NCBI GenBank assembly: GCA_017629035.1 | Contig: JAGBXX010000015.1 | Location: 91,739 to 155,738, forward strand | Source: Alistipes sp. | GTDB lineage: Bacteria > Bacteroidota > Bacteroidia > Bacteroidales > Rikenellaceae | Direction: 5' to 3' | Length of the DNA stretch: 64,000 nt | Shown here: one piece after another, positions 1-64,000 of the stretch | How positions within the stretch are numbered: the first letter of the stretch is position 1 | Layout: every line of letters starts with the position of its first letter | The notes under the pieces: generated by a model | Told to the model about the DNA's origin: nothing | The model's input: only the letters and a program-made list of their open reading frames with translations | Database searches by the model: none | Translations under genes and position numbers: made by a program

Positions 1-506
1 TCGAAGGCCTCACGGCGAAAGAGCATAGCAACATCGCTTGGAAGTATCACGCTCAGCCTACCCTCGCTCTCCAACAACTGCTCGGCAGCCTTGATGATCG
101 TAGCAAACGGAAGCGACGAGGCGTGACGTGCCGCCGTGCGTGCCGCATTGGGCGAGTGAAGCGAGTCGACAAAATATGGGGGGTTAGAAACAATATGCGT
201 AAACTTACGCTCCGAGGCAAAGTCCGAAATATCGCTACAAACAACACTCAGACGATTGGACCATGGCGATTGCGCAAAGTTTTGCTCTGCCTGAATAGCG
301 GCATCGTGATCTATGTCGAGCGCCACAATCTCAGCCTTAGGATTTCGCTGCGCAAGCATAAGCGCAATAAGACCGCTACCCGTGCCAAGGTCAAGGATAC
401 GACTATCATGCTCGACATCTGCCCAGGCACCGAGCAACACGCCATCAGTGCCCACCTTCATGGCACAGAGTTCGTCGGCGACCGAAAACTGCTTAAAACG
501 AAACAT
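1..506 (-). CDS. tRNA1(Val) adenine-37 N6-methyltransferase, partial
   Basis: This is the N-terminal 168 residues of a class I SAM-dependent methyltransferase that runs off the left edge of the window. The SAM-binding loop DLGTGSG lies at about residues 39-45, an acidic ALDID strand end follows at about 62-66, and the catalytic NPPY motif of N6-adenine or glutamine methyltransferases is at 108-111. The opening, with KVGTDGVLLGAW near residue 18, is characteristic of the YfiC/TrmN6 family, which methylates A37 of tRNA1(Val). The ATG at 506 lies 5 nt after the stop of the TIGR02757 gene, so this is the last visible gene of a six-gene operon. The C-terminus is not visible. The family call is firm and the exact tRNA target is inferred from it. 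Confidence 0.85.
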   Translation of the reverse strand, partial: MFRFKQFSVADELCAMKVGTDGVLLGAWADVEHDSRILDLGTGSGLIALMLAQRNPKAEIVALDIDHDAAIQAEQNFAQSPWSNRLSVVCSDISDFASERKFTHIVSNPPYFVDSLHSPNAARTAARHASSLPFATIIKAAEQLLESEGRLSVILPSDVAMLFRREAF

Positions 507-511
507 CTCAC

Positions 512-1303
512 TTAGAGTTTATCGCCCGAGATACCAAGACCAAAGAGCGAGTAGTCGTAGCGTGAAGGATCCTCAGGGCACATATCACGCAGCGTGGCAG
601 TAATCTCCTCTACGGCCTTCCAGTCATCCTGCTTGCGGCTCAAAAGACCCATAGAGCGGCCTATGCGGCCAGTATGGATATCGAGCGGAAGGTATAGTGC
701 CGACATAGGTATGCCACTCCAGAGGCCGAAGTCCACTCCCCTATCATCACGGCGCACCATCCATCTAAGATACATACACAAGCGCTTACAAGCAGCACCA
801 CGGTCAATCGACGAGAGGTGCTTCTCGCAGTGCGGATTATGCTCCACACTAAAGAACTCACGACGGAAATCGGAGAGTACACGACGCAAGTCGCCACACT
901 CGCTATATCGCTGCTCGAAGTATCCACCAACCGAGCCCCAGCCCTGAATAATATGGCGCAGGCAGAGGACAAAATCTCTGAAATCATCGCCATTGAACGT
1001 GCGGTGCACATAGCTACGTAGGCGAGCAAGATCGCCATCCGTGGCATTGCGCACAAAGTCCTCGGGCGAGTTGTCCATATATCGCATCATGCGGTGTGCG
1101 CTCGTAACAATAGCCTTGCGGTTTCCCCAAGCGATTGTCGAGGCCATGAAGCCCGCAATCTCACGATCCACACGACCCTCGAACGAGTGTGGCACACTGA
1201 TAGGGTCTGGCTCGATGAAGCTGGTATTATTGTATCTGTCGTGGAGCGACTCGAGCAGGTCACGAAGCTCCTCACGTGAGAGGTCGCTATTTAATAGATC
1301 CAT
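512..1303 (-). CDS. TIGR02757 (DUF2400) family protein
   Basis: A 263-residue protein that I recognise as the TIGR02757 family, common in Bacteroidetes and without an assigned function. No signal peptide or membrane segment is apparent. The segment PLDIHTGRIGRSMGL followed further on by LFGLGIS resembles the PVDTHV...FG arrangement of helix-hairpin-helix DNA glycosylases. That resemblance is my inference and no activity should be assumed. The start codon overlaps the end of the lolD-like gene by 17 nt, so translation is probably coupled within the operon. Length is normal for the family. Confidence 0.8.
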   Translation of the reverse strand: MDLLNSDLSREELRDLLESLHDRYNNTSFIEPDPISVPHSFEGRVDREIAGFMASTIAWGNRKAIVTSAHRMMRYMDNSPEDFVRNATDGDLARLRSYVHRTFNGDDFRDFVLCLRHIIQGWGSVGGYFEQRYSECGDLRRVLSDFRREFFSVEHNPHCEKHLSSIDRGAACKRLCMYLRWMVRRDDRGVDFGLWSGIPMSALYLPLDIHTGRIGRSMGLLSRKQDDWKAVEEITATLRDMCPEDPSRYDYSLFGLGISGDKL

Positions 1304-1937
1304 CGCTCATAACAATCTTACGGTCCGACATCTGGGCAAGTGCCTCGTCGTGAGTAACAATGACAAAGGTCTGATTTGTGCGCTCACGCAGATCAAAAAA
1401 GAGGCGCTGTATATCGTCACGTGTTGCCGTGTCGAGGTTTCCTGTAGGCTCGTCGGCAAGGACTACCGAGGGGCGATTAGCCAAAGCACGGGCGATAGCC
1501 ACCCTCTGCTGCTCGCCACCCGAGAGTGCCGAGGGGCGATGCTCCGCACGGTGCGACATCGACACAAGCTGCAACAGCTCGTCGGCACGGCACTCGGCAT
1601 CACGGCGCGAAAGGCCCGCAATGAGCATAGGCATCATAACATTCTCACGTGCCGAGAACTCCTCGAGCAGGTGGTGGAACTGAAAGACAAAGCCCACGTG
1701 CTTATTACGAAACTCCGAGAGTGCGCCATCGTTCATACCCTCGAGCGATATACCGTCGATGGTAACACTGCCGCTATCGGCATCCATGAGCGTGCCGATG
1801 ATCTGCAACAGAGTGCTCTTACCAGCACCCGACGCACCAACAATCGATACAATCTCGCCACGAGCAACCTCGAGCGAGACGCCATGCAACACCTCTAAGT
1901 TGCCAAAGCGCTTGACAATATTTTCTACCTTAATCAT
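1287..1937 (-). CDS. lolD: ABC transporter ATP-binding protein, LolD-like
   Basis: A 216-residue ATPase of the MacB/LolD type, which drives release of lipoproteins from the inner membrane toward the outer membrane. Walker [10 protein letters not shown] is at about residues 34-42. A Q-loop region (FVFQFHHLL), the signature LSGGEQQR, Walker B VVLADEP and the switch histidine in VTHD all follow in order. The longer reading to 1973 is possible, but the ATG at 1937 ([12 protein letters not shown]) fits the family and leaves only 1 nt after the folP stop. The permease partner is not in the window, so the Lol assignment rests on sequence type. Related exporters of the MacB class are the alternative. 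Confidence 0.8.
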
Positions 1938-1938
1938 G

Positions 1939-2772
1939 CTACGGCCTGTTATAGTGGTTATAGAGGTCGACAATCTGGCGTGTGGGGGCTACGTCGTGGA
2001 CACGAATGATCTTTGCTCCGCCACGCAACGCCTCCCAGGCAAAGGCCAGAGAGCCTGGAAGTGACTCCTCGGGACCAACGCCGAGAGGTCGATATATCAT
2101 TGATTTGCGAGATACGCCAACAAGAAGCTCAAAGCCAAGCTCCGCAAGCGGCTCGAGATGTGTCAGCAGCTCGTAGTTCTGCTCCGGACTCTTGGCAAAG
2201 CCAATGCCGGGGTCAAGAATTATATTCTTAGGATCGATACCCGCCAAGATAAGTGCCTCGGTGCGGGTCTTGAAATAGTCAACAACCTCCTGAACAACAC
2301 CTCTCTCATAGTGTGTCATAGATTGCATTGTTGTGGGATTACCACGCATGTGCATGGCGACATAAAGAAGATTGCGCTCGGCAACAACTCTGAGCATATC
2401 GCTATCGAGCTCGCCTGCCGAGATATCGTTGACGATAAACTCTCCAAACTCGGCATAGGCTCTGCGCACAATCTCCGAGCGGAAGGTATCGATCGACACC
2501 ACAACACCCTGCTCCGCATCTCGCACAGCCTCGAGGCCCATGCGCACCCTGCGCCACTCCTCCTCGAGCGACACCTCATCGGCACCAGGGCGTGACGAGT
2601 AGCCACCAAGGTCGAGTATCGTAGCACCCTGGCTGATGGCAGACTCCACACTACCACGCACATCCTCGATTGTGAGGTTGCGACTTGAGGCGAAAAACGA
2701 ATCGGGCGTGAGGTTGATAATGGCCATGACCTGCGCCTCGGAGAGCCTAAGACTCCTTGTGGCGAGCATCAT
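1939..2772 (-). CDS. folP: dihydropteroate synthase
   Basis: A 277-residue TIM-barrel enzyme that joins 6-hydroxymethyl-dihydropterin diphosphate to p-aminobenzoate in folate synthesis and is the target of sulfonamides. Family signatures are visible: MAIINLTPDSFF near residues 16-27, LDLGGYSSRPGA, the SIDTF strand, NDISAG, DPGIGFAKS and GVSRKS. The 5' end overlaps coaE by 26 nt, and the next gene follows after 1 nt, so it sits inside a tightly coupled operon. The start could be either Met of the MM pair. Length is typical. Confidence 0.95.
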   Translation of the reverse strand: MMLATRSLRLSEAQVMAIINLTPDSFFASSRNLTIEDVRGSVESAISQGATILDLGGYSSRPGADEVSLEEEWRRVRMGLEAVRDAEQGVVVSIDTFRSEIVRRAYAEFGEFIVNDISAGELDSDMLRVVAERNLLYVAMHMRGNPTTMQSMTHYERGVVQEVVDYFKTRTEALILAGIDPKNIILDPGIGFAKSPEQNYELLTHLEPLAELGFELLVGVSRKSMIYRPLGVGPEESLPGSLAFAWEALRGGAKIIRVHDVAPTRQIVDLYNHYNRP

Positions 2773-3346
2773 AGCTTAGACGGCGGTGCAACTGCTCGAC
2801 ATCGTCCTCCAACTCGTCGAGCTCGATATTCACAACGGCATACTTCGAACGTGCGCAGCGCTCATCGTCGCTGAGCTGGTTGCGCATACGCTCCTCAACC
2901 TGCTCCCGAGTAACGCCATCACGCAGCATAGTGCGCTCAATACGCAACTCATCGGGAGCCATAACGGCAACAGCAACATCGACCTTAGAGTCAAAACCCG
3001 ACTCAAACAATATAGCCGACTCAAGGACCACATACAAACCCTCCTCAGCCTCGGCCCACGCCTCAAAATCCTCCAACACACGGGGGTGAACAATGGCGTT
3101 GAGTGCCTCGAGCTCCTCCTTGTTGCCAAAGACACGTGAGGCAAGATAGCCACGATTGAGCTCACCACCCTCGAAGCACTCCTCACCGAAACGCTCGGTG
3201 AGCTGCTCTCTGAGTTGTGGGTCTGAAGCCATAAGCTCCTTGGCACGCTGGTCGCTGTTGTAGACTGCAACACCACGCTCACGAAGCATGTCGCAGACAA
3301 CGCTCTTGCCCGAGCCAATACCACCAGTTACTCCAACCTTATACAT
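2747..3346 (-). CDS. coaE: dephospho-CoA kinase
   Basis: A 199-residue P-loop kinase for the last step of coenzyme A synthesis, phosphorylating the 3' hydroxyl of dephospho-CoA. The P-loop GGIGSGKS is at residues 8-15, followed by YNSDQRAKELM (the substrate-binding D in SDxxA) and the HPRVLEDFEAW region. The lid has RMRNQLSDDER. It starts 27 nt after the ybbR-like stop and overlaps folP. The arrangement ybbR-like then coaE is a common Bacteroidetes pairing. Length is normal and no residue appears to be missing. Confidence 0.95.
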   Translation of the reverse strand: MYKVGVTGGIGSGKSVVCDMLRERGVAVYNSDQRAKELMASDPQLREQLTERFGEECFEGGELNRGYLASRVFGNKEELEALNAIVHPRVLEDFEAWAEAEEGLYVVLESAILFESGFDSKVDVAVAVMAPDELRIERTMLRDGVTREQVEERMRNQLSDDERCARSKYAVVNIELDELEDDVEQLHRRLSYDARHKES

Positions 3347-3373
3347 ACCTTATATATTATAAGTGAATACTCT

Positions 3374-3793
3374 TTACTCGCACATGAGTTTATAGCGAAT
3401 TGGGGGCACAGCACCTACCGACACCACCTCCACGCCTGAAAGACGTGACGAGATAGCCTGCTGCAGTGAGGTAGTAGCAATATGGTGCATAGGTGTACCA
3501 TCCTCGGCAAGACTCTCCATATCGAACGTGAGCTCGGTCGAGGGAATCTCGTAGACATCGCGATCCGTGAAGAGTGTGTAGACTATAAGATTAGTGCCCT
3601 TGCCACGAATGGTGCAGTCAACATCGATATGCTCATCGTCGACAATAACCTCGATAGGATACTCCGTGGTATAGACCTCACCAAGCTTGGTGATATACCA
3701 CAAAATAAAGGCTGCCACCAACATCGTAACATAGACGGGCGAGATATAGCTGAGTAGCTTTTTGAATAGATCTACAATTTTACGCATAGTCAT
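3374..3793 (-). CDS. YbbR/CdaR-like single-domain membrane protein
   Basis: A 139-residue protein with one N-terminal membrane segment (about residues 17-33, YVTMLVAAFILWYITKLG) and a beta-rich exported remainder. The pattern of a signal anchor followed by EYPIEVIVDDEHI and strand-turn repeats fits a single YbbR-like domain, and the position upstream of coaE matches the usual Bacteroidetes context. The activator-of-diadenylate-cyclase role known for Firmicutes CdaR should not be transferred. Two in-frame ATGs (3793 and 3787) are possible starts. The gene has its own promoter at 3811-3840 and leads the operon. Confidence 0.55.
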   Translation of the reverse strand: MTMRKIVDLFKKLLSYISPVYVTMLVAAFILWYITKLGEVYTTEYPIEVIVDDEHIDVDCTIRGKGTNLIVYTLFTDRDVYEIPSTELTFDMESLAEDGTPMHHIATTSLQQAISSRLSGVEVVSVGAVPPIRYKLMCE

Positions 3794-3810
3794 TTATTAA
3801 TAACACAATG

Positions 3811-3840
3811 CAAAGTTAAAAAAATAAGTCGCAACCTCAA
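3811..3840 (-). promoter_or_regulatory. promoter of the ybbR-coaE-folP operon
   Basis: On the minus strand TTG, 19 bp, then TAACTTTG matches the Bacteroidetes primary-sigma consensus. The -33 part lies inside the secDF terminator hairpin. Confidence 0.6.
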
Positions 3841-3857
3841 AAGATTGCGACCTATTT
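3822..3857 (-). terminator. intrinsic terminator of secDF
   Basis: A hairpin with a GTCGCAA/TTGCGAC core, extended by A/T pairs and followed on the minus strand by a run of seven T. It lies about 40 nt after the secDF stop. Confidence 0.75.
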
Positions 3858-3893
3858 TATTAGCTTTTAGTGCTAAATTTCAGCCTACATAGC

Positions 3894-6815
3894 CTACTCT
3901 GTGAGCTTTGAAGCCTTCTTGCGCTGAAGATCGTAAGCGATAGGCGTAGCGATAAATACTGAAGAGTAAGTACCGATAACAACACCAAGGATCAAAGCGA
4001 AGACGAAACCACGGATTGTCTCACCACCGAAGATGAAGATAGACAAGAGTGTTACAAGAGTAGTACCTGATGTATTGATTGTACGTGACAATGTAGCACA
4101 GATAGCCGAGTCGATGTTAGACTTCATATCGCGCTTTGGATAGAGACCAATGTACTCACGGATACGGTCGAAGATAACCACTGTATCGTTGATAGAGTAA
4201 CCGATGATAGTCAAAATCGCAGCGATGAATGCCTGGTTAACCTCGAGGTTGAAAGGCATAACAGCGTAGAGCATTGAGAACAAACCGATAACCAACAAAG
4301 CGTTGTGTGCAAGGGCTGCAGTAGCACCCAAAGCCCACTGCCAACGGCGGAAACGGATTGCGATATAAAGACCGATAGCGATGAGTGAGAAGACAACTGC
4401 GAGGATTGAGTTAGCAGTCATCTCGCCAGAGATTGCGCTACCCACCTGCTCAGATGATGTGATACCCTTACCGTTATCTGGGTTGATGAATGTCTCACGG
4501 TCGATAGTCTCAGTGTAGAGATCCTTCGAAGCCTCGTAGATGAAGTTTGCTACGATGTAGTTAGCGTCGATATCCTCGTTACCAGCAGCAACACGTGCCT
4601 CAGCGATCATAGCCTCGGTAGGCTCGAACTGAGTGATGATACGTACCTGATCCTCACCACCGAACTGCTTAACCTCGAATGAAGTGTTTGCAGCATCCTT
4701 CAAAGCTGAGAACTGAGCGTCGAGGTTAGCACGGAGCTGATCCTCGTTAGCTGTCTGGTCGAACTTAACAACGTATGTACGACCACCAGTGAAGTCGATA
4801 CCCTTGTTAAGACCAAGTGTTACGAACGAGATAACTGAAAGAACAAGGAGAGTACCAGAAACGATGTACGATACCTTGCGCTTAGAGATAAAGCTGAACT
4901 TAACGTTCTGCAAGAAGTTCTCAGAGAACTTAGTAGAGAACGAGATTGAACCCTTGCGTGCTGCACGAGCCTCGATAAGCACACGTGTGATGAAGATCGA
5001 GCAGAACAACGATGTGATGATACCAGCAACCAAAGTTGTTGCGAAGCCCTTAACAGGACCTGTACCGAAGAAGAAGAGTACAACACCAGTGATGATTGTA
5101 GTAAGGTTACCGTCGATGATAGCTGAGTAAGCATTCTTGAAACCATCCTCGATAGCCAACGAAAGACCCTTACCTGCACGAAGCTCCTCCTTGATACGCT
5201 CGAAGATGATAACGTTAGCATCTACGGCCATACCCATAGTAAGAACGATACCTGCGATACCTGGGAGTGTCAATACTGCACCGAATGATACGAGAACACC
5301 CATGAGCAACAATACGTTGAACAACAACGCAATGTTAGCCATCATACCTGCACCCTTATAGAAGAATGCCATGTAAACCAACACGAGCAAGAATGCCAAT
5401 GCGAACGATACAAGACCGTCGTTGATAGCCTTAGCACCGAGTGATGGACCTACAACCTCAGAGTAGATGATTGTTGCAGGTGCTGGAGCCTTACCTGAGT
5501 TAAGAACGCTTGCAAGATCCTCAGCCTCCTGAACATTGAAACCACCAGTGATTGATGATGAACCACCATCGATACGGCCGTGTGATACTGGAGCAGAGTA
5601 TACATAGCCATCCAATACGATAGCAATCTGCTTCTCAGTGTTACGCTCTGTGATGTCAGCCCACTTGATAGATGTCTCAGAATCCATTGTCATAGATACC
5701 TCGAAACCACCATTCTGACCACCCTGAGCACGTGAGTTAGTGATACCTGTACCATCCAATACTGGAGCAGCAACACCGTTCAAACCACGCAAAGCGTAGA
5801 GCATGAATGCACCGTTAGAGCTATCGTTAACGCTCTTGTTTGACCATGCAAACTGGAGGTCTGATGGGAACAAAGCCTTAACAGCTGGCAAACGGAAGTA
5901 CTCTGAGAGAGTCTGGAGATTCTCCTTCTGAGCAGCACCAACCTGTGGAGCGTAAGCCATAGATGAGTGAGTCTGGCCGTCAGCACCTACGAAGTCAAAT
6001 GAGATGCTAAGGAGGTTACGTGGCAACTTAGCCTCAACCTCGTCCTCAGCAACACCGTTCAAAAGAAGATAGTCACGAACTGCCTCGTTGAGCTCCTCGC
6101 TGTAGAGTACAGATGTAACCTCGCTGATATCCTCGTTAGAGTAAACCTCCCAGAACTCGAGGTTAGCTGTAGAAGCCAAAAGCTTGCTTACACGCTCTGG
6201 CTCCTTAACACCTGGAAGCTCAACAGAGATACGGTTAGTACCTGTTACGAGCTGGATGTTAGGCTGAGTTACACCAAGAAGGTCGATACGGTTCTGCAAC
6301 ACGTTGAAAGCAGCACCTACTGAACCATCGATAAGGTTCTTGAGGTCTGTAGCCAAGACTGTAACGTCAGTCACGTTGAAGATCTTCTTGAGATCCTCCT
6401 CGTTGCTTGCTGCGATGAATGCGTCAACAGCTGCTGAAGCACCCTCAACCTTTGAAGCCTCGAACAAAGCGTTGTCCATACGAGCGTTGAGCTCAGCGTC
6501 GGTGCGAACTACACCCTTGCTGTCAGCGTTAGCACGGATAACATCCTCTGCCTTGATCTCGAGCATAACGTTCATACCGCCCTTGAGGTCAAGACCGAGG
6601 TTAAGCTCACGATTCTTACAATCCTCGTAAGTGTACTTAACGATACCGAGGTTGTAAACAACATCATCCCACTTCTCATCGAGATAAGCCTGTGGGTTCT
6701 CCTGCTTCGCAGCATCTGCCTCCACCTTGCGTGTTACGAAGGTGAATGAGAGCTGGAAGACGCATGCAAACGCCAAGAGCGCTGCAAGCCACTTAATAAT
6801 ACCTTTACTCTGCAT
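3894..6815 (-). CDS. secDF: fused protein translocase subunit SecDF
   Basis: A 973-residue fusion of SecD and SecF, the RND-type proton-driven accessory of the Sec translocon. It begins with a membrane segment (KWLAALLAFACVFQLSF). The SecD marker NLGLDLKGGMNV follows at about residue 70, then the large periplasmic domain and a TM bundle with MGMAVDANVIIFERIKEE. The SecF half has LGLNKGIDFTGGRTYVV and IGYSINDTVVIFDRIRE. The ATG at 6815 was chosen because the longer reading to 6965 would cross the promoter and terminator. Codon use leans more to GTT and GCT than in the neighbours, as expected for strong expression. Flanked by terminators, it is a single-gene unit. Confidence 0.96.
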   Translation of the reverse strand: MQSKGIIKWLAALLAFACVFQLSFTFVTRKVEADAAKQENPQAYLDEKWDDVVYNLGIVKYTYEDCKNRELNLGLDLKGGMNVMLEIKAEDVIRANADSKGVVRTDAELNARMDNALFEASKVEGASAAVDAFIAASNEEDLKKIFNVTDVTVLATDLKNLIDGSVGAAFNVLQNRIDLLGVTQPNIQLVTGTNRISVELPGVKEPERVSKLLASTANLEFWEVYSNEDISEVTSVLYSEELNEAVRDYLLLNGVAEDEVEAKLPRNLLSISFDFVGADGQTHSSMAYAPQVGAAQKENLQTLSEYFRLPAVKALFPSDLQFAWSNKSVNDSSNGAFMLYALRGLNGVAAPVLDGTGITNSRAQGGQNGGFEVSMTMDSETSIKWADITERNTEKQIAIVLDGYVYSAPVSHGRIDGGSSSITGGFNVQEAEDLASVLNSGKAPAPATIIYSEVVGPSLGAKAINDGLVSFALAFLLVLVYMAFFYKGAGMMANIALLFNVLLLMGVLVSFGAVLTLPGIAGIVLTMGMAVDANVIIFERIKEELRAGKGLSLAIEDGFKNAYSAIIDGNLTTIITGVVLFFFGTGPVKGFATTLVAGIITSLFCSIFITRVLIEARAARKGSISFSTKFSENFLQNVKFSFISKRKVSYIVSGTLLVLSVISFVTLGLNKGIDFTGGRTYVVKFDQTANEDQLRANLDAQFSALKDAANTSFEVKQFGGEDQVRIITQFEPTEAMIAEARVAAGNEDIDANYIVANFIYEASKDLYTETIDRETFINPDNGKGITSSEQVGSAISGEMTANSILAVVFSLIAIGLYIAIRFRRWQWALGATAALAHNALLVIGLFSMLYAVMPFNLEVNQAFIAAILTIIGYSINDTVVIFDRIREYIGLYPKRDMKSNIDSAICATLSRTINTSGTTLVTLLSIFIFGGETIRGFVFALILGVVIGTYSSVFIATPIAYDLQRKKASKLTE

Positions 6816-6912
6816 TGTTAAAAAGTTTTGAATTATTTGTTTTTTTGTTCTTTCAATGCTCCGCGCAACGCAAACGCTTAAAACCCACGTACACATTCGC
6901 GCGTTAATCGTG

Positions 6913-6942
6913 CAAAGATAGAAAAAAAATCGCAATCCACAA
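6913..6942 (-). promoter_or_regulatory. secDF promoter
   Basis: On the minus strand TTG, 19 bp, TATCTTTG. The -33 TTG lies in the loop of the preceding gene's terminator hairpin. Confidence 0.7.
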
Positions 6943-6956
6943 CCGTGGACTGCGAT
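6922..6956 (-). terminator. terminator of the GH29 fucosidase gene
   Basis: A 12-bp stem (929-940 with 945-956, one mismatch) with a 4-nt loop, followed by eight T on the minus strand. Confidence 0.85.
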
Positions 6957-6997
6957 AATTTTCAATAGTTTTCTATCTTTTTGCCAATAATTTCGAG

Positions 6998-8305
6998 CTA
7001 TTTCTTAGCCGTGCGCAACTCAACGATGTAATCTGTGCAATCGCTAACCTTGCCAACCTCGAGAAGTACGCCGCCAGCAACATTCTTAAATTTCACCGCC
7101 TGGCCATTAGCAAAGAGCTTGGCAGATGTCACCTTGCACTCGAGAGGCATGTAGAGAACATCCTGGTCGAGCTCGAAGATATGAACATATAGTTTGTCAC
7201 CCTTACGTGTTGTGCAACCCCACTCCTGCTGCTTTACATCGCCAGCCTCGGTAGCATAGACAGTCTCGCCATTTACTGCGAGCCACTCGCCCATCTCCTT
7301 CATGCGCTCAACAGCAACTGCTGGGAGCTCGCCATTAGGCTGAGGGCCAACATTGAGAAGCAGGTTGGCACCCTTGCCCGCTGCGCTCACGAGGTAGCGG
7401 ATAAGTGTCTTTGCAGACTTGTACTCCTGGTCAGACACCTTGTAGCCCCACATGCCATTCATTGTCTGGCATGTCTCGAGAGGGAGCTTGCTAATCTCCT
7501 GACCCGAAAGACCATGGGTATTCTCACCTGGGAGGTCACGCTCAAAGATCTGAACATCCTCGCCCTCAAAAGGTGTAACATGGTGGTTATTAGCAACAAG
7601 GCACGATGGCTGAAGCTTATGAATCATGGCATACTGCTCGTCAAAGCGCCAGTCGAATGGAGTAGCATCCTCCTCGTGATCCCACCAGCCATCAAACCAG
7701 ATACAGCGGATAGGGCCATAGTTCGTGAGAAGCTCGGTAATCTGCTGATTCATGAAGTTGAAGTAGTTATCGTAGCTTGTCTTTGATCTATCACGACCCT
7801 TCACCCAGAAGCCTGTGCGACCCTGTGGATAGTCATCACGTGACCAGTCGGCATGCGAGTAGTAGAAGTGGAGGGCAATACCCTGCTTCTGACACTCCTC
7901 GGCGAGCTCCTTGAGCACATCACGCTTGAAAGGTGTTGCATCGACGATGTTGAAGTCCGAAGCCTCGGTGTCCCACATCGAGAAGCTATCGTGGTGGCGC
8001 GATGTGATGCAGATATACTTTGCACCCGAAGCCTTGATTGCCGATACCCACTCCTCGGCATTGAAGCGGTGAGGATAGAATCCATCGGCAGCCTTAGCAT
8101 ACTCGTCACGGTCGAGGCCCGCATTCTGCAAGTACCACTCGCCCTGAGCAAACATGCTGTAGATACCCCAGTGGATGAAGATGCCAAAACGATCCTCGGC
8201 AAACTCCTTACGGCTCTTAAGATTCTCAGCCGTTGGCTGGTAACCCTGGGCCGATACGCTCACAAGCGCCATTAGCGACAAAAGTGTTAGAACAATTCGT
8301 TTCAT
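6998..8305 (-). CDS. secreted alpha-L-fucosidase, GH29
   Basis: A 435-residue glycoside hydrolase that should release terminal alpha-L-fucose from host or dietary glycans in the periplasm or outside. Residues 1-19 form a signal peptide ending SVSAQ. The family hallmarks are FGIFIHWGIYSMFAQGEWY near residue 40, YICITSRHHDSFSMW, HFYYSHADW, and the nucleophile Asp205 in CIWFDGWWD. A beta-sandwich C-terminal part follows. The acid/base residue cannot be assigned by eye in this family. It has a strong terminator downstream and no clear promoter in the gap after lepA. A second GH29 begins at the right edge of the window. Confidence 0.93.
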   Translation of the reverse strand: MKRIVLTLLSLMALVSVSAQGYQPTAENLKSRKEFAEDRFGIFIHWGIYSMFAQGEWYLQNAGLDRDEYAKAADGFYPHRFNAEEWVSAIKASGAKYICITSRHHDSFSMWDTEASDFNIVDATPFKRDVLKELAEECQKQGIALHFYYSHADWSRDDYPQGRTGFWVKGRDRSKTSYDNYFNFMNQQITELLTNYGPIRCIWFDGWWDHEEDATPFDWRFDEQYAMIHKLQPSCLVANNHHVTPFEGEDVQIFERDLPGENTHGLSGQEISKLPLETCQTMNGMWGYKVSDQEYKSAKTLIRYLVSAAGKGANLLLNVGPQPNGELPAVAVERMKEMGEWLAVNGETVYATEAGDVKQQEWGCTTRKGDKLYVHIFELDQDVLYMPLECKVTSAKLFANGQAVKFKNVAGGVLLEVGKVSDCTDYIVELRTAKK

Positions 8306-8365
8306 AGGTTATTAGTAGGTTAGTTTTATTCTCTTGGTCGTTGCTACAATCTTGCGACACGGACA

Positions 8366-8458
8366 AACCCCTATCACAAAGACGCAGCATAAGTTTGCGT
8401 ATTTCCCCATTCGGGGCAACGAGCCAGACGACGTAGATGGCCCATTATCACGATAAAA
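8366..8458. repeat. diverged copy of a dispersed intergenic element (copy A)
   Basis: The right half from about 8398 aligns with copies B (32759-32871) and C (58506-58628), sharing the block cgtatttcc...attcggggcaa and the gtagatgg...ttat end. The left half is not the mirror image seen in B and C, so the long palindrome is broken here. It starts directly after the lepA stop codon. Confidence 0.55.
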
Positions 8459-10249
8459 TTAATCCATCTTAAGAACCGCAAGGAAGGCTGACTGAGGCAC
8501 CTGTACCGAACCAATCTGACGCATACGCTTCTTACCCGCCTTCTGCTTCTCGAGGAGCTTACGCTTACGTGAGATATCACCACCGTAACACTTTGCAGTA
8601 ACATCCTTACGCACCGCCTTCACGGTCTCACGGGCAATAATCTTTGCGCCGATAGCTGCCTGAATAGCGATATCGAACTGCTGGCGTGGGATGAGCTCCT
8701 TTAGCTTCTCGCACATCTTGCGACCGAAGTCGTAGGCATGGTCGGCATAGATAAGCGACGAGAGCGCATCGACAGCCTCGCCATTGAGGAGGATATCGAG
8801 CTTTGCGAGCTTGCTTATCTGATAGCCTGTGCGGTGGTAGTCGAACGAGGCGTAGCCCTTAGAGATACTCTTGAGCTTGTCGTAGAAGTCGAAGACGATC
8901 TCCGAGAGTGGCATCTCGAAGTTCACCTCGACACGATCCTGCGTGATGAATGTCTGATTCTTCATCACACCACGCTTGTCGATACATAGCTTGAGCACGT
9001 TGCCGAGGAAGTCGGCTTTGGTGATTATCTGTGCGAGGATATATGGCTCCTCGATCTTTGCGACCTTGGTGATCTCCGGAAGGCCCGAAGGGTTGTGCAC
9101 CTCGAGCTCCTCGCCCGTGGTTGTGGTGATGTGGTACGATACGTTAGGCACGGTAGTGATTACATCCATGTCGAACTCACGGTATAGGCGCTCCTGGATG
9201 ATCTCCATGTGGAGGAGTCCGAGGAAGCCACAGCGGAAGCCGAAGCCGAGGGCAAGAGAGCTCTCAGGCTCGAACGTGAGCGAGGCATCGTTGAGCTTAA
9301 GCTTCTCGAGCGAGGCACGAAGATCCTCGTACTGGTCAGCCTCGACTGGATATACGCCGGCGAAGACCATAGGCTTGACATCTTCGAAGCCGGCGATAGA
9401 CTCGGTACATGGGTTTGCCACGGCGGTGATAGTATCACCCACCTTGACATCTGTCGAGTTCTTGATACCCGAGCAGATATAACCTACGTCACCCGCCTTG
9501 ATCTCGTCGCGAGCAACCATCTTGAGCTTCAACACACCAATCTCGTCGGCATCATACTCGCTGCCGGTGTTGAAGAACTTCACATGGTCGCCCTTGCGGA
9601 TAGTGCCATTGAATACACGGAAATATGCAATAACACCACGGAATGGGTTGAACACTGAGTCGAAGATGAGTGCCTGGAGTGGTGCATTCTCGTCGCCCTT
9701 AGGTGCTGGGATACGCTCGATGATAGCCTCGAGGACATCCTCGACACCCTGACCTGTCTTGCCCGAAGCAAGAAGGATATCCTCATCCTTGCAGCCGATA
9801 AGGTCGATAATCTGATCCTTAACCTCGTCGATCATTGCCGACTCGCAGTCGATCTTATTGAGCACGGGGATGATCTCGAGATCCTGGCCAAGGGCGAGAT
9901 ACAAATTGGAGATTGTCTGAGCCTGGATACCCTGTGTTGAGTCAACAACAAGGAGTGCACCCTCGCACGAAGCGATAGCACGTGACACCTCGTACGAGAA
10001 GTCGACGTGTCCTGGGGTGTCGATAAGGTTGAGTGTATACATCTGACCATCACGAGCCTTGTACTCCATCTGGATAGCGTGGCTCTTGATAGTGATACCC
10101 TTCTCACGCTCAAGGTCCATGTCGTCGAGCACCTGAGCCTGCATCTCACGCTGATTTAGCGTATTTGTCTTCTCCAAAAGACGGTCAGCGAGGGTACTCT
10201 TACCGTGGTCGATGTGTGCAATAATACAGAAGTTGCGAATATTCTTCAT
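8459..10249 (-). CDS. lepA: elongation factor 4 (LepA)
   Basis: A 596-residue translational GTPase that acts on the ribosome in back-translocation or initiation quality control. The G1 loop AHIDHGKST is at residues 11-19, G2 is in [10 protein letters not shown]3 is DTPGHVDF and G4 is NKID. The LepA-specific C-terminal domain includes [15 protein letters not shown] and [18 protein letters not shown]. Length is that of the family. It has a promoter at 10293-10323 and is followed by the dispersed element rather than by an ordinary terminator. Confidence 0.97.
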
Positions 10250-10292
10250 CTCGTATCTTTTCTCTTAAATTACTTACCTGCAAATTAGAGTA

Positions 10293-10323
10293 CAAAGATA
10301 GTGAAAATTTCGGAATAATCGAA
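10293..10323 (-). promoter_or_regulatory. probable lepA promoter
   Basis: TATCTTTG on the minus strand at 10300-10293 is a good -7 element. The -33 region reads TTTC rather than TTTG, so it is weaker. Confidence 0.45.
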
Positions 10324-10355
10324 ACTTTCTCGCTAATTAAATATGTAGTGGTGAT

Positions 10356-11159
10356 TTATTCGCCCTTTTTAGCCTCCTCCTGAGCTCTCATGCTCGACTC
10401 GTAGTAGGCATTCTTGATCACAGACTCGAGGGTCTTGAGGCCACCCTCGCCACCATTATCACCCTTGTTCTCGGCCTTCTCTTCGGGCTTGAGCCAGAGG
10501 TAAATCTGCGACTCGGTACCGTCACGCAGACGGCCGATATTCTTGCGGTGAGTCCAGACAAGAAGCACGGCAACGACCCACGAGAAGATGATAAATGGCA
10601 CACTCTGGAAAGGTGCTGCAGGATCGTAGGTCATGGTAGCAAATATCATCACAAGCAGCGGATAGCAGCAGCCAGCAACCATCGAAGCGAGTGATACGTA
10701 GTGCGAAATTGCAAATACTAAACACCAGATACCGAAGCACATAAGCAAGATAGGAGGATAGATTGCAGTACCTGCACCAAGCAGCGTAGCAACACCCTTA
10801 CCGCCACGGAAACCGGCAAAGATTGGGAAGATATGTCCGAGCACCACAGCCACTGTTGCGATAATACGCATGTTGATCAACCAGGCCTCGCTCACAGAGT
10901 TATCGTAGCGCAATAGTGCAGTGAGCATAACGCCACCAAAACCCTTGAAGTAGTCGATAACAAAAACCGGAAGAGCGGCACGTTTGCCGAGCACACGCAA
11001 CATGTTGGTTGTACCCGCATTTTTCGAGCCATGCTCACGAATATCTATGCCATAATATTTCTTGCCAATCCACACCGCACTGGGTATAGAACCGAGCAAA
11101 TAACCGATAACAAGAATTGTGAAAGCAGTGTAATAGGTCAATACTCCCCAAGTCTCCAT
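10356..11159 (-). CDS. plsY: glycerol-3-phosphate acyltransferase PlsY
   Basis: A 267-residue membrane enzyme that transfers an acyl group from acyl phosphate to glycerol-3-phosphate, the first step of phospholipid synthesis. The three PlsY motifs are visible: YLLGSIPSAVWIGK, GSKNAGTTNMLRVLG with FVIDYFKGF, and GHIFPIFAGFRGGKGVAT. About six or seven hydrophobic segments span the sequence. The last 50 or so residues after RLRDGTES form an unusual hydrophilic, Glu/Lys/Gly-rich tail that makes the protein longer than the usual 200-220. It has its own promoter and is divergent from the yitT-like gene. Confidence 0.93.
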   Translation of the reverse strand: METWGVLTYYTAFTILVIGYLLGSIPSAVWIGKKYYGIDIREHGSKNAGTTNMLRVLGKRAALPVFVIDYFKGFGGVMLTALLRYDNSVSEAWLINMRIIATVAVVLGHIFPIFAGFRGGKGVATLLGAGTAIYPPILLMCFGIWCLVFAISHYVSLASMVAGCCYPLLVMIFATMTYDPAAPFQSVPFIIFSWVVAVLLVWTHRKNIGRLRDGTESQIYLWLKPEEKAENKGDNGGEGGLKTLESVIKNAYYESSMRAQEEAKKGE

Positions 11160-11221
11160 AAAACTCTATATTAAATTGATTTACAACATGTTGTCCACCC
11201 TCGGACAGCACATAATTTAGA

Positions 11222-11252
11222 CAAAGTTAACAAAAAAATTTTAATCACCAAA
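11222..11252 (-). promoter_or_regulatory. plsY promoter
   Basis: On the minus strand TTTG, 19 bp, TAACTTTG, with about 55 nt of leader before the ATG at 11159. Confidence 0.65.
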
Positions 11253-11322
11253 AATTCATCGCCACCAAGTACGATATTGGCCGAACAAAATTGGTGGTTG
11301 ATAAAAATTTCGGTCAACCTTT

Positions 11323-11352
11323 TTGTTGTTTCCAAAAATTAATGTATCTTTG
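11323..11352 (+). promoter_or_regulatory. promoter of yitT-like and miaB
   Basis: TTG, 19 bp, TATCTTTG, ending 39 nt before the ATG at 11392. It is divergent from the plsY promoter. Confidence 0.7.
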
Positions 11353-11391
11353 GAAGTTATTTATGAATAAAACTATAGTTTTTGCATATTT

Positions 11392-12405
11392 ATGAATATT
11401 TCTACTAAGCTCTCTCAGATGGTTGTATCAACCAAGGAGTCAATCTGCGACCTTAAGTGGTGGTCATCAATGGGACAGATTGTTTTTGGCTGCTTTATGG
11501 TTGCCATTGCATTTGTCGTTTTCATCAACCCTTACAACTTGGTGCCTGGTGGTATCTATGGTCTTGCCCTGGTGCTCCACAACCTCTTCCCATCAATCCA
11601 GGTGGGTACATTTGGCTATATGTTCGATGTGCCACTTATTCTCACAGCACTCATTCTCTTTGGTGGAACATTTGGCGGTCGCACAATCTTTGCATCGTTC
11701 ATCACCCCTGGTATCATGAACCTCATGGACTACCTTGTCTACCCATCTAAGCAGGCTATCGAGGCACTCGACCCAACACAGCTTCTCGGCGGCCAGATCG
11801 ACCTCTCTGAGCACCTCATGCTCGCAGCAATCATCGGTGGTGTATTCAGCGGTATTGGCGTAGGTATTGTGATTCGCAACAACGCAGCAACAGGTGGTAC
11901 AGATATCACAGGTATGCTTCTTCACCGCTTTGCTAAGATGAAGTTTGCCAACGGCGTATTGCTCTCGGATGCAATCATCGTGTTGTCAGGTTTGGTGGTT
12001 ATCGGCTTTGGCGTGGGTATCGACGGCCCAGGTGCAGGCGTTATGCTCTCGCTCTACTCTGGCGTATGTATCTTCGTGAATGCTAAGGTTTTGGGCTACA
12101 CTATCGACGGTGCTTCACGTGATAAGTTGCTCTACATCATCTGCGACGAGCACTCTGACAAGATGCGTCACTACATCCTCCATGAGCTCAACCGTGGTGG
12201 TACCTATATCAAGGCTAAGGGTATGTACACCGATGCTGACAAGGAGATGATCTTCCTCGTTGTTAACCGCAAGGAGGTGCGCAACGTGCAGAACAAGATC
12301 AAGGAGTTCGATCCTAAGTCATTTGTTGTTGTTACCGACGCTTACGACACCTTTGGCCAGGGCTTCAAGCCATTCCCAGAGGAGAACGGCATGCCTACAG
12401 AGTAA
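11392..12405 (+). CDS. YitT family membrane protein
   Basis: A 337-residue protein with five or six transmembrane segments (DUF161 type, with IAFVVFINPYNLVPGGIYGLA near residue 45 and RNNAATGGTDITG near residue 165). A soluble C-terminal DUF2179 domain of about 85 residues follows and contains RGGTYIKAKGMYT and KEMIFLVVNRKE. The family's function is not established and a transporter role is only supposed. It is followed after 20 nt by miaB on the same strand, so the two are likely cotranscribed. Length and domain order are normal. Confidence 0.85.
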   Translation: MNISTKLSQMVVSTKESICDLKWWSSMGQIVFGCFMVAIAFVVFINPYNLVPGGIYGLALVLHNLFPSIQVGTFGYMFDVPLILTALILFGGTFGGRTIFASFITPGIMNLMDYLVYPSKQAIEALDPTQLLGGQIDLSEHLMLAAIIGGVFSGIGVGIVIRNNAATGGTDITGMLLHRFAKMKFANGVLLSDAIIVLSGLVVIGFGVGIDGPGAGVMLSLYSGVCIFVNAKVLGYTIDGASRDKLLYIICDEHSDKMRHYILHELNRGGTYIKAKGMYTDADKEMIFLVVNRKEVRNVQNKIKEFDPKSFVVVTDAYDTFGQGFKPFPEENGMPTE

Positions 12406-12425
12406 CATCCAACCCCAAAACAACT

Positions 12426-13778
12426 ATGAATATTTCAGTTAACAACCTACGCCCTTTGACCGGCAGCGGTCGCAAGCTATATATCGAAACCTACGGTTGC
12501 CAGATGAATGTTGGCGACTCGGAGATTGTGGTGTCGATCATGCAGCAGGAGGGCTATCGTTATACCGAGAATCTCGATGAGGCCGACATCGTGTTGATCA
12601 ACACCTGCTCGATACGTGATAATGCAGAGCAGCGCATTTGGGGTCGACTCAGCGAGATGCGTCATAAGCGCAAGCAGAAGCCATCGCTTATCATCGGCAT
12701 CATCGGCTGCATGGCCGAGCGCCTCAAGGATGAGCTCACGAAGGGTGGCACGGGTGTAGATATCGTTGCTGGCCCCGACTCTTATCGTGACCTGCCGCAC
12801 CTTGTGCGTGAGGTGGACAACGGCTCTACGGGCGTCAATGTGGAGCTCTCGAAGGAGGAGACTTATGCCGAGATCGCCCCTGTGCGCCTTGACCGCAATG
12901 GTGTGAGCGCCTTTATTGCTATCATGCGTGGCTGCAACAACTACTGCTCATACTGCGTAGTGCCATACACCCGAGGTATTGAGCGTAGCCGTGATGCAGC
13001 GACCATCGTTGCCGAAGCACGCACACTCTTCGAGAATGGCTATCGTGAGGTTACGCTCTTGGGTCAGAATGTCAACTCTTACCGCACAGGCGAGGTCGAC
13101 TTCCCCGAGCTATTGAAGCAGGTGGCTGAGATCTCACCACTCTTGCGTGTACGTTTTGCTACATCACACCCTAAGGATATCAGCGATAAGCTCCTTGAGA
13201 CTATGGCCTCAATGCCTAACATCTGCAAGGCTATCCACCTCCCTGCGCAGTCAGGCTCTACGGAGATGCTCAAGCGCATGAACCGCAAGTATACTCGTGA
13301 GTGGTACTTGGAGCGTGTCGAGGCTATTCGTCGCTATATGCCCGATTGTGCTATCACCACCGACCTCATCGCAGGCTTTGCCCACGAGAGCGAGGAGGAG
13401 CACGAGGCAACACTCTCACTCATGCGTGAGGTGGGCTACGACTTTGCCTACATGTTTAAGTACTCGGAGCGTCCAGGCACATTTGCCCAGCGCAACCTCG
13501 GCGACGACATCCCTGAGGATGTCAAGACTCGCCGCCTTACGGAGATCATCGACCTTCAGAATAAGCTCTCGGAGGAGAGTAACAAGCGTGATGTAGGCAA
13601 GGAGTTCGAGATCCTCGTTGAGTGCACATCTAAGCGTAGCGAGGAGCAGCTTTCAGGCCGCACATCGCAGAATAAGATGGTGGTATTCGACCGTGGCGAC
13701 CACAAGATTGGCGACTATGTGAAGGTACGTATCACTGGTTGCTCTTCGGCAACACTCTTCGGTGAGGAGATCAAGTAA
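12426..13778 (+). CDS. miaB: tRNA-2-methylthio-N6-dimethylallyladenosine synthase
   Basis: A 450-residue radical-SAM methylthiotransferase that adds the 2-methylthio group to i6A37 of tRNAs. The N-terminal [4Fe-4S] cluster cysteines are in YGCQMN (Cys25), NTCSIRDNAE and IGCMAERL. The radical-SAM motif CNNYCSYC lies in RGCNNYCSYCVVPYTRGIER. The C-terminal TRAM domain is visible from about residue 385. All catalytic cysteines are present. It ends at a bidirectional terminator shared with the convergent transporter gene. Confidence 0.96.
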   Translation: MNISVNNLRPLTGSGRKLYIETYGCQMNVGDSEIVVSIMQQEGYRYTENLDEADIVLINTCSIRDNAEQRIWGRLSEMRHKRKQKPSLIIGIIGCMAERLKDELTKGGTGVDIVAGPDSYRDLPHLVREVDNGSTGVNVELSKEETYAEIAPVRLDRNGVSAFIAIMRGCNNYCSYCVVPYTRGIERSRDAATIVAEARTLFENGYREVTLLGQNVNSYRTGEVDFPELLKQVAEISPLLRVRFATSHPKDISDKLLETMASMPNICKAIHLPAQSGSTEMLKRMNRKYTREWYLERVEAIRRYMPDCAITTDLIAGFAHESEEEHEATLSLMREVGYDFAYMFKYSERPGTFAQRNLGDDIPEDVKTRRLTEIIDLQNKLSEESNKRDVGKEFEILVECTSKRSEEQLSGRTSQNKMVVFDRGDHKIGDYVKVRITGCSSATLFGEEIK

Positions 13779-13796
13779 ATCTACTACATACCTAAC

Positions 13797-13832
13797 AAAA
13801 AAGGGAGTCACGCTAATGACTCCCTTTTTTAT
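13797..13832. terminator. bidirectional terminator between miaB and the BASS gene
   Basis: The stem GGGAGTCA/TGACTCCC is flanked by A6 and T6, so it can act on both converging transcripts. Confidence 0.85.
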
Positions 13833-13835
13833 TAT

Positions 13836-14744
13836 CTATTTTATAGCTTTTCGTTTGTTATACTTCCAGATCTGGTAGCTATTTATCAGGTTTTGCCATA
13901 CGATGTAGGCTGTTGGGGCGATTGAGGCCACGGGGTCGAGGAAGTTGAGAGAGAGCCATATCGCAAAGATAGTGTTCTTCTGGCCTACGGACTGCGTAGA
14001 GGCCACCACGTCGCCCTCGAAGCGTCCCATCCACCTGCCGAGCGAGAACTGCGCCACGCACAACACAAGGGCGATTACGGCAAGCAGAATCTCGACATAT
14101 AGCTCCGCCTCGGAGTTCATAATAAAGAGCGTGGTGCGGCCCATGACAAGGATCAGCGACACAAGCCACAGGTAGAACGATATGATCGAGTGCGTGGCAA
14201 CCCATTGGGCAAGCTTAGGGAGCAACCATCTGCACAACTGCGCCACAACAAAGGGGGCAATGAGCGTAGGCGCCACACGGCCAATAATCTCGACAAAGGT
14301 GCAGCTGCCACTACCAAAGGCGTGGAGCATAGGAGGAACAAGCAGGGCTGTCACGAAGTTGCAGACAAGGCTATATGTCACCATGGGAGCAACGTTTGCG
14401 CCGAGCATACCAGCGATAACGACTGCCGCCATGGCAATAGGGGCAAGTACACAGATCATAGCACCCTGGGCCACCGTAGCGCCAAGCAGAGGCAGCGTGA
14501 CGTAGTAGACCACCACTGCGCCCACAAACTGCACTGCAAGCATGCCGAGGTGCACCCACCTAAGACGCATCTGGCGAATATCTATGCGGCAAAACGTAAC
14601 AAAGAGCATCGAGGCAATAAGCAGTGGCGTTAGCATATTGCCACTCGCAGCCTCGACACCCGCCAAGGGTCGGCATAACAAAGCACCCACGACCATAGCC
14701 AGGGGCATGAGTATTGTTTGAAGATTGTGTCGTGATATAGCCAT
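13836..14744 (-). CDS. BASS-family (bile acid:Na+ symporter-like) transporter
   Basis: A 302-residue polytopic protein with about nine or ten hydrophobic helices and no signal peptide. The pattern ICVLAPIAMAAVVIAGMLGAN and the later QSVGQKNTIFAIWLSLNFLDP (conserved GQKN near the end) fits the BASS/SBF fold of sodium-coupled organic anion transporters. The substrate cannot be told from sequence, and bile acids should not be assumed. It starts 2 nt after the stop of the large amidase, so the two are one transcription unit. The end shares a terminator with miaB. Confidence 0.75.
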   Translation of the reverse strand: MAISRHNLQTILMPLAMVVGALLCRPLAGVEAASGNMLTPLLIASMLFVTFCRIDIRQMRLRWVHLGMLAVQFVGAVVVYYVTLPLLGATVAQGAMICVLAPIAMAAVVIAGMLGANVAPMVTYSLVCNFVTALLVPPMLHAFGSGSCTFVEIIGRVAPTLIAPFVVAQLCRWLLPKLAQWVATHSIISFYLWLVSLILVMGRTTLFIMNSEAELYVEILLAVIALVLCVAQFSLGRWMGRFEGDVVASTQSVGQKNTIFAIWLSLNFLDPVASIAPTAYIVWQNLINSYQIWKYNKRKAIK

Positions 14745-14746
14745 GA

Positions 14747-17700
14747 CTACTTTATAAGGAATTCAAGAACCGTTTTCATCATCTTATTGCGCTCGCCCTC
14801 GTCGACAATGGTCTCGAACGGAAATCCTGCGACAAAGGTGCGATACTTGCCATTATATACCACTGCGGCGCTCTGGTTTGTGGTGCGATAGCGCATAGCC
14901 ACATAAGCACCACTGCCCGCTGGGCTGACAATCTCGGGCGACTCAACGCAGTATATCTTATCATTAAGCTCGGTGTTAAACTTTACGGAGTAGGCATCCT
15001 TCATAAAGCTATACGTGAGGCTCTTGACATCGCCACGACGTGTAGCCATAGCTCCACCAAAGGTCGCATGAAGCACACCCTCGACAAACTTACGATCAGA
15101 CTCCTTAGCCACGGGCGACTGCCATGTATCGGTGAGAAGATAGCTGCCTGTAACCATTATCGAGCCACCCGACTGCGTGTAACTTTTGAGTCGCTTCTGC
15201 AGCGCCTCGGGCATAGCCTGGAAACGATACTCCGTGCCACTACCCACCTTAGTGCTGCGCTGCTTGCCGAGTATGAGATCCACGGCAGCATAGCCATTAA
15301 GCTCCACATCGCCCTGCTCTACGGCCTTGAGTGAGGCCGAGGCAAACGAGTAGCCCGCAACCACAATAGCACGGCCATGGAGAGCTACAAAATCGAAGCT
15401 ATTGCCAGCGATAACCTCGCTCTCGTAGTCGTTATACGACTGTCCAAGGGCGTTATTATCGTTCTGCGACTGGTAGAGCGCACGGTTAAAGTTGGTCTGC
15501 TCGCCAATGAACGATATATCCTCGATATAGGCCACACCACTGTCGTACGAGTTGTAGAAGCCAGCATTGTTTTCATCATGACGACTCTCGGGGGCCGATA
15601 CTCGGTCAAAACCATTGACCACCATAACTGTCTTGCGTGACTTGCCCACGGCTGCTGCAAGAGTCTCGGAGTCGAAGCTCTCGCCACCCTCATTTACGGC
15701 AGTGACACGATAGCTATATATCTTGCCAGACTCCTGCTCGAGCTCGATACTTGTGCCATCGACCCTGCGTCCTGTGTCGAAACCACCATCGCCGATGCGT
15801 GTATATAATATATAGTAGTCGGGCGTAGCGCTACTCTCCAGCTCATCGACCGTAGCTCTCCAACTAAGCTGCACCTTACTACCCTTGAGCTTCACGGCAA
15901 AGCTATTTACAGGCAGCGGCTGCACAACATACTCCACACCATACTGGCTCGATAGGTAGCGCAACACACCCTTGTATATCGCACGGCTAACGTCGAAGCG
16001 GAACTGTGGATCAAGACCATAGCGCATATCGGTAAAATTCTGGTGCGAGAGCAGCTCAAGGAGCATTGTGGGACACCACGGTAAGCGTGCCTCGTAGTAG
16101 GCCTTATCCCACATACCACGGCGTGACCAACGCTTGTCGTACCTCTGGCGTAGATCCTCGACAATCTGCGTCATGACGATATCCGTGAGGTCACGAGAGC
16201 GCAGACGTGATATATCATCCTCAAACTCTCCCTTATTATCCCTGGTGCAGTAGATACCGAGTGTACCCACCACACTCTCACTCTTGCGAGCACCTGCGTC
16301 AGAGTGGAACGCCAGGGCGAGATCCACGGGGATAGACTTTCCCTTCTGCTTGCTTAGGCGCTCCGAGCCACCCATAAGGGCATTGACCCAGCGAGCACGT
16401 GACATATAGTCATCCTTATAGTCATCTACCCCACCCTTGGGTGCATATACGTCGGTCGAAAAGCCCGACCACTGCAGCCAGTAGCGAGAGCCCTCGGTAA
16501 AGCGTGGGTAGCCACTCACCTCCGAGGCATACTCACGCTGCGAGCTACGCAACGAGGCGTGCACCTCACGATGAATATTACCCATACCACCGCCAATCTT
16601 AACTGCATCGGCAGTGACAACACCCGACGACTTCGATATGTTATCCAGCGACACAAGCTCTACCTGGTCGCCCGCCTCGAAGTAGAACTCGCCAAGTGCT
16701 ACCCACATACCACCACCCATGCGCTGGTTGACAAGGAACTCATGGTCGCCACCCGAGGCATGAACAGTGTAGTGTGCATCGACAACAGAGCGCTTATCGC
16801 TAAAGTACGATACGTAGACGGTATATACTCCCGACTCGGGGATTGCTGCCGACCATGTGGCACGTGCCACACCCTCCTTGTTGCTCTGAGTCGCCACCTT
16901 GCGTGATGTGCCATCAGTAAAGGGGTTGTGGCCCGAGGGGTAGCTGCTCTTGAGGTGGGCAAAGCCTACGCCAGCACTACTCCACTCGCCCTGCTCCTGA
17001 TACGAGCTATCGTCGATACCCTTATCGTTATCAATGATTAGCTCCTCGCTGCGCATGCTACGCTCACGAGGCAGCAACACCGAGGCACCAGCACGCTCAA
17101 GCATGGGGAGAAGGTAGGGAACGACGTAGCTCTGGGTATATAGATCCTCGACAGTCTCCCAGAGTCGTGAGCGCTGCCAGCTCCACTCGCCCGTGTTGTT
17201 ATCAAAGTAGCGGCCATGGCTCTGCCAGAGGGCTATATGTCGGTTTTGAAGGCCCTTTGTTGGCTGCGACACACGGCTCAGGCGAGTAACAAGAGGTGAG
17301 GACGAGGTGTTGGTAAACGAGCCTCCATCACGGTTCTCGGTATAGTACTGCGGAATAAGTCGCTCGATAGCACAGCCGTCGGCATAGAGCTTCAGGTCAT
17401 AATCCTTGAACTCCTTGGGCAGCACCTTGCGCACAGCCTCGTGGAGTCGCTCAATGCTCTCAGGACGCATGGGATAGAAGGCCAACTCGACCGAGGCACG
17501 AATCTCCATAATAGGCTTTGACTCCTGCTCCCCAGAGGTGGTATCACGCTCAGATAGTTCGTCGCCCAGGAGCTTTATCTCGTTGACCTTGACATGGCTA
17601 CCAGCGACCTCCTTGAGTGTTACACGGCGCAGAGCGGCAGAGAGTGAGTCGGCAAGATATTTTGGCACCTTGCGGCGCTGTGCCTCGGCGCTAAATGGCA

Positions 17701-17758
17701 CTGCAAGTGCCACGAGGGCCAAACTTAGGGCTAATATAATATTTCGTAGATTTCGCAT
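14747..17758 (-). CDS. secreted N-acetylmuramoyl-L-alanine amidase-like protein with golvesin-type insert and FnIII domain
   Basis: A 1003-residue exported protein (signal peptide 1-26). The amidase_3 fold appears split. HIALWQSHGRY with a zinc-ligand His lies at 174-184. A golvesin/xanthan-lyase-like beta domain fills about 285-390 (ESGVYTVYVSYFSDKRS). Then LALAFHSDAGA with His485 and LLELLSHQNFTDM with Glu568 complete the catalytic set. An FnIII-like domain lies at about 615-705 (YSYRVTAVNEGGES) and an unrecognised C-terminal domain at about 710-1003. Related genes are often labelled xanthan lyase, which I think is misleading. It likely trims peptidoglycan. It is cotranscribed with the BASS gene. 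Confidence 0.75.
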   Translation of the reverse strand: MRNLRNIILALSLALVALAVPFSAEAQRRKVPKYLADSLSAALRRVTLKEVAGSHVKVNEIKLLGDELSERDTTSGEQESKPIMEIRASVELAFYPMRPESIERLHEAVRKVLPKEFKDYDLKLYADGCAIERLIPQYYTENRDGGSFTNTSSSPLVTRLSRVSQPTKGLQNRHIALWQSHGRYFDNNTGEWSWQRSRLWETVEDLYTQSYVVPYLLPMLERAGASVLLPRERSMRSEELIIDNDKGIDDSSYQEQGEWSSAGVGFAHLKSSYPSGHNPFTDGTSRKVATQSNKEGVARATWSAAIPESGVYTVYVSYFSDKRSVVDAHYTVHASGGDHEFLVNQRMGGGMWVALGEFYFEAGDQVELVSLDNISKSSGVVTADAVKIGGGMGNIHREVHASLRSSQREYASEVSGYPRFTEGSRYWLQWSGFSTDVYAPKGGVDDYKDDYMSRARWVNALMGGSERLSKQKGKSIPVDLALAFHSDAGARKSESVVGTLGIYCTRDNKGEFEDDISRLRSRDLTDIVMTQIVEDLRQRYDKRWSRRGMWDKAYYEARLPWCPTMLLELLSHQNFTDMRYGLDPQFRFDVSRAIYKGVLRYLSSQYGVEYVVQPLPVNSFAVKLKGSKVQLSWRATVDELESSATPDYYILYTRIGDGGFDTGRRVDGTSIELEQESGKIYSYRVTAVNEGGESFDSETLAAAVGKSRKTVMVVNGFDRVSAPESRHDENNAGFYNSYDSGVAYIEDISFIGEQTNFNRALYQSQNDNNALGQSYNDYESEVIAGNSFDFVALHGRAIVVAGYSFASASLKAVEQGDVELNGYAAVDLILGKQRSTKVGSGTEYRFQAMPEALQKRLKSYTQSGGSIMVTGSYLLTDTWQSPVAKESDRKFVEGVLHATFGGAMATRRGDVKSLTYSFMKDAYSVKFNTELNDKIYCVESPEIVSPAGSGAYVAMRYRTTNQSAAVVYNGKYRTFVAGFPFETIVDEGERNKMMKTVLEFLIK

Positions 17759-17781
17759 TTCTTTTCTAATTTTATAATCGG

Positions 17782-17789
17782 CAAAGGTA
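17782..17789 (-). promoter_or_regulatory. -7 element of the amidase gene promoter
   Basis: TACCTTTG on the minus strand, 24 nt before the ATG. No good -33 element is visible at the expected spacing. Confidence 0.4.
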
Positions 17790-17832
17790 CAAAAAAAGTG
17801 GAAGAGTTTCCTCTTGATTTACGAAAAATTGC

Positions 17833-17840
17833 TATCTTTG
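17833..17840 (+). promoter_or_regulatory. -7 element of the M64 peptidase gene promoter
   Basis: TATCTTTG, 33 nt before the ATG. The nearest TTG is only 16 bp upstream, which is closer than usual. Confidence 0.45.
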
Positions 17841-17873
17841 TCGTCAGTAGAAATTTAAACCCAGAAAAACTAT

Positions 17874-19169
17874 ATGAAACGACTCATTCTTTCTGCCGTG
17901 GCGATATTCGCAGCACTCGCCTCACTCTCGGCACAGACATTCGAAACTAACTTTACGGATAATACTCTGCGCATTGACTACACCTTTGCAGGCAATAGCT
18001 CGGAGCAGTATATCGCCCTGCGTGAGCTCTCCGCAACCGAGGGCTGGTGGGGACGTCGTGTAAACCTTAGCAACGTACCTCTCGAGGGCAATGGCGACCT
18101 CACACTCTACGACGTAGAGAGTGGTGCTGTGCTCTACAAGACATCGTTCTCATCACTCTTCCAGGAGTGGATCACAACACCCGAGGCCTCAACAATAAGC
18201 AAGAGCTTTGAGTTCACACTCCTCGTGCCTATGCCTAAGAGCAGCGTTGTTGCCGAGTTGGTGTTGCGTGACAACACAGGCAAGCAGAGCAAGCTCCGCC
18301 ACACCATATCTCCCGAGGATCGTCTTATCCGTGACCGCTCAAAGCAGAGTGCACTACCCTACGAGTATCTACACAAGGGTGGCGACTCGAAGGAGGCTAT
18401 CGACGTGGTGATCTTGGCCGAGGGCTACACCACAGAGGAGATGGATATCTTTATGAAGGATGCGCAGATTACCACCGACGAGATCTTGTCGTACGAGCCA
18501 TTCAAGAGCCATAAGGATAAGTTCAACTTCATTGCCGTGAAGTGCCCATCAATAGATAGCAACGTGAGCGTGCCTCAGCAGGGTGCATGGCGTGAGACTG
18601 CCGTGGGCTCAAACTTCCTCACGTTCTACATGGACCGCTACCTCACATCGGGCAACGTATATGCCATGTACGACTTGACGACAAATATCCCTTGCGAGCA
18701 CTTTATAATCCTCGCTAACACAGATACTTACGGCGGTGGTGGTATTTACAACTCATACACCCTCACTACGGCTCACCACCGTGACTTCCGTCCAGTGGTA
18801 GTTCACGAGTTTGGCCACTCGTTCGGAGGTCTTGGCGACGAGTATTTCTACGACAATGGCGACAACAACGACGAGATGCACTCACTCACACACGAGCCAT
18901 GGGAGCCTAATATCACTACTCTCGTAGACTTCGAGTCAAAGTGGGCCGATATGGTCGACAAGAAGATCGAGATCCCAACCCAGGTTACCGAGAAACGCAC
19001 AAAGAACTACACCGTGGGTGTCTACGAAGGTGGTGGCTATCGTACCAAGGGTATCTATCGCCCAACAGATGTCTGCCGCATGCGCAACAACACTGCCGAG
19101 CGCTTCTGCCCAGTCTGCGAGCGCGCACTGGAGCGTGTGATACTACACCAGACCGTAGATCAGAAATAG
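17874..19169 (+). CDS. secreted M64-family (IgA peptidase-like) metallopeptidase
   Basis: A 431-residue exported zinc protease. The signal peptide is residues 1-20 (ASLSAQ). The N-terminal 140 residues form a beta-rich M64 N domain. The active site HEFGHSFGGLGDEY begins at His311, giving an extended HExxHxxGxxxD zinc site with Glu312 catalytic. The family name comes from a Clostridium IgA protease, but whether this one cuts immunoglobulin cannot be inferred. It stands alone between a divergent promoter region and its own terminator. Length is typical for Bacteroidetes members. Confidence 0.9.
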   Translation: MKRLILSAVAIFAALASLSAQTFETNFTDNTLRIDYTFAGNSSEQYIALRELSATEGWWGRRVNLSNVPLEGNGDLTLYDVESGAVLYKTSFSSLFQEWITTPEASTISKSFEFTLLVPMPKSSVVAELVLRDNTGKQSKLRHTISPEDRLIRDRSKQSALPYEYLHKGGDSKEAIDVVILAEGYTTEEMDIFMKDAQITTDEILSYEPFKSHKDKFNFIAVKCPSIDSNVSVPQQGAWRETAVGSNFLTFYMDRYLTSGNVYAMYDLTTNIPCEHFIILANTDTYGGGGIYNSYTLTTAHHRDFRPVVVHEFGHSFGGLGDEYFYDNGDNNDEMHSLTHEPWEPNITTLVDFESKWADMVDKKIEIPTQVTEKRTKNYTVGVYEGGGYRTKGIYRPTDVCRMRNNTAERFCPVCERALERVILHQTVDQK

Positions 19170-19173
19170 CAAA

Positions 19174-19217
19174 CAAAGAGGATATTCCGCCACGTGTAGA
19201 ATAGCCTCTTTTTTTTG
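19174..19217 (+). terminator. terminator of the M64 gene
   Basis: Stem 175-187 with 199-211 (one mismatch, AAAGAGG...CCTCTTT) followed by eight or more T. Confidence 0.8.
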
Positions 19218-19248
19218 CAGTACATCAACGCTTTTGGGGAAAAATATT

Positions 19249-19256
19249 TAATTTTG
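19249..19256 (+). promoter_or_regulatory. possible -7 element of the BspA-like gene
   Basis: TAATTTTG about 48 nt before the ATG. No -33 element at normal spacing, so this is weak. Confidence 0.3.
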
Positions 19257-19303
19257 CTATCTCACAATGAATAACATAATTATAAACTAATAAAGAAACT
19301 ACT

Positions 19304-21649
19304 ATGCGACACATTACTACACTATTAACCCTAATGGTGTTATTTGTCACCAGCCTATTTGCTACCCCAGCGGCAAAGGAGGGAATAACATCAACTATCA
19401 GCTACACAGCAACCGAGAAGCTAAAGTTCGAAAACAAGGAGGCATTTGGACTCAAAATCGCCGCACACAAGTACGATAAGGCGACTTTGGTGGGCACTAT
19501 TCAATTCGAGGGCGAAATTAAGACTATCGCAGAGAAGACATTCTACGGCATGCTATCACTTGAGAGCATAGCCTTTCCCGACTGCGTTACAACCATCGGC
19601 AAATCGGCACTAAGTGGATGCAAAAACCTCACAAACGTAACTTTGGGCAGTGGTGTTACAACACTACGCGAAGCAGCACTATTCGACTGCAACAAGCTTG
19701 AGAGCATAAACATTCCAAACGGTGTTACATCAATCGAGGCCAACGTATTCGGCCAATGCTCAAGCCTAAAGAGCGTAACACTGCCCGAGACATTAAAACA
19801 TATTGGATATAGAGCATTCTACAACTGCACAAAACTCAAAAAGATAACACTCCCTAATAGTGTAACAACCATTCAAAGTGAAGCATTTAGTGGCTGCGAA
19901 AATTTGATGAACATAACCATTCCAAATGGCATAAAGAAAATCGATTCAGAGACTTTCAGCAACTGTAAGAGATTGAGTAGCATTAACATTCCTAACAGCG
20001 TACTCACGATTGGAACTCACGCTTTCAAGAACTGCTCAGGCCTTAGAAACATCACTATCCCAAATAGTGTTACATCTGTTGCAAGCAACTCATTCTCTGG
20101 TTGTACAGGGCTCGAAAATGTCACAACCGACAGCAAGGCCTCGCTCAGCGCATTGGTACGACGCAACGATGTTGTGTACAACGACAAATTAGGATCTTTC
20201 AATCTTGTGTTGGGCGAGAGCATCAATGATATCGGAAGTACGTTTTTATCTTGCGGCAACGTCAAGAGCCTAATCCTCCCAAATAGCATTACATCGATTG
20301 GCAGTTATGCATTCAATGGTAGTAGCAGCATCAAAAGCATAACTATTCCAGACAGCGTAACCGAGATTGGCAACTGCGCATTCGAGTATTGCAACAACCT
20401 CACAACCGTAATTATCGGCAATGGAGTTCGATCGATTGGACTAAACGCATTTGAATACTGCAGTAATCTTACAAATATCACCATAGGTAAGAACCTAAAT
20501 ACCATCACTGACAACCCATTCTTTGGCTGCAATATCAAGAATGTTACCACAGACAACATAGAGGCTCTCAAGCACCTACTCAAAGAAGTATATAACTTCA
20601 AGATTAATGCCGTACTCGGTAATTGCATTACTGAGATTGCGGACGAATACTTCAAAGGCTACGAAAACCTATTGAGCATTGATATTCCTGGAAGTGTAAC
20701 ACGCATTGGTAAATACGCATTCCACGAGTGCGAAAATTTGCAACGAGTAACATTGCACGATGGCATCAAGGTTATTGATGAAAAAGCATTCTTGTTTTGC
20801 ATAAGCCTTGGTAGCATCTCTATTCCCGACTCTGTAACCACAATTGGAGCGGAGGCATTAGCTAATTGCTTTGAGTTAAAGAGCGTAAAACTTCCAGAAA
20901 ATTTGACAACAATCGAGTTTCATCTAGTTGGAGAGTGTTCTAACCTCAAACAGATAACTATTCCAGATAGTGTAACGAAGATTGAAGACTTGGCATTCGG
21001 CAAATGCAGTATGTTGGAGAGTGTCACCATGAGCAAGAACGTGACATATATTGGCAGTGAGGCATTTTTATGGTGTGAGAATCTACAAACCATAACTATA
21101 CCTAAGGGCGTTACCGACATCGGAGAAGGTGCGTTCTACGGCTGTACCTCACTTGCAAGTTTAACTATTCCCGATAGTGTAACAATGATTGAGGATAATG
21201 CATTTGCAAATTGCACCTCACTAACAAGTGTGACGATTCCCAATAGCGTAACAAAGATTAGAGATTATACATTTGCAGATTGCACCTCGCTGACAAGTGT
21301 GACGATTCCCAATAGTGTAACGACGATTGGAGATTGTGCATTTGAAAATTGCACCTCGCTGACAAGTGTAACGATTCCCAATAGCGTAACGACGATTGGA
21401 GTTTGTGCATTTGTATGGTGCGAGAAGCTACAAACTATAACTATACCAAAGGGTGTAACCTACATTGGAGATAGTGCATTCTCCGGTTGTGATGGCATGT
21501 CACACATCACCATGGAGTGCGCTGCGCCCCCTAAAATCAACGAGGATTCTATACCCGAAGAGACGACTATCTACGTTCCCGCAGGCAGCAAGGTAAAATA
21601 CCTAAATAGTATGTGGAGCAGATATAGAAATTACATACAAGAGCGATAG
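19304..21649 (+). CDS. secreted BspA-like leucine-rich repeat protein
   Basis: A 781-residue exported protein. A signal peptide (residues 1-20, FVTSLFAT) is followed by about 25 LRR_5 repeats of about 23 residues with consensus SVTTIGxxAFxxCxxLxxITIP. Such proteins are surface adhesins or binding proteins in Bacteroidetes. Two interruptions of the repeat pattern (near residues 285 and 415) are shared with related proteins and contain NVTTDS/NVTTDN. The end PEETTIYVPAGSKVKYLNSM is the usual cap of this repeat family, and no separate sorting domain is visible. Four 69-bp units near 21167-21442 are nearly identical, a sign of recent repeat expansion. The A/T content is higher than in the flanking enzymes. 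Confidence 0.9.
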   Translation: MRHITTLLTLMVLFVTSLFATPAAKEGITSTISYTATEKLKFENKEAFGLKIAAHKYDKATLVGTIQFEGEIKTIAEKTFYGMLSLESIAFPDCVTTIGKSALSGCKNLTNVTLGSGVTTLREAALFDCNKLESINIPNGVTSIEANVFGQCSSLKSVTLPETLKHIGYRAFYNCTKLKKITLPNSVTTIQSEAFSGCENLMNITIPNGIKKIDSETFSNCKRLSSINIPNSVLTIGTHAFKNCSGLRNITIPNSVTSVASNSFSGCTGLENVTTDSKASLSALVRRNDVVYNDKLGSFNLVLGESINDIGSTFLSCGNVKSLILPNSITSIGSYAFNGSSSIKSITIPDSVTEIGNCAFEYCNNLTTVIIGNGVRSIGLNAFEYCSNLTNITIGKNLNTITDNPFFGCNIKNVTTDNIEALKHLLKEVYNFKINAVLGNCITEIADEYFKGYENLLSIDIPGSVTRIGKYAFHECENLQRVTLHDGIKVIDEKAFLFCISLGSISIPDSVTTIGAEALANCFELKSVKLPENLTTIEFHLVGECSNLKQITIPDSVTKIEDLAFGKCSMLESVTMSKNVTYIGSEAFLWCENLQTITIPKGVTDIGEGAFYGCTSLASLTIPDSVTMIEDNAFANCTSLTSVTIPNSVTKIRDYTFADCTSLTSVTIPNSVTTIGDCAFENCTSLTSVTIPNSVTTIGVCAFVWCEKLQTITIPKGVTYIGDSAFSGCDGMSHITMECAAPPKINEDSIPEETTIYVPAGSKVKYLNSMWSRYRNYIQER
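21167..21442 (+). repeat. four tandem 69-bp units inside the LRR gene
   Basis: Units start at 21167, 21236, 21305 and 21374, each encoding 23 residues that begin IPNSVT or IPDSVT. The first three are close to identical and the fourth diverges in its second half. Confidence 0.85.
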
Positions 21650-21659
21650 CATTGCTCCT

Positions 21660-21690
21660 GGGTGTCCAAGCGGTTTGGACACCCTTTTTT
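21660..21690 (+). terminator. terminator of the LRR gene
   Basis: Stem GGGTGTCCAA/TTGGACACCC with a short loop, followed by six T. Confidence 0.9.
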
Positions 21691-21795
21691 CATTAAAAGA
21701 GCACCCAAATAGTATAGCTTGGAGGCTACGGCAGGCCCGAAAATAAAAATTGATTGCAAAATTAGAGTATGTACCCTATTTTTTAATAAAAATAT

Positions 21796-21826
21796 TTGTT
21801 TTTGGGGGAAATATTGCTTAAATTTG
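21796..21826 (+). promoter_or_regulatory. promoter of the biotin-dependent carboxylase subunit
   Basis: TTTG, 20 bp, TAAATTTG. The leader to the ATG at 21904 is about 70 nt. I see no riboswitch fold in it. Confidence 0.6.
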
Positions 21827-21903
21827 TTATTCGAACAGACAGACTACGTCTGTATAACCGAGAAACTAAACCTAAAAACTAACAAATAAAACCTTTGTAA
21901 ACT

Positions 21904-24249
21904 ATGACAAAGATCCTGAAAATTCGTGACCTTACTTTGCGTGACGGCCAGCAGTCGTCTTTCGCAACACGTATGACTCAGCAGCAGGTAGACCGCTGTC
22001 TTCCTTACTACAAGGATGCAGGCTTCTACGCTATGGAGGTATGGGGCGGTGCTGTGCCCGACTCTGTGATGCGCTACCTCAACGAGAACCCTTGGACCCG
22101 TCTTGAGACTATCAAGAAGGCCGTAGGCGATGTATCGAAGCTCACTGCTCTCTCACGTGGTCGTAACCTCTTTGGTTATGCTCCTTACACCGACGAGATC
22201 ATCGACGGCTTCTCACGCAACGCTATCGAGAGCGGCTTGGGTATCATGCGTATCTTCGACGCCTTGAACGATGTTGACAACGTTAAGTCGACTATCAAGT
22301 ATATCAAGCAGTATGGCGGTATCGCTGACTGCGCTGTCTGCTACACCGTAGATCCTAAGTACTCTGACGGCCAGGAGCACGAGAAGGTATTTACCGACGA
22401 GTACTTCCTCGACAAGGCTCGCCAGATGGCAGAGCTCGGCGCCGACATGATCACTATCAAGGATATGTCAGGTTTGATTCCACCTGCACGTGTAGCTGGT
22501 CTTATCAAGCTCTTGAAGAAGGAGCTCGGCGTAGTTGTCGACTTCCACACACACTGTACTCCAGGCTACGGTCTTGGCTCTGTATATGCAGCTATCGTTG
22601 CAGGTGTTGACATCGTCGACACTAACTGCTGGTGGTTTGGTGGTGGTACAGGTGCTCCAGCTGTTGAGCTTGTATACCTCTTCTGTAAGAAGCTCGGCAT
22701 TGAGCTCGGCGCTAACATGGAGGCTGTGGCTAAGATCAACGAGCAGTTGAAGGATATCCGCAAGGAGCTTGAGCTCTCAGTATTCGGTGCTGAGAAGCCT
22801 CTTCCAAAGCCATTCAACCCTCTTACTGACGAGGTTCCTGCCGAGGTTGACGCATTGCTCGACCGCTGCGTTAAGGCAGCACAGGAGGAGAACTGGGATG
22901 AGCTTCTCGTAGCATCTCAGGCTATCGAGGCATACTTCGGCTTCCCAGCTCCTAACAAGCTCGTTCAGGATGCTGAGATCCCTGGTGGTATGTACTCTAA
23001 CATGGTAGCTCAGCTCAAGCAGCTCGGCGCTGAGGACATCCTCCCACGTGCCATGGAGCTTATTCCTCCAGTACGTTTGGCTGCAGGTCTTCCACCTCTC
23101 GTAACTCCAACATCACAGATCGTGGGTGCTCAGGCCGTGAACTGCGCTATGGACGAGAAGGCAGGTCGTGCAATGTACACCAATAAGAGTGCTCAGTTCG
23201 TAGGTCTTGTTAAGGGTGACTACGGTCGTACTCCTGTTAAGATCTCTGAGGACTTCCGTGAGAAGATTTGTGGTTTCCGCGAGGAGCGTCCATACGACAC
23301 ATCTAAGTACCAGAAGCAGCCTAACCCTGCATTGGAGAAGGCAGGTGGCGTGCTCTTGGCAGAGAACGAGAAGGAGGAGCTCTTGCTCGAGTTGTTCCCA
23401 CTCGTAGCCAAGGCTTACCTCACAGGTATCAAGGAGGCTGCTTATGCTGAGAAGGTTGCTGCTGATCCATCACTCAAGAAGGAGGAGGCAGTAGAGCTTC
23501 AGCCTATCACTGGCGACACTATCGTTGCACCACTCCCAGGCCGTGTTATCGAGCTCAAGGTTAAGGTTGGCGATATGGTTACCGTAGGTCAGGAGGTGGC
23601 TATCCTCGAGGCTATGAAGATGGAGAACTCTATCACTTCGGACTTCGCTGGTCGTGTTAAGCAGATCATCGTAAAGGAGGGTGACACTGTTCAGGCTGAG
23701 GGCGTTATCATCGAGATTGAGAGCGCTAAGGCTGGTGGTGCTGCTGGTGGCAAGCGTCCTGTAACTGGTAAGACAGTATGTGCTCCACTCCCAGGCCGTG
23801 TTATCGAGCTCAAGGTTAAGGTTGGTGATAAGGTATCTGCAGGCCAGGAGGTTATGATCCTCGAGGCTATGAAGATGGAGAACTCTATCACAACTGACTA
23901 TGCTGGCTTCGTTAAGCAGATCTTGGTTGCTGAGGGCGACACCGTAGCTGCCGACGCTATCCTTATCGAGGTTGCCGACTCTATGGACGATGCTGAGGGC
24001 GATGCAGCTGCTGAGCGCAAGGTTACTGCTGCTGATGGCAAGACTGTTAACGCACCTCTCCCAGGCCGTGTTATCGAGATCAAGGTTAAGGCTGGTGATA
24101 CAGTGACTATCGGTCAGGAGGTTATGATCCTCGAGGCTATGAAGATGGAGAACTCAATCTCGTCTGACTATGCTGGTAAGGTTCTTGGCTTGCTCGTTGC
24201 CGAGGGCGACACCGTAGCTGCTGATCAGCCACTCGTGGTTATCGAGTAG
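21904..24249 (+). CDS. oxaloacetate decarboxylase alpha / pyruvate carboxylase B-type subunit with three biotinyl domains
   Basis: A 781-residue carboxyltransferase. The HMGL-like TIM barrel starts RDLTLRDGQQSS with the metal-ligand Asp. MITIKDMSGL carries the expected carboxylated Lys, and DFHTHCTPG the metal His pair. A conserved carboxylase domain runs to about residue 500. Three biotinyl domains follow, each with EAMKMENS, so the biotinylated lysines should be Lys572, Lys657 and Lys747. Most family members have one. No beta (membrane) or gamma subunit, nor a biotin carboxylase, lies nearby, so decarboxylase and carboxylase roles cannot be separated. It is a single-gene unit with its own promoter and terminator. 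Confidence 0.88.
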   Translation: MTKILKIRDLTLRDGQQSSFATRMTQQQVDRCLPYYKDAGFYAMEVWGGAVPDSVMRYLNENPWTRLETIKKAVGDVSKLTALSRGRNLFGYAPYTDEIIDGFSRNAIESGLGIMRIFDALNDVDNVKSTIKYIKQYGGIADCAVCYTVDPKYSDGQEHEKVFTDEYFLDKARQMAELGADMITIKDMSGLIPPARVAGLIKLLKKELGVVVDFHTHCTPGYGLGSVYAAIVAGVDIVDTNCWWFGGGTGAPAVELVYLFCKKLGIELGANMEAVAKINEQLKDIRKELELSVFGAEKPLPKPFNPLTDEVPAEVDALLDRCVKAAQEENWDELLVASQAIEAYFGFPAPNKLVQDAEIPGGMYSNMVAQLKQLGAEDILPRAMELIPPVRLAAGLPPLVTPTSQIVGAQAVNCAMDEKAGRAMYTNKSAQFVGLVKGDYGRTPVKISEDFREKICGFREERPYDTSKYQKQPNPALEKAGGVLLAENEKEELLLELFPLVAKAYLTGIKEAAYAEKVAADPSLKKEEAVELQPITGDTIVAPLPGRVIELKVKVGDMVTVGQEVAILEAMKMENSITSDFAGRVKQIIVKEGDTVQAEGVIIEIESAKAGGAAGGKRPVTGKTVCAPLPGRVIELKVKVGDKVSAGQEVMILEAMKMENSITTDYAGFVKQILVAEGDTVAADAILIEVADSMDDAEGDAAAERKVTAADGKTVNAPLPGRVIEIKVKAGDTVTIGQEVMILEAMKMENSISSDYAGKVLGLLVAEGDTVAADQPLVVIE

Positions 24250-24271
24250 TGTAGCATACATATATTTATAT

Positions 24272-24300
24272 AGAGGGTGTCCTGCGGGGCACCCTCTTTG
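24272..24300 (+). terminator. terminator of the biotin-dependent subunit gene
   Basis: Stem AGAGGGTG/CACCCTCT with an inner CC/GG pair and a short loop, followed by a short T run. Confidence 0.75.
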
Positions 24301-24354
24301 TCTGTGGTATAGTAGTTGTAGGTCGAGAGTGTGTTAAACATAAAACTCAGGATT

Positions 24355-24969
24355 ATGACATTTACAACTGTTGCCGCAGCTCTGATATCTATTGTCGAGC
24401 TACCCTACGCCTACGGCGCTCTCGAGCCATATATCTCGGCCGAGACCATGCACTTTCACCATGACAAACACTATGCTGGCTATGTTGCCAAGCTCAACGA
24501 GCTTATCGAGGGCTCACGCTACGCCACAATGCCTCTGGAGGAGATCGTGCGCCAGAGCGAGGGCGCAATATTCAACAATGCCGCACAGGCCTGGAACCAT
24601 GTGTTCTACTTCGAGCAGTTTGCCCCAAACGCTCGACACCACCCCGAGGGTAAGCTGCTACGCTCTATAGAGATGCAGTTTGGCTCGGTCGACGAGCTTA
24701 AGAGGTCGATGGTGAGCACTGCCACCTCGCTCTTTGGCTCGGGTTGGGTGTGGCTTGCAGCTGATAATGATGGCATGCTCTATGTCATCACCAAGCCCAA
24801 TGCGGGCACACCGCTCACTGACGGCCTACACCCACTTCTATGCCTCGATGTGTGGGAGCATGCCTACTATCTCGACTACCGCAACATACGCAAAGATGCC
24901 GCTGCGGAGTGTTTCAAGGTGGTGGACTGGGCTAAGGTCGAGGAGCGATACGAGAACATCACAAAATAG
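24355..24969 (+). CDS. superoxide dismutase, Fe/Mn type
   Basis: A protein of about 204 residues that dismutates superoxide using Fe or Mn. Metal ligands by family pattern are His35 (in MHFHHDKHY), the His of AQAWNHVFYF, and Asp and His of LDVWEHAYYLDY. GSGWVWL is also conserved. The N-terminus is odd: about 12 extra residues (VAAALISIV) precede the usual ELPYAYGALEP start. An in-frame GTG at 24331 would extend it further. ATG at 24355 is my choice. The extra stretch is mildly hydrophobic but too short for a convincing signal peptide. Metal preference cannot be settled by eye. Confidence 0.88.
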   Translation: MTFTTVAAALISIVELPYAYGALEPYISAETMHFHHDKHYAGYVAKLNELIEGSRYATMPLEEIVRQSEGAIFNNAAQAWNHVFYFEQFAPNARHHPEGKLLRSIEMQFGSVDELKRSMVSTATSLFGSGWVWLAADNDGMLYVITKPNAGTPLTDGLHPLLCLDVWEHAYYLDYRNIRKDAAAECFKVVDWAKVEERYENITK

Positions 24970-24971
24970 AG

Positions 24972-25006
24972 ATAAGGGTTGTCCCAAGTATGGGACAACC
25001 CTTATT
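24972..25006. terminator. bidirectional terminator between sod and ssb
   Basis: A perfect 15-bp stem (ATAAGGGTTGTCCCA with its complement) and a 4-nt loop between converging genes. Confidence 0.75.
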
Positions 25007-25026
25007 CGTCACATTTGCCTCAAGAC

Positions 25027-25548
25027 TTAGAATGGCAGGTCGTCGGCATCCTCGGCAGGCACCTGTGGAGCCACTGGCTGTGGCTGTGGCTGCTGATACT
25101 GAGGTTGCTGTGGCTGCTGATACTGAGGTTGCTGTGGCTGCTGATACTGAGGTTGCTGTGGCTGGTAGGCACTCTGTGGAGCACTAACAGTCTGATAACC
25201 TGAGCTCTGTGGAGCGCCATCTGTGCGACGTCCCAGAAGCTTCATCTCGTCGGCAACAATCTCGATACCAAAGTGACGCTGACCATCCTTCTCCCACTCA
25301 CGGCTACGAATACGACCCTCGATGTATATCTGCGAGCCCTTGCGAACATACCTATCTGCAACATCGGCAAGGCCACGCCACAGGGTCACACTATGCCACT
25401 CGGTGTGCTCTGTTGTCTCGTTAGTCTGGCGGTTGAACACACGCTCGGTTGTTGCCAAACGCAGGCGAACAACCTTAACACCACTCTCAAGGGTACGAAC
25501 CTCAGGGTCCTGACCCACATTTCCTAAAAGAATTACCTTATTAATCAT
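25027..25548 (-). CDS. ssb: single-stranded DNA-binding protein
   Basis: A 173-residue OB-fold protein that coats single-stranded DNA in replication and repair. Residues 1-105 form the OB domain, with VILLGNVGQDPEVR at the start and WHSVTLWRGLADVADRYVRKG in the middle. The disordered linker is rich in Gln and Pro and contains three exact copies of an 8-residue unit (QQPQQPQY type). It ends in the acidic tip DDLPF that recruits partner proteins. It overlaps the lpxK stop by 4 nt, so it is translated from the lpxK transcript, which is an unusual pairing of functions. Confidence 0.95.
   Translation of the reverse strand: MINKVILLGNVGQDPEVRTLESGVKVVRLRLATTERVFNRQTNETTEHTEWHSVTLWRGLADVADRYVRKGSQIYIEGRIRSREWEKDGQRHFGIEIVADEMKLLGRRTDGAPQSSGYQTVSAPQSAYQPQQPQYQQPQQPQYQQPQQPQYQQPQPQPVAPQVPAEDADDLPF
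25087..25158. repeat. three exact 24-bp tandem repeats in the ssb linker
   Basis: The 24-bp unit starting tggctgctgatactgagg is repeated at 25087, 25111 and 25135. It encodes the Gln/Pro linker of Ssb on the minus strand. Confidence 0.9.
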
Positions 25549-26648
25549 ATCTCTTCGTCCTCTAATATTATCTCATTATTTTCTTTGCGCTTCGAACGCA
25601 CGCCCATCTCATCCTTAAACTCAATCTCCTCAATCAGGTGGCCAATAAAATCCTTGTCAGGGCCCTCCATAAGCTCAGTAACAATAGGCTGATAGTACAT
25701 CGCACGACGTAGTCGCTCAGGGAGTTTCTTCACTCTAAAGAGCTTCACAGCATCCTTCTCGGTCATAAGCACTATGGCACGAGGGTGCTGCGCAAGCATC
25801 TGATCCAGACGCTTCATATCTTCACGTGTGTAGACATAATGGTCGGGCATGATCATCTTGTCGACGATGTTAAATCGTATCTGCGCCTCTCGAATAAATG
25901 GTCGGGGGTTGCCCACGCCGGCGAGCAATATCGCCTGACAGCCGTAGTCTATATGCTCACGCTCCTCGAAGTGGAACAGAGGCTCAATATCGCCTGGGAC
26001 GATGTGCGAGAAGTAGACCTTCTGATATTCTATCGTGTGTAACTTATTGCGCCATAGACGTTTTTCGAGCTTAGTCATCTGCTCCGAGCACTTCGACACG
26101 ATGAAGAAGTGGCCTTCCGAGAGTCGTGACTTAAGATCACGCAGACGACCTCGGGGCATGAGCTTATCCTGCTCCACAGGGCGTGTGGCATCGAGAATAA
26201 CGATATTAACCTTGGCACATACACGTCTATGCTGGAAGCCATCGTCCATGATTATGAGATTTACCTCGGGGTGCTCCTTCATTATTCGCTGAATTGCCGA
26301 GACACGATCCTCGCAGACAACGACCACAGTCTCGGGGAACTTAAGCTTGACCTGGAGAGGCTCATCGCCCACCTTGAGGTAGCTGTCCGAAGTCTGCACC
26401 TCGTGATATCCCTTAGTCTTGCGGCCATAGCCTCGAGAGAGCATGGCTATCTGGTAGGAGGACATAAGCTCCGAGATAAGCATCTCGGCCATAGGCGTTT
26501 TGCCCGTACCACCGACGGTGATATTACCCACACAGACCACCGGAATGTCGAACTTGTAACTCTTGAACACACCCCAGTTGTAGAGGCGATGGCGAATAGC
26601 TATCACCGCTCCATATATCCACGAGAGTATGGTCAACAGAGGCTTCAT
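25545..26648 (-). CDS. lpxK: tetraacyldisaccharide 4'-kinase
   Basis: A 367-residue inner-membrane kinase that phosphorylates the lipid A precursor at the 4' position. It starts with a hydrophobic anchor helix (LLTILSWIYGAVIAI) and has the P-loop GNITVGGTGKTP near residues 42-53. The motifs LSRGYGRKTKG, VGDEPLQ and MDDGFQHR are those of the family. The C-terminal ends in a charged tail. Its presence marks a Gram-negative outer membrane. It has its own promoter and is followed by ssb with a 4-nt overlap. Confidence 0.95.
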   Translation of the reverse strand: MKPLLTILSWIYGAVIAIRHRLYNWGVFKSYKFDIPVVCVGNITVGGTGKTPMAEMLISELMSSYQIAMLSRGYGRKTKGYHEVQTSDSYLKVGDEPLQVKLKFPETVVVVCEDRVSAIQRIMKEHPEVNLIIMDDGFQHRRVCAKVNIVILDATRPVEQDKLMPRGRLRDLKSRLSEGHFFIVSKCSEQMTKLEKRLWRNKLHTIEYQKVYFSHIVPGDIEPLFHFEEREHIDYGCQAILLAGVGNPRPFIREAQIRFNIVDKMIMPDHYVYTREDMKRLDQMLAQHPRAIVLMTEKDAVKLFRVKKLPERLRRAMYYQPIVTELMEGPDKDFIGHLIEEIEFKDEMGVRSKRKENNEIILEDEEI

Positions 26649-26688
26649 CAGCAGTTACTTTGGTCCAAACATAGTTATACAATCTCGT

Positions 26689-26719
26689 CAAAGATACGAT
26701 TATTTTTGATAACAACCAA
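26689..26719 (-). promoter_or_regulatory. lpxK-ssb promoter
   Basis: On the minus strand TTG, 20 bp, TATCTTTG, ending about 40 nt before the lpxK ATG. Confidence 0.6.
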
Positions 26720-26791
26720 CACTACACCTCTTTTTTTTGCTCTCCGTGGTTAATAATAACCAAATTATTCGTTTGGTTCGCAAATTTTGAT

Positions 26792-26799
26792 TAACTTTG
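26792..26799 (+). promoter_or_regulatory. -7 element very close to the M23 gene start
   Basis: TAACTTTG ends only 6 nt before the ATG at 26806, which would give an almost leaderless mRNA. The nearest TTTG is 16 bp upstream. Confidence 0.4.
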
Positions 26800-26805
26800 C
26801 AAATC

Positions 26806-28164
26806 ATGAAAAAATTCTCTATTTTTTCCACAGCACTTCTCACTCTTTTTGCAGTAGCTTGTGGCGGTAACTCGTCCGACAACGAGGCTGATAATCATGG
26901 TGAATTTGGCGATTTCTATGGCGAGGAGTACAGCGACGCTCTCGAGGCCGAGCCTGTATATATCTTTGGCATTGACTCTACACCCTACACCGTCGAGACC
27001 GATTCTATCCGCTCGGGCGAGACCGTAGGTGGAATCTTGGATCGTCATGGCATATCTGCCAGCAAGGTAGATAGACTAAGCAAGAAGGCCGAGGAGGTAT
27101 TCTCGCTCAAGCAGATTCGTGCCGACCGTGCATACACCACATTTAAGCGCACCATCGAGGACTCAACAGGCAGACGTGAGGTGCTGGACTACATGGTCTA
27201 CCAGAAGTCAAATACCGACTATGTTACATTTGCCTTCGTGGGCGACTCGGTACACGTATCGCTCAACGAGATTCCTGTGCGCATCGTGCGCCAGTGTGCA
27301 CGTGCTGAGATCACCTCATCACTCTGGGGCGCTATCATGAAGGCCAACATGCCCTATGCTATTGCCAGTGAGTTTGAGGATATCTTCAAGTGGACTGTCG
27401 ACTTCTTCGGCATCCAGGAGGGCGATAGCTTTGCCGTGATCTACGATGAGAAGTTCACCGACACAACATCAGTAGGCATTGGCCGCATCTACGGCGCAAG
27501 CTTCACAAGCGGCAACAAGACTATCTACGCTATCCCTTATGCCGACGAGAACGGCAAGCTCAAGTATTGGGACTACGATGGTCAGTCATTGCGTAAGCAG
27601 ATGTTGCAGGCACCACTTAAGTACACCCGCATCAGCTCTAAGTTTACCCACAAGCGACTCCACCCCGTGTATCGTATATATCGTCCTCACCTCGGTGTTG
27701 ACTATGCAGCGCCTATGGGTACTCCAGTACACTCCGTAGCTGACGGTACAGTCATCAAGGCTGGCTGGGGTGGCGGCGGTGGTAACACCATCTATATCAA
27801 GCACTCAGGAGGCCTCCAGACAGGTTATCTCCACCTCAAGAGCTTTGCTAAGGGTATCAAGGTGGGTAGCAGAGTATCGCAGGGTCAGCTTATCGGCTAC
27901 GTAGGCTCGACAGGTACCTCAACAGGCCCACATCTTGACTACCGTATCTGGCAGAATGGCACACCTATCGACCCACTCAAGGTGACACAGCAGCCACAGG
28001 ATCCTATTGCTAAGAAGTATCGTGGCGACTTTGAGCTCATACGTGACCGCATTATCTCTGAGCTTCAGGGCACAGCGCCAGAGGGCGACCGTGTAACCGA
28101 CGACGAGATCTTCCGCCGTGAGCCTGAGGCCAAAGAGGCGGCAGATAGCACAAAGAGCAACTAA
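26806..28164 (+). CDS. M23-family metallopeptidase lipoprotein
   Basis: A 452-residue cell-wall endopeptidase. The signal peptide ends in the lipobox FAVAC, so Cys19 is probably lipidated. An OapA/LysM-like region lies at about 60-130 (GGILDRHGISASKVDRL). A middle domain follows, then the M23 catalytic domain from about residue 285: HLGVDYAAPMGTPVHSVADG, GYLHLKSFA and GPHLDYRIW carry the zinc ligands and catalytic His. All key residues are present, so it should be active rather than an EnvC-like scaffold. ATG 26806 is chosen over the upstream TTG because it starts the signal peptide. It leads an operon with the YhbP-like gene and ispD. Confidence 0.9.
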   Translation: MKKFSIFSTALLTLFAVACGGNSSDNEADNHGEFGDFYGEEYSDALEAEPVYIFGIDSTPYTVETDSIRSGETVGGILDRHGISASKVDRLSKKAEEVFSLKQIRADRAYTTFKRTIEDSTGRREVLDYMVYQKSNTDYVTFAFVGDSVHVSLNEIPVRIVRQCARAEITSSLWGAIMKANMPYAIASEFEDIFKWTVDFFGIQEGDSFAVIYDEKFTDTTSVGIGRIYGASFTSGNKTIYAIPYADENGKLKYWDYDGQSLRKQMLQAPLKYTRISSKFTHKRLHPVYRIYRPHLGVDYAAPMGTPVHSVADGTVIKAGWGGGGGNTIYIKHSGGLQTGYLHLKSFAKGIKVGSRVSQGQLIGYVGSTGTSTGPHLDYRIWQNGTPIDPLKVTQQPQDPIAKKYRGDFELIRDRIISELQGTAPEGDRVTDDEIFRREPEAKEAADSTKSN

Positions 28165-28179
28165 AGAGAGCGCTACCCT

Positions 28180-28602
28180 ATGGTCGTTGACGAGCGTATA
28201 GTAAAGTTTATCAAGAAGCACCATGTGCTCACACTTGCTACACTTGAGCCTGGTAGCGAGCAACCCTATGTTGCCAACTGCTTCTATGCCTACGACTCGG
28301 AGCGTAACCTATTCGTATTCACCTCGGACCTTGCGACACGTCATGGCTCGGAGATGGATAAAAACCCCAATGTAGCACTCAGCATTGTGCGCGAAACACG
28401 CATCGTGGGCGCTATCGAGGGTCTGCAAATCACCGGACAGGCCATGCGTGGCGACGACAAGGCCAAGATTCGCTATATCAAGCGTTTCCCCTATGCTGCC
28501 GTGGCGCCACTAAGCCTGTGGATGGTGAGCCCTAAGATGATGAAACTCACCGACAACAAGCTCGGTTTTGGCAAGAAACTAATATGGCAAAGCGAGGAGT
28601 AA
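28180..28602 (+). CDS. YhbP-like (UPF0306) flavin-binding split-barrel protein
   Basis: A 140-residue protein of the pyridoxamine-phosphate-oxidase-like split barrel type. The opening KKHHVLTLATLE and the following YVANCFYAYDSERNLFVFTS, then SDLATRHGSEMDKNPNVALSI, match the UPF0306 pattern. An FMN-binding role is likely from the fold and the true reaction is unknown. It starts 15 nt after the M23 gene and overlaps ispD by 19 nt, so all three are cotranscribed. Confidence 0.75.
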   Translation: MVVDERIVKFIKKHHVLTLATLEPGSEQPYVANCFYAYDSERNLFVFTSDLATRHGSEMDKNPNVALSIVRETRIVGAIEGLQITGQAMRGDDKAKIRYIKRFPYAAVAPLSLWMVSPKMMKLTDNKLGFGKKLIWQSEE

Positions 28603-29264
28603 TAATCGTTGCAGGAGGCTCAGGACGACGCATGCAGAGTGCTATACCCAAGCAGTTTCTGCTCCTTGGTGGCATGCCCGTGGTGGCACGCACCATCAAC
28701 ACCTTCTCCGAGGCTATGCCTGGCGCAGAGATCGTAGTGGTACTTCCCAAAGAGGATATCGAGATGTGGCGCAACCTCGTAGCACGCTTTGATGTTGCAG
28801 TACATCGCTGCGTGGCAGGTGGCAAGGAGCGTTTTCACTCCGTGAAGTGCGGCCTCGAGGCTCTATCGCCCGAGGTAGAGTATGTTGCAGTACACGATGG
28901 CGTACGTGCTCTGGTGAGCAAGAGAGTGATAATACGCACAATGCTCGATGCAGAGCGTAGTGGCGCCTCGATTCCCGTTATGGAGGTTGCCGACTCATAC
29001 CGCCGTGTGACAGTAGAGGGCTCCGAGATAGTACCTCGCACAGAGCTACGCATTGTGCAAACACCTCAAATATTCGACGCTACACTACTACGCAAGGCCT
29101 ACGAGCAGGAGTTCGACACAGAGTTTACTGACGACGCCTCGGTCGTGGAGCGTCTGGGACACAAGATCTCGCTGGTCGAGGGCGAGCGCACAAACCTCAA
29201 GCTCACAACACCCGACGACCTCAGCTGGGCCGAGTGGTGGCTGGAGCAAGAGAGCAACGCATAG
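28584..29264 (+). CDS. ispD: 2-C-methyl-D-erythritol 4-phosphate cytidylyltransferase
   Basis: A 226-residue nucleotidyltransferase of the MEP isoprenoid pathway. The signature IVAGGSGRRM is at about residues 8-17 and the catalytic PKQF follows near 24-27. HDGVRALVSKRVI and QTPQIFDATLL are both conserved, as is the C-terminal TDDASVVERLGH. The ATG at 28584 overlaps the preceding gene. Length is normal. The operon ends at the hairpin at 29286-29330. Confidence 0.95.
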   Translation: MAKRGVIIVAGGSGRRMQSAIPKQFLLLGGMPVVARTINTFSEAMPGAEIVVVLPKEDIEMWRNLVARFDVAVHRCVAGGKERFHSVKCGLEALSPEVEYVAVHDGVRALVSKRVIIRTMLDAERSGASIPVMEVADSYRRVTVEGSEIVPRTELRIVQTPQIFDATLLRKAYEQEFDTEFTDDASVVERLGHKISLVEGERTNLKLTTPDDLSWAEWWLEQESNA

Positions 29265-29285
29265 AACCTCAAACGTATAGATATA

Positions 29286-29330
29286 ATAAATAGGAGTTAT
29301 CCCTCGATTGAGATAACTCCTATTTATATT
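29286..29330. terminator. bidirectional terminator between ispD and the DUF4923-like pair
   Basis: A perfect 15-bp stem (ATAAATAGGAGTTAT and its complement) with a 12-nt loop and T-rich flanks. Confidence 0.8.
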
Positions 29331-29344
29331 TTAGGCGTAGGTAG

Positions 29345-29983
29345 CTACTGCTTACGCTTGAACTTACCTACGGCATATACATCGCCAATATCCTTGAGCA
29401 GAGTCTCGACAAGCACCACGTTCTGGTCGTTCTTATACTCTGGATATACGCTCTTAATAGCCTTAACCAGCTGCTTGACATCGAGCAACACGGTGAGCAT
29501 ATCCGAGCTATACTTAACATATCCCGACACACTCACACTCTTACCCTCGTAGGTAGTAGATACGACGATTCCCGCCGTAGAGCGCTGATAGCTATACTCA
29601 CCACGGATCTCGCTATTACCATGCGACACCACACCCTTGCCCGACTCCAAATCGAGCTCTGCTGTGCCACGGGTCACACCCATCTGGCGTAAAACATCGA
29701 CAATGATTGGGTCGAGCTGCGCCACCGCAACATCAGCAAGTGGATTAGTGCCCACGTAGGTGAAGGTTGCTGAGTCGTAGGTCCAAGTGCCATTGAGTGT
29801 AGAGGCTGCAGGAGCCTGCTCAGCGAGCTTCTTATATGGGTCGTTGGCAGGCGCTGTCTGGCTCTTAGACTGGCTGCCAAAGAGCGTTCCAAGGGCCTTA
29901 GATAGATCGAACTGTGCCGATGCGCTATCGGGCATAAGAGCAAGCGCGAGCACAAGAAGTAGAAGGTTTGCTACACGACGCAT
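29345..29983 (-). CDS. secreted DUF4923-like (lipocalin-like) protein, copy 2
   Basis: A 212-residue exported protein with a signal peptide ending SASAQ, then a Gln/Ser-rich linker (SQSKSQTAPAND) and a beta-rich domain starting LNGTWTYDSATFTYVG near residue 63. The W-x-Y...P/F start, the internal GTAELDLESGKG and the KYSSDMLTVLLDV segment recall the Bacteroidales DUF4923 family, whose function is unknown. It follows the related gene at 29990 after 6 nt. The two are diverged tandem paralogues, best seen in the GxWxY start and the LVxxVxxLxxK-like end. Confidence 0.6.
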   Translation of the reverse strand: MRRVANLLLLVLALALMPDSASAQFDLSKALGTLFGSQSKSQTAPANDPYKKLAEQAPAASTLNGTWTYDSATFTYVGTNPLADVAVAQLDPIIVDVLRQMGVTRGTAELDLESGKGVVSHGNSEIRGEYSYQRSTAGIVVSTTYEGKSVSVSGYVKYSSDMLTVLLDVKQLVKAIKSVYPEYKNDQNVVLVETLLKDIGDVYAVGKFKRKQ

Positions 29984-29989
29984 AGTTGA

Positions 29990-30595
29990 CTATTTTGAAA
30001 AAGCGAAACCAAGCATAACACTCTCGTAGCCCTTAACAAGCGAGGTAACACCGCTAAGCAATGTCGACTTAGCACCAAGCTGCGTAACGAAGTTCACAAG
30101 GCGTGAGCAGTCGAAGACAAGCTTGAGGTTCTGGCCATCGATATAGGCAAAACCCTTCATCGTACCGAGGTTGATAAGCTTTGAGTCGAACTTAAGCTCC
30201 ACAGCGTGGGTCTCAGCGTCGTAGGTATAGGTTCCCGCAAAGTTACGCTTGCCAATAACCGAAGTAAAGGTGTTGTCGTTGTTGAATGTAAATGAGTAGC
30301 TACCTGGCTTGATACCTACATACTCATAGGCCTTAGTGAGCTTAGTTGAGAGTGATGTTGCGAGTGCTGAGCTTGCAATATCGGCAAGAGCCTTACTCTC
30401 CGACGAGTTGAGCTCGATAGCGGGCTCACTATAGCTCCACGAGCCTACGAGCAGCACCTCCGAGAGCTTACCATCGGTAACATTATCAATAATCTCAGTA
30501 GCAGCACCCTTGAGCAACTTACCAACGAGTGTCTGTGCCGAAGCCGAAGCACTGAATGCCACGAGCAACACGGCAATAGCCAAAATCTTCTTCAT
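29990..30595 (-). CDS. secreted DUF4923-like (lipocalin-like) protein, copy 1
   Basis: A 201-residue exported protein. The signal peptide is residues 1-20 (FSASASAQ). After a short helical stretch, LLVGSWSYSEPAIELNS opens the domain at about residue 48. Then come YEYVGIKPGSYSFTFNNDNTF and GKRNFAGTYTYDAETHAVELKF, a pattern of antiparallel strands. I associate this with DUF4923, found in secreted proteins of gut Bacteroidales with no known role. No lipobox is visible. It precedes the paralogue at 29345 in the same transcription unit. Confidence 0.65.
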   Translation of the reverse strand: MKKILAIAVLLVAFSASASAQTLVGKLLKGAATEIIDNVTDGKLSEVLLVGSWSYSEPAIELNSSESKALADIASSALATSLSTKLTKAYEYVGIKPGSYSFTFNNDNTFTSVIGKRNFAGTYTYDAETHAVELKFDSKLINLGTMKGFAYIDGQNLKLVFDCSRLVNFVTQLGAKSTLLSGVTSLVKGYESVMLGFAFSK

Positions 30596-30625
30596 AGTAC
30601 TATTTAAGCTAAAATGTTTTCTATC

Positions 30626-30669
30626 TAAAAGATGCTACGAGCGCAGCTATACACCTAACGCTCGTAGCA
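30626..30669 (-). terminator. terminator of nadE
   Basis: A perfect 11-bp stem TGCTACGAGCG/CGCTCGTAGCA, then TCTTTT on the minus strand. Confidence 0.8.
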
Positions 30670-30691
30670 CCAATATTATTGTCCTAAGGTC

Positions 30692-32638
30692 CTAAGCCAG
30701 TGACTCGAGCTCACGCTCAACCTCCTCGACCTCAGCAAGCCAAGCACGCTCCTGGGCGTCGGATGGCATGTGCAAGTCGCCACGTGGCGAAAGACCCACA
30801 GCACCAACCTTTGGACCATCGGGCATTGCCGAACGCTTGAACTGCTGCGTAAAGAAGCGGTGGAAGAACACCTTGAGCCACTTGAGGATTGTAGGCTTGT
30901 CGTAGACACCCTCGAAGGCAATAGAGGCAAGCATAGCAATCTTGGTAGGGGCATAGCGACGACGCAGAGTGCAGTAGAGGAAGAAGTCGTGGAGGTCGTA
31001 TGGACCAACGATATCCTCGGTCTTCTGCGCAATATTATCGCCATCGGCTGGCAAGAGCTCAGGGCTAACAGGCGTTGCCACAACATCACGCAACGAGTCA
31101 CGCAACGCACCCTCAGCACGATTCTCGGCATACCAAGCAACCATGTGCTTAACAAGGGTCTTAGGCACTGAGGCGTTGATGCCGTACATCGACATCTGGT
31201 CGCCATTGTATGTTGCCCAACCCAAAGCAAGCTCACTCATGTCGCCAGTACCAATGACCATACCGCCGCAGAGGTTAGCTACATCCATCAATATCTGTGT
31301 ACGCTCACGTGCCTGAGAGTTCTCGTATGCCACAGAGCGCTCTGAAGCGTCGATACCGATATCCTTGAAGTGCTGCTCGCAAGCCTCCTTGATAGAGATC
31401 TCACGAAGCGTGCATCCAAGCTCACGCACCATAGTAAGGGCGTTCTGATATGTACGATCGGTAGTGCCGAAACCAGGCATTGTAACACCGATGATACCCT
31501 TGCGATCAAGGCCAAGTAGGTCGAATGTATCGCACACGGCAAGGAGTGCCAATGTAGAGTCTAGGCCACCAGAGATACCGATAACGGCAGTCTTGCAGCC
31601 AGTATGCTCAAGGCGCTGAGCAAGACCTGCGCTCTGGATAGCAAAGACCTCACGGCAGTGTGCCGCACGTGCCGCCTCATCCTCGGGAACGAAGTAGATA
31701 GGCTCGATATGACGGCGTACATCGCCATGGTGCATAATCTCGTCAACGTCGATCTCTACAACACGCATCTCAGGTGCCTCTGGGTAGTAGAATGTGTTAC
31801 GTGCTGTACGGCGTGTTGAGATATACTCCACGTCGATATCGGCGATAACCATGCGGTCGTTGCGCACGAAACGCTCGCTGACGCCCAACACACGGCCAAG
31901 CTCAGCAATAACGGCATTACCCGCAAAGACAAGGTCTGATGATGACTCACCATGGCCCGACGAGGCGTAGACATAGGCTGCCATAGTTCGTGACGACTGC
32001 TCGGCAATAAGAGAGATAAGGTAGTCGTGCTTGCATACCGACTCGGGCGATGCCGAGAGGTTAAACAGCAGCTTAGCACCCTGCACTGCCTGCATTGATG
32101 ATGGTGGCACAGGCACCCACATATCCTCGCAGATCTCAACACCGAACTCCACGTTGTGAATATCGAACATGAGGTCGGCACCGAAAGGACACTCCTGACC
32201 CGCAAAACGGATCACACGGTCACGAATACCGAAGCCCGACACCCACCAGCGGAGCTCCGAGAACTCGCCATAGTTAGGGATGTAGGACTTAGGCACGATA
32301 CCCCACAACACACCCTGACCAAAGACCGCAGCGCAGTTGTAAAGACGATCGGCATATACCACCGGAAGACCTACGATACCGATTGTTGGGATATCCTGAG
32401 TCTGTTCCATAAGCCAGGCAAGAGCCTGCTCAGAGTCACGAAGCAACTTCTTCTGAAGCACCATATCGCCACAGGTATAACCCACCAGCGACAACTCGGG
32501 CATAACAACAATCTCAACACCCTCCTTGAAGGCATCCTGCATAATTTTGAGAGCACCCTCGGCATTGCGATGGGCATCAGCGATATGTACTCGTGGTACA
32601 GCCGCTGCAACTCTCATATATCCAAATTGGTTGTTCAT
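30692..32638 (-). CDS. nadE: glutamine-dependent NAD+ synthetase
   Basis: A 648-residue two-domain enzyme that amidates nicotinic acid adenine dinucleotide using glutamine. The N-terminal nitrilase-type glutaminase has VVMPELSLVGYTCGD (catalytic Glu), a central Lys region, and VEICEDMWVP with the nucleophile Cys. The C-terminal synthetase has the PP-loop GISGGLDSTLALL and GTGDMSELALGWAT. Both halves look complete. The gene is preceded by an A/T-rich repeat region and the dispersed palindrome, and I could not find a clear promoter. Confidence 0.96.
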   Translation of the reverse strand: MNNQFGYMRVAAAVPRVHIADAHRNAEGALKIMQDAFKEGVEIVVMPELSLVGYTCGDMVLQKKLLRDSEQALAWLMEQTQDIPTIGIVGLPVVYADRLYNCAAVFGQGVLWGIVPKSYIPNYGEFSELRWWVSGFGIRDRVIRFAGQECPFGADLMFDIHNVEFGVEICEDMWVPVPPSSMQAVQGAKLLFNLSASPESVCKHDYLISLIAEQSSRTMAAYVYASSGHGESSSDLVFAGNAVIAELGRVLGVSERFVRNDRMVIADIDVEYISTRRTARNTFYYPEAPEMRVVEIDVDEIMHHGDVRRHIEPIYFVPEDEAARAAHCREVFAIQSAGLAQRLEHTGCKTAVIGISGGLDSTLALLAVCDTFDLLGLDRKGIIGVTMPGFGTTDRTYQNALTMVRELGCTLREISIKEACEQHFKDIGIDASERSVAYENSQARERTQILMDVANLCGGMVIGTGDMSELALGWATYNGDQMSMYGINASVPKTLVKHMVAWYAENRAEGALRDSLRDVVATPVSPELLPADGDNIAQKTEDIVGPYDLHDFFLYCTLRRRYAPTKIAMLASIAFEGVYDKPTILKWLKVFFHRFFTQQFKRSAMPDGPKVGAVGLSPRGDLHMPSDAQERAWLAEVEEVERELESLA

Positions 32639-32646
32639 TTAATTAC

Positions 32647-32736
32647 AAATTAGCAATTAGTAATTAGCAATTAGTAGTTTGGGTGTAGTTGATATTCCGA
32701 AATCGAGGTCACACAAGACCTACGCTACTAATTACT
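32647..32736. repeat. A/T-rich direct and inverted repeats upstream of nadE
   Basis: The unit attagcaattagta is repeated twice in tandem at about 32650-32677. Its end, aattagtag, is complementary to ctactaatt at 32725-32733, enclosing a small AGGTC/GACCT hairpin at 32706-32721. The region could fold into a nested stem. Confidence 0.6.
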
Positions 32737-32758
32737 CACCTACTCTTCCATAATTTTT

Positions 32759-32871
32759 GTTAGAAGGCATTAGATGCGGTGTCCGAGTCGCATTTGCCAC
32801 GGATGGGACATACTTTGACGTATTTCCCATTCGGGGCAATAAGCTCGGTGACGCAGATGATGCCTTATAAC
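32759..32871. repeat. dispersed long-palindrome element, copy B
   Basis: A 113-bp imperfect palindrome. The outer stem is GTTAgAAGGCAT/ATGCCTTaTAAC. Inner arms include TCCGAG/CTCGGT, TTGCC/GGCAA and ATGGGAcATAC/GTATtTCCCAT. It lies 5 nt after the pepT stop and shares most of its sequence with copy C. Confidence 0.85.
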
Positions 32872-32876
32872 GGAAA

Positions 32877-34094
32877 TTACTCAGCCCAGATGCGCGCCAA
32901 GTTGATGATAGTATTCATCGCACGCTGCATAGTTGTGAGCGAAGCATACTCATAGCGACCATGGAAGTTCATGCCACCTGTGAAGATATTTGGACATGGA
33001 AGACCCATGAACGAGAGGCGTGAACCGTCGGTACCACCACGGATAGGCTTAACCTGTGGCTTAACACCTGCCTCGATCATAGCACGCTTAGCCTTCTCGA
33101 TAACCTGTGGGTGTGGCTCAACCATCTTACGCATGTTGTAGTACTGATCCTTGAGTGTGAGTGTGAGCACCTTCTCGCCATACTTACGCTGGAGGAAGTT
33201 CACAACGTCCCACATGAGCTGCTTCTTGTGCTCGAACTTGTCTGAGTCGTGGTCACGGATGATGTAGCTGATCTCAGCCTCCTCAACACTACCCTTGATA
33301 CCTACGCAGTGGAAGAAGCCCTCGTAGTGCTCAGTGAACTGAGGACGCTCCGAAGCTGGGAGCAAGCCGTTGAGCTCGCAAGCGATGTCGATAGCGTTGA
33401 TCATCTTGTTCTTGGCCATGCCTGGGTGTACGTTACGGCCTGAGATAGCGATCTTAGCGCCTGCAGCGTTGAAGTTCTCGTACTCAAGCTCACCCTCCAT
33501 ACCACCATCCATGGTGTATGCAAAGTCGGCAGCAAACTTCTTAACATCGAAGTAGTCCACGCCACGGCCAATCTCCTCATCAGGAGTGAAGCCCACGCGA
33601 ATCTTGCCGTGTGGCATCTCAGGGTGTGCCACGAGCCACTCCATAGCTGTCACGATCTCGGCAACACCTGCCTTGTCGTCAGCACCAAGGAGTGTAGTAC
33701 CGTCGGTGTGGATGAGTGTGTGACCCTTGAAGAATGAGAGCTCAGGGAACTCCTCGACCTTGAGCCAGCAGTCGTGACCAAGCATGATATCACGGCCGTT
33801 GTAGTTCTCCACGATGTGTGGCTTAACATTTGCGCCGCTCATATCTGGAGCAGTATCTACGTGCGAGATGAAGCCGATAGTAGGCACATTCTCGTAGCCC
33901 TTAGTTGCTGGCAAGGTAGCCATAACATAGCCATACTCGTCCATAGTGACCTCCTGAAGGCCAATAGTCTCGAGCTCCTCCTTGAGGTGGCGCAACAACA
34001 CGAGCTGCTTGTCGGTCGATGGGAACGATGTGCTCGACTCGTCCGACTGAGTATCGAACGATACATACTTCAAAAATCTATCTTTCAAGTCCAT
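32877..34094 (-). CDS. pepT: peptidase T (tripeptidase)
   Basis: A 405-residue zinc aminopeptidase of the M20B type that removes the N-terminal residue from tripeptides in the cytoplasm. The family marks are FLKYVSFDTQSDE, FISHVDTAPDMSG (first metal His and Asp), LGADDKAGVAEI (bridging Asp), TPDEEIGRG (catalytic Glu) and AYTMDGG. GGTDGSRLSFMGLPCPN is near the end. Full length. Dispersed element copy B lies right after its stop, and no promoter was identified. Confidence 0.96.
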   Translation of the reverse strand: MDLKDRFLKYVSFDTQSDESSTSFPSTDKQLVLLRHLKEELETIGLQEVTMDEYGYVMATLPATKGYENVPTIGFISHVDTAPDMSGANVKPHIVENYNGRDIMLGHDCWLKVEEFPELSFFKGHTLIHTDGTTLLGADDKAGVAEIVTAMEWLVAHPEMPHGKIRVGFTPDEEIGRGVDYFDVKKFAADFAYTMDGGMEGELEYENFNAAGAKIAISGRNVHPGMAKNKMINAIDIACELNGLLPASERPQFTEHYEGFFHCVGIKGSVEEAEISYIIRDHDSDKFEHKKQLMWDVVNFLQRKYGEKVLTLTLKDQYYNMRKMVEPHPQVIEKAKRAMIEAGVKPQVKPIRGGTDGSRLSFMGLPCPNIFTGGMNFHGRYEYASLTTMQRAMNTIINLARIWAE

Positions 34095-34152
34095 AGTCTT
34101 ATATTTTTCTTTTTTCGGTTATTTCATTAATTTTCGTTTTAGCCACGCAATA

Positions 34153-36138
34153 TTACTCGCCAATCTTAGCCTTGCGTGAGTGCCAGATGAAGTATGCGAT
34201 GATTGCTGCATACATCACAATGCCGAGATACTCAGCACCCGAGCCACCTGCCCAGCCCTCGAGCTGGAGATTAAGACCTGCAAATGCAAGGATAGCGCTC
34301 ACAACGCCCATCAAAGCACCACCAGCGATGAAGCCCGATGCGATGAGTGTACCACGGTTGTTGTTAGCCTTAGCCTGCTCAGCGTTCTTATGACGGTTAA
34401 CAGCCCATGCTACAAGACCACCTACTACGAGTGGTGCGTTGAGCTCCATAGGAATAAACATACCGAGTGCAAATGGGAGTGCTGGGAGCTTGATGAAGGT
34501 GAGCACAAGTGCGATAACTGCGCCAATGCCGTAGAGCAACCATGGTGTAGCGCCACCAGTCATCAAAGGCTTGATAACAGCTGCCATAGCGTTAGCCTGA
34601 GGAGCTACAAGAGCATTCTCGCCAACAAAGCCGTATGTCTTGTTCATGATAATCATAACACCTGCAACAGTTGCTGCCGATACAAATGTGCCGACAAACT
34701 TCCATGTCTGCTGCTTTTTAGGTGTTGTACCGAGCCAGTAACCAATCTTAAGGTCGGTGATAAAGCCACCAGCCATAGACAACGCTGTACAGACCACACC
34801 ACCAATCACAAGGGCTGCAATCATACCGCTCTGACCCTCAAGGCCGATTGATACAAGAACAAGTGATGAGAGAATCAATGTCATAAGTGTCATGCCCGAT
34901 ACTGGGTTAGAGCCCACGATAGCGATAGCATTAGCTGCAACGGTAGTAAAGAGGAATGCGATGACAAATACGATAAGAAGGGCGATGATTGTCTGGAACC
35001 AGTTGTTCAACACACCAAACTGGAAGAAGAAGAGTGTTGCAACGAGTGCCGCAATGATTACAGTCATGATAACCTTCATAGAGATATCCTGCTGTGTACG
35101 TGGTTCAACAGTAGCTGCCTTCTTGCCACCGAGCTCGTTCTTAGCCAACGACAATGCCGACTTGATGATGCCTGCCTGGCGGATGATGCCGATAAGACCA
35201 GCCATAGCGATACCACCAATACCGAGTGGACGACCAATCTCACGGAAGATACCCTCTGGAGTGTTGAGCTCAGAGGGGTTGATACCCATACCTGTGAGCG
35301 TGTCGCCGATGGTTGCTGGATCGAACATAGTGAGGAGTGGGTTAACCAAAGGAATAACCACAAACCATACAAGAGCCGAACCACCAGCAATAATCAAGGC
35401 ATACTTCAAACCGATGATGTAGCCAAGACCGAGAACGGCTGCTGAGGTATTGATACCGAGTGTAAGCTTAGCATTTGCTGCCAAGGCCTTACCCCAACCC
35501 CACATCTGTGTAGAGATCGAAGATACCCACGCACCGAATGTCGACACGATAAAGTCGTAAAGACCACCGATAAGACCCGCTACAACGAGAATCTTAGCCT
35601 GTGAGCCACCCTTCTCGCCCGATACGAGCACCTCGGTAGTTGCTGTAGCCTCGGGGAATGGATACTTGCCGTGCATCTCCTTAACGAAGTACTTGCGGAA
35701 AGGAATCATAAGCACGATACCGAGGATACCACCAAGAAGTGATGAGAGGAATACCTGGTAGAACTGTGCATCGAGGCCGAGGATGTAGAGCGCTGGGAGT
35801 GTGAAGATAGCACCCGCAACGATAACACCCGATGATGCACCGATACTCTGGATGATTACATTCTGGCCGAGCATGTTCTTACCGCCACGCATCTGACCAA
35901 GACCAACGGCGATAATCGCAATAGGAATTGCCGCCTCGAATACCTGGCCAACCTTAAGGCCGAGGTATGCTGCCGCAGCCGAGAAGATTACTGCCATGAT
36001 GATACCTACTGTAACTGAGTAGGGAGTTACCTCCTTAGGTGTAGAGTCGGCCGACATGATTGGCTGATACTCCTCGCCTGGCTTGAGCTCGCGATAGGCG
36101 TTCTCCGGAAGTGAAGTTTTAGGTTGTTCGTGTGTCAT
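34153..36138 (-). CDS. OPT-family oligopeptide transporter
   Basis: A 661-residue polytopic membrane protein with about 15-16 hydrophobic helices. KEVTPYSVTVGIIMAVIFSA near the N-terminus, the KYPFPEATATTEVL loop, and NPVSGMTLMTLI all fit the OPT/YSL superfamily. Bacterial members are thought to move peptides or metal chelates, and the substrate here is not determined. pepT lies next to it downstream, which fits uptake then cleavage of small peptides. It has a good promoter at 36179-36210. Confidence 0.88.
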   Translation of the reverse strand: MTHEQPKTSLPENAYRELKPGEEYQPIMSADSTPKEVTPYSVTVGIIMAVIFSAAAAYLGLKVGQVFEAAIPIAIIAVGLGQMRGGKNMLGQNVIIQSIGASSGVIVAGAIFTLPALYILGLDAQFYQVFLSSLLGGILGIVLMIPFRKYFVKEMHGKYPFPEATATTEVLVSGEKGGSQAKILVVAGLIGGLYDFIVSTFGAWVSSISTQMWGWGKALAANAKLTLGINTSAAVLGLGYIIGLKYALIIAGGSALVWFVVIPLVNPLLTMFDPATIGDTLTGMGINPSELNTPEGIFREIGRPLGIGGIAMAGLIGIIRQAGIIKSALSLAKNELGGKKAATVEPRTQQDISMKVIMTVIIAALVATLFFFQFGVLNNWFQTIIALLIVFVIAFLFTTVAANAIAIVGSNPVSGMTLMTLILSSLVLVSIGLEGQSGMIAALVIGGVVCTALSMAGGFITDLKIGYWLGTTPKKQQTWKFVGTFVSAATVAGVMIIMNKTYGFVGENALVAPQANAMAAVIKPLMTGGATPWLLYGIGAVIALVLTFIKLPALPFALGMFIPMELNAPLVVGGLVAWAVNRHKNAEQAKANNNRGTLIASGFIAGGALMGVVSAILAFAGLNLQLEGWAGGSGAEYLGIVMYAAIIAYFIWHSRKAKIGE

Positions 36139-36178
36139 AATGATATAGTTATTAAAATTTTGTACGTGTACAATAGCA

Positions 36179-36210
36179 CAAAGATAACAAAAATATCAAA
36201 ACTACACAAA
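36179..36210 (-). promoter_or_regulatory. promoter of the OPT transporter gene
   Basis: On the minus strand TTTG, 20 bp, TATCTTTG, about 40 nt before the ATG. Confidence 0.7.
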
Positions 36211-36261
36211 GTGTAGAGCAAAATTTTCAATAAAGTTAGAATCAGCCACTCTAAAAACGAC

Positions 36262-36316
36262 AAAAGCAACAAGAGTGACGACGGGCCTTGGCGCCACAAT
36301 CATCACTCTTATTGCT
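36262..36316 (-). terminator. terminator of thiL
   Basis: Stem with AGCAA, AAGAGTGA and their complements around a G/C-rich loop, followed by TTTTG on the minus strand. Confidence 0.6.
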
Positions 36317-36355
36317 TATCCTCGTGGGGTATATCTACAAGCGAAATCCCCGCTA

Positions 36356-37384
36356 CTATCTATCGAAGGCCTGAGCCTTGAGGGCGATACCCTCGCCATC
36401 GGGTGTAACGAGAACAACACCTGCCTCCTCGCGAGTAATATGGCCAATTACATCAACAAGACCAAGGGCCATAATCTTCTCCTGCATATCGATAGGCACA
36501 GTGAACATAAGTTCGTGATCCTCACCACCATTAAGAGCCGCAATAACAGGGTCTATATGCATCTCCTCGGCAAGCTCCGTTGTCTGTCGAGCAATAGGAA
36601 TACGTTCAAGATATATTCTTGCGCCACACTGCGAAGCAAGGCAAATCTGACGCAAATCCGAAGCCAACCCATCCGAGAGATCAATCATAGATGTTGGGCG
36701 AATACCCTGCTCCTCGAGAGCCTTCAACACATTCTGTCGAGCACGTGGCTTGAGGTAGCGCTCGAGAAGATACTCATGGCCTGCGAACTTAGGCTCAGGA
36801 TTAGCTATATCCTTCAACACACGCTTCTCACGCTCGAGCAGATGCAGACCCATGTAGGCAGCACCGAGGTTAGAGGTGATGCAGATAAGGTCGTGCTCCT
36901 TAGCGCCCGAACGATAGACCACACTCTCCTTCTTAGCACGGCCAACAACCGATATATTGATAATAAGACCATTCATCGAGGCGGTAGTGTCGCCACCAAC
37001 GATATCGACACCGAGCTCCGCACAAGCAGCCTCCATACCCTCGTACAACTCATCGAGAGCCTCGACCGAGATCTTTGCCGATACTCCGAGCGAGATGACA
37101 ATCTGCTCTGGGCGACCATTCATCGCTAAAATATCGTTCACACCACGCACCACAACCTTGTAGCCCAGGTGCTTAAGTGGGAAGTAGCTAAGGTCGAAGT
37201 CGACACCCTCGGTGAGCATATCGCTCGAGAGCAGAAGAACCTCATCGCCCAAATCGATGACCGCAGCATCGTCGCCAGCAGCCATAAGAGTGGAGTTATT
37301 ACGCTTAGAAAGAGGCTTTGTGAGGCGGTTAATAAGGCCGAACTCACCGAGCGCAGCAATCTCAGTACCTTTAGTCTTATTCAT
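36356..37384 (-). CDS. thiL: thiamine-monophosphate kinase
   Basis: A 342-residue PurM-like kinase that makes thiamine diphosphate from thiamine phosphate. Markers are LGEFGLINRL, GDDAAVIDLG (metal-binding), SSDMLTEGVDFDL, VNDILAMNG, DIVGGDTTAS, MIDLSDGLASDL and LNGGEDHELMFTV. All expected aspartates are present. It stands alone, and its promoter overlaps that of the divergent adk gene. No TPP riboswitch is visible upstream. Confidence 0.94.
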   Translation of the reverse strand: MNKTKGTEIAALGEFGLINRLTKPLSKRNNSTLMAAGDDAAVIDLGDEVLLLSSDMLTEGVDFDLSYFPLKHLGYKVVVRGVNDILAMNGRPEQIVISLGVSAKISVEALDELYEGMEAACAELGVDIVGGDTTASMNGLIINISVVGRAKKESVVYRSGAKEHDLICITSNLGAAYMGLHLLEREKRVLKDIANPEPKFAGHEYLLERYLKPRARQNVLKALEEQGIRPTSMIDLSDGLASDLRQICLASQCGARIYLERIPIARQTTELAEEMHIDPVIAALNGGEDHELMFTVPIDMQEKIMALGLVDVIGHITREEAGVVLVTPDGEGIALKAQAFDR

Positions 37385-37406
37385 AGGTCTATTTTAAAAA
37401 TTTTTG

Positions 37407-37437
37407 CAAAATTACTTTTAAGATTGGAAAGTTGCAA
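37407..37437 (-). promoter_or_regulatory. thiL promoter
   Basis: On the minus strand TTG, 20 bp, TAATTTTG. Its footprint overlaps the adk promoter. Confidence 0.55.
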
Positions 37438-37454
37438 AAAAAAATATAACTTTG
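37424..37454 (+). promoter_or_regulatory. adk promoter
   Basis: TTG, 20 bp, TAACTTTG, ending 45 nt before the ATG. Confidence 0.65.
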
Positions 37455-37498
37455 CCTCAAATTTTTTGAAACAAACAATTACTAAACCAACAATATTT

Positions 37499-38071
37499 AT
37501 GCTTAATATAATACTTTTCGGCGCACCAGGCTGTGGTAAGGGTACTCAGGCACAGCGTCTAGCCGAGCACTACGACCTCTACCACATCTCTACTGGCGAG
37601 GTTATCCGCTCGGAGATTGCTCGAGGCACAGAGCTTGGTCGTAGCATGGAGGGTTACATCTCTCGAGGCGAGCTTGCCCCCGACTCAATCGTCGTAGAGA
37701 TGGTGCGTGACTATATGAGCACCCACTCGGACAAGGGTTGTATTTTTGATGGTTTCCCCCGCACAACAGCTCAGGCTGAGATCTTTGACACAATGCTCCA
37801 GGAGATCGACTCAAAGGTTGATGTAATGATATTCATGGATGTTCCCGAGCAGGAGCTCGTGAAGCGCATCTTGCTCCGTGGCAAGGACTCAGGCCGCAAG
37901 GACGACGCTTCGGAGGAGGTTATCCGCAACCGTATCGAGATCTATCGCCAGCAGACAGCTATCGTTGCTGACCACTATACCAAGCAGCAGAAATACTCTG
38001 AGATCAATGGTCTTGGTACCATGGACGAGGTATTCGAGCGTCTGTGCAAGGTTATCGACAGCAAGCGATAA
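37499..38071 (+). CDS. adk: adenylate kinase
   Basis: A 190-residue nucleotide kinase that balances AMP, ADP and ATP. The P-loop GAPGCGKGT is at residues 8-16, with TGEVIR, the DGFPRTTAQ segment and an RGKDSGRKDDA lid. The lid is the short type without zinc cysteines. An in-frame reading could extend upstream to 37169, but it would run through the promoter and the thiL start, so ATG 37499 is the start. A terminator-like hairpin follows before the TPM gene. Confidence 0.96.
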   Translation: MLNIILFGAPGCGKGTQAQRLAEHYDLYHISTGEVIRSEIARGTELGRSMEGYISRGELAPDSIVVEMVRDYMSTHSDKGCIFDGFPRTTAQAEIFDTMLQEIDSKVDVMIFMDVPEQELVKRILLRGKDSGRKDDASEEVIRNRIEIYRQQTAIVADHYTKQQKYSEINGLGTMDEVFERLCKVIDSKR

Positions 38072-38091
38072 TTTGACCAAACAAAGTGAAG

Positions 38092-38133
38092 TAAAGAGCG
38101 AGTCGGTATGCAATATTAACGGCTCGCTTTAGT
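38092..38133 (+). terminator. probable terminator of adk
   Basis: Stem GCGAG/CTCGC extended by A/T pairs with a 2-nt bulge and followed by a short T-rich stretch. Confidence 0.5.
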
Positions 38134-38149
38134 TATATATATGTATTAT

Positions 38150-39061
38150 ATGAGACGTTTTATCATCATACTCATTCTCTCTCTCAGCCTTGCGGCAGGT
38201 GCCAAGGCCGAGGGCTACAGCGTGAATGATATTGTAGACGTACAGACCGAGAATCGCTACCGCTTTGTGGTAAACCAAGATGGAATATTATCTTCCGAGG
38301 CAGTCGCAACACTCGACTCGTTGTGCTACTCGTTGCGCCATCGTGGCATTGCGCAGGTATCGATCGTTGCACTCAACAACATCGGATATCCACGTGATCC
38401 TCACGAGTTTGCAATGAAACTATTTAGCAAGTGGGGCGTGGGTAACGAGGAGCGTGACAACGGACTGGGAATCCTGCTAGTTAAGGATATGCACGAGATA
38501 CGCTTTGTGACGGGATATGGCCTTGAGGGTGTACTCCCCGACGCTCTATGCGTGCGTATTCAGCGCCAATTCATGCTTCCCCACTTCCGCAACGAGGACT
38601 ACTCTACAGGTATGGTCGAGGGTATGCGAGCTATCGACCAGCTACTCACGGGTGGCGAGCTCGACCAGGGCCTAAACGACGACTACGAGGAGGAGGTAGA
38701 CATTGTATTTGTGATGATAATCATAACACTACTCATTATCCTCCCACTGCTCATGGTGATTATAGGCGAGCGCAAAAGGTTGAGGTGCCCCAACTGTGGC
38801 AAGATAGGACTGCGCAGTGTTGAGAAGGTCGTTATAAAAGATACCAGAACAGAGCGCATAACCGTGGAGCGCCTTGTATGTCCACACTGCGGCTCGGAGC
38901 ATAAACGCACAAGCCACGAGGATAAGCACCCCGGTGGCATGGGTGGTCCGATGTTCTTCGGTGGCATGGGCGGTTTTGGTGGCCGTGGCATGGGCGGAGG
39001 CTTTGGCGGAGGCTTTGGCGGCGGCTCGTTTGGTGGCGGTGGCGGCGGCTCACGCTGGTAA
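38150..39061 (+). CDS. TPM-domain (YgcG-like) membrane protein with zinc ribbon and Gly-rich tail
   Basis: A 303-residue exported membrane protein. A signal peptide (1-20) is followed by a TPM domain at about 25-165, including SKWGVGNEERDNGLGILLVK and IRFVTGYGLEGVLPD. One transmembrane helix (about 187-210) comes next, then two CPxCG knuckles (CPNCGKIG, CPHCGSEH) forming a zinc ribbon. It ends in an extreme Gly/Phe/Met-rich tail. The TPM-LemA pairing with the following gene is well known and suggests a shared membrane function, still undefined. ATG 38150 is chosen; 38141 is also possible. Confidence 0.85.
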   Translation: MRRFIIILILSLSLAAGAKAEGYSVNDIVDVQTENRYRFVVNQDGILSSEAVATLDSLCYSLRHRGIAQVSIVALNNIGYPRDPHEFAMKLFSKWGVGNEERDNGLGILLVKDMHEIRFVTGYGLEGVLPDALCVRIQRQFMLPHFRNEDYSTGMVEGMRAIDQLLTGGELDQGLNDDYEEEVDIVFVMIIITLLIILPLLMVIIGERKRLRCPNCGKIGLRSVEKVVIKDTRTERITVERLVCPHCGSEHKRTSHEDKHPGGMGGPMFFGGMGGFGGRGMGGGFGGGFGGGSFGGGGGGSRW

Positions 39062-39092
39062 CAAAAGTGAAACACAATAAAAATATAATAAT

Positions 39093-39677
39093 ATGAAGAA
39101 CAAAGGTTTATGGATTTTCCTCGGCATATTGGCCGTGGTAGTAGTATGGGCCATTTCGGGCTATAACGGACTCGTTTCGAACGACGAAAATGTCAATCAG
39201 TCATGGGCAAATGTCGAGAGCGCATATCAGCGTCGCTCGGATCTCATTCCTAACCTTGTAAACACCGTGAAGGGTTATGCGGAGCACGAGCAGAAGACAT
39301 TGCAGGATGTAGTCGAGGCACGCAGCAAGGCGACATCGATCAGTATCGACGCATCGACAGCAACACCTGAGCAGATGCAAGAGTGGATGGCAGCACAGCA
39401 GGAGGTAGGCTCGGCACTCGGTCGCCTTATCGCCGTATCGGAGAGCTACCCTACACTTCGTGCTAATGAGAACTTCCTTGAGCTCCAGGCACAGCTCGAG
39501 GGCACCGAGAACCGTATCAAGGTTGAGCGTGACCGCTACAACGAGGCAGTGAAGAGTTACAACGTGAAGATTCGCCGCTTCCCAACAAACATCCTCGCAG
39601 GCCTATTTGGCTTCGACAAGCGCACGATGTTCGAGGCTCAGGAGGGTGCTGAGCGAGCTCCAGAGGTACAGTTTTAG
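39093..39677 (+). CDS. lemA: LemA family protein
   Basis: A 194-residue protein with an N-terminal membrane anchor (LWIFLGILAVVVVWAIS) and a helical-bundle domain outside. ENVNQSWANVESAYQRRSDL, PNLVNTVKGYAEHE and the later ERDRYNEAVKSYN are LemA signatures. The molecular role is unknown. It starts 31 nt after the TPM gene, its frequent partner, and ends at a strong terminator. Confidence 0.93.
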   Translation: MKNKGLWIFLGILAVVVVWAISGYNGLVSNDENVNQSWANVESAYQRRSDLIPNLVNTVKGYAEHEQKTLQDVVEARSKATSISIDASTATPEQMQEWMAAQQEVGSALGRLIAVSESYPTLRANENFLELQAQLEGTENRIKVERDRYNEAVKSYNVKIRRFPTNILAGLFGFDKRTMFEAQEGAERAPEVQF

Positions 39678-39694
39678 GAGTTAACACAAAAAAA

Positions 39695-39728
39695 ACGCAA
39701 GGGTGACTACAAAGTAGTCGCCCTTTTT
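39695..39728 (+). terminator. terminator of the TPM-lemA unit
   Basis: Stem GGGTGACTAC/GTAGTCGCCC with a 3-nt loop, A-run before and T-run after. The next promoter's -33 begins 1 nt beyond it. Confidence 0.85.
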
Positions 39729-39729
39729 G

Positions 39730-39760
39730 TTGTTTATAACCGAGAAAAAAACTATCTTTG
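39730..39760 (+). promoter_or_regulatory. promoter of the glucosaminidase operon
   Basis: TTG, 20 bp, TATCTTTG, directly after the lemA terminator. Confidence 0.65.
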
Positions 39761-39816
39761 CATATAAAAGCAACATGCGACTCAAAACTAACATATCATA
39801 CAAACCGATTAAGACA

Positions 39817-40854
39817 ATGTTAAGACTTAGTTCAGCGCTCAAAATCACCACAATAGCACTCGCAGCCATGCTCTGCAGCGAGAGCCTCATGGCACAGGGT
39901 AAGATGACACGTGACGAGTATATCGCCAAGTGGGCCGACGTGGCTATCGAGCACATGGAGATATATGGCATACCTGCAAGCATAACCATGGCACAGGCTA
40001 TCGTAGAGTCGGGCTCGGGAAATAGCGTACTCGCCCGCACGGCAAACAACCACTTCGGTATCAAGTGTGGCAGCAAGTGGACAGGCGCCAAGGTATATCA
40101 CGACGATGATGCCAAGGGAGAGTGCTTCCGTGCCTACACCTCGGCCGAGGAGTCGTTTGCGGACCATGCCGAGTTTCTGCACACACGTGAGCGCTACAAC
40201 TTCCTCTTCAGCTACGATACAGACGACTACATAAGCTGGGCCAAGGGACTCAAGCAGGCGGGATATGCCACAGCACCAACCTATGCCGAGGGTCTGATAA
40301 ACGTGATCGAGAGCGAGAAGCTCTACCTACTCGACCGCAAGAATGGTCGCAAGCTCTACGACGACTACATGGCCCAGAAGCTCGGCCTTGGCAAACCCAA
40401 GGAGCAGCCTAAGAGCGACATCACCCCTGAGAGTGAGGTTGCCGACCAGACACTGGCCTATGCCGACCGAGGCATCGACCCCAACAACTTCCGTGTGACG
40501 ATAAACTCGCACTGCGGATACAACGTATATCTGACAAACCGTGCCAACTATGTCATTGCACGTGAGGGCGACACCTACAAATCTATAGGCAAACTCTTTG
40601 AGCTCTCGCAGCGCACACTGCGCAAGTTCAACGACGCACCAAAGAGGCTGGAGCTCAAGGCTGGCGACGTGGTATATGTCGAGCGCAAGGCATCGCACTG
40701 GCGTGGCGAGGGACTCACACACCGCACAAAGAGGGGTGAGACACTCAGACTTATCTCGCAGATATACGGTATTCGCCTAAAGAGCCTCATGAAGCTCAAT
40801 AACCTGAGCGAGGATATCATGTTTGAGGGCGACGAGTTAATACGTCTTAGATAG
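39817..40854 (+). CDS. secreted glucosaminidase with two LysM domains
   Basis: A 345-residue peptidoglycan hydrolase. The signal peptide is residues 1-26 (ending SLMAQ). The glucosaminidase domain (about 30-180) has the catalytic Glu64 in MAQAIVESGSGNS, then NNHFGIKCGSKW and ECFRAYTSAEESFADH. Two LysM repeats follow, at about 235-285 (YVIAREGDTYKSIGK) and 298-345 (RTKRGETLRLISQIYGI). The start at 39817 gives a normal signal peptide; ATG 39775 is the alternative. It leads a unit with the unknown 226-residue gene and DPP IV. Confidence 0.9.
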   Translation: MLRLSSALKITTIALAAMLCSESLMAQGKMTRDEYIAKWADVAIEHMEIYGIPASITMAQAIVESGSGNSVLARTANNHFGIKCGSKWTGAKVYHDDDAKGECFRAYTSAEESFADHAEFLHTRERYNFLFSYDTDDYISWAKGLKQAGYATAPTYAEGLINVIESEKLYLLDRKNGRKLYDDYMAQKLGLGKPKEQPKSDITPESEVADQTLAYADRGIDPNNFRVTINSHCGYNVYLTNRANYVIAREGDTYKSIGKLFELSQRTLRKFNDAPKRLELKAGDVVYVERKASHWRGEGLTHRTKRGETLRLISQIYGIRLKSLMKLNNLSEDIMFEGDELIRLR

Positions 40855-40881
40855 TAACAACGAAAACTAAAACACAACGAT

Positions 40882-41562
40882 ATGAGCACTTTACGAGAGA
40901 AAATTCTTGAGTCGATAGTAAAAAAATCGACACTCAAGCAGCAAATTTTTGATAACACGTTCTCAACCTTCAACGACCTCAAGGAGACACTCTTCGAGAT
41001 GGCTTCGGAGATCGATGATGAGCTCGACGGCAAGCTCGACCGCCGTGTGCGTATCGAGTATCGTGACCGTGGTAAGTTCGAGGCACAGTTGCAAGTGGCA
41101 AGCGACATACTCATCTTCCAGATGCACACCGACATCTTTGAGTTTGACCACAACCACATAATCTGGCAGAACAACTATCTGCAGCAGGATAGAGATAACT
41201 CCTACATCGGCGTTATCAACATCTACAACTTCCTCTCGGACTCTATGAAGTATAACCGTAATGCCGACGAGGGATATCTCATTGGCCGCATATTCATCAA
41301 CCGAGAGAAGTGCTTCTGGGTGGAGGGTAAGCGTCAGACACTGGTGCGCCCCATGGCCTTTGGCACTCGCAAGATCGACCGCGAGGCTCTCGTGGCGATA
41401 ATCGAGACGGCGATAAACTATGCACTGAACTTCGACCTGCTGATGCCACCATACGAGGAGAATATACGTGTTACGGTGGATCAGTTCAACTCCAAGCTCG
41501 ACAACTCGAAGTTCACAACAGGTAAGCGCCTGAGCTACGACTTTGGCATGGACGACATTTAG
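40882..41562 (+). CDS. conserved protein of unknown function
   Basis: A 226-residue soluble protein that I do not recognise by name. There is no signal peptide or membrane helix. The N-terminus is helical and acidic (EMASEIDDELDGKLDRRV). A central alpha/beta part contains FQMHTDIFEFDHNHIIW and YIGVINIYNFLSDSMKYNR. The C-terminus has NYALNFDLLMPPYEENI. It lies 27 nt after the glucosaminidase gene and 61 nt before DPP IV, on the same strand, so it is probably cotranscribed. Composition and codon use match its neighbours. Confidence 0.75.
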   Translation: MSTLREKILESIVKKSTLKQQIFDNTFSTFNDLKETLFEMASEIDDELDGKLDRRVRIEYRDRGKFEAQLQVASDILIFQMHTDIFEFDHNHIIWQNNYLQQDRDNSYIGVINIYNFLSDSMKYNRNADEGYLIGRIFINREKCFWVEGKRQTLVRPMAFGTRKIDREALVAIIETAINYALNFDLLMPPYEENIRVTVDQFNSKLDNSKFTTGKRLSYDFGMDDI

Positions 41563-41623
41563 TCCCAAGCCTCAGGCATAGGCACCAAAATAGATTGGCA
41601 AAAAATTAAAAAACGATAGAATT

Positions 41624-43762
41624 ATGAGAAGAGTTTTCTTTAGCATCGTACTCTCAGCCATTGCACTCTCAGCCATGGCTCAGGTAAGCTACACCGAGAT
41701 GCGCAACCAGAACAGCGAGGCGACACCGCGATACATCGCACCAGCGTCGCTCACACCACTCCAGGGTACCGACAAGTTTATGAACTTCGACGGCGAGAAT
41801 GTCCTGCTCTACGACTACACCAACCCTCATGAGGGCGAGGTGGTATTCAAGTCAATGGCACCAAACCACTATGTGCTATCGTATAGCAAGTCGCCAGATG
41901 GCCAGATGGCTATCTACGAGGTATACGACAACGGCAACCCTCGCAAGGAGATATATCGTCACTCATACACCTCGATCTACTACATCGCCTGCCCTGATGG
42001 CTCTACAATCAAGATCGACGACGTGCGTGACATATCGTTCTCGCCCGACAGCAAGCACCTTGCTATGGCCTACAACAACGACATCTTCCTCTACAACCTC
42101 GCAACAAACGAGATCTACAATATCACCGACGATGGTAAGTGGAACCACATAATCAACGGTACCACCGACTGGGTTTACGAGGAGGAGTATGGCTTCACCA
42201 AGGCTTATGCCTTCTCGCCCGACGGCAAGGAGATAGCATACCTCAAGTTTGACGAGAGCCAGGTGCCTGAGTTCGAGATGATGCGCTTCGACCGCAAGCT
42301 CTATAACGAGGCTTACAGCTTCAAGTATCCTAAGGCTGGCGACTGCAACTCTATCGTGACACTCCACGTATACAACATCGAGACTCAGCAGACACGTCAG
42401 ATATTCACTGGCGAGCAGACCGACCAGTATATCCCACGCATCGACTACACCCCTGCTGGCAACCTCTTCTACTACCGTGTCAACCGCCTCCAGAACCACT
42501 TCGAGGTGATCATGGTCGAGAAGGATGGCTCGCAGAAGAAGATCTACGACGAGCAGGATGACCGCTACGTGGAGCGACCCAACGACTCAAACATCACCTT
42601 CATCGACGGCGACCGCTTCATCGTGCGTGAGGAGACCTCAGCAGGCTGGTTCCACCTCTACCTCCACTCTGTGGCTAAGGGCCGCCTCAGCGCAATCACA
42701 TCAGGTGAGTGGGAGGTGACAGAGATCGTGGGCATCTCGCCTAATAAGAAGACTATATACTATATGTCTACCGAGCATTCGCCCGAGGAGCGTCATCTAT
42801 ACTCTATCGGCGTGAATGGCAAAAACAAGCAGTGCTTGCTCTCGAAGCCTGGCTACTGGAGAGTATACCCATCGGCAAACATGAACTACTTCGCTGCCGA
42901 GCACTCAGCAACAGACTGCTACCCTACGGCTGCCGTATACAACACCAAGGGTCGCGAGGTATGCTCGCTCATGATCGACGAGCCTAACACCGAGGCTCCA
43001 GGCTACCAGCGCAACTACTACACCTTCACCACAGAGCGTGGCGACGAGCTCACATACTACCTCATCTACCCCGAGGATTTCGACTCTGCAAAGCGTTACC
43101 CAGTGCTCATGACTCAGTACTCAGGTCCTGGCTCACAGCAGATTGCCAACCGCTACACCTACGACTGGGAGGAGACATTGGCACGCAACGGCTACATCGT
43201 AGCATGCTGCGACGCACGTGGTACAGGCTTCCGTGGCGAGGAGTTCAAGAAGGTGACTTACGGCAACCTTGGCCACTGCGAGGTTGAGGATCAGCTCTCA
43301 TTTGCCCGCCACCTCGGCAGCAAGGAGTTTATCGACAACGAGCGCATAGGTATCTACGGCTGGTCGTTCGGTGGCTTCATGGCTCTGAACTGCGCACTCA
43401 AGGGTGACGGCATCTTCAAGATGGCTATCGCTGTGGCTCCAGTGACATCATGGCGCTACTACGACACTATCTACACTGAGATCTACAATGGTTTGCCACA
43501 GGAGAACCCTGCGGGATACGACGACAACTCGCCTATTACTCACGCAGAGCGTCTGAGCGACAAGACTCGTCTTATCATCATCCACGGTACTGCCGACGAC
43601 AACGTACACTTCCAGAATGCTATGGAGATGTGCCGTGCGCTGAACAAGGCGGGCAAGCAGTATGACATGATGGTATATCCCGACCAGAACCACTCTATGC
43701 GTCCACACGACATGACCAACGTACGTCAGAAGATGGTGGACTACTGCCTTGCAAACCTCTAG
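41624..43762 (+). CDS. dipeptidyl peptidase IV (S9B)
   Basis: A 712-residue exported serine peptidase that removes X-Pro dipeptides. A signal peptide (1-19) is followed by the eight-bladed propeller. The substrate N-terminus is held by the double Glu in DWVYEEEYGF near residue 185. The alpha/beta hydrolase domain has GWSFGG with Ser581, HGTADDNVH with Asp658 or Asp659, and DQNHSM with His690, so the triad is complete. The equivalent enzyme of Porphyromonas is periplasmic or surface-linked. It fits the peptide-use theme with PepT and OPT. Confidence 0.95.
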   Translation: MRRVFFSIVLSAIALSAMAQVSYTEMRNQNSEATPRYIAPASLTPLQGTDKFMNFDGENVLLYDYTNPHEGEVVFKSMAPNHYVLSYSKSPDGQMAIYEVYDNGNPRKEIYRHSYTSIYYIACPDGSTIKIDDVRDISFSPDSKHLAMAYNNDIFLYNLATNEIYNITDDGKWNHIINGTTDWVYEEEYGFTKAYAFSPDGKEIAYLKFDESQVPEFEMMRFDRKLYNEAYSFKYPKAGDCNSIVTLHVYNIETQQTRQIFTGEQTDQYIPRIDYTPAGNLFYYRVNRLQNHFEVIMVEKDGSQKKIYDEQDDRYVERPNDSNITFIDGDRFIVREETSAGWFHLYLHSVAKGRLSAITSGEWEVTEIVGISPNKKTIYYMSTEHSPEERHLYSIGVNGKNKQCLLSKPGYWRVYPSANMNYFAAEHSATDCYPTAAVYNTKGREVCSLMIDEPNTEAPGYQRNYYTFTTERGDELTYYLIYPEDFDSAKRYPVLMTQYSGPGSQQIANRYTYDWEETLARNGYIVACCDARGTGFRGEEFKKVTYGNLGHCEVEDQLSFARHLGSKEFIDNERIGIYGWSFGGFMALNCALKGDGIFKMAIAVAPVTSWRYYDTIYTEIYNGLPQENPAGYDDNSPITHAERLSDKTRLIIIHGTADDNVHFQNAMEMCRALNKAGKQYDMMVYPDQNHSMRPHDMTNVRQKMVDYCLANL

Positions 43763-43781
43763 TTTATAAGGTAAAAATCAC

Positions 43782-43807
43782 AAGTGCCCAGTTAACCCTG
43801 GGCACTT
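43782..43807 (+). terminator. terminator-like hairpin after DPP IV
   Basis: A perfect 10-bp stem AAGTGCCCAG/CTGGGCACTT with a 6-nt loop. The T tract behind it is poor. Confidence 0.55.
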
Positions 43808-43831
43808 ATGCTGTTTAATAAACAATAGACT

Positions 43832-46800
43832 ATGAAACACTTAACATGGCTATTCACACTACTTATGCTCATTGCCACAAGCTCAACAGCGGCACTTGCG
43901 GCGAAGAAGGATAAGGTAAAGAGTGTGATAACATACCAAGCTATAGAGAAGCTCGAAGATCTCAACAACGACGCCTTTGACTGCAAAATCGCCCTACACA
44001 AGTTCGACAAGAAGAACGGAAAAGGAACAATCATATTCAAGGGTGCGCTCACAACCATTGGCACCGAAGCATTTATCAACCGCTCAACAATCACAAGCAT
44101 AACCATACCGGGAAGTGTTACGACGATTGGCGAGCACGCCTTCTCAGGCTGCACAGGCATCACCATAGCACCTATGAGTGAGAGCCTTACGGTAATTGAT
44201 AAGTATGCCTTTTCAGGTTGTACATCACTTAAATATGTTACCCTACCAGGTGGCTTGCAGAGAATCGACAACTCGGCTTTTCATGGTTGTGTTGAGCTAA
44301 GACAGATCACTATCCCCGACAGCGTGACATATCTCGACGAGCACGCCTTCAGCTCGTGCGACTGCCTCTACGACCTAACAATAGGCAAGACAATAGAGTG
44401 CATAGCCGACTTCAGCTCGACATTCCCAAGGGTTAAGAGGGTTAACCTGATGAGCACAATCAAGGAGATTGCGGCCAACAAATTTAATGGCTGCTCAAGC
44501 ATCAGTAGCATCACAATCCCTGATAGCGTAACTAAGATTGGCAAGGGTGCTTTTGCATGGTGCAAAGCGCTCACAAGCATCAAAATCCCATACACCGTAA
44601 CCGAGATTAGCGACTCTACGTTTGAGGGTTGCTCGCAGCTCTCAATGATTACTCTTGTCGAGGGTATCAAGTCAATAGGCAATAGAGCATTTGCCAAGTG
44701 TACATCATTGAAAACTATCGACTTGCCACTCACAGTTACTCGAATTGGCGACTACGCATTTACAGAGTGCTCGAAACTATCGTCGATCAAGTTGCTCGAT
44801 AGCGTAACAGAGGTTGGAGAGGGTGCATTCAAGCAGTCTGGACTAAGCTCTGCGACACTCTCAAATGGTATAACCGAGATCCGAAAGGAGACATTTGCCA
44901 ACTGCAGCAAACTCTCGAATATCGTAATCCCCGAGAGCATTATCTCGATTGGCCATAGCGCATTCTTTGGCAGTGGAGTTCAGAAGATTGAGATTCCTAA
45001 CAGCGTGACCGAGATTGCATCAAGAGCATTCTACGGCTGCAACAATCTCAAGCAGTTGACTCTGGGCACAGGTATCACAACGCTTGCACCTACGGCCTTT
45101 GAGAACTGCACACAGCTTGCGACGATGAGCATTGGCGAATTTATCGGAGTGATAGCTCAGAGCGACGAGTATAGATTCGACACCATCAGCGAGCTCATAA
45201 TCAGGGAGGGTATTACCGAGATTGACTCTAACACACTCAAGTCATTTAGCAAGCTCAAGCGCATAACACTTCCTGATAGCATTATTTCGATTGCCGACAA
45301 CACATTCAGCACTATTGCAGGGCTCGAATACCTCAAACTTGGCGAGGGAATAACATCGTTCAACACCTCAGCAATACAGGGTTGCGACAACATCAAAGAG
45401 GTTATGCTCAACGAGTATATCGAGGAGCTAATACTCGATGATACAATCAAATACGTATACGGCTCAAACAACACAGAGGAGGCTACAATAGAGGTGGCAG
45501 TGGAGACGGAAGCGACAGATACATATACGGACGAGGAGGTAGTGGAAGCTACAACCGAAGTTGCAGCTGAAGCAGTGGTAGTGGCAGTGACAGAAGAGAG
45601 CACGGGCGGATGCAACGAGAGTATCAATCTCGACATCTTCACCAACACCGAGTCACTCCAGAATATGGTATTGGGCGCTAGCACCGAGCGAGTTTATGCA
45701 TGTATCACACCAAGCATTACAATCAACGAGGGACTTGAGGCATTCGGATGCGCTGTACCCGAGAAGATAAACGTTGCAAAGCTCGCAACAATCTTCAGTA
45801 TTGACTATGTCTGCGATGGGGAAAATCAATATGGTTGTATTCTGCATACAGAGATCTACGACCTCAATGGCAAGCTACTGCTCGGTCGCAACCCTAAGAG
45901 CGTAAAGATACCTCAGGGAACAACAAGGATCGGCAACGGCGTATTCTATGACTGTACTAACCTCATAAGTGTAACCATTCCAAGCACAGTTACCGAGATT
46001 GGAGAAAGTGCATTCTACAACTGTAGCGCACTGACAAGCGTAGCACTTCCAAATGGTGTTAAAAGCATTGACGACAGCGCATTTAGCTACTGCTCAAAGC
46101 TCAAGAGCGTGACTATTCCAAATAGTGTGACCTACATTGGCGCGAGGGCATTCTACTCATGCTCAAGCCTTGCAAGTGTATCGCTACCAAAGGATATTTC
46201 AAGCATTAGACACCACACTTTCTACGGTTGTACGAGCCTCTCGAGCGTGACAATACCTAAGAACGTGTCAACAATCCAGAGCTACGCCTTCTACGGTTGC
46301 AGCAAGCTCAAGAGCATTACCATTCCATATAGCTACACCTCGCTTGGCGATTCGTGCTTCAGCGGCACATTCTACGACGCAGGCCACACGCCTATGAGCA
46401 AGGTGACTCAATCGAGCATCGAGGGTGCATACACTGGTAAGGCCAATGTCGAGGGTAAGTGGGTGGATATCCTACTCCTGCTCTTTGACGACGGCACATA
46501 TATGAAGAATAGAATCGACGGCTCGAGCGAGAAGCTATTCGAGGTGGGTAAATACACCATCAGCGGCAGCACCATAACACTCACGCTGGTAGGTAAGTTC
46601 AACCCAAACAAGTCGGAGTATGTGCGTATCTCGGGTGGTGAGACACTCTCGGTGAACACCAAGACTGGCGCCATAAACAACTACAGTAAGAAGCGCAAGC
46701 TCTGGAGCGACAACGACGAGTACTTCCGCATTACGGGTAATTGGACAAAGCCCTACAAGGAGTACACATCGAGCAACTTCAACGATCAGGATTGGTTCAC

Positions 46801-46852
46801 ATACCGAGTTTTGCAGTCACTCAAGAACAACGTGCAGGTTAGAATTTACTAA
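43832..46852 (+). CDS. secreted BspA-like LRR protein with two LRR blocks and a C-terminal beta domain
   Basis: A 1006-residue exported protein with a signal peptide 1-24 (TSSTAALAA). LRR_5 block 1 spans about 65-545. An acidic Thr/Val/Glu linker follows at about 548-590 (EEVVEATTEVAAEAVVVA), then a unique stretch with CNESINLDIF. LRR block 2 spans about 685-850. The last 140 residues leave the repeat pattern and read as a compact beta domain (GAYTGKANVEGKWVDILLLL ... YTISGSTITLTL), lipocalin- or META-like in look. It resembles the protein at 19304 in signal region and repeat type, so the two are probably paralogues. Surface binding is the likely role. Confidence 0.88.
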   Translation: MKHLTWLFTLLMLIATSSTAALAAKKDKVKSVITYQAIEKLEDLNNDAFDCKIALHKFDKKNGKGTIIFKGALTTIGTEAFINRSTITSITIPGSVTTIGEHAFSGCTGITIAPMSESLTVIDKYAFSGCTSLKYVTLPGGLQRIDNSAFHGCVELRQITIPDSVTYLDEHAFSSCDCLYDLTIGKTIECIADFSSTFPRVKRVNLMSTIKEIAANKFNGCSSISSITIPDSVTKIGKGAFAWCKALTSIKIPYTVTEISDSTFEGCSQLSMITLVEGIKSIGNRAFAKCTSLKTIDLPLTVTRIGDYAFTECSKLSSIKLLDSVTEVGEGAFKQSGLSSATLSNGITEIRKETFANCSKLSNIVIPESIISIGHSAFFGSGVQKIEIPNSVTEIASRAFYGCNNLKQLTLGTGITTLAPTAFENCTQLATMSIGEFIGVIAQSDEYRFDTISELIIREGITEIDSNTLKSFSKLKRITLPDSIISIADNTFSTIAGLEYLKLGEGITSFNTSAIQGCDNIKEVMLNEYIEELILDDTIKYVYGSNNTEEATIEVAVETEATDTYTDEEVVEATTEVAAEAVVVAVTEESTGGCNESINLDIFTNTESLQNMVLGASTERVYACITPSITINEGLEAFGCAVPEKINVAKLATIFSIDYVCDGENQYGCILHTEIYDLNGKLLLGRNPKSVKIPQGTTRIGNGVFYDCTNLISVTIPSTVTEIGESAFYNCSALTSVALPNGVKSIDDSAFSYCSKLKSVTIPNSVTYIGARAFYSCSSLASVSLPKDISSIRHHTFYGCTSLSSVTIPKNVSTIQSYAFYGCSKLKSITIPYSYTSLGDSCFSGTFYDAGHTPMSKVTQSSIEGAYTGKANVEGKWVDILLLLFDDGTYMKNRIDGSSEKLFEVGKYTISGSTITLTLVGKFNPNKSEYVRISGGETLSVNTKTGAINNYSKKRKLWSDNDEYFRITGNWTKPYKEYTSSNFNDQDWFTYRVLQSLKNNVQVRIY

Positions 46853-46902
46853 CGTCGAGTCAAAAAGCGATTTAGATGCATAAATTTTTAATTTATTTTT
46901 CC

Positions 46903-46910
46903 TATCTTTG
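46903..46910 (+). promoter_or_regulatory. -7 element of the pheT promoter
   Basis: TATCTTTG, 48 nt before the ATG. The -33 region is only T-rich. Confidence 0.45.
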
Positions 46911-46958
46911 TGCGATTGTAGCCATTACATCGGAAAAATAATTAAAAACAAGATAACT

Positions 46959-49424
46959 ATGAACATTTCATTCAACTGGCTTAAGCGATATCTCAAGGCC
47001 GACATTTCGGCAGAGCGCATGGCAGATATTCTCACCGAGCTTGGTCTCGAGGTCGAGGAGTTCGAGAAGATTGAGACCATCAAGGGTGGACTCAAGGGTG
47101 TTGTTGTGGGCGAGGTGCTCACATGCGAGGATCACCCAGACTCTGACCACCTTCACATCACCACTGTAGATGTTGGTCAGGAGGCACCACTCCAGATTGT
47201 GTGTGGCGCAGCCAACTGCCGCAAGGGTCTTAAGGTGATGTGTGCCACTGTGGGCTCAGTGTTGTACCCTATCGACTCGGACGAGGAGTTCAAAATCAAG
47301 CGCAGCAAGATTCGTGGCGTAGAGTCGCTCGGTATGCTCTGCGCTGAGGATGAGCTCGGCATTGGCCGCAACCACGAGGGTATCATGGAGCTCCCAGCAG
47401 AGGCCGTGGTGGGCACACCAGCCAAGGAGTACTTGCACATCGCCGACGACTATCTTATCGGCATCGGTCTTACACCTAACCGTGTAGATGCAGCGTCGCA
47501 CATCGGCGTGGCACGTGACCTTGCAGCATACCTCAAGAGCCGTGGCGAGAAGGTGGAGTTCACACTCCCTTCGGTCGATGACTTCAAGGTTGACGACACC
47601 TCACGCACCATTGAGGTAGAGGTGGTAAACAGCGAGGCAGCACCACGCTATGCAGGTATCACCGTGAGCGGCTGTAAGATTGCCCCATCGCCAGAGTGGA
47701 TGCAGAACGAGTTGCGTGCTGCGGGTATCAACCCTAAGAACAACCTCGTGGATATCACCAATTATGTTCTCTTTGAGCTTGGCCAGCCACTCCACGCCTT
47801 CGACGCAGATAAGATCGAGGGTGGTAAGGTTGTGGTACGCTCGGCTGTCGAGGGCGAGAAGTTTGTGACACTCGACGGCGTGGAGCGCACACTCACTGCC
47901 AACGACCTTATGATCTGCTCAGCAGAGCGTCCAATGTGTATCGCAGGTGTATACGGCGGTCAGGACTCTGGTATCAGCGACCAGACCGTGAACGTATTTA
48001 TCGAGAGCGCCTACTTCCACCCAGTGTGGGTGCGTAAGACAGCTAAGCGCTTTGGTCTTAACACCGACGCATCGTTCCGCTTTGAGCGTGGTATCGACCC
48101 AAATATCCAGGTATATGCACTCAAGCGTGCCGCAATGCTCATGCAGGAGTTGGCAGGTGGCCGCATAACATCTGAGATTATCGACATCAACCCTACCCCA
48201 GCTAAGCACTTCGAGTTCGACTTCTCTTTGGAGCGTGCTCGCAAGCTCATTGGCAAGGATATTCCTGAGAGCACATTCATGACTATTCTCGAGGCTCTCG
48301 ATGTCGAGGTGCGTGGTCGTGAGGGCGAGGTATTGCACGTTGCAGTACCACCATACCGTGTCGACGTGCAGCGCGAGGCAGACCTTGTGGAGGATGTTTT
48401 GCGTGTGTATGGCTACAACAACATTGAGATTTCAGACCATGTAAACTCTACTTTGTCGTACGCTCCAAAGCCAGACAAGGCTCGTCTTCAGAACGTAGCT
48501 TCGGACTTCCTCACATCGAACGGCTACACCGAGATCATGTCTAACTCTCTTACCAAGGCTTCGTACTACGAGGGCTCTACATCGTACCCTCAGGAGCGTT
48601 GTGTGAAGATCATCAACCCACTCTCTCAGGACCTCAACGTGATGCGCCAGACGCTCATGTTCAACGCACTGGAGGCTGTGGAGCTCAACGTGAACCGTCG
48701 TAACGCCAACCTTCGCATGTACGAGGTGGGTAACTGCTATGCGTTCAATGCTGAGAAGGCTCAGGAGGAGAACGTGCTCGCTAAGTACGAGGAGAGCTAC
48801 CGCATAGGTATCACCGTAACAGGTCTTGCTACACAGGCTTCGTGGAATAGTAAGGCTGAGGGCGCATCGTTCTTCACACTGCGTGCTGCGGTGGAGCGTC
48901 TGTTGAAGCGCTTTGGTATCGACATCTACTCATTGCAGTCTGAGAGCCTTGATTGCGACCTCTACGGCGACGCTATTGTATTCAAGCAGGGTCCTAAGGA
49001 GGTGTTGCGCATGGGTGTTGTATCGCCTATCGTGCGCAAGAAGTTCGACATCAAGCAGGAGGTATACTTCGCCGAGATCGACTTCGACCAGCTTATCAAG
49101 ATGACTAAGAAGGCTAAGGTGCAGTTCAAGGAGCTCTCTAAGTTCCCAGAGGTTAAGCGTGACCTCGCTCTGCTCGTAAACAAGAGCGTGTCGTTCTCAG
49201 AGTTGCGCTCTATCGCCTTTGCAACAGAGAAGAAGCTCCTGAAGTCAGTATCGCTCTTCGACGTATACGAGGGCGACAAGCTCCCTGAGGGCAAGAAGTC
49301 TTACGCCTTGAGCTTCATCCTCGAGGATAAGAACCAGACACTCACCGACAAGCAGATTGAGCGCACAATGGCCAACCTGCAGACACAGCTCGAGCAGAAG
49401 GCTGGTGCCGAGGTGCGTAAGTAA
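46959..49424 (+). CDS. pheT: phenylalanyl-tRNA synthetase beta subunit
   Basis: An 821-residue subunit that, with PheS, charges tRNA-Phe. The EMAP/tRNA-binding domain lies at about 45-150 (HPDSDHLHITTVDVG), then the B3/B4 editing region, B5, the catalytic-like core (HVNSTLSYAPKPDK onward), and the FDX-ACB anticodon-binding domain at the end (FKELSKFPEVKRDLALLV). An ATG at 46959 (MNISFNWLKRYL) is the family start, and the longer reading to 46908 lies on the leader. pheS is not adjacent. A perfect terminator follows. Confidence 0.97.
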   Translation: MNISFNWLKRYLKADISAERMADILTELGLEVEEFEKIETIKGGLKGVVVGEVLTCEDHPDSDHLHITTVDVGQEAPLQIVCGAANCRKGLKVMCATVGSVLYPIDSDEEFKIKRSKIRGVESLGMLCAEDELGIGRNHEGIMELPAEAVVGTPAKEYLHIADDYLIGIGLTPNRVDAASHIGVARDLAAYLKSRGEKVEFTLPSVDDFKVDDTSRTIEVEVVNSEAAPRYAGITVSGCKIAPSPEWMQNELRAAGINPKNNLVDITNYVLFELGQPLHAFDADKIEGGKVVVRSAVEGEKFVTLDGVERTLTANDLMICSAERPMCIAGVYGGQDSGISDQTVNVFIESAYFHPVWVRKTAKRFGLNTDASFRFERGIDPNIQVYALKRAAMLMQELAGGRITSEIIDINPTPAKHFEFDFSLERARKLIGKDIPESTFMTILEALDVEVRGREGEVLHVAVPPYRVDVQREADLVEDVLRVYGYNNIEISDHVNSTLSYAPKPDKARLQNVASDFLTSNGYTEIMSNSLTKASYYEGSTSYPQERCVKIINPLSQDLNVMRQTLMFNALEAVELNVNRRNANLRMYEVGNCYAFNAEKAQEENVLAKYEESYRIGITVTGLATQASWNSKAEGASFFTLRAAVERLLKRFGIDIYSLQSESLDCDLYGDAIVFKQGPKEVLRMGVVSPIVRKKFDIKQEVYFAEIDFDQLIKMTKKAKVQFKELSKFPEVKRDLALLVNKSVSFSELRSIAFATEKKLLKSVSLFDVYEGDKLPEGKKSYALSFILEDKNQTLTDKQIERTMANLQTQLEQKAGAEVRK

Positions 49425-49453
49425 GCGCAACGCTCAGGCCACATAACAACTAA

Positions 49454-49490
49454 AACTCCGTATGGATTGGTGTCCATACGGAGTTCTTTT
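49454..49490 (+). terminator. terminator of pheT
   Basis: A perfect 13-bp stem AACTCCGTATGGA/TCCATACGGAGTT, 6-nt loop, then CTTTTG. Confidence 0.9.
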
Positions 49491-49522
49491 GTAGCACACC
49501 AAACAAGTCCCCCTAGCCACAC

Positions 49523-50105
49523 GGGTATTAAAAATAATACCCTTGATTCACCCTTTTGTTATAATGCTCTCTAATGCCACACGGGTATTAAAAATAATAC
49601 CCGCACTACTTTAGAACACCCACCCTTTACTGCGCACCCAAACACTACACGGGTATTAAAATTAATACCCATGCTATTGGAGAGAAAGCATCCCAGCACT
49701 CAGTAAGACTCCTCCTAGGCTACGCGGGTATTAAAAATAATACCCACGCTACTTTGGTATACACACTCGCCCTTGCTACTAGGACACTCCACATTTCACG
49801 GGTATTAAAATTAATACCCGCATCTCCTTGGAGTTTGATTTTACCTATTATGACACCAGACAAGTCACACGGGTATTAAAAATAATACCCACGTTACTTT
49901 GGGTTACACACTCGCTCTTGCTACTAAGACACTCCACACTTCACGGGTATTAAAAATAATACCCGCACTACTTTAGAACAACCACCCTTTACTGCGCACC
50001 CCAACACTTCACGGGTATTAAAAATAATACCCACGCTATCGAATGGGCGCACTCATCATACTACTAAGACACCCGATAGCACCATGGGTATTAAAAATAA
50101 TACCC
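49523..50105. repeat. array of nine 20-bp palindromes
   Basis: Nine copies of gggtattaaaaataataccc start at 49523, 49583, 49651, 49726, 49800, 49871, 49945, 50013 and 50086. Each is an 8-bp inverted repeat around AAAA. Copies 3 and 5 have AATT in the centre, giving 9-bp arms with a 2-bp centre. Start-to-start distances are 60, 68, 75, 74, 71, 74, 68 and 73 bp. The spacers are 40-55 bp and several resemble one another. The array fills most of the 824-bp gap between pheT and the HTH gene, and no ORF of note lies within it. Function is unknown; a multi-site operator is the simplest idea. Confidence 0.97.
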
Positions 50106-50199
50106 ACGCTACTTTTGATAATACTTCCGCATATTTGAGTGATTATTTAGATTATTGTTAGATTTTTGGGCTCGTTAAGGTACAAAAAACGTCAAATAG

Positions 50200-50230
50200 T
50201 TGGCGAGTATTGATATTATCGTTACCTTTG
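50200..50230 (+). promoter_or_regulatory. promoter of the small HTH gene
   Basis: TTG, 20 bp, TACCTTTG, ending 17 nt before the ATG and starting 94 nt after the last palindrome. Confidence 0.7.
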
Positions 50231-50247
50231 TGTAAACCGTCAAAGCT

Positions 50248-50478
50248 ATGGAGAAACATGCAACTAAGTTCACATTGGAGAGAAATCGCATAGGCGAGCT
50301 ATTCAACGCCTTTCCTGAGCTGAATGTAAGGCAGGTGGCTCGTGCCATGGGCATAAACGAGACTCTAATGCAACAATATGTGAATGGCGCAAAGAAGCCG
50401 ACGTATGAACGCAGAATGGAGATAGAGAGATACATTCACAAGCTCGGGCGCAGGCTCACGGAGGTTACACTCGAATAG
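50248..50478 (+). CDS. small HTH (XRE/Cro-like) DNA-binding protein
   Basis: A 76-residue basic protein with a helix-turn-helix at about residues 26-48: LNVRQVARAMGINETLMQQY, in which the RQVARAMG helix precedes the recognition helix ETLMQQYVNG. It resembles the Cro/C1 class. There is no signal, partner domain or neighbouring toxin gene. It is alone on its transcript, with a good promoter upstream and a hairpin terminator downstream. It follows the nine-palindrome array, so it is a candidate for the protein that binds those sites. That is inference from position only. Confidence 0.75.
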   Translation: MEKHATKFTLERNRIGELFNAFPELNVRQVARAMGINETLMQQYVNGAKKPTYERRMEIERYIHKLGRRLTEVTLE

Positions 50479-50500
50479 GCAATAGATATAGACATAGAAG

Positions 50501-50540
50501 TTAGGTGTCACAACTCAGAAAGTTGGGCACCTAATTTATT
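50501..50540 (+). terminator. terminator of the HTH gene
   Basis: Stem TTAGGTG/CACCTAA with an inner CAACT/AGTTG stem, followed by TTTATTATAT. Confidence 0.7.
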
Positions 50541-50585
50541 ATATATTCTGCCACTGCGACTGCCAAAATGTCACAAACGGAGGCT

Positions 50586-50600
50586 TGGCACACCGTTTGT
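50586..50600 (+). promoter_or_regulatory. sigma-54-like -24/-12 element upstream of htpG
   Basis: TGGCAC, then TTTGT, with the GG and the G of the -12 part 11 nt apart as in sigma-54 promoters. The final C of the -12 GC is T here. No normal TAnnTTTG element is visible in the 244-bp gap, which holds nothing else I can name. Confidence 0.4.
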
Positions 50601-50721
50601 CGTAGGGTAAGAAGTATGAAAGCAGAGTAAAAAATAGTGAGGCGTATGTGAGCATTTGGCAGACAAGGCTAATACTCAGATGCGCTCTTATCACGGCAAA
50701 CTATAAAAAACAGATAATACT

Positions 50722-52779
50722 ATGACAAACGGAAAAATTGGGGTAACAACCGAAAACATCTTCCCCGTAATCAAGAAGTTCCTATACTCGGACCACGAGA
50801 TATTTCTTCGTGAGCTGGTATCAAATGCCGTAGACGCTACACAGAAGCTCAAGACCCTCCACTCTAAGGGTGAGGCCGAGGGCGAGCTGGGCGACATGAC
50901 AATCCACATCGACGTTGATAGCGAGGCAAAGACCCTTACAATCACCGACCGTGGTATCGGTATGAGCGCCGAGGAGGTAGACCGATATATCAACCAGATA
51001 GCATTCTCGGGTGCCGAGGAGTTCATGGCCAAGTACAAGGATCAGGCTATCATAGGCCACTTCGGCCTCGGCTTCTACTCATCGTTCATGGTTGCCGACA
51101 AGGTGGAGATATTCACACAGTCGTATCGCCACGAGGCTAATAGCGTGCACTGGAGCTGCAACGGCTCGCCAGAGTTTGAGATGGAGGAGATTGAGGAGAA
51201 GCTACCTCGAGGTACACGCATAGTGCTCCACATTTCTGAAGAGAGTCTTCAGTTTACCAAGCGTGAAGAGATAGCCTCGCTGCTCAACAAGTACTGCCAC
51301 TTCCTCCCTGTGCCTATCGCCTTTGGCAAGAAGCAGGTATGGAAAGAGGGCAAGTATGTTGACACCGAGGAGGATAACATCATCAACAACGTGACACCTC
51401 TCTGGACACGCAAGCCGGCCGACATCACAGAGCAGGAGTACAAGGAGTTCTACGCCGACCTATACCCAGGAAGCGAGGAGCCACTGTTCTACATCCACCT
51501 CAACATCGACTACCCATTTAACCTCACGGGAATACTCTACTTCCCTAAGCTGTTGAACAACTTCGAGATTCAGAAGAACAAGATTCAGCTCTACTGCAAC
51601 CAGGTATTCGTAACTGACGAGGTGCGTGGCATTGTTCCCGAGTATCTCACACTCCTTCACGGCGTTATCGACTCTCCCGACATCCCTCTCAACGTGTCAC
51701 GCAGCTACTTGCAGAGCGATGCTAACGTGAAGAAGATCTCGAGCTACATCACTCGAAAGGTTGCCGACCGTCTTCAGGAGCTATTCAACACCATGCGCCC
51801 TGACTACGAGCAGAAGTGGGACGACCTCAAGATATTTATCCAGTATGGTATGCTAACAGACGAGAAGTTTGCCGACAAGGCCACTAACTTCATGCTCTGG
51901 AAGAGTATCGAGGGTAAGTACTACACCTCTGCGGAGTATGTCGAGAAGATTCGTGAGGCACAGACCGACAAGGATGGCTTCGTTGTAGTGCTCTATGTTG
52001 ACGACGTTGTTGGCAAGGACTCATTTGTGGAGGCAGCCAAGGCTAAGGGCTACGACATCCTCGAGATGAACGGACAGCTCGACAGCCACTATATCCAGTA
52101 CTTCGAGTCACGCAACGAGAAGGTTCGCTTTGTGCGTGTAGACTCCGATGTAGTCGACAACCTCATCCGCAAGGAGCAGAAGCACACCATGTCGCTCTCG
52201 ACAGAGCAACAGGATATCATGCGCCCCGTGTTCGAGAGCCAGATGCCTACCGACGAGAAGATACACTACCACGTATCGTTCGAGGCTATGGCCGAGGATG
52301 CAGCGCCCGTTGTCATTACGCAGAATGAGTTTATGCGCCGCATGAAGGATATGGCAGCGACCTCGGGTGGCGAGATGAGCCGCTTCTACAGAGATATGCC
52401 CGATAACTTCACAATCACCGTGAACGGCAACCACCCTATCGTCCTCGACATCCTCACTGAGGTGGAGCACGAGTATGGCGACAAGCTACGCACCATGGGC
52501 AAGAAGATCACTGCTGCAGAGCAGGAGGAGAGCCGCTTTGAGGAGGTTATCAAGGATAAGAAGGATGATGAGCTCACCGCTGAGGAGCGTGATATGCGTG
52601 AGTCGCTATCGAAGCGCATTGCGGAGCTACGCACCGAGCGTGATAGCCGTCTTGAGGAGATTGGTAGCAAGAACCGCAAGGTACGCCAAATCATCGACCT
52701 CGCACTGCTCTCTAATGGCATGCTCAAGGGCAAGAACCTCACAGAGTTCATCCAGCGCAGCATCTCGCTTATCGAGTAG
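50722..52779 (+). CDS. htpG: molecular chaperone HtpG (Hsp90)
   Basis: A 685-residue chaperone with a GHKL ATPase domain. ELVSNAVDA (catalytic Glu and the Asn of the ATP site), DRGIGMSAEEV and GHFGLGFYSSFMV are all in place. The middle domain has PLNVSRSYLQSD, and the C-terminal dimerisation domain is rich in charged residues (ERDMRESLSKRIAELRTERD). It is longer than the E. coli protein, mainly at the C-terminal end. It is a single-gene unit with a possible stress promoter and a shared terminator with capA. Confidence 0.96.
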   Translation: MTNGKIGVTTENIFPVIKKFLYSDHEIFLRELVSNAVDATQKLKTLHSKGEAEGELGDMTIHIDVDSEAKTLTITDRGIGMSAEEVDRYINQIAFSGAEEFMAKYKDQAIIGHFGLGFYSSFMVADKVEIFTQSYRHEANSVHWSCNGSPEFEMEEIEEKLPRGTRIVLHISEESLQFTKREEIASLLNKYCHFLPVPIAFGKKQVWKEGKYVDTEEDNIINNVTPLWTRKPADITEQEYKEFYADLYPGSEEPLFYIHLNIDYPFNLTGILYFPKLLNNFEIQKNKIQLYCNQVFVTDEVRGIVPEYLTLLHGVIDSPDIPLNVSRSYLQSDANVKKISSYITRKVADRLQELFNTMRPDYEQKWDDLKIFIQYGMLTDEKFADKATNFMLWKSIEGKYYTSAEYVEKIREAQTDKDGFVVVLYVDDVVGKDSFVEAAKAKGYDILEMNGQLDSHYIQYFESRNEKVRFVRVDSDVVDNLIRKEQKHTMSLSTEQQDIMRPVFESQMPTDEKIHYHVSFEAMAEDAAPVVITQNEFMRRMKDMAATSGGEMSRFYRDMPDNFTITVNGNHPIVLDILTEVEHEYGDKLRTMGKKITAAEQEESRFEEVIKDKKDDELTAEERDMRESLSKRIAELRTERDSRLEEIGSKNRKVRQIIDLALLSNGMLKGKNLTEFIQRSISLIE

Positions 52780-52802
52780 TTAGCCTACCTATATAAAATT
52801 AA

Positions 52803-52838
52803 AGGAGCCTACCCCCGAAGGATAGGCTCCTATTTTTT
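52803..52838. terminator. bidirectional terminator between htpG and capA
   Basis: A 9-bp stem AGGAGCCTA/TAGGCTCCT followed by TATTTTTT, between convergent genes. Confidence 0.8.
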
Positions 52839-54075
52839 ACTCACTTACCGAGAGTGTTCCATCATCCGATATCACCAGCTTCGACTCGGGGAAGTCGAGC
52901 TTGCTTAGTCGCTGCATCTCACGCACCACAACACGCTCCGCATCGCGCTTAGGGCCTGTGCGTGTGCGCTGCGTAGCCGAGATAATCTCGCCACCACGAA
53001 AATCTCCCGCAACACCAAGCTTTACAATAAGCACTGGAGCATAGCCGCATCGGCCAGAGATATTTATCTTATATGGCGTGCAGAAGTTACCCAGCGAGTA
53101 GGCTATAAGTTTGCCCTTGTAGAGCTCCATGCCTCGTACTACATGAGGACCATGGCCAAACACGAGGTCGGCACCTGCATCGACACATAGGTGCGAAAAC
53201 TCGTAGACATCGCCACGATAACCACCGCCAAACCACTCACGCTCACGTGGCACTCTATAGGCACTGCCACCCTCGGCACCACCATGGTGCGCCACGATGA
53301 CGATATCACACTGATAATCCTCCCTCAGCTTACGTATATTTTCACGCACAAGGTCGTAGTCGTGTATGTCGCACATCTCCTCGAAGGGTGCAAAGGCACA
53401 GAAGCCATAGCGCACGCCATCACGCTCGAGAGTATCTATCTCGGCACGGTGTCTGAGGCCCGCATAGGCAATACCCGACCTCTCAAGGATCTTGAGCGTG
53501 GAGCTAACACCCACCTCGCCAAAGTCACGCAGGTGGTTGTTTCCAATAGAGAGAAAGTCGAAGCCAGCATTAATGAAGTGGTTGATATATCGCTCGGGCG
53601 AGCGGAAGAAGTAGGCATACTTAGGGTCGTGGACAATGCGGTGCTGACCACCCTTGTCAAGAAGCAGACACTCCAAGTTGCCAGCAGCAATATCGGCACC
53701 CTGCAGATACTCCCTTACATCATCGAAGAGGTGTGCTCCATCGTGCACGGGGAGCAAGGGGGCATTATCGGGATAGTTCACACCAAGCACCATATCGCCC
53801 ACACAGGCAATACTTAGCACTCGGCTATCACGCTCCTTGGCGTTATACTCCGCAAGTCGCTCGGCATGCTCCACAGAGTCACGAAGCCAGAGCTCACGGC
53901 TCGAGGGCATAGTCTCCAAAGCCATGCGAAAATCCTTAGCAACACTCTCTCCAAGTGCCACCACACCCTCGGGCTGCTGCCTTGAGGAGGTATAGCGAGC
54001 ATAGATAACACCCGAGCCTGAAAACAGGGCAAGGGCTACGAATAGATATATTGCAAAACGAAATTTACCCCTCAT
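52837..54075 (-). CDS. CapA family (PGA_cap) protein
   Basis: A 412-residue protein of the metallophosphatase-like CapA fold, named after a poly-gamma-glutamate capsule factor. An N-terminal signal or anchor (residues 7-26) places it outside the cytoplasm. Motifs VGDMVLG, NLECLL, SIGNNHLRDFG, VAHHGGAEG and FGHGPHVVRGME are all present. No other capsule gene is nearby, so a polyglutamate role is doubtful and a general hydrolase role is possible. It is the last gene of the operon that starts with the exonuclease, 5 nt after the thioesterase. Confidence 0.8.
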   Translation of the reverse strand: MRGKFRFAIYLFVALALFSGSGVIYARYTSSRQQPEGVVALGESVAKDFRMALETMPSSRELWLRDSVEHAERLAEYNAKERDSRVLSIACVGDMVLGVNYPDNAPLLPVHDGAHLFDDVREYLQGADIAAGNLECLLLDKGGQHRIVHDPKYAYFFRSPERYINHFINAGFDFLSIGNNHLRDFGEVGVSSTLKILERSGIAYAGLRHRAEIDTLERDGVRYGFCAFAPFEEMCDIHDYDLVRENIRKLREDYQCDIVIVAHHGGAEGGSAYRVPREREWFGGGYRGDVYEFSHLCVDAGADLVFGHGPHVVRGMELYKGKLIAYSLGNFCTPYKINISGRCGYAPVLIVKLGVAGDFRGGEIISATQRTRTGPKRDAERVVVREMQRLSKLDFPESKLVISDDGTLSVSE

Positions 54076-54080
54076 AAAGA

Positions 54081-54488
54081 CTACTCTTCGAGCTTTTTAA
54101 GCACCTCCATGAGCCAGATAGGCGCACGCTGAGGGCGTCGTGTGACGCTGTCGATAAAACCGAGAGTGGTAGAACCCGAGGCGATATCACGGCCATCCTC
54201 GCCACGAACAACGTAGTTAAAGACCATGCGTGCCATAGGCAGCTCCTCGACCATAGCCGTAACAGATATAAGCTCGTCGTAGTAGGCTGGCTGGCGATAC
54301 TTGATAGCCACATCAACAATAGGCATCATCACACCACGGCGCTCCATCTCGGCATAGGTAAGGCCGATGGCTCTAAGCCACTCGGTACGTGCCACCTCGA
54401 AGAACTTGATATAGTTCGAATGGTGCACAATACCCATCTGGTCTGTATGGTGATACTCTACACGTATCTGCGTTGTAAAACTCTTCAT
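54081..54488 (-). CDS. acyl-CoA thioesterase, hotdog fold (YbgC-like)
   Basis: A 135-residue single hotdog domain. VEYHHTDQMGIVHHSNYIKF carries the Asp of the catalytic site, and EVARTEWLRAIGLTY follows, both typical of the YbgC/4HBT group that hydrolyses acyl-CoA or acyl-ACP thioesters. The substrate is not known. Its start overlaps the ribF-like stop by 4 nt (ATGA type), so the two are translationally coupled. Confidence 0.85.
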   Translation of the reverse strand: MKSFTTQIRVEYHHTDQMGIVHHSNYIKFFEVARTEWLRAIGLTYAEMERRGVMMPIVDVAIKYRQPAYYDELISVTAMVEELPMARMVFNYVVRGEDGRDIASGSTTLGFIDSVTRRPQRAPIWLMEVLKKLEE

Positions 54489-55219
54489 ATCTCAATTATT
54501 ACATCCTGATTATCAACATTTAGAACTATATCTCTGCCACGAATATCCACGCTCTGCTCCACGCCATTGATGAGGGCACGATATATACCCGAGGCGGGAA
54601 GCAGCTTATACTCATCCTCGACCCTCAGCAGACCGCCTTCGACTCTACCCATGATGATATATCCATGGCCCATAACCTCACGAGCACGCTCCACATCGCC
54701 ACGCTCCATAAGGCCACGCACCACCGTAGAGCTCACCTTATCGCCCGAGTCGGTGTACTGCTCCACACGCTCAAGCTCGAAGCCCAGCTCACGGGCCACA
54801 GGGCCAAGACTCTCGAAGTTACCCTCGCTGCCACGGCCAAAGCGGTGGTTGTAGCCCACAACCATGCCCACCATGCCGAGCTTAGCAACGAGCGAGCCTC
54901 GGACAAACTCCTCAAAGCCCTGCTCTCTAAACTTCTCATCGAAGCGCACGACGACAACCCTATCTACGCCATAGCGGCCAAGCAGCAGCGCACGCTCCTG
55001 GACAGATGTCAGCAGCTGCATGCCCTCGGCACGACCCATGGCTATGCGTGGATGTGGCTCAAAGGTTACCACAACGCTCTCAGCACCAAGGCGTGAGGCG
55101 AGCGCCCGGAGCCTCGCCAGAAGCGTGCGATGACCAGCATGCACACCATCGAACGAGCCCACGGTGACTACCGTACGCAGATTTTCGGGTAACGATTCGA
55201 AGCCGTAGTGAAGCGTCAT
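54485..55219 (-). CDS. FAD synthetase (RibF-like) with reduced flavokinase part
   Basis: A 244-residue protein. Residues 1 to about 165 make a good FMN adenylyltransferase domain: GSFDGVHAGHRTLL with HAGH at 27-30, TFEPHPRIAM, GYNHRFGRGSEG and SSTVVRGLMERGDV. The remainder is only about 65-75 residues, where a normal RibF has a flavokinase domain of about 125. The expected GRTLGFPTAN segment and the later catalytic Glu region are absent, though LLPASGIYRALI recalls one strand. It is likely to act on FMN only, or to depend on another RibF elsewhere. It is 2 nt after rex. Confidence 0.8.
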   Translation of the reverse strand: MTLHYGFESLPENLRTVVTVGSFDGVHAGHRTLLARLRALASRLGAESVVVTFEPHPRIAMGRAEGMQLLTSVQERALLLGRYGVDRVVVVRFDEKFREQGFEEFVRGSLVAKLGMVGMVVGYNHRFGRGSEGNFESLGPVARELGFELERVEQYTDSGDKVSSTVVRGLMERGDVERAREVMGHGYIIMGRVEGGLLRVEDEYKLLPASGIYRALINGVEQSVDIRGRDIVLNVDNQDVIIEI

Positions 55220-55221
55220 AG

Positions 55222-55869
55222 TTAGTTCTGGCTCTCCTCGGCAACCTTAACAAAGTAGGCAACCTTCTCGAGCAGCGTTGTGATATCGTAGTTCTCCACG
55301 ACGATACCCTGCGGGAAGTTGAGCGGCGCAGAGGTGAAGTTAAGAACGCCCTTGATTCCGGCGTTGATGATTGGAATGACAAGCGTCGAGGCTACCGACG
55401 TTGGCGACGACACAATAACAATGCTGATATCGAGCTCCTCAACACGGCTCTCGAACTCGTCGATATGGTAGCAAGGAATATTATCTATGGTAGTACCCAC
55501 CTTGTTGCTATCAACGTCGAAGGCCGCCGTGATACGCAGCTTAAGACCCTTGCCGTTGAAGTATCGGGTTACAGCCTGACCAAGGTGACCCATACCTATC
55601 ACGGCCATGTTCATGGTCTGCTCGCTATAGAGTATGCTGTCGATAAAGTCAACGAGCACCTTCACGTCGTAACCCTTCTTCGTATCCGAAGAGAAACCTA
55701 TGAGCATAAGGTCACGACGCACCTGCACCGCCGTAATGCCATGCATACCGGCGAGCACGTGCGAGAATATGTGGGTGATACCCTGAGCATGACACTTGAG
55801 CAGCGTGCGACGATACTCGCTAAGACGCTCGATGGTCTTTTCGGGTATTGGTGACATATTGTTTGCCAT
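55222..55869 (-). CDS. rex: redox-sensing transcriptional repressor Rex
   Basis: A 215-residue repressor that reads the NADH/NAD+ ratio. The N-terminal winged helix (residues 8-85) contains PEKTIERLSEYRRTLL and TAVQVRRDLMLIGFSS. The Rossmann domain starts MAVIGMGHLGQAV near residue 88 and includes AAFDVDSNKVG. The C-terminal swap helix follows. I saw no Rex operator (TTGTGAA-type palindrome) near its own operon. It lies within a six-gene operon between the LysM/PBP gene and the ribF-like gene. Confidence 0.93.
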   Translation of the reverse strand: MANNMSPIPEKTIERLSEYRRTLLKCHAQGITHIFSHVLAGMHGITAVQVRRDLMLIGFSSDTKKGYDVKVLVDFIDSILYSEQTMNMAVIGMGHLGQAVTRYFNGKGLKLRITAAFDVDSNKVGTTIDNIPCYHIDEFESRVEELDISIVIVSSPTSVASTLVIPIINAGIKGVLNFTSAPLNFPQGIVVENYDITTLLEKVAYFVKVAEESQN

Positions 55870-55880
55870 AGAGGGGCTCT

Positions 55881-57575
55881 TTACTTGTAAACCACGGTGA
55901 AGTCACGCTGATACTGAATGTTTACCCACTCAGTATTTACAAACATGCCATCCTCGAACTTAAACTTGTAGGTGGTAGCAAGAGGTGTGATACTCTCGAG
56001 CATGATATACTTGTCGAGGCCTGTAAACATCTTTGTGCAGAACATCATCACAGCATCGTATCCACGGCATGCGTATGGCGTAGGCAGAATACCGTAGTTT
56101 GACAAGAAGCGGCTCTCAAAGAGCTTAATGGCGTCGTTGTCTGTGCGCTTAGAGTTGTATGGGGTGATCATCGACACACCAGAGGTGTAGAAGCCTGTGC
56201 GCTCGATATACTGAAGAGCGTCCCACTTGCGGTTGCCTACGACAAAGCAGTCGTTCGAGCAGCCATGCTCATACTTCTTCGTAATCTCGCCAATGGTTGT
56301 GAGTATCTTCTCGATATGGTAGTCACGGTCGGCAACAATGATCACCACCTTGCGACCAGCTCCCGATATGAGCGATGTTGCTGATACGGCGGCACCATCG
56401 GTGCCATCCTCATTGCGCAGAACGAACGAAGCACCTCTGCCACCAACCTTAGCGCTCAAGTGGCGAACATTGAGGTGGCTTGTTGCCTCAAGCACATCGG
56501 CAAGATATTCGCTGTCGTTTGTAGGGCCGTAGACGATGTTAATCTGGCAGCTGCCGTCGAATATGTCGGCATACTTATCATACTTGTACTTGCCATCGGC
56601 CTGCATCTGGAAGAGCACAGGGCTTGTCACATCCTCAGGGTTGATGTCCGAGAGCGGAGTGACAACAGGGATGTTCATCTGCTCGGCATAGGGCAACACC
56701 ACCTGAAGCTCATCGGCATATACTGGGCCGATGATAAGGTCAGTCTCAGCGAATGACTCCTGAGATATTATCTCGCTGATTTTTACTGCCGTACGCTCAG
56801 TGTCGTAGACCGACATCTTTATTGAGTAGCCATGGCGGCGCAAATCCTCGAGAGCGAGCAACGTGCCTCGGTAGAAGTCCACAAAGGCACCCACCACCTT
56901 ACCACTACGGTGCATAGGGAGCAAGAGCGCCACGTCGAGCACCTCACCCTTGTTGAAGCGCGCGAACTCGGGGATACGAATCTTGCTAACTCTCTCCATG
57001 CTATCAATCTGCTGCATACCCTCCTGCTCCAATAACTCGTGCATGCCACCATGCGAGATGAAGCTAATGAGTGAGTCGGCCGAAACACCCAAAATCTCAC
57101 CATGATCCTGAGCTGGCTGCTCCTCAGCGGCTGCCTCGGCTACTCTCTCTGGCTCCTGGGCTACAACCTCGGCAACAGAGTCGACAACCTCTACCACGAG
57201 ATCCTCGACATGCTCCGTAGCACGCTTCTCACGGCGCTTGGCCTCCTTCTCTATCTCCTGGCCATCAACCACAATACTCTCCACAACAGCCTGCGAAGCC
57301 TCCTCAGACCTCTTCTTGCTCTTTACGTTGTAGGGGATATAGAGATTCATGCCCACAGACATATTGTCTGCCTGAACCTCGGCGTTGAGCTCCATGATCT
57401 GCTTCAGGGGCACGTCGTAGTGCTTTGAGAGCGAGTATAGAGTGTCGCCCTCGACCACGGTGTGCACCACGCACTTCTTGCCATTTACCACAACGACCTG
57501 TGGTTCCTGGGCAAATACCGACACTGCCGAAAGCAGGAGTATGAGTGTTAGAAATGAACGAATTAGTCTCATCAT
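55881..57575 (-). CDS. LysM domain fused to a periplasmic-binding-protein-like domain
   Basis: A 564-residue exported protein. The signal peptide is 1-22. A LysM domain lies at about 36-80 (HTVVEGDTLYSLSKHYDVP). A long charged linker rich in Glu and Val follows at about 85-160. From about residue 205 there is a type I periplasmic-binding fold: VLDVALLLPMHRSGK, LIIGPVYADELQVVLPYAEQ, IPVVTPLSDINPEDV and YDAVMMFCTKMF. With no transporter nearby, and with LysM, I think it is a peptidoglycan-associated factor akin to LpoA rather than an importer subunit. It starts 26 nt after the exonuclease stop. Confidence 0.75.
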   Translation of the reverse strand: MMRLIRSFLTLILLLSAVSVFAQEPQVVVVNGKKCVVHTVVEGDTLYSLSKHYDVPLKQIMELNAEVQADNMSVGMNLYIPYNVKSKKRSEEASQAVVESIVVDGQEIEKEAKRREKRATEHVEDLVVEVVDSVAEVVAQEPERVAEAAAEEQPAQDHGEILGVSADSLISFISHGGMHELLEQEGMQQIDSMERVSKIRIPEFARFNKGEVLDVALLLPMHRSGKVVGAFVDFYRGTLLALEDLRRHGYSIKMSVYDTERTAVKISEIISQESFAETDLIIGPVYADELQVVLPYAEQMNIPVVTPLSDINPEDVTSPVLFQMQADGKYKYDKYADIFDGSCQINIVYGPTNDSEYLADVLEATSHLNVRHLSAKVGGRGASFVLRNEDGTDGAAVSATSLISGAGRKVVIIVADRDYHIEKILTTIGEITKKYEHGCSNDCFVVGNRKWDALQYIERTGFYTSGVSMITPYNSKRTDNDAIKLFESRFLSNYGILPTPYACRGYDAVMMFCTKMFTGLDKYIMLESITPLATTYKFKFEDGMFVNTEWVNIQYQRDFTVVYK

Positions 57576-57601
57576 TTTGTTGTTTTGTAGCTTATTTTCT
57601 G

Positions 57602-58369
57602 TTACTTAGCTGCCTCACGCAGACGTATCTCAGTAAAAATCTTCTTGGTATATTGTGGGAAGTCGCCATTCATCAGCCATGCGTAGTAGCTTGGCTCTGT
57701 GCGGAATACCTCTGCCACGCTGCGACCACGGTGCTTACCAAAGGTAAATATCTCCTCACCCTTCTCGTTAAGGCCTATGCGTCCTGCGAAGTCCACCACC
57801 TGGCCATGTGTCGAGAACTCGGCCAACGCCTCCACGGTGTCGCCAATGTCGCCATAGCGCTCAATCTGAGCCTCGAGCACCTCGTACGTTGCCATGGTAT
57901 CGGCCTGGGCTGAGTGTGCATCGGTGAGATCCTTGCCACAGTAGAATTTGTATGCTGCCACCAACGTGCGCTGCTCCTTCTTGTGGAATATGTTCTGCAC
58001 GTCGATATAGCTGCGACGCTTGAAATCTACGTCGACACCCGCACGCAAAAACTCCTCGACAAGCACAGGAAGGTCAAAGCGGTTGGAGTTGAAGCCACCA
58101 AAGTCGCAACCCTCGATAAACTGAGCCATGGAGCGTGCCATCTGCTTGAATGTAGGCTCGTTAGCCACATCCTCATCGTATATTCCGTGTACTTGCGATG
58201 CCTCCTCGGGGATGTGCATCTCGGGATTTACACGGCGAGTCTTTATCTCCTTTGTACCATCGACATTAATCTTGACCATCGATATCTCGACGATGCGGTC
58301 ACGCGAGGTGTCTACGCCCGTTGTCTCGAGGTCGAAGAATATTATCGGTCTTTTTAGCTTTAGATTCAT
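57602..58369 (-). CDS. DnaQ-type 3'-5' exonuclease with Exo X-like C-terminal domain
   Basis: A 255-residue nuclease. The DEDD motifs are FDLETTGVD (Asp and Glu), a VHGIYDEDV turn, NRFDLPVLVEEFL (Asp) and HSAQADTMAT (His and Asp, DEDDh type). After about residue 205, FTFGKHRGRSVAEVFR and DFPQYTKKIF match the small C-terminal domain seen in exodeoxyribonuclease X-like proteins. The longer reading to 58432 would start in the intergenic element zone, so ATG 58369 is chosen. It heads the operon that ends with capA. Confidence 0.9.
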   Translation of the reverse strand: MNLKLKRPIIFFDLETTGVDTSRDRIVEISMVKINVDGTKEIKTRRVNPEMHIPEEASQVHGIYDEDVANEPTFKQMARSMAQFIEGCDFGGFNSNRFDLPVLVEEFLRAGVDVDFKRRSYIDVQNIFHKKEQRTLVAAYKFYCGKDLTDAHSAQADTMATYEVLEAQIERYGDIGDTVEALAEFSTHGQVVDFAGRIGLNEKGEEIFTFGKHRGRSVAEVFRTEPSYYAWLMNGDFPQYTKKIFTEIRLREAAK

Positions 58370-58505
58370 AGTCTGCAATAGTGTCGTTTCGGGCTGTTGG
58401 GCAGGTGCTGAGCAAGCACCTCGGCTTAACAACTAACGCACCTGGGAACCAAATTCTTATCCCACCACACGATTTTAGGGTTAGTCCAATCCCCCCCTCA
58501 TTCTA

Positions 58506-58628
58506 TTTTTTGTTAGAAGGGGTTAGATGCGGTGCCGAGTCGCAATTGCCACGGATGGGACATACTCGACGTATTTCCCATTCGGGGCAATAAGCTCGGT
58601 GACGCAGATGACCCCTTATCACAAAAAA
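58506..58628. repeat. dispersed long-palindrome element, copy C
   Basis: A 123-bp imperfect palindrome. The outer stem of 18 pairs (506-523 with 611-628) has two mismatches. Inner arms are those of copy B. It abuts the dnaN stop codon. Outer-stem bases differ from copy B in a paired way (GG/CC here, CA/TG in B). Confidence 0.88.
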
Positions 58629-59756
58629 TTATGCGTTGATCATCATCGGCATCAAAAGCATCAACACCTCCGACGCACGCTTATCGTCGTATACAGGCTT
58701 GAAGACACCTGCACGTGTAGAGTCTGCGAGCTCGATAACTACGGTTGGAGTGTCGATGTTTGAGAGAATCTCAACAAGGAATGTCGACTTGAAGCCGATA
58801 GTCACTGGCTGACCCTCGTAGCTGCATGAGATTGTCTCGTTTGCCGATACTGAGAAGTCGATATCCTGTGCTGCGAGGCTAATCTTGTTACCACCGATAT
58901 CCATGCGGATAAGGTTTGTTGTAGGGTTAGAACATACTGCAACACGCTTAATGCCGTTAACAAACTCAACACGATCTACGAGCACCTTGTTAGGGTTGGC
59001 TGTAGGGATCACCGCGTTGTAGTTAGGATAGTTACCCTCGATAAGGCGGCATACGAGCTTATGGTTCGAGAGCTGGAAGATAACGTTCTTAGCGTCGAAC
59101 ATAACACGTACTGGGGCGTTCTCCTTCACGAGCATACCCTTGAGAAGGTTTGCTGGCTTCTTAGGCAGGATGAACGATGCGTTGAAGTCTGAGTCTACGC
59201 ACTCAGCCACTGAGCGCACGAGCTTATGTGCGTCGGTAGCCACGAATGTCACCTTACCCTCCTCGAAGTTAAAGTATACACCATTCATCACTGGGCGGAG
59301 CTCGTCGTCTGCAGTTGCAAAGATTGTCTTGTTGATACCTGCGATGAGCATATCTACATCCATGAGGATATCCTTGTGCTCAGCACCTACACCCTGCATT
59401 GCTGGGTAGCTCACAGCGCTTGCACCAGGGATAGAGAGTGAGCCACTTGCCCACTTAACCTTGATCTCCCATGTAGTATCGTTCACGTCGAACTCGAGTG
59501 GCATCTCGGGGAACTCTTTGAGTGAGTCGAGCATAAGCTTTGCAGGAGCTGCGATAACACCCTCACGCTCCACGTTGTCGACCTTGAGGTGGCCGATGAG
59601 TGTTGTCTCGAGGTCAGATGTTGTCACTGTAAGCTCCTCGTCCTTGAGCTCGAGGAGGAAGTAGTCGAGAATAGGCAAGGTGTTCTTGTTGCTGATAACC
59701 TTACCTGTTGTTGCGAGCAGCGAGAGAAGCGCTGAACTTGATACTGTAAATTTCAT
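58629..59756 (-). CDS. dnaN: DNA polymerase III sliding clamp (beta)
   Basis: A 375-residue clamp with three repeated domains that tethers polymerase to DNA. MKFTVSSSALLSLLATTGKVI and NTLPILDYFLLEL open domain 1. FIAGINKTIFATADDELRP-like strands open domain 2 near residue 130, and GNYPNYNAVIPTANPN leads to domain 3. It ends with the family-type LMLLMPMMI. dnaA and other origin genes are not near, as is common in Bacteroidetes. The 3' side directly meets element copy C. Confidence 0.96.
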   Translation of the reverse strand: MKFTVSSSALLSLLATTGKVISNKNTLPILDYFLLELKDEELTVTTSDLETTLIGHLKVDNVEREGVIAAPAKLMLDSLKEFPEMPLEFDVNDTTWEIKVKWASGSLSIPGASAVSYPAMQGVGAEHKDILMDVDMLIAGINKTIFATADDELRPVMNGVYFNFEEGKVTFVATDAHKLVRSVAECVDSDFNASFILPKKPANLLKGMLVKENAPVRVMFDAKNVIFQLSNHKLVCRLIEGNYPNYNAVIPTANPNKVLVDRVEFVNGIKRVAVCSNPTTNLIRMDIGGNKISLAAQDIDFSVSANETISCSYEGQPVTIGFKSTFLVEILSNIDTPTVVIELADSTRAGVFKPVYDDKRASEVLMLLMPMMINA

Positions 59757-59816
59757 AAGTCTTTGTTGTTATTTATTTTGTTATTTTTCGATTTCTTCGT
59801 TATGTTGCCTGCGGGG

Positions 59817-60692
59817 TTATAGCGAGGCGAGTTTGTCGAGAGCCATCTCGACCATGCGGCGCACAAATGGTTTGTAGTCTGTGCAGGCATTTTTTGCCAC
59901 ACGTTGCGCGATTATTGTACAGATTGTTGCTGCACGGTGACCAAGCAGTGCCGCAAGACCTGCAAGTGCCGAGCCCTCCATCTCGAAGTTGGTGATACGG
60001 CGCTCGCCAAAGCGGAACGATTCGATCTTCTCGTTGAGCTTCATGTCGTGGGGAGCTATGCGCACCCAGCGGCCCTGTGGAGCGTAGAAGCCTGGCGCTG
60101 CGATGGTGATACCCTCACGTGTAGTGTCCTTGAAGAGCTCGAAGAGGTCACGGTGTGCATCTACGAAGTATGGCGCTGGGAGCTTAGAGTACCATGAGGT
60201 ATGCTCCTCGAAGGCACGCTCAAGCTCAAGGTCGCACACAGAGTCACGACCCTCGTAGTATGAGATAAGGCCGTCGAAGCCGAGCGACGTGCGTGAGAAC
60301 ACAACCTCGCCCACCTCGACATCCTGCTGAATAGCACCCGAGGTACCAAGACGCAGGAGCGTGAGCTGACGGAAGTTCTCCTTCACCTGGCGTGTTGCAA
60401 AGTCGATATTTGCCAGGGCATCGAGCTCGGTGATGCAGATGTCGATATTACCGATACCAATACCTGTCGACATCACAGTCATGCGCTTGCCCTTGTATGT
60501 TCCTGTGACGGTTAAAAATTCACGATTTGAGACCTCGCACTCCTTGGTGTCGAAATAGTCGGCAATCATTGCCACTCGACCTGGATCGCCCACAAGAATC
60601 ACTATATCTGCGAGTTGTTCGGGCTTCAGATGCAGATGAAAAATAGAGCCATCTGCATTGATTATCAGCTCAGAAGAGGGAATAGTTCTCAT
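59817..60692 (-). CDS. nucleoside phosphorylase (uridine phosphorylase-like)
   Basis: A 291-residue enzyme of the PNP/UDP family that splits nucleosides with phosphate. The phosphate loop VGDPGRV is near residue 35, with STGIGIGNIDICI, LRLGTSGAIQ, and NFEMEGSALAGLAALLGH carrying the ribose-binding Glu-Met-Glu-type motif. The base specificity is uncertain, with uridine favoured by overall look. It is divergent from glmM. I found no clear promoter on this strand in the short gap. Confidence 0.85.
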   Translation of the reverse strand: MRTIPSSELIINADGSIFHLHLKPEQLADIVILVGDPGRVAMIADYFDTKECEVSNREFLTVTGTYKGKRMTVMSTGIGIGNIDICITELDALANIDFATRQVKENFRQLTLLRLGTSGAIQQDVEVGEVVFSRTSLGFDGLISYYEGRDSVCDLELERAFEEHTSWYSKLPAPYFVDAHRDLFELFKDTTREGITIAAPGFYAPQGRWVRIAPHDMKLNEKIESFRFGERRITNFEMEGSALAGLAALLGHRAATICTIIAQRVAKNACTDYKPFVRRMVEMALDKLASL

Positions 60693-60743
60693 ATATCGAA
60701 ATAAAATTTACTCTTTTTATTTTTAATATCTGCGTAAAATTAG

Positions 60744-60751
60744 TAATTTTG
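60744..60751 (+). promoter_or_regulatory. -7 element of the glmM promoter
   Basis: TAATTTTG, 37 nt before the ATG, with a T-rich but non-consensus -33 region. Confidence 0.35.
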
Positions 60752-60788
60752 TCAGAAATAGCAAAATCTTTTAGCGAATTTTTAAGTT

Positions 60789-62180
60789 ATGACGCTCATA
60801 AAATCAATTTCGGGTATTCGTGGTACTATCGGTGGCACCCCAGCCGAGAACCTCACACCCATCGACGTTGTAAAGTTCACAACGGCATATTCACGCCTTA
60901 TCAAAGATAAGAACCCTGGCAAACGTATCACCGTGGTGGTGGGTCGTGATGCACGTATCTCGGGCTCTATGGTCGACTCGCTTGTCGAGGGTACACTGCT
61001 TGGTTGCGGAGTCGATGTTATCAACGTGGGACTCTGCACTACCCCTGGCACGGAGATGGCCGTAATCACACATAAGGCCGATGGTGGTATCATCATCACC
61101 GCCTCACACAACCCACGCCAGTGGAACGCCCTCAAGCTCCTCAACGAGCGTGGCGAGTTCCTCAACGACGACGAGGGTAAGCAGGTGCTCGCCATGGCCG
61201 ACGACACAGAGTACAATTACCCCACTATCGACAACATCGGTAAGGTGGTGCTTCGTGAGGATTTCAACAAGAGGCATATCGAGCAGGTGCTGGCCCTTCC
61301 GCTCGTGGATGTCGAGGCTGTGCGCAAGCGCAAGTTCAAGGTTGTTGTCGACGCAGTAAACTCAGTTGGTGGCGTGGTTATACCACAGCTACTCAAGGAG
61401 TTGGGTTGCGAGGTCGTGGAGCTCAACTGCGAGCCTACAGGAGAGTTTGCACACAACCCCGAGCCACTCCCCGAGAACCTCACAGAGATTTCGGAGGTAA
61501 TACGCAAAGAGGGTGCCGACCTCGGTATTGTCGTAGACCCCGATGTCGACCGTTTGGCATTCGTAATGGAGAATGGCGAGATGTTTGTCGAGGAGTACAC
61601 ACTGGTGGCTGTTGCCGACTATGTCTTGAAGCACACCAAGGGTAACACCGTGTCGAACCTATCATCATCACGAGCACTCAGCGACGTGACCTCACGCTAC
61701 GAGGGTTGCAGCTATGCAGCTGCTGCCGTGGGCGAGGTTAACGTGGTGGCAAAGATGAAGGAGACAGGCGCTGTGATTGGTGGCGAGGGCAATGGTGGTA
61801 TTATCTATCCTGAGCTACACTATGGCCGTGATGCACTCGTTGGCGTTGGTCTCTTTTTGACCTATTTTGCAGGCCTCAACATGACCATGTCTCAGTTGCG
61901 CAAGACATACCCTGCGTACTACGCATCAAAGAACAAGATTGAGCTCACACCAGAGATCGATGTTGACAAGATTTTGGCAACGATAAAGTCAAGATACTCA
62001 GGCGAGAGAGTCAACGATATCGACGGTGTGAAGATCGACTTTGCCGAGAACTGGGTGCACCTACGCAAGTCCAACACCGAGCCTATTATCCGTGTCTACA
62101 CCGAGGCTAAGACGATGGCCGAGGCCGACACACTCGCAAAGCGCTTTATTTCCGAAATAGAACAAATTTGTAAAGAGTAA
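60789..62180 (+). CDS. glmM: phosphoglucosamine mutase
   Basis: A 463-residue alpha-D-phosphohexomutase that interconverts glucosamine 6- and 1-phosphate for peptidoglycan and lipopolysaccharide. ISGIRGTIGG starts the protein. The phosphoserine is Ser106 in TASHNP, the metal site is DPDVDRLAF, the sugar loop is GEGNGGIIYP, and the phosphate-binding end is RKSNTEPIIRVYTEA. The TASHNP context and length fit GlmM, but related Bacteroidetes phosphomannomutases are close. The M20 peptidase gene follows after 23 nt. Confidence 0.88.
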   Translation: MTLIKSISGIRGTIGGTPAENLTPIDVVKFTTAYSRLIKDKNPGKRITVVVGRDARISGSMVDSLVEGTLLGCGVDVINVGLCTTPGTEMAVITHKADGGIIITASHNPRQWNALKLLNERGEFLNDDEGKQVLAMADDTEYNYPTIDNIGKVVLREDFNKRHIEQVLALPLVDVEAVRKRKFKVVVDAVNSVGGVVIPQLLKELGCEVVELNCEPTGEFAHNPEPLPENLTEISEVIRKEGADLGIVVDPDVDRLAFVMENGEMFVEEYTLVAVADYVLKHTKGNTVSNLSSSRALSDVTSRYEGCSYAAAAVGEVNVVAKMKETGAVIGGEGNGGIIYPELHYGRDALVGVGLFLTYFAGLNMTMSQLRKTYPAYYASKNKIELTPEIDVDKILATIKSRYSGERVNDIDGVKIDFAENWVHLRKSNTEPIIRVYTEAKTMAEADTLAKRFISEIEQICKE

Positions 62181-62203
62181 ATTTACCTTAAAACTATAGA
62201 ATT

Positions 62204-63571
62204 ATGAAACTTGCAAACGACTACATCAAAGCTAATCGCGACCGCTTCTTGGAGGAGCTCTTCGACCTTCTTCGCATCCCTTCGATCAGCGCACAGCCCT
62301 CGCTCCACAAGCAGGATATGGTGCGTTGCGCAGAGTGGCTCGCAGCATCGCTCGTGAAGGCTGGTGCTGACCGTGCCGAGGTTATGCCTACCGAGGGTAA
62401 CCCTGTGGTTTACGCCGAGAAGATCATCGACCCTAAGGCTAAGACTGTTCTCGTGTATGGCCACTACGACGTTATGCCCGAGGATCCTATCGACGAGTGG
62501 AAGACAAACCCATTCGAGCCAGAGATCAAGGATGGCCGCATCTGGTGCCGTGGTGCTGACGACGACAAGGGTCAGCTCTTCATGCACGCTAAGGCTTTCG
62601 AGGCGATGGTTGCTACCGACACCCTCCCTTGCAACGTTAAGTTCATGCTCGAGGGCGAGGAGGAGATTGGCTCTCCAAGCCTCTACAAGTTCTGCGCCGA
62701 CTACAAGAAGCTACTCAAGGCTGACATCATCCTCGTATCAGATACATCAATGATTGGTCTTGACTGCCCTACCATCACAGCAGGTCTTCGTGGCTTGACA
62801 TATATGCAGGTAGAGGTTACTGGCCCAGATAAGGATTTGCACTCAGGCCTCTTTGGTGGCGCTGTGGCTAACCCTGCAAACGTACTTGCAAAGCTCGTAG
62901 GCTCGCTCACTGACGAGTTCGGCCGTGTTACAATCCCTGGCTTCTACGACGACGTGCGCATCCTCTCAGACGCTGAGCGCAAGGCACTTAACAAGGCACC
63001 ATTCTCACTCGACGAGTACAAGAAGGCTCTCGACCTTGGCGACGTGGCTGGCGAGATCGACTACACAACAATGGAGCGCACAGGTATCCGCCCATCACTC
63101 GACGTGAATGGTATCTGGAGTGGCTACACTGGCGAGGGTACTAAGACCGTTATTCCATCAAAGGCATACGCTAAGATCTCTATGCGTCTGGTGCCTAACC
63201 AGGACTTCAAGAAGATTGCTAAGCTCTTTGAGAAGCACTTCCGCCGCATCGCTCCTAAGAGCGTGAAGGTCGATGTTAAGTTCTTGCACGGTGGTGCTCC
63301 TTACGTATCGCCTACCGACCTTCCAGCATATCAGGCTGCAGAGAAGGCCGTGGAGACAACATTTGGTGTTAAGCCACTTCCATTCTACTCTGGTGGCTCT
63401 ATTCCAATCATCTCAGGCTTCGAGAATATCCTCGGTATCAAGTCAATCTTGCTCGGCTTCGGTCTTTCGAAGGATGCCATCCACTCTCCTAACGAGAGCT
63501 ACGGCCTCGACCAGTTTGACAAGGGTCTCGAGACTCTGCCTTACTTCTACAAGTACTTCGCAGAGAAGTAG
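62204..63571 (+). CDS. M20-family metallopeptidase (dipeptidase)
   Basis: A 455-residue cytoplasmic di-zinc peptidase. LVYGHYDVMPEDP has the first metal His and the catalytic Asp. GRGADDDKGQLFMH-type sequence carries the bridging Asp, and MLEGEEEIGSPSL the catalytic Glu. A dimerisation domain follows with GPDKDLHSGLFGGAV, and the final metal His is in HSPNESYGLDQF. The CNDP/carnosinase-like subgroup is the best fit. It is cotranscribed with glmM and ends at a hairpin. Confidence 0.92.
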   Translation: MKLANDYIKANRDRFLEELFDLLRIPSISAQPSLHKQDMVRCAEWLAASLVKAGADRAEVMPTEGNPVVYAEKIIDPKAKTVLVYGHYDVMPEDPIDEWKTNPFEPEIKDGRIWCRGADDDKGQLFMHAKAFEAMVATDTLPCNVKFMLEGEEEIGSPSLYKFCADYKKLLKADIILVSDTSMIGLDCPTITAGLRGLTYMQVEVTGPDKDLHSGLFGGAVANPANVLAKLVGSLTDEFGRVTIPGFYDDVRILSDAERKALNKAPFSLDEYKKALDLGDVAGEIDYTTMERTGIRPSLDVNGIWSGYTGEGTKTVIPSKAYAKISMRLVPNQDFKKIAKLFEKHFRRIAPKSVKVDVKFLHGGAPYVSPTDLPAYQAAEKAVETTFGVKPLPFYSGGSIPIISGFENILGIKSILLGFGLSKDAIHSPNESYGLDQFDKGLETLPYFYKYFAEK

Positions 63572-63595
63572 TAGACTATCTATAAACTAGGCAAT

Positions 63596-63625
63596 GAGGG
63601 TGTCCTGCGACAAGCGGATACCCTC
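63596..63625 (+). terminator. terminator-like hairpin after the M20 gene
   Basis: Stem GAGGGTGTCC/GGATACCCTC (one G-T pair) with a 10-nt loop and a short T-rich end. Confidence 0.6.
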
Positions 63626-63645
63626 TTGCTATAAACAAACTTCAA

Positions 63646-64000
63646 GTGAGGATACTTTTACTAATCATAGCCACACTGCTTGCCAGCTGCCACGCCACAC
63701 ACGAGGTGCTATACAGCCAACATCTTCACTTTCCCGAGGATGCCTCAGCAGAAGAGAGGGTCGACATGGCAAGCCGAGTTGTGCCAAGTCGTGAGCAATA
63801 CGCCTGGCAGCAGTTGGAGCTTACGGCATTTATCCACTTTGGCATCAACACCTTTACCGATATGGAGTGGGGCGATGGCACAGAGGACCCCAACCTATTC
63901 AACCCCACGGAGTTAGACTGTGACCAGTGGGTCACAACGCTCAAAAAGGGAGGTTTCAGGATGGTGATACTTACGGCCAAGCACCACGACGGGTTCTGCC
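63646..64000 (+). CDS. GH29 alpha-L-fucosidase lipoprotein, partial
   Basis: The first 118 residues of a secreted fucosidase that continues past the right edge. A GTG start at 63646 gives [15 protein letters not shown], a lipoprotein signal with Cys15 as the likely lipid anchor. The GH29 opening follows: [20 protein letters not shown] and [13 protein letters not shown]. An upstream in-frame ATG is absent (a stop lies at 63595), which supports GTG. The sequence differs clearly from the fucosidase at 6998, with the [13 protein letters not shown] form typical of another GH29 subgroup. Catalytic residues lie beyond the window. Confidence 0.88.

Follow-up and report, generated by a model that had tools for sequence, protein, structure and literature searches.

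Nine copies of a 20-bp palindrome precede a small HTH gene in the window, a stretch of 64,000 nucleotides from Alistipes sp., and they are very probably binding or operator sites of this adjacent protein. Judged from its sequence relatives, the HTH would be derived from an antitoxin, with an operator that was multiplied and dispersed. In the mechanism that we propose, an HTH dimer would read a pair of 8-bp half-sites, GGGTATTA, separated by an A-tract with a constant length of 4 bp; all members of the family would share the GGGT end, and the specificity would reside in the four inner bases, read by residues of the recognition helix. Because the array lies upstream of its own gene, it most likely acts in the first place as an autoregulatory multi-site operator. 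As for the origin, a DhiTA-type DUF4160-DUF2442-HTH antitoxin would have lost its antitoxin half and its single operator would have multiplied into arrays. In several relatives, as well as for a second HTH of the same genome (L292), arrays would also have reached further intergenic regions, where they lie 3' of genes more often than 5' of them.

The palindrome array and the HTH gene of the window

The features of the locus are as follows.

46959..49424, plus strand: pheT, the upstream neighbour, with its ATG at 46959 (the ORF list starts at a TTG, 46908)
49454..49485, plus strand: terminator-like hairpin 3' of pheT, 14 pairs
49523..49542, plus strand: palindrome 1, GGGTATTA-AAAA-TAATACCC
49583..49602, plus strand: palindrome 2
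49651..49670, plus strand: palindrome 3, centre AAAT
49726..49745, plus strand: palindrome 4
49800..49819, plus strand: palindrome 5, centre AAAT
49871..49890, plus strand: palindrome 6
49945..49964, plus strand: palindrome 7
50013..50032, plus strand: palindrome 8
50086..50105, plus strand: palindrome 9, ending 142 bp 5' of the HTH start codon
50200..50230, plus strand: candidate promoter of the HTH gene, TTGG-N19-TACCTTTG, found by eye
50248..50478, plus strand: solo HTH gene, 76 aa, the proposed palindrome reader
50722..52779, plus strand: htpG (HSP90), the downstream neighbour

From start to start, the nine palindromes follow each other at steps of 60, 68, 75, 74, 71, 74, 68 and 73 bp, and none of 100 dinucleotide shuffles gave a match to the array palindrome. 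Both 8-bp arms are identical in 9/9 copies. The flanks vary, with a mean major-base fraction of 0.58 over the 30 columns before and the 30 after, and the spacers have a mean pairwise identity of 0.52 (range 0.34-0.94). One base of the central four is changed in the copies at 49651 and 49800 (AAAA to AAAT), and the symmetry is kept since this change lengthens the arms to 9 bp. A preliminary description of this DNA had reported nine copies at 60-75 bp steps, perfect arms with variable flanks and two variants that keep the symmetry, and all of this is confirmed by the values above. It had also raised a random scatter of the 20-mer through the genome, and the 20-mer is not scattered: the source genome (G000; 41 contigs, 84.7% complete) contains one further copy outside the array within up to 3 mismatches (C14:1708), which makes 10 forward matches against 0 for the reversed control. 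In the rest of the window, GGGT-N12-ACCC occurs only at 24275. No tRNA was found. Elsewhere in the window there are 69-bp tandem repeats (21146-21480) and a 1006-aa ORF with repeated units that look leucine-rich by eye (43832-46852).

The gap from the pheT stop to the HTH start is 823 bp, and the palindrome nearest to the HTH gene does not overlap the likely promoter, which resembles the Bacteroides consensus, TTTG / TAnnTTTG. The solo HTH gene is under purifying selection, with dN 0.046 and dS 0.543 against the orthologue in G017 and dN 0.040 and dS 0.360 against L117. At E 0.001, Pfam gave no match for the window protein. When solo HTH relatives were scored on HTH_3 (PF01381), L268 was above the cut-off (27.5 vs 23 bits) and the others were below it or had no match. 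The matches to NCBIfam and PADLOC profiles were all weak (best E 0.0065 and 0.005), and the best match among solved structures had an E of 0.12. No copy of the HTH was found in plasmids at E 0.01, and the viral contigs yielded one HTH-like locus, of 39% identity and without a near-perfect palindrome of the window kind. In phages, 9 records have an HTH-like protein, with an identity of at most 46%; the Porphyromonas and Bacteroides phage proteins (H1-H6) are 36-46% identical to the HTH and some of them are annotated as HicB-like.

A second HTH-array pair exists in the same genome (G000:C18; L292, 51000-62000), where 26 palindromes of the type GGGT-TACAAAAA(C/A)GTA-ACCC flank a 71-aa HTH and two neighbouring genes. 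The whole genome has 67 matches to GGGTNAC-N6-GTNACCC, 26 of them around this HTH, and the control has 0. Therefore, two HTHs with different sites are present in one cell.

Solo HTHs, their palindromes and the covariation of the two

The genome sets used for comparison are samples of larger groups, with 121 genomes for the genus, 250 for the family and 344 for the order. The exact 20-mer was found in 103 stretches of named genomes; among the 80 matches listed, 74 are from 'Alistipes sp.' MAGs from ruminant gut, 1 is from Tidjanibacter and the remaining five are isolated hits in unrelated taxa. Within 3 mismatches it is present in 44/121 genus genomes, the reversed control giving 1-3 matches in 16/121. 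The more general pattern GGGTA-N10-TACCC has 0 to 76 copies per genome, and its reversed control never exceeds 6 in the 121 genus genomes. Across this palindrome family the GGGT/ACCC ends and the length of 20 bp are constant, and the inner arm varies by lineage and locus (ATTA, ATCG, ATAC, AACC, AGGT, AGTA and others). The spacing is also fixed: for GGGTATTA/TAATACCC pairs 0-30 bp apart it is exactly 4 bp in 368/369 (overlapping loci are counted more than once here), two other palindrome classes have the 4-bp arm spacing in 31/31 and 21/21, and GGGTTAC/GTAACCC pairs have the matching 6-bp spacing in 60/66. At the loci fetched by the 20-mer, ORFs of at least 150 aa contain 12/270 palindromes. 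Hybrid sites, whose two half-sites differ, are found in G004, G058 and G072, for example AGGC-AAAA-GTAT. Palindromes that pair an AGGT or AGGC half-site with a GTAT half-site were seen at L291, L293, L294 and L333 (G040, G004, G058, G072); some hybrid palindromes stand beside an HTH gene, and they are possible heterodimer sites. A mosaic intergenic repeat around 'gattgccacgggcaaagccctcgcaatgacg' accompanies the arrays at L122, L128, L131 and L161, all from one Water_deer_Colon-4 MAG.

We defined a solo HTH as a profile match whose domain is not preceded by 45 or more residues of open frame that includes a start. The threshold was E 1e-20 for the count of 33 proteins, 1e-24 for the covariation and the counts of longer relatives, and 1e-25, applied by hand, for the genome tally. 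A protein search with the window HTH gave relatives in 28/121 genus genomes; a profile of 21 relatives gave matches in 30/121, with the short solo form in 16 (E 1e-25 or better). At least two GGGT-N12-ACCC sites lie within 2 kb of 31/33 distinct solo HTHs from the genus and the family, and 206 such sites surround the 33, compared with 0 for the reversed control in the same stretches. The palindromes did not select these 33 proteins, because the protein and profile searches also returned all of them. The preliminary description had named an HTH gene kept without such palindromes as a counter-case; of the 33, two have fewer than two sites within 2 kb, and both lie near contig ends. L174 is separated from the contig end by 194 bp, and for L335 the upstream DNA amounts to about 395 bp, with no site in the 2.4 kb examined. 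In addition, G090 has a solo HTH with the same sequence as one of G072; it is located at the end of a contig, and the 1.8 kb examined there contain no palindromes.

At the level of whole genomes, at least 5 copies of GGGTA-N10-TACCC occur in 15/16 genomes with a solo HTH and in 15/105 without one (hand tally; Fisher p 4e-10, a value inflated because the genomes are related). The sixteenth solo-HTH genome (G051) has 19 palindromes of the TACA type. The 15 genomes without a detected solo HTH carry 5-53 palindromes, and two of them, G104 and G039, are 97-98% complete; these genomes count against a strict need for the HTH. In the parts examined of the arrays of G104, G064, G039, G043, G037 and G069, no window-type HTH was found beside them. 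G104, G064, G039 and G043, which have no detected solo HTH, are rich in AACC/AGTA or ATAC/ATAT palindromes. In these four genomes the palindrome reader is missing or unlike the window HTH family. A search for solo HTHs outside the family, over the 344 order genomes at E 1e-18, gave matches only in the window's own genome and in two others, where the open frames are 148-153 aa.

The array travels with the HTH and not with the neighbouring genes. The order pheT-array-HTH-htpG is found in the window, G017 and L117, the order array-HTH-groEL, with rarA further off, in G004, G034 and G040, and the order array-HTH-lepA in G040 and G058 (rarA was assigned by eye; for groEL, lepA and htpG the assignment comes from Pfam, at a single locus for each). 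Among 30 pheT loci, for which as much as 1.5 kb 3' of the gene was examined (less than 0.7 kb in four of them), more than one palindrome was present only in G000 and G017, both with the HTH further on. In G004, G024 and G034 the solo HTH is elsewhere and there is no array at pheT. Chaperone or translation genes lie 3' of some solo HTHs, namely htpG, groEL, dnaK (with one gene between) and lepA, and other solo HTHs differ; the loci of these neighbours are window 50722-52779, L220 6346-7974, L293 6466-8361 and L219 3242-5032. In G017 (L221 5093-6538), four small minus-strand ORFs, hydrophobic by eye, separate two halves of the array, which in the window is continuous.

The sites also change together with the proteins. 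The distance between HTHs is correlated with the distance between half-sites, with a Mantel r of 0.60 (N 27, p 0.0001) that stays at 0.57 after thinning to 20 HTHs (p 0.0001), both values being inflated by the relatedness of the genomes. The covariation listing comprised 31 HTHs, one of which (L269) is a DUF2442 protein. When the 57 variable columns were ranked by their link to the site beyond the overall distance, T39, N46, E38 and Q42 took ranks 1-4, all within the segment GINETLMQQYVNG, and these columns are presumed to be in or beside the recognition helix. We place GINETLMQQYVNG opposite the recognition helix of the 434 repressor, so that 38, 39, 42 and 43 would correspond to its base-contact positions; however, column 43 ranks 54 of 57, against the expected DNA contact. 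In all proteins with K39 that entered the test (4/4) site base 6 is G, against 0/25 without K. The four K39 proteins represent three backgrounds, including L268 versus its sister L267 in another genus, and the K39 proteins L333 and L334, which were outside the test, have half-sites beginning with AG among their sites. Similarly, TACA accompanies the combination of R42 and Q43, both in clade F (L292, L186, L187) and in L265, which is from another genus. Mixed, less symmetric sites are found beside some HTHs (L177, L259, L180, L337).

Toxin-antitoxin relatives and known systems

The longer HTH relatives include DUF2442 proteins in which the HTH is C-terminal (4/5 assayed by domain search), and a DUF4160 gene was present 5' of them in 3/3 cases checked. 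Within 800 bp upstream, one near-perfect palindrome was found for 9/18 longer relatives, all fetched by protein and each with at least 600 bp of upstream DNA. Relative to the HTH domain, seven of these palindromes are at -503 to -523, one is at -264 and one, that of L255, is at -724 and is perhaps unrelated. For L269, L188, L195 and L196 the palindrome lies directly 5' of the DUF4160 start, and that of L269, GGGTATTAAAAATAATACCT, agrees with the window palindrome in 19/20 bases. The other 9/18 have no palindrome, including L193, in which the DUF4160 gene looks intact. Since the longer relatives include TA operons, and one of these has a palindrome so close to that of the window, it seems that the operator and the DNA-binding domain of a TA system turned into a free-standing protein with amplified, dispersed arrays. 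We infer that the solo HTH may correspond to the DNA-binding part of such an antitoxin (DUF4160-DUF2442-HTH), with the array as its multiplied operator; the reverse direction, from a solo HTH to a TA operon, may instead apply.

The layout of the longer relatives is shared with DhiTA (DUF4160/DUF2442), a type II TA system (PMC8198452); in Dickeya, the antitoxin and the TA complex repress the dhiTA promoter (PMC8198452). Unlike DhiTA, the window HTH (76 aa) has no DUF2442 part, its neighbours are pheT and htpG with no DUF4160 gene, and there are nine sites instead of the single palindrome of the operons. An HTH with a palindrome of the same kind is found in the window as well; this is a trait of the Bacteroidales DhiTA-like relatives and not of the published family.

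Other systems with multiplied sites were compared. REP/RAYT (REPtron) and CGTC palindromes are also short, present in multiple copies and often 3' of genes, and the gene of the protein tied to them is flanked by copies (PMC3733652). Here the partner is a non-catalytic HTH, no Y1 transposase was found in 22 genomes (0/22, the same search giving matches in 5/14 control genomes), and the palindrome units have no GTAG tag at the hairpin foot, so a REP/RAYT system is not supported. In cluster A mycobacteriophages, the repressor motif varies with the repressor and many stoperators are dispersed (PMC9283540, PMC6550527). An HTH repressor, many dispersed sites per genome and a motif that follows the protein are thus common to both. 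By contrast, the present system is chromosomal, with a small one-domain protein and symmetric 20-bp sites in arrays, whereas the stoperators are single, asymmetric 13-bp sites.

ParR-parC and TubR-tubC combine a small DNA-binding protein with a repeat array 5' of its gene. The system differs from them in that no NTPase was seen alongside, the sites are dispersed, and the contigs are chromosomal, with the loci among housekeeping genes; a plasmid-type partition system was set aside on the finding that no motor NTPase gene lies beside the HTH at the loci examined. A CRISPR array does not fit well either, as the spacers are not unrelated and some are near-copies (up to 0.94 identity). The open-access literature, a scope that leaves out most subscription journals, gave no description of the HTH-array system, and the available part of PMC5771137 does not describe it.

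Placement, spread and possible roles of the arrays

Three roles were offered in the preliminary description. The multi-site operator and its tie to the HTH are supported by the co-localisation, the covariation and the palindromes at TA promoters. Another of these roles, that the palindromes act as a string of RNA hairpins, is not supported and we regard it as highly improbable. The array RNA folds stably (z -7.07), but any row of perfect palindromes would fold so; the inner arms covary between genomes, but the site changes follow HTH residues. The A-loop orientation leans to the sense strand, yet G-T versus A-C mispairs in that orientation stand at 160:125 over 577 distinct palindromes, at most a weak strand bias (p 0.04, uncorrected and from non-independent sites). 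Besides, poorly pairing hybrid sites exist, some beside HTH genes, single sites stand 5' of TA operons, and there is no match to an Rfam family at the gathering score.

For the window array we place autoregulation first, and for the dispersed copies we put selfish or neutral spread slightly ahead of road-blocks and nucleoid sites. It is quite possible, though short of probable, that the dispersed arrays are selfish or neutral repeats from the HTH operator, carried in intergenic mosaic blocks and with no host function beyond local autoregulation. Their copy number is patchy (0 to 76 per genome, as above), palindrome-carrying blocks (about 150-630 bp) at different loci of the same genome are 75-97% similar (matches of more than 1 kb were left out, and some may be overlapping stretches), and a two-palindrome unit with 51-bp spacing recurs at six loci of one genome, which indicates that the dispersed arrays spread by copying. 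The same reading is favoured by contigs that start inside arrays (e.g. G040 C7, C8, C10, C11; G000 C5) and by the gaps shared between species: two gaps common to G104 and G064 have palindromes of the same class in both, and in the one aligned the palindromes are identical in 26/80 bases compared with 460/959 elsewhere, so they are not better kept than their surroundings. Nevertheless, no mobilising enzyme was found (Y1_Tnp, the only one searched, in 0/22 genomes), and the window arms are kept while the spacers vary. Placement bears on the rather doubtful alternative that the arrays are road-blocks or insulators, at which an HTH bound behind genes would stop read-through in the manner of mycobacteriophage stoperators. 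Away from HTH genes, gaps with dispersed palindromes are richer in convergent (22/52 vs 31/147 other gaps, p 0.006) and poorer in divergent ones (4/52 vs 46/147, p 0.0006); this comparison used loci retrieved with the exact 20-mer, without five from unrelated taxa, counted each gap once and took no account of ORFs shorter than 120 aa. Phage repressors do end elongation at many dispersed sites (PMC9283540, PMC6550527). On the other hand, selection against promoter insertion would yield the same placement, the A-loop orientation to transcription is unclear (18 sense and 8 antisense in tandem gaps), and a terminator-like hairpin already precedes the window array. That the arrays are nucleoid or segregation sites, with the HTH as a small organiser protein like those of ParR-parC or TubR-tubC or like a nucleoid protein, would fit a small DNA-binding protein with an array 5' of its own gene and the many arrays of some genomes; we consider it unlikely, given that no NTPase lies beside the HTH, with neighbours that are pheT and htpG in the window and groEL, lepA and others elsewhere, that the window class is present in G000 as a single array plus one lone site and the second HTH there has its own class, and that the solo HTH occurs in only 16/121 genus genomes.

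Returning to the preferred reading of antitoxin-derived HTHs with multiplied operators, both protein-operator pairs and dispersed repressor sites are already known kinds of system. What is new, as far as we have seen, is a set of radiating antitoxin-derived HTHs with amplified, dispersed operator arrays on the chromosome. We would suggest, tentatively, that the Rikenellaceae have a chromosomal system of such HTHs with orthogonal specificities, each maintaining and reading its own genome-wide arrays, so that at least two parallel networks in one genome might insulate transcription or fold the nucleoid. Some 30 matched HTHs and palindromes form a natural set, several genomes having more than one, and this set is a ready test of specificity change in a minimal HTH, beginning with position 39 and site base 6. 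The system further points to a possible route from a TA operator to dispersed chromosomal repeats, an origin of bacterial intergenic palindromes for which a transposase may not be required. Unexplained arrays in ruminant gut genomes also gain a concrete candidate partner protein.
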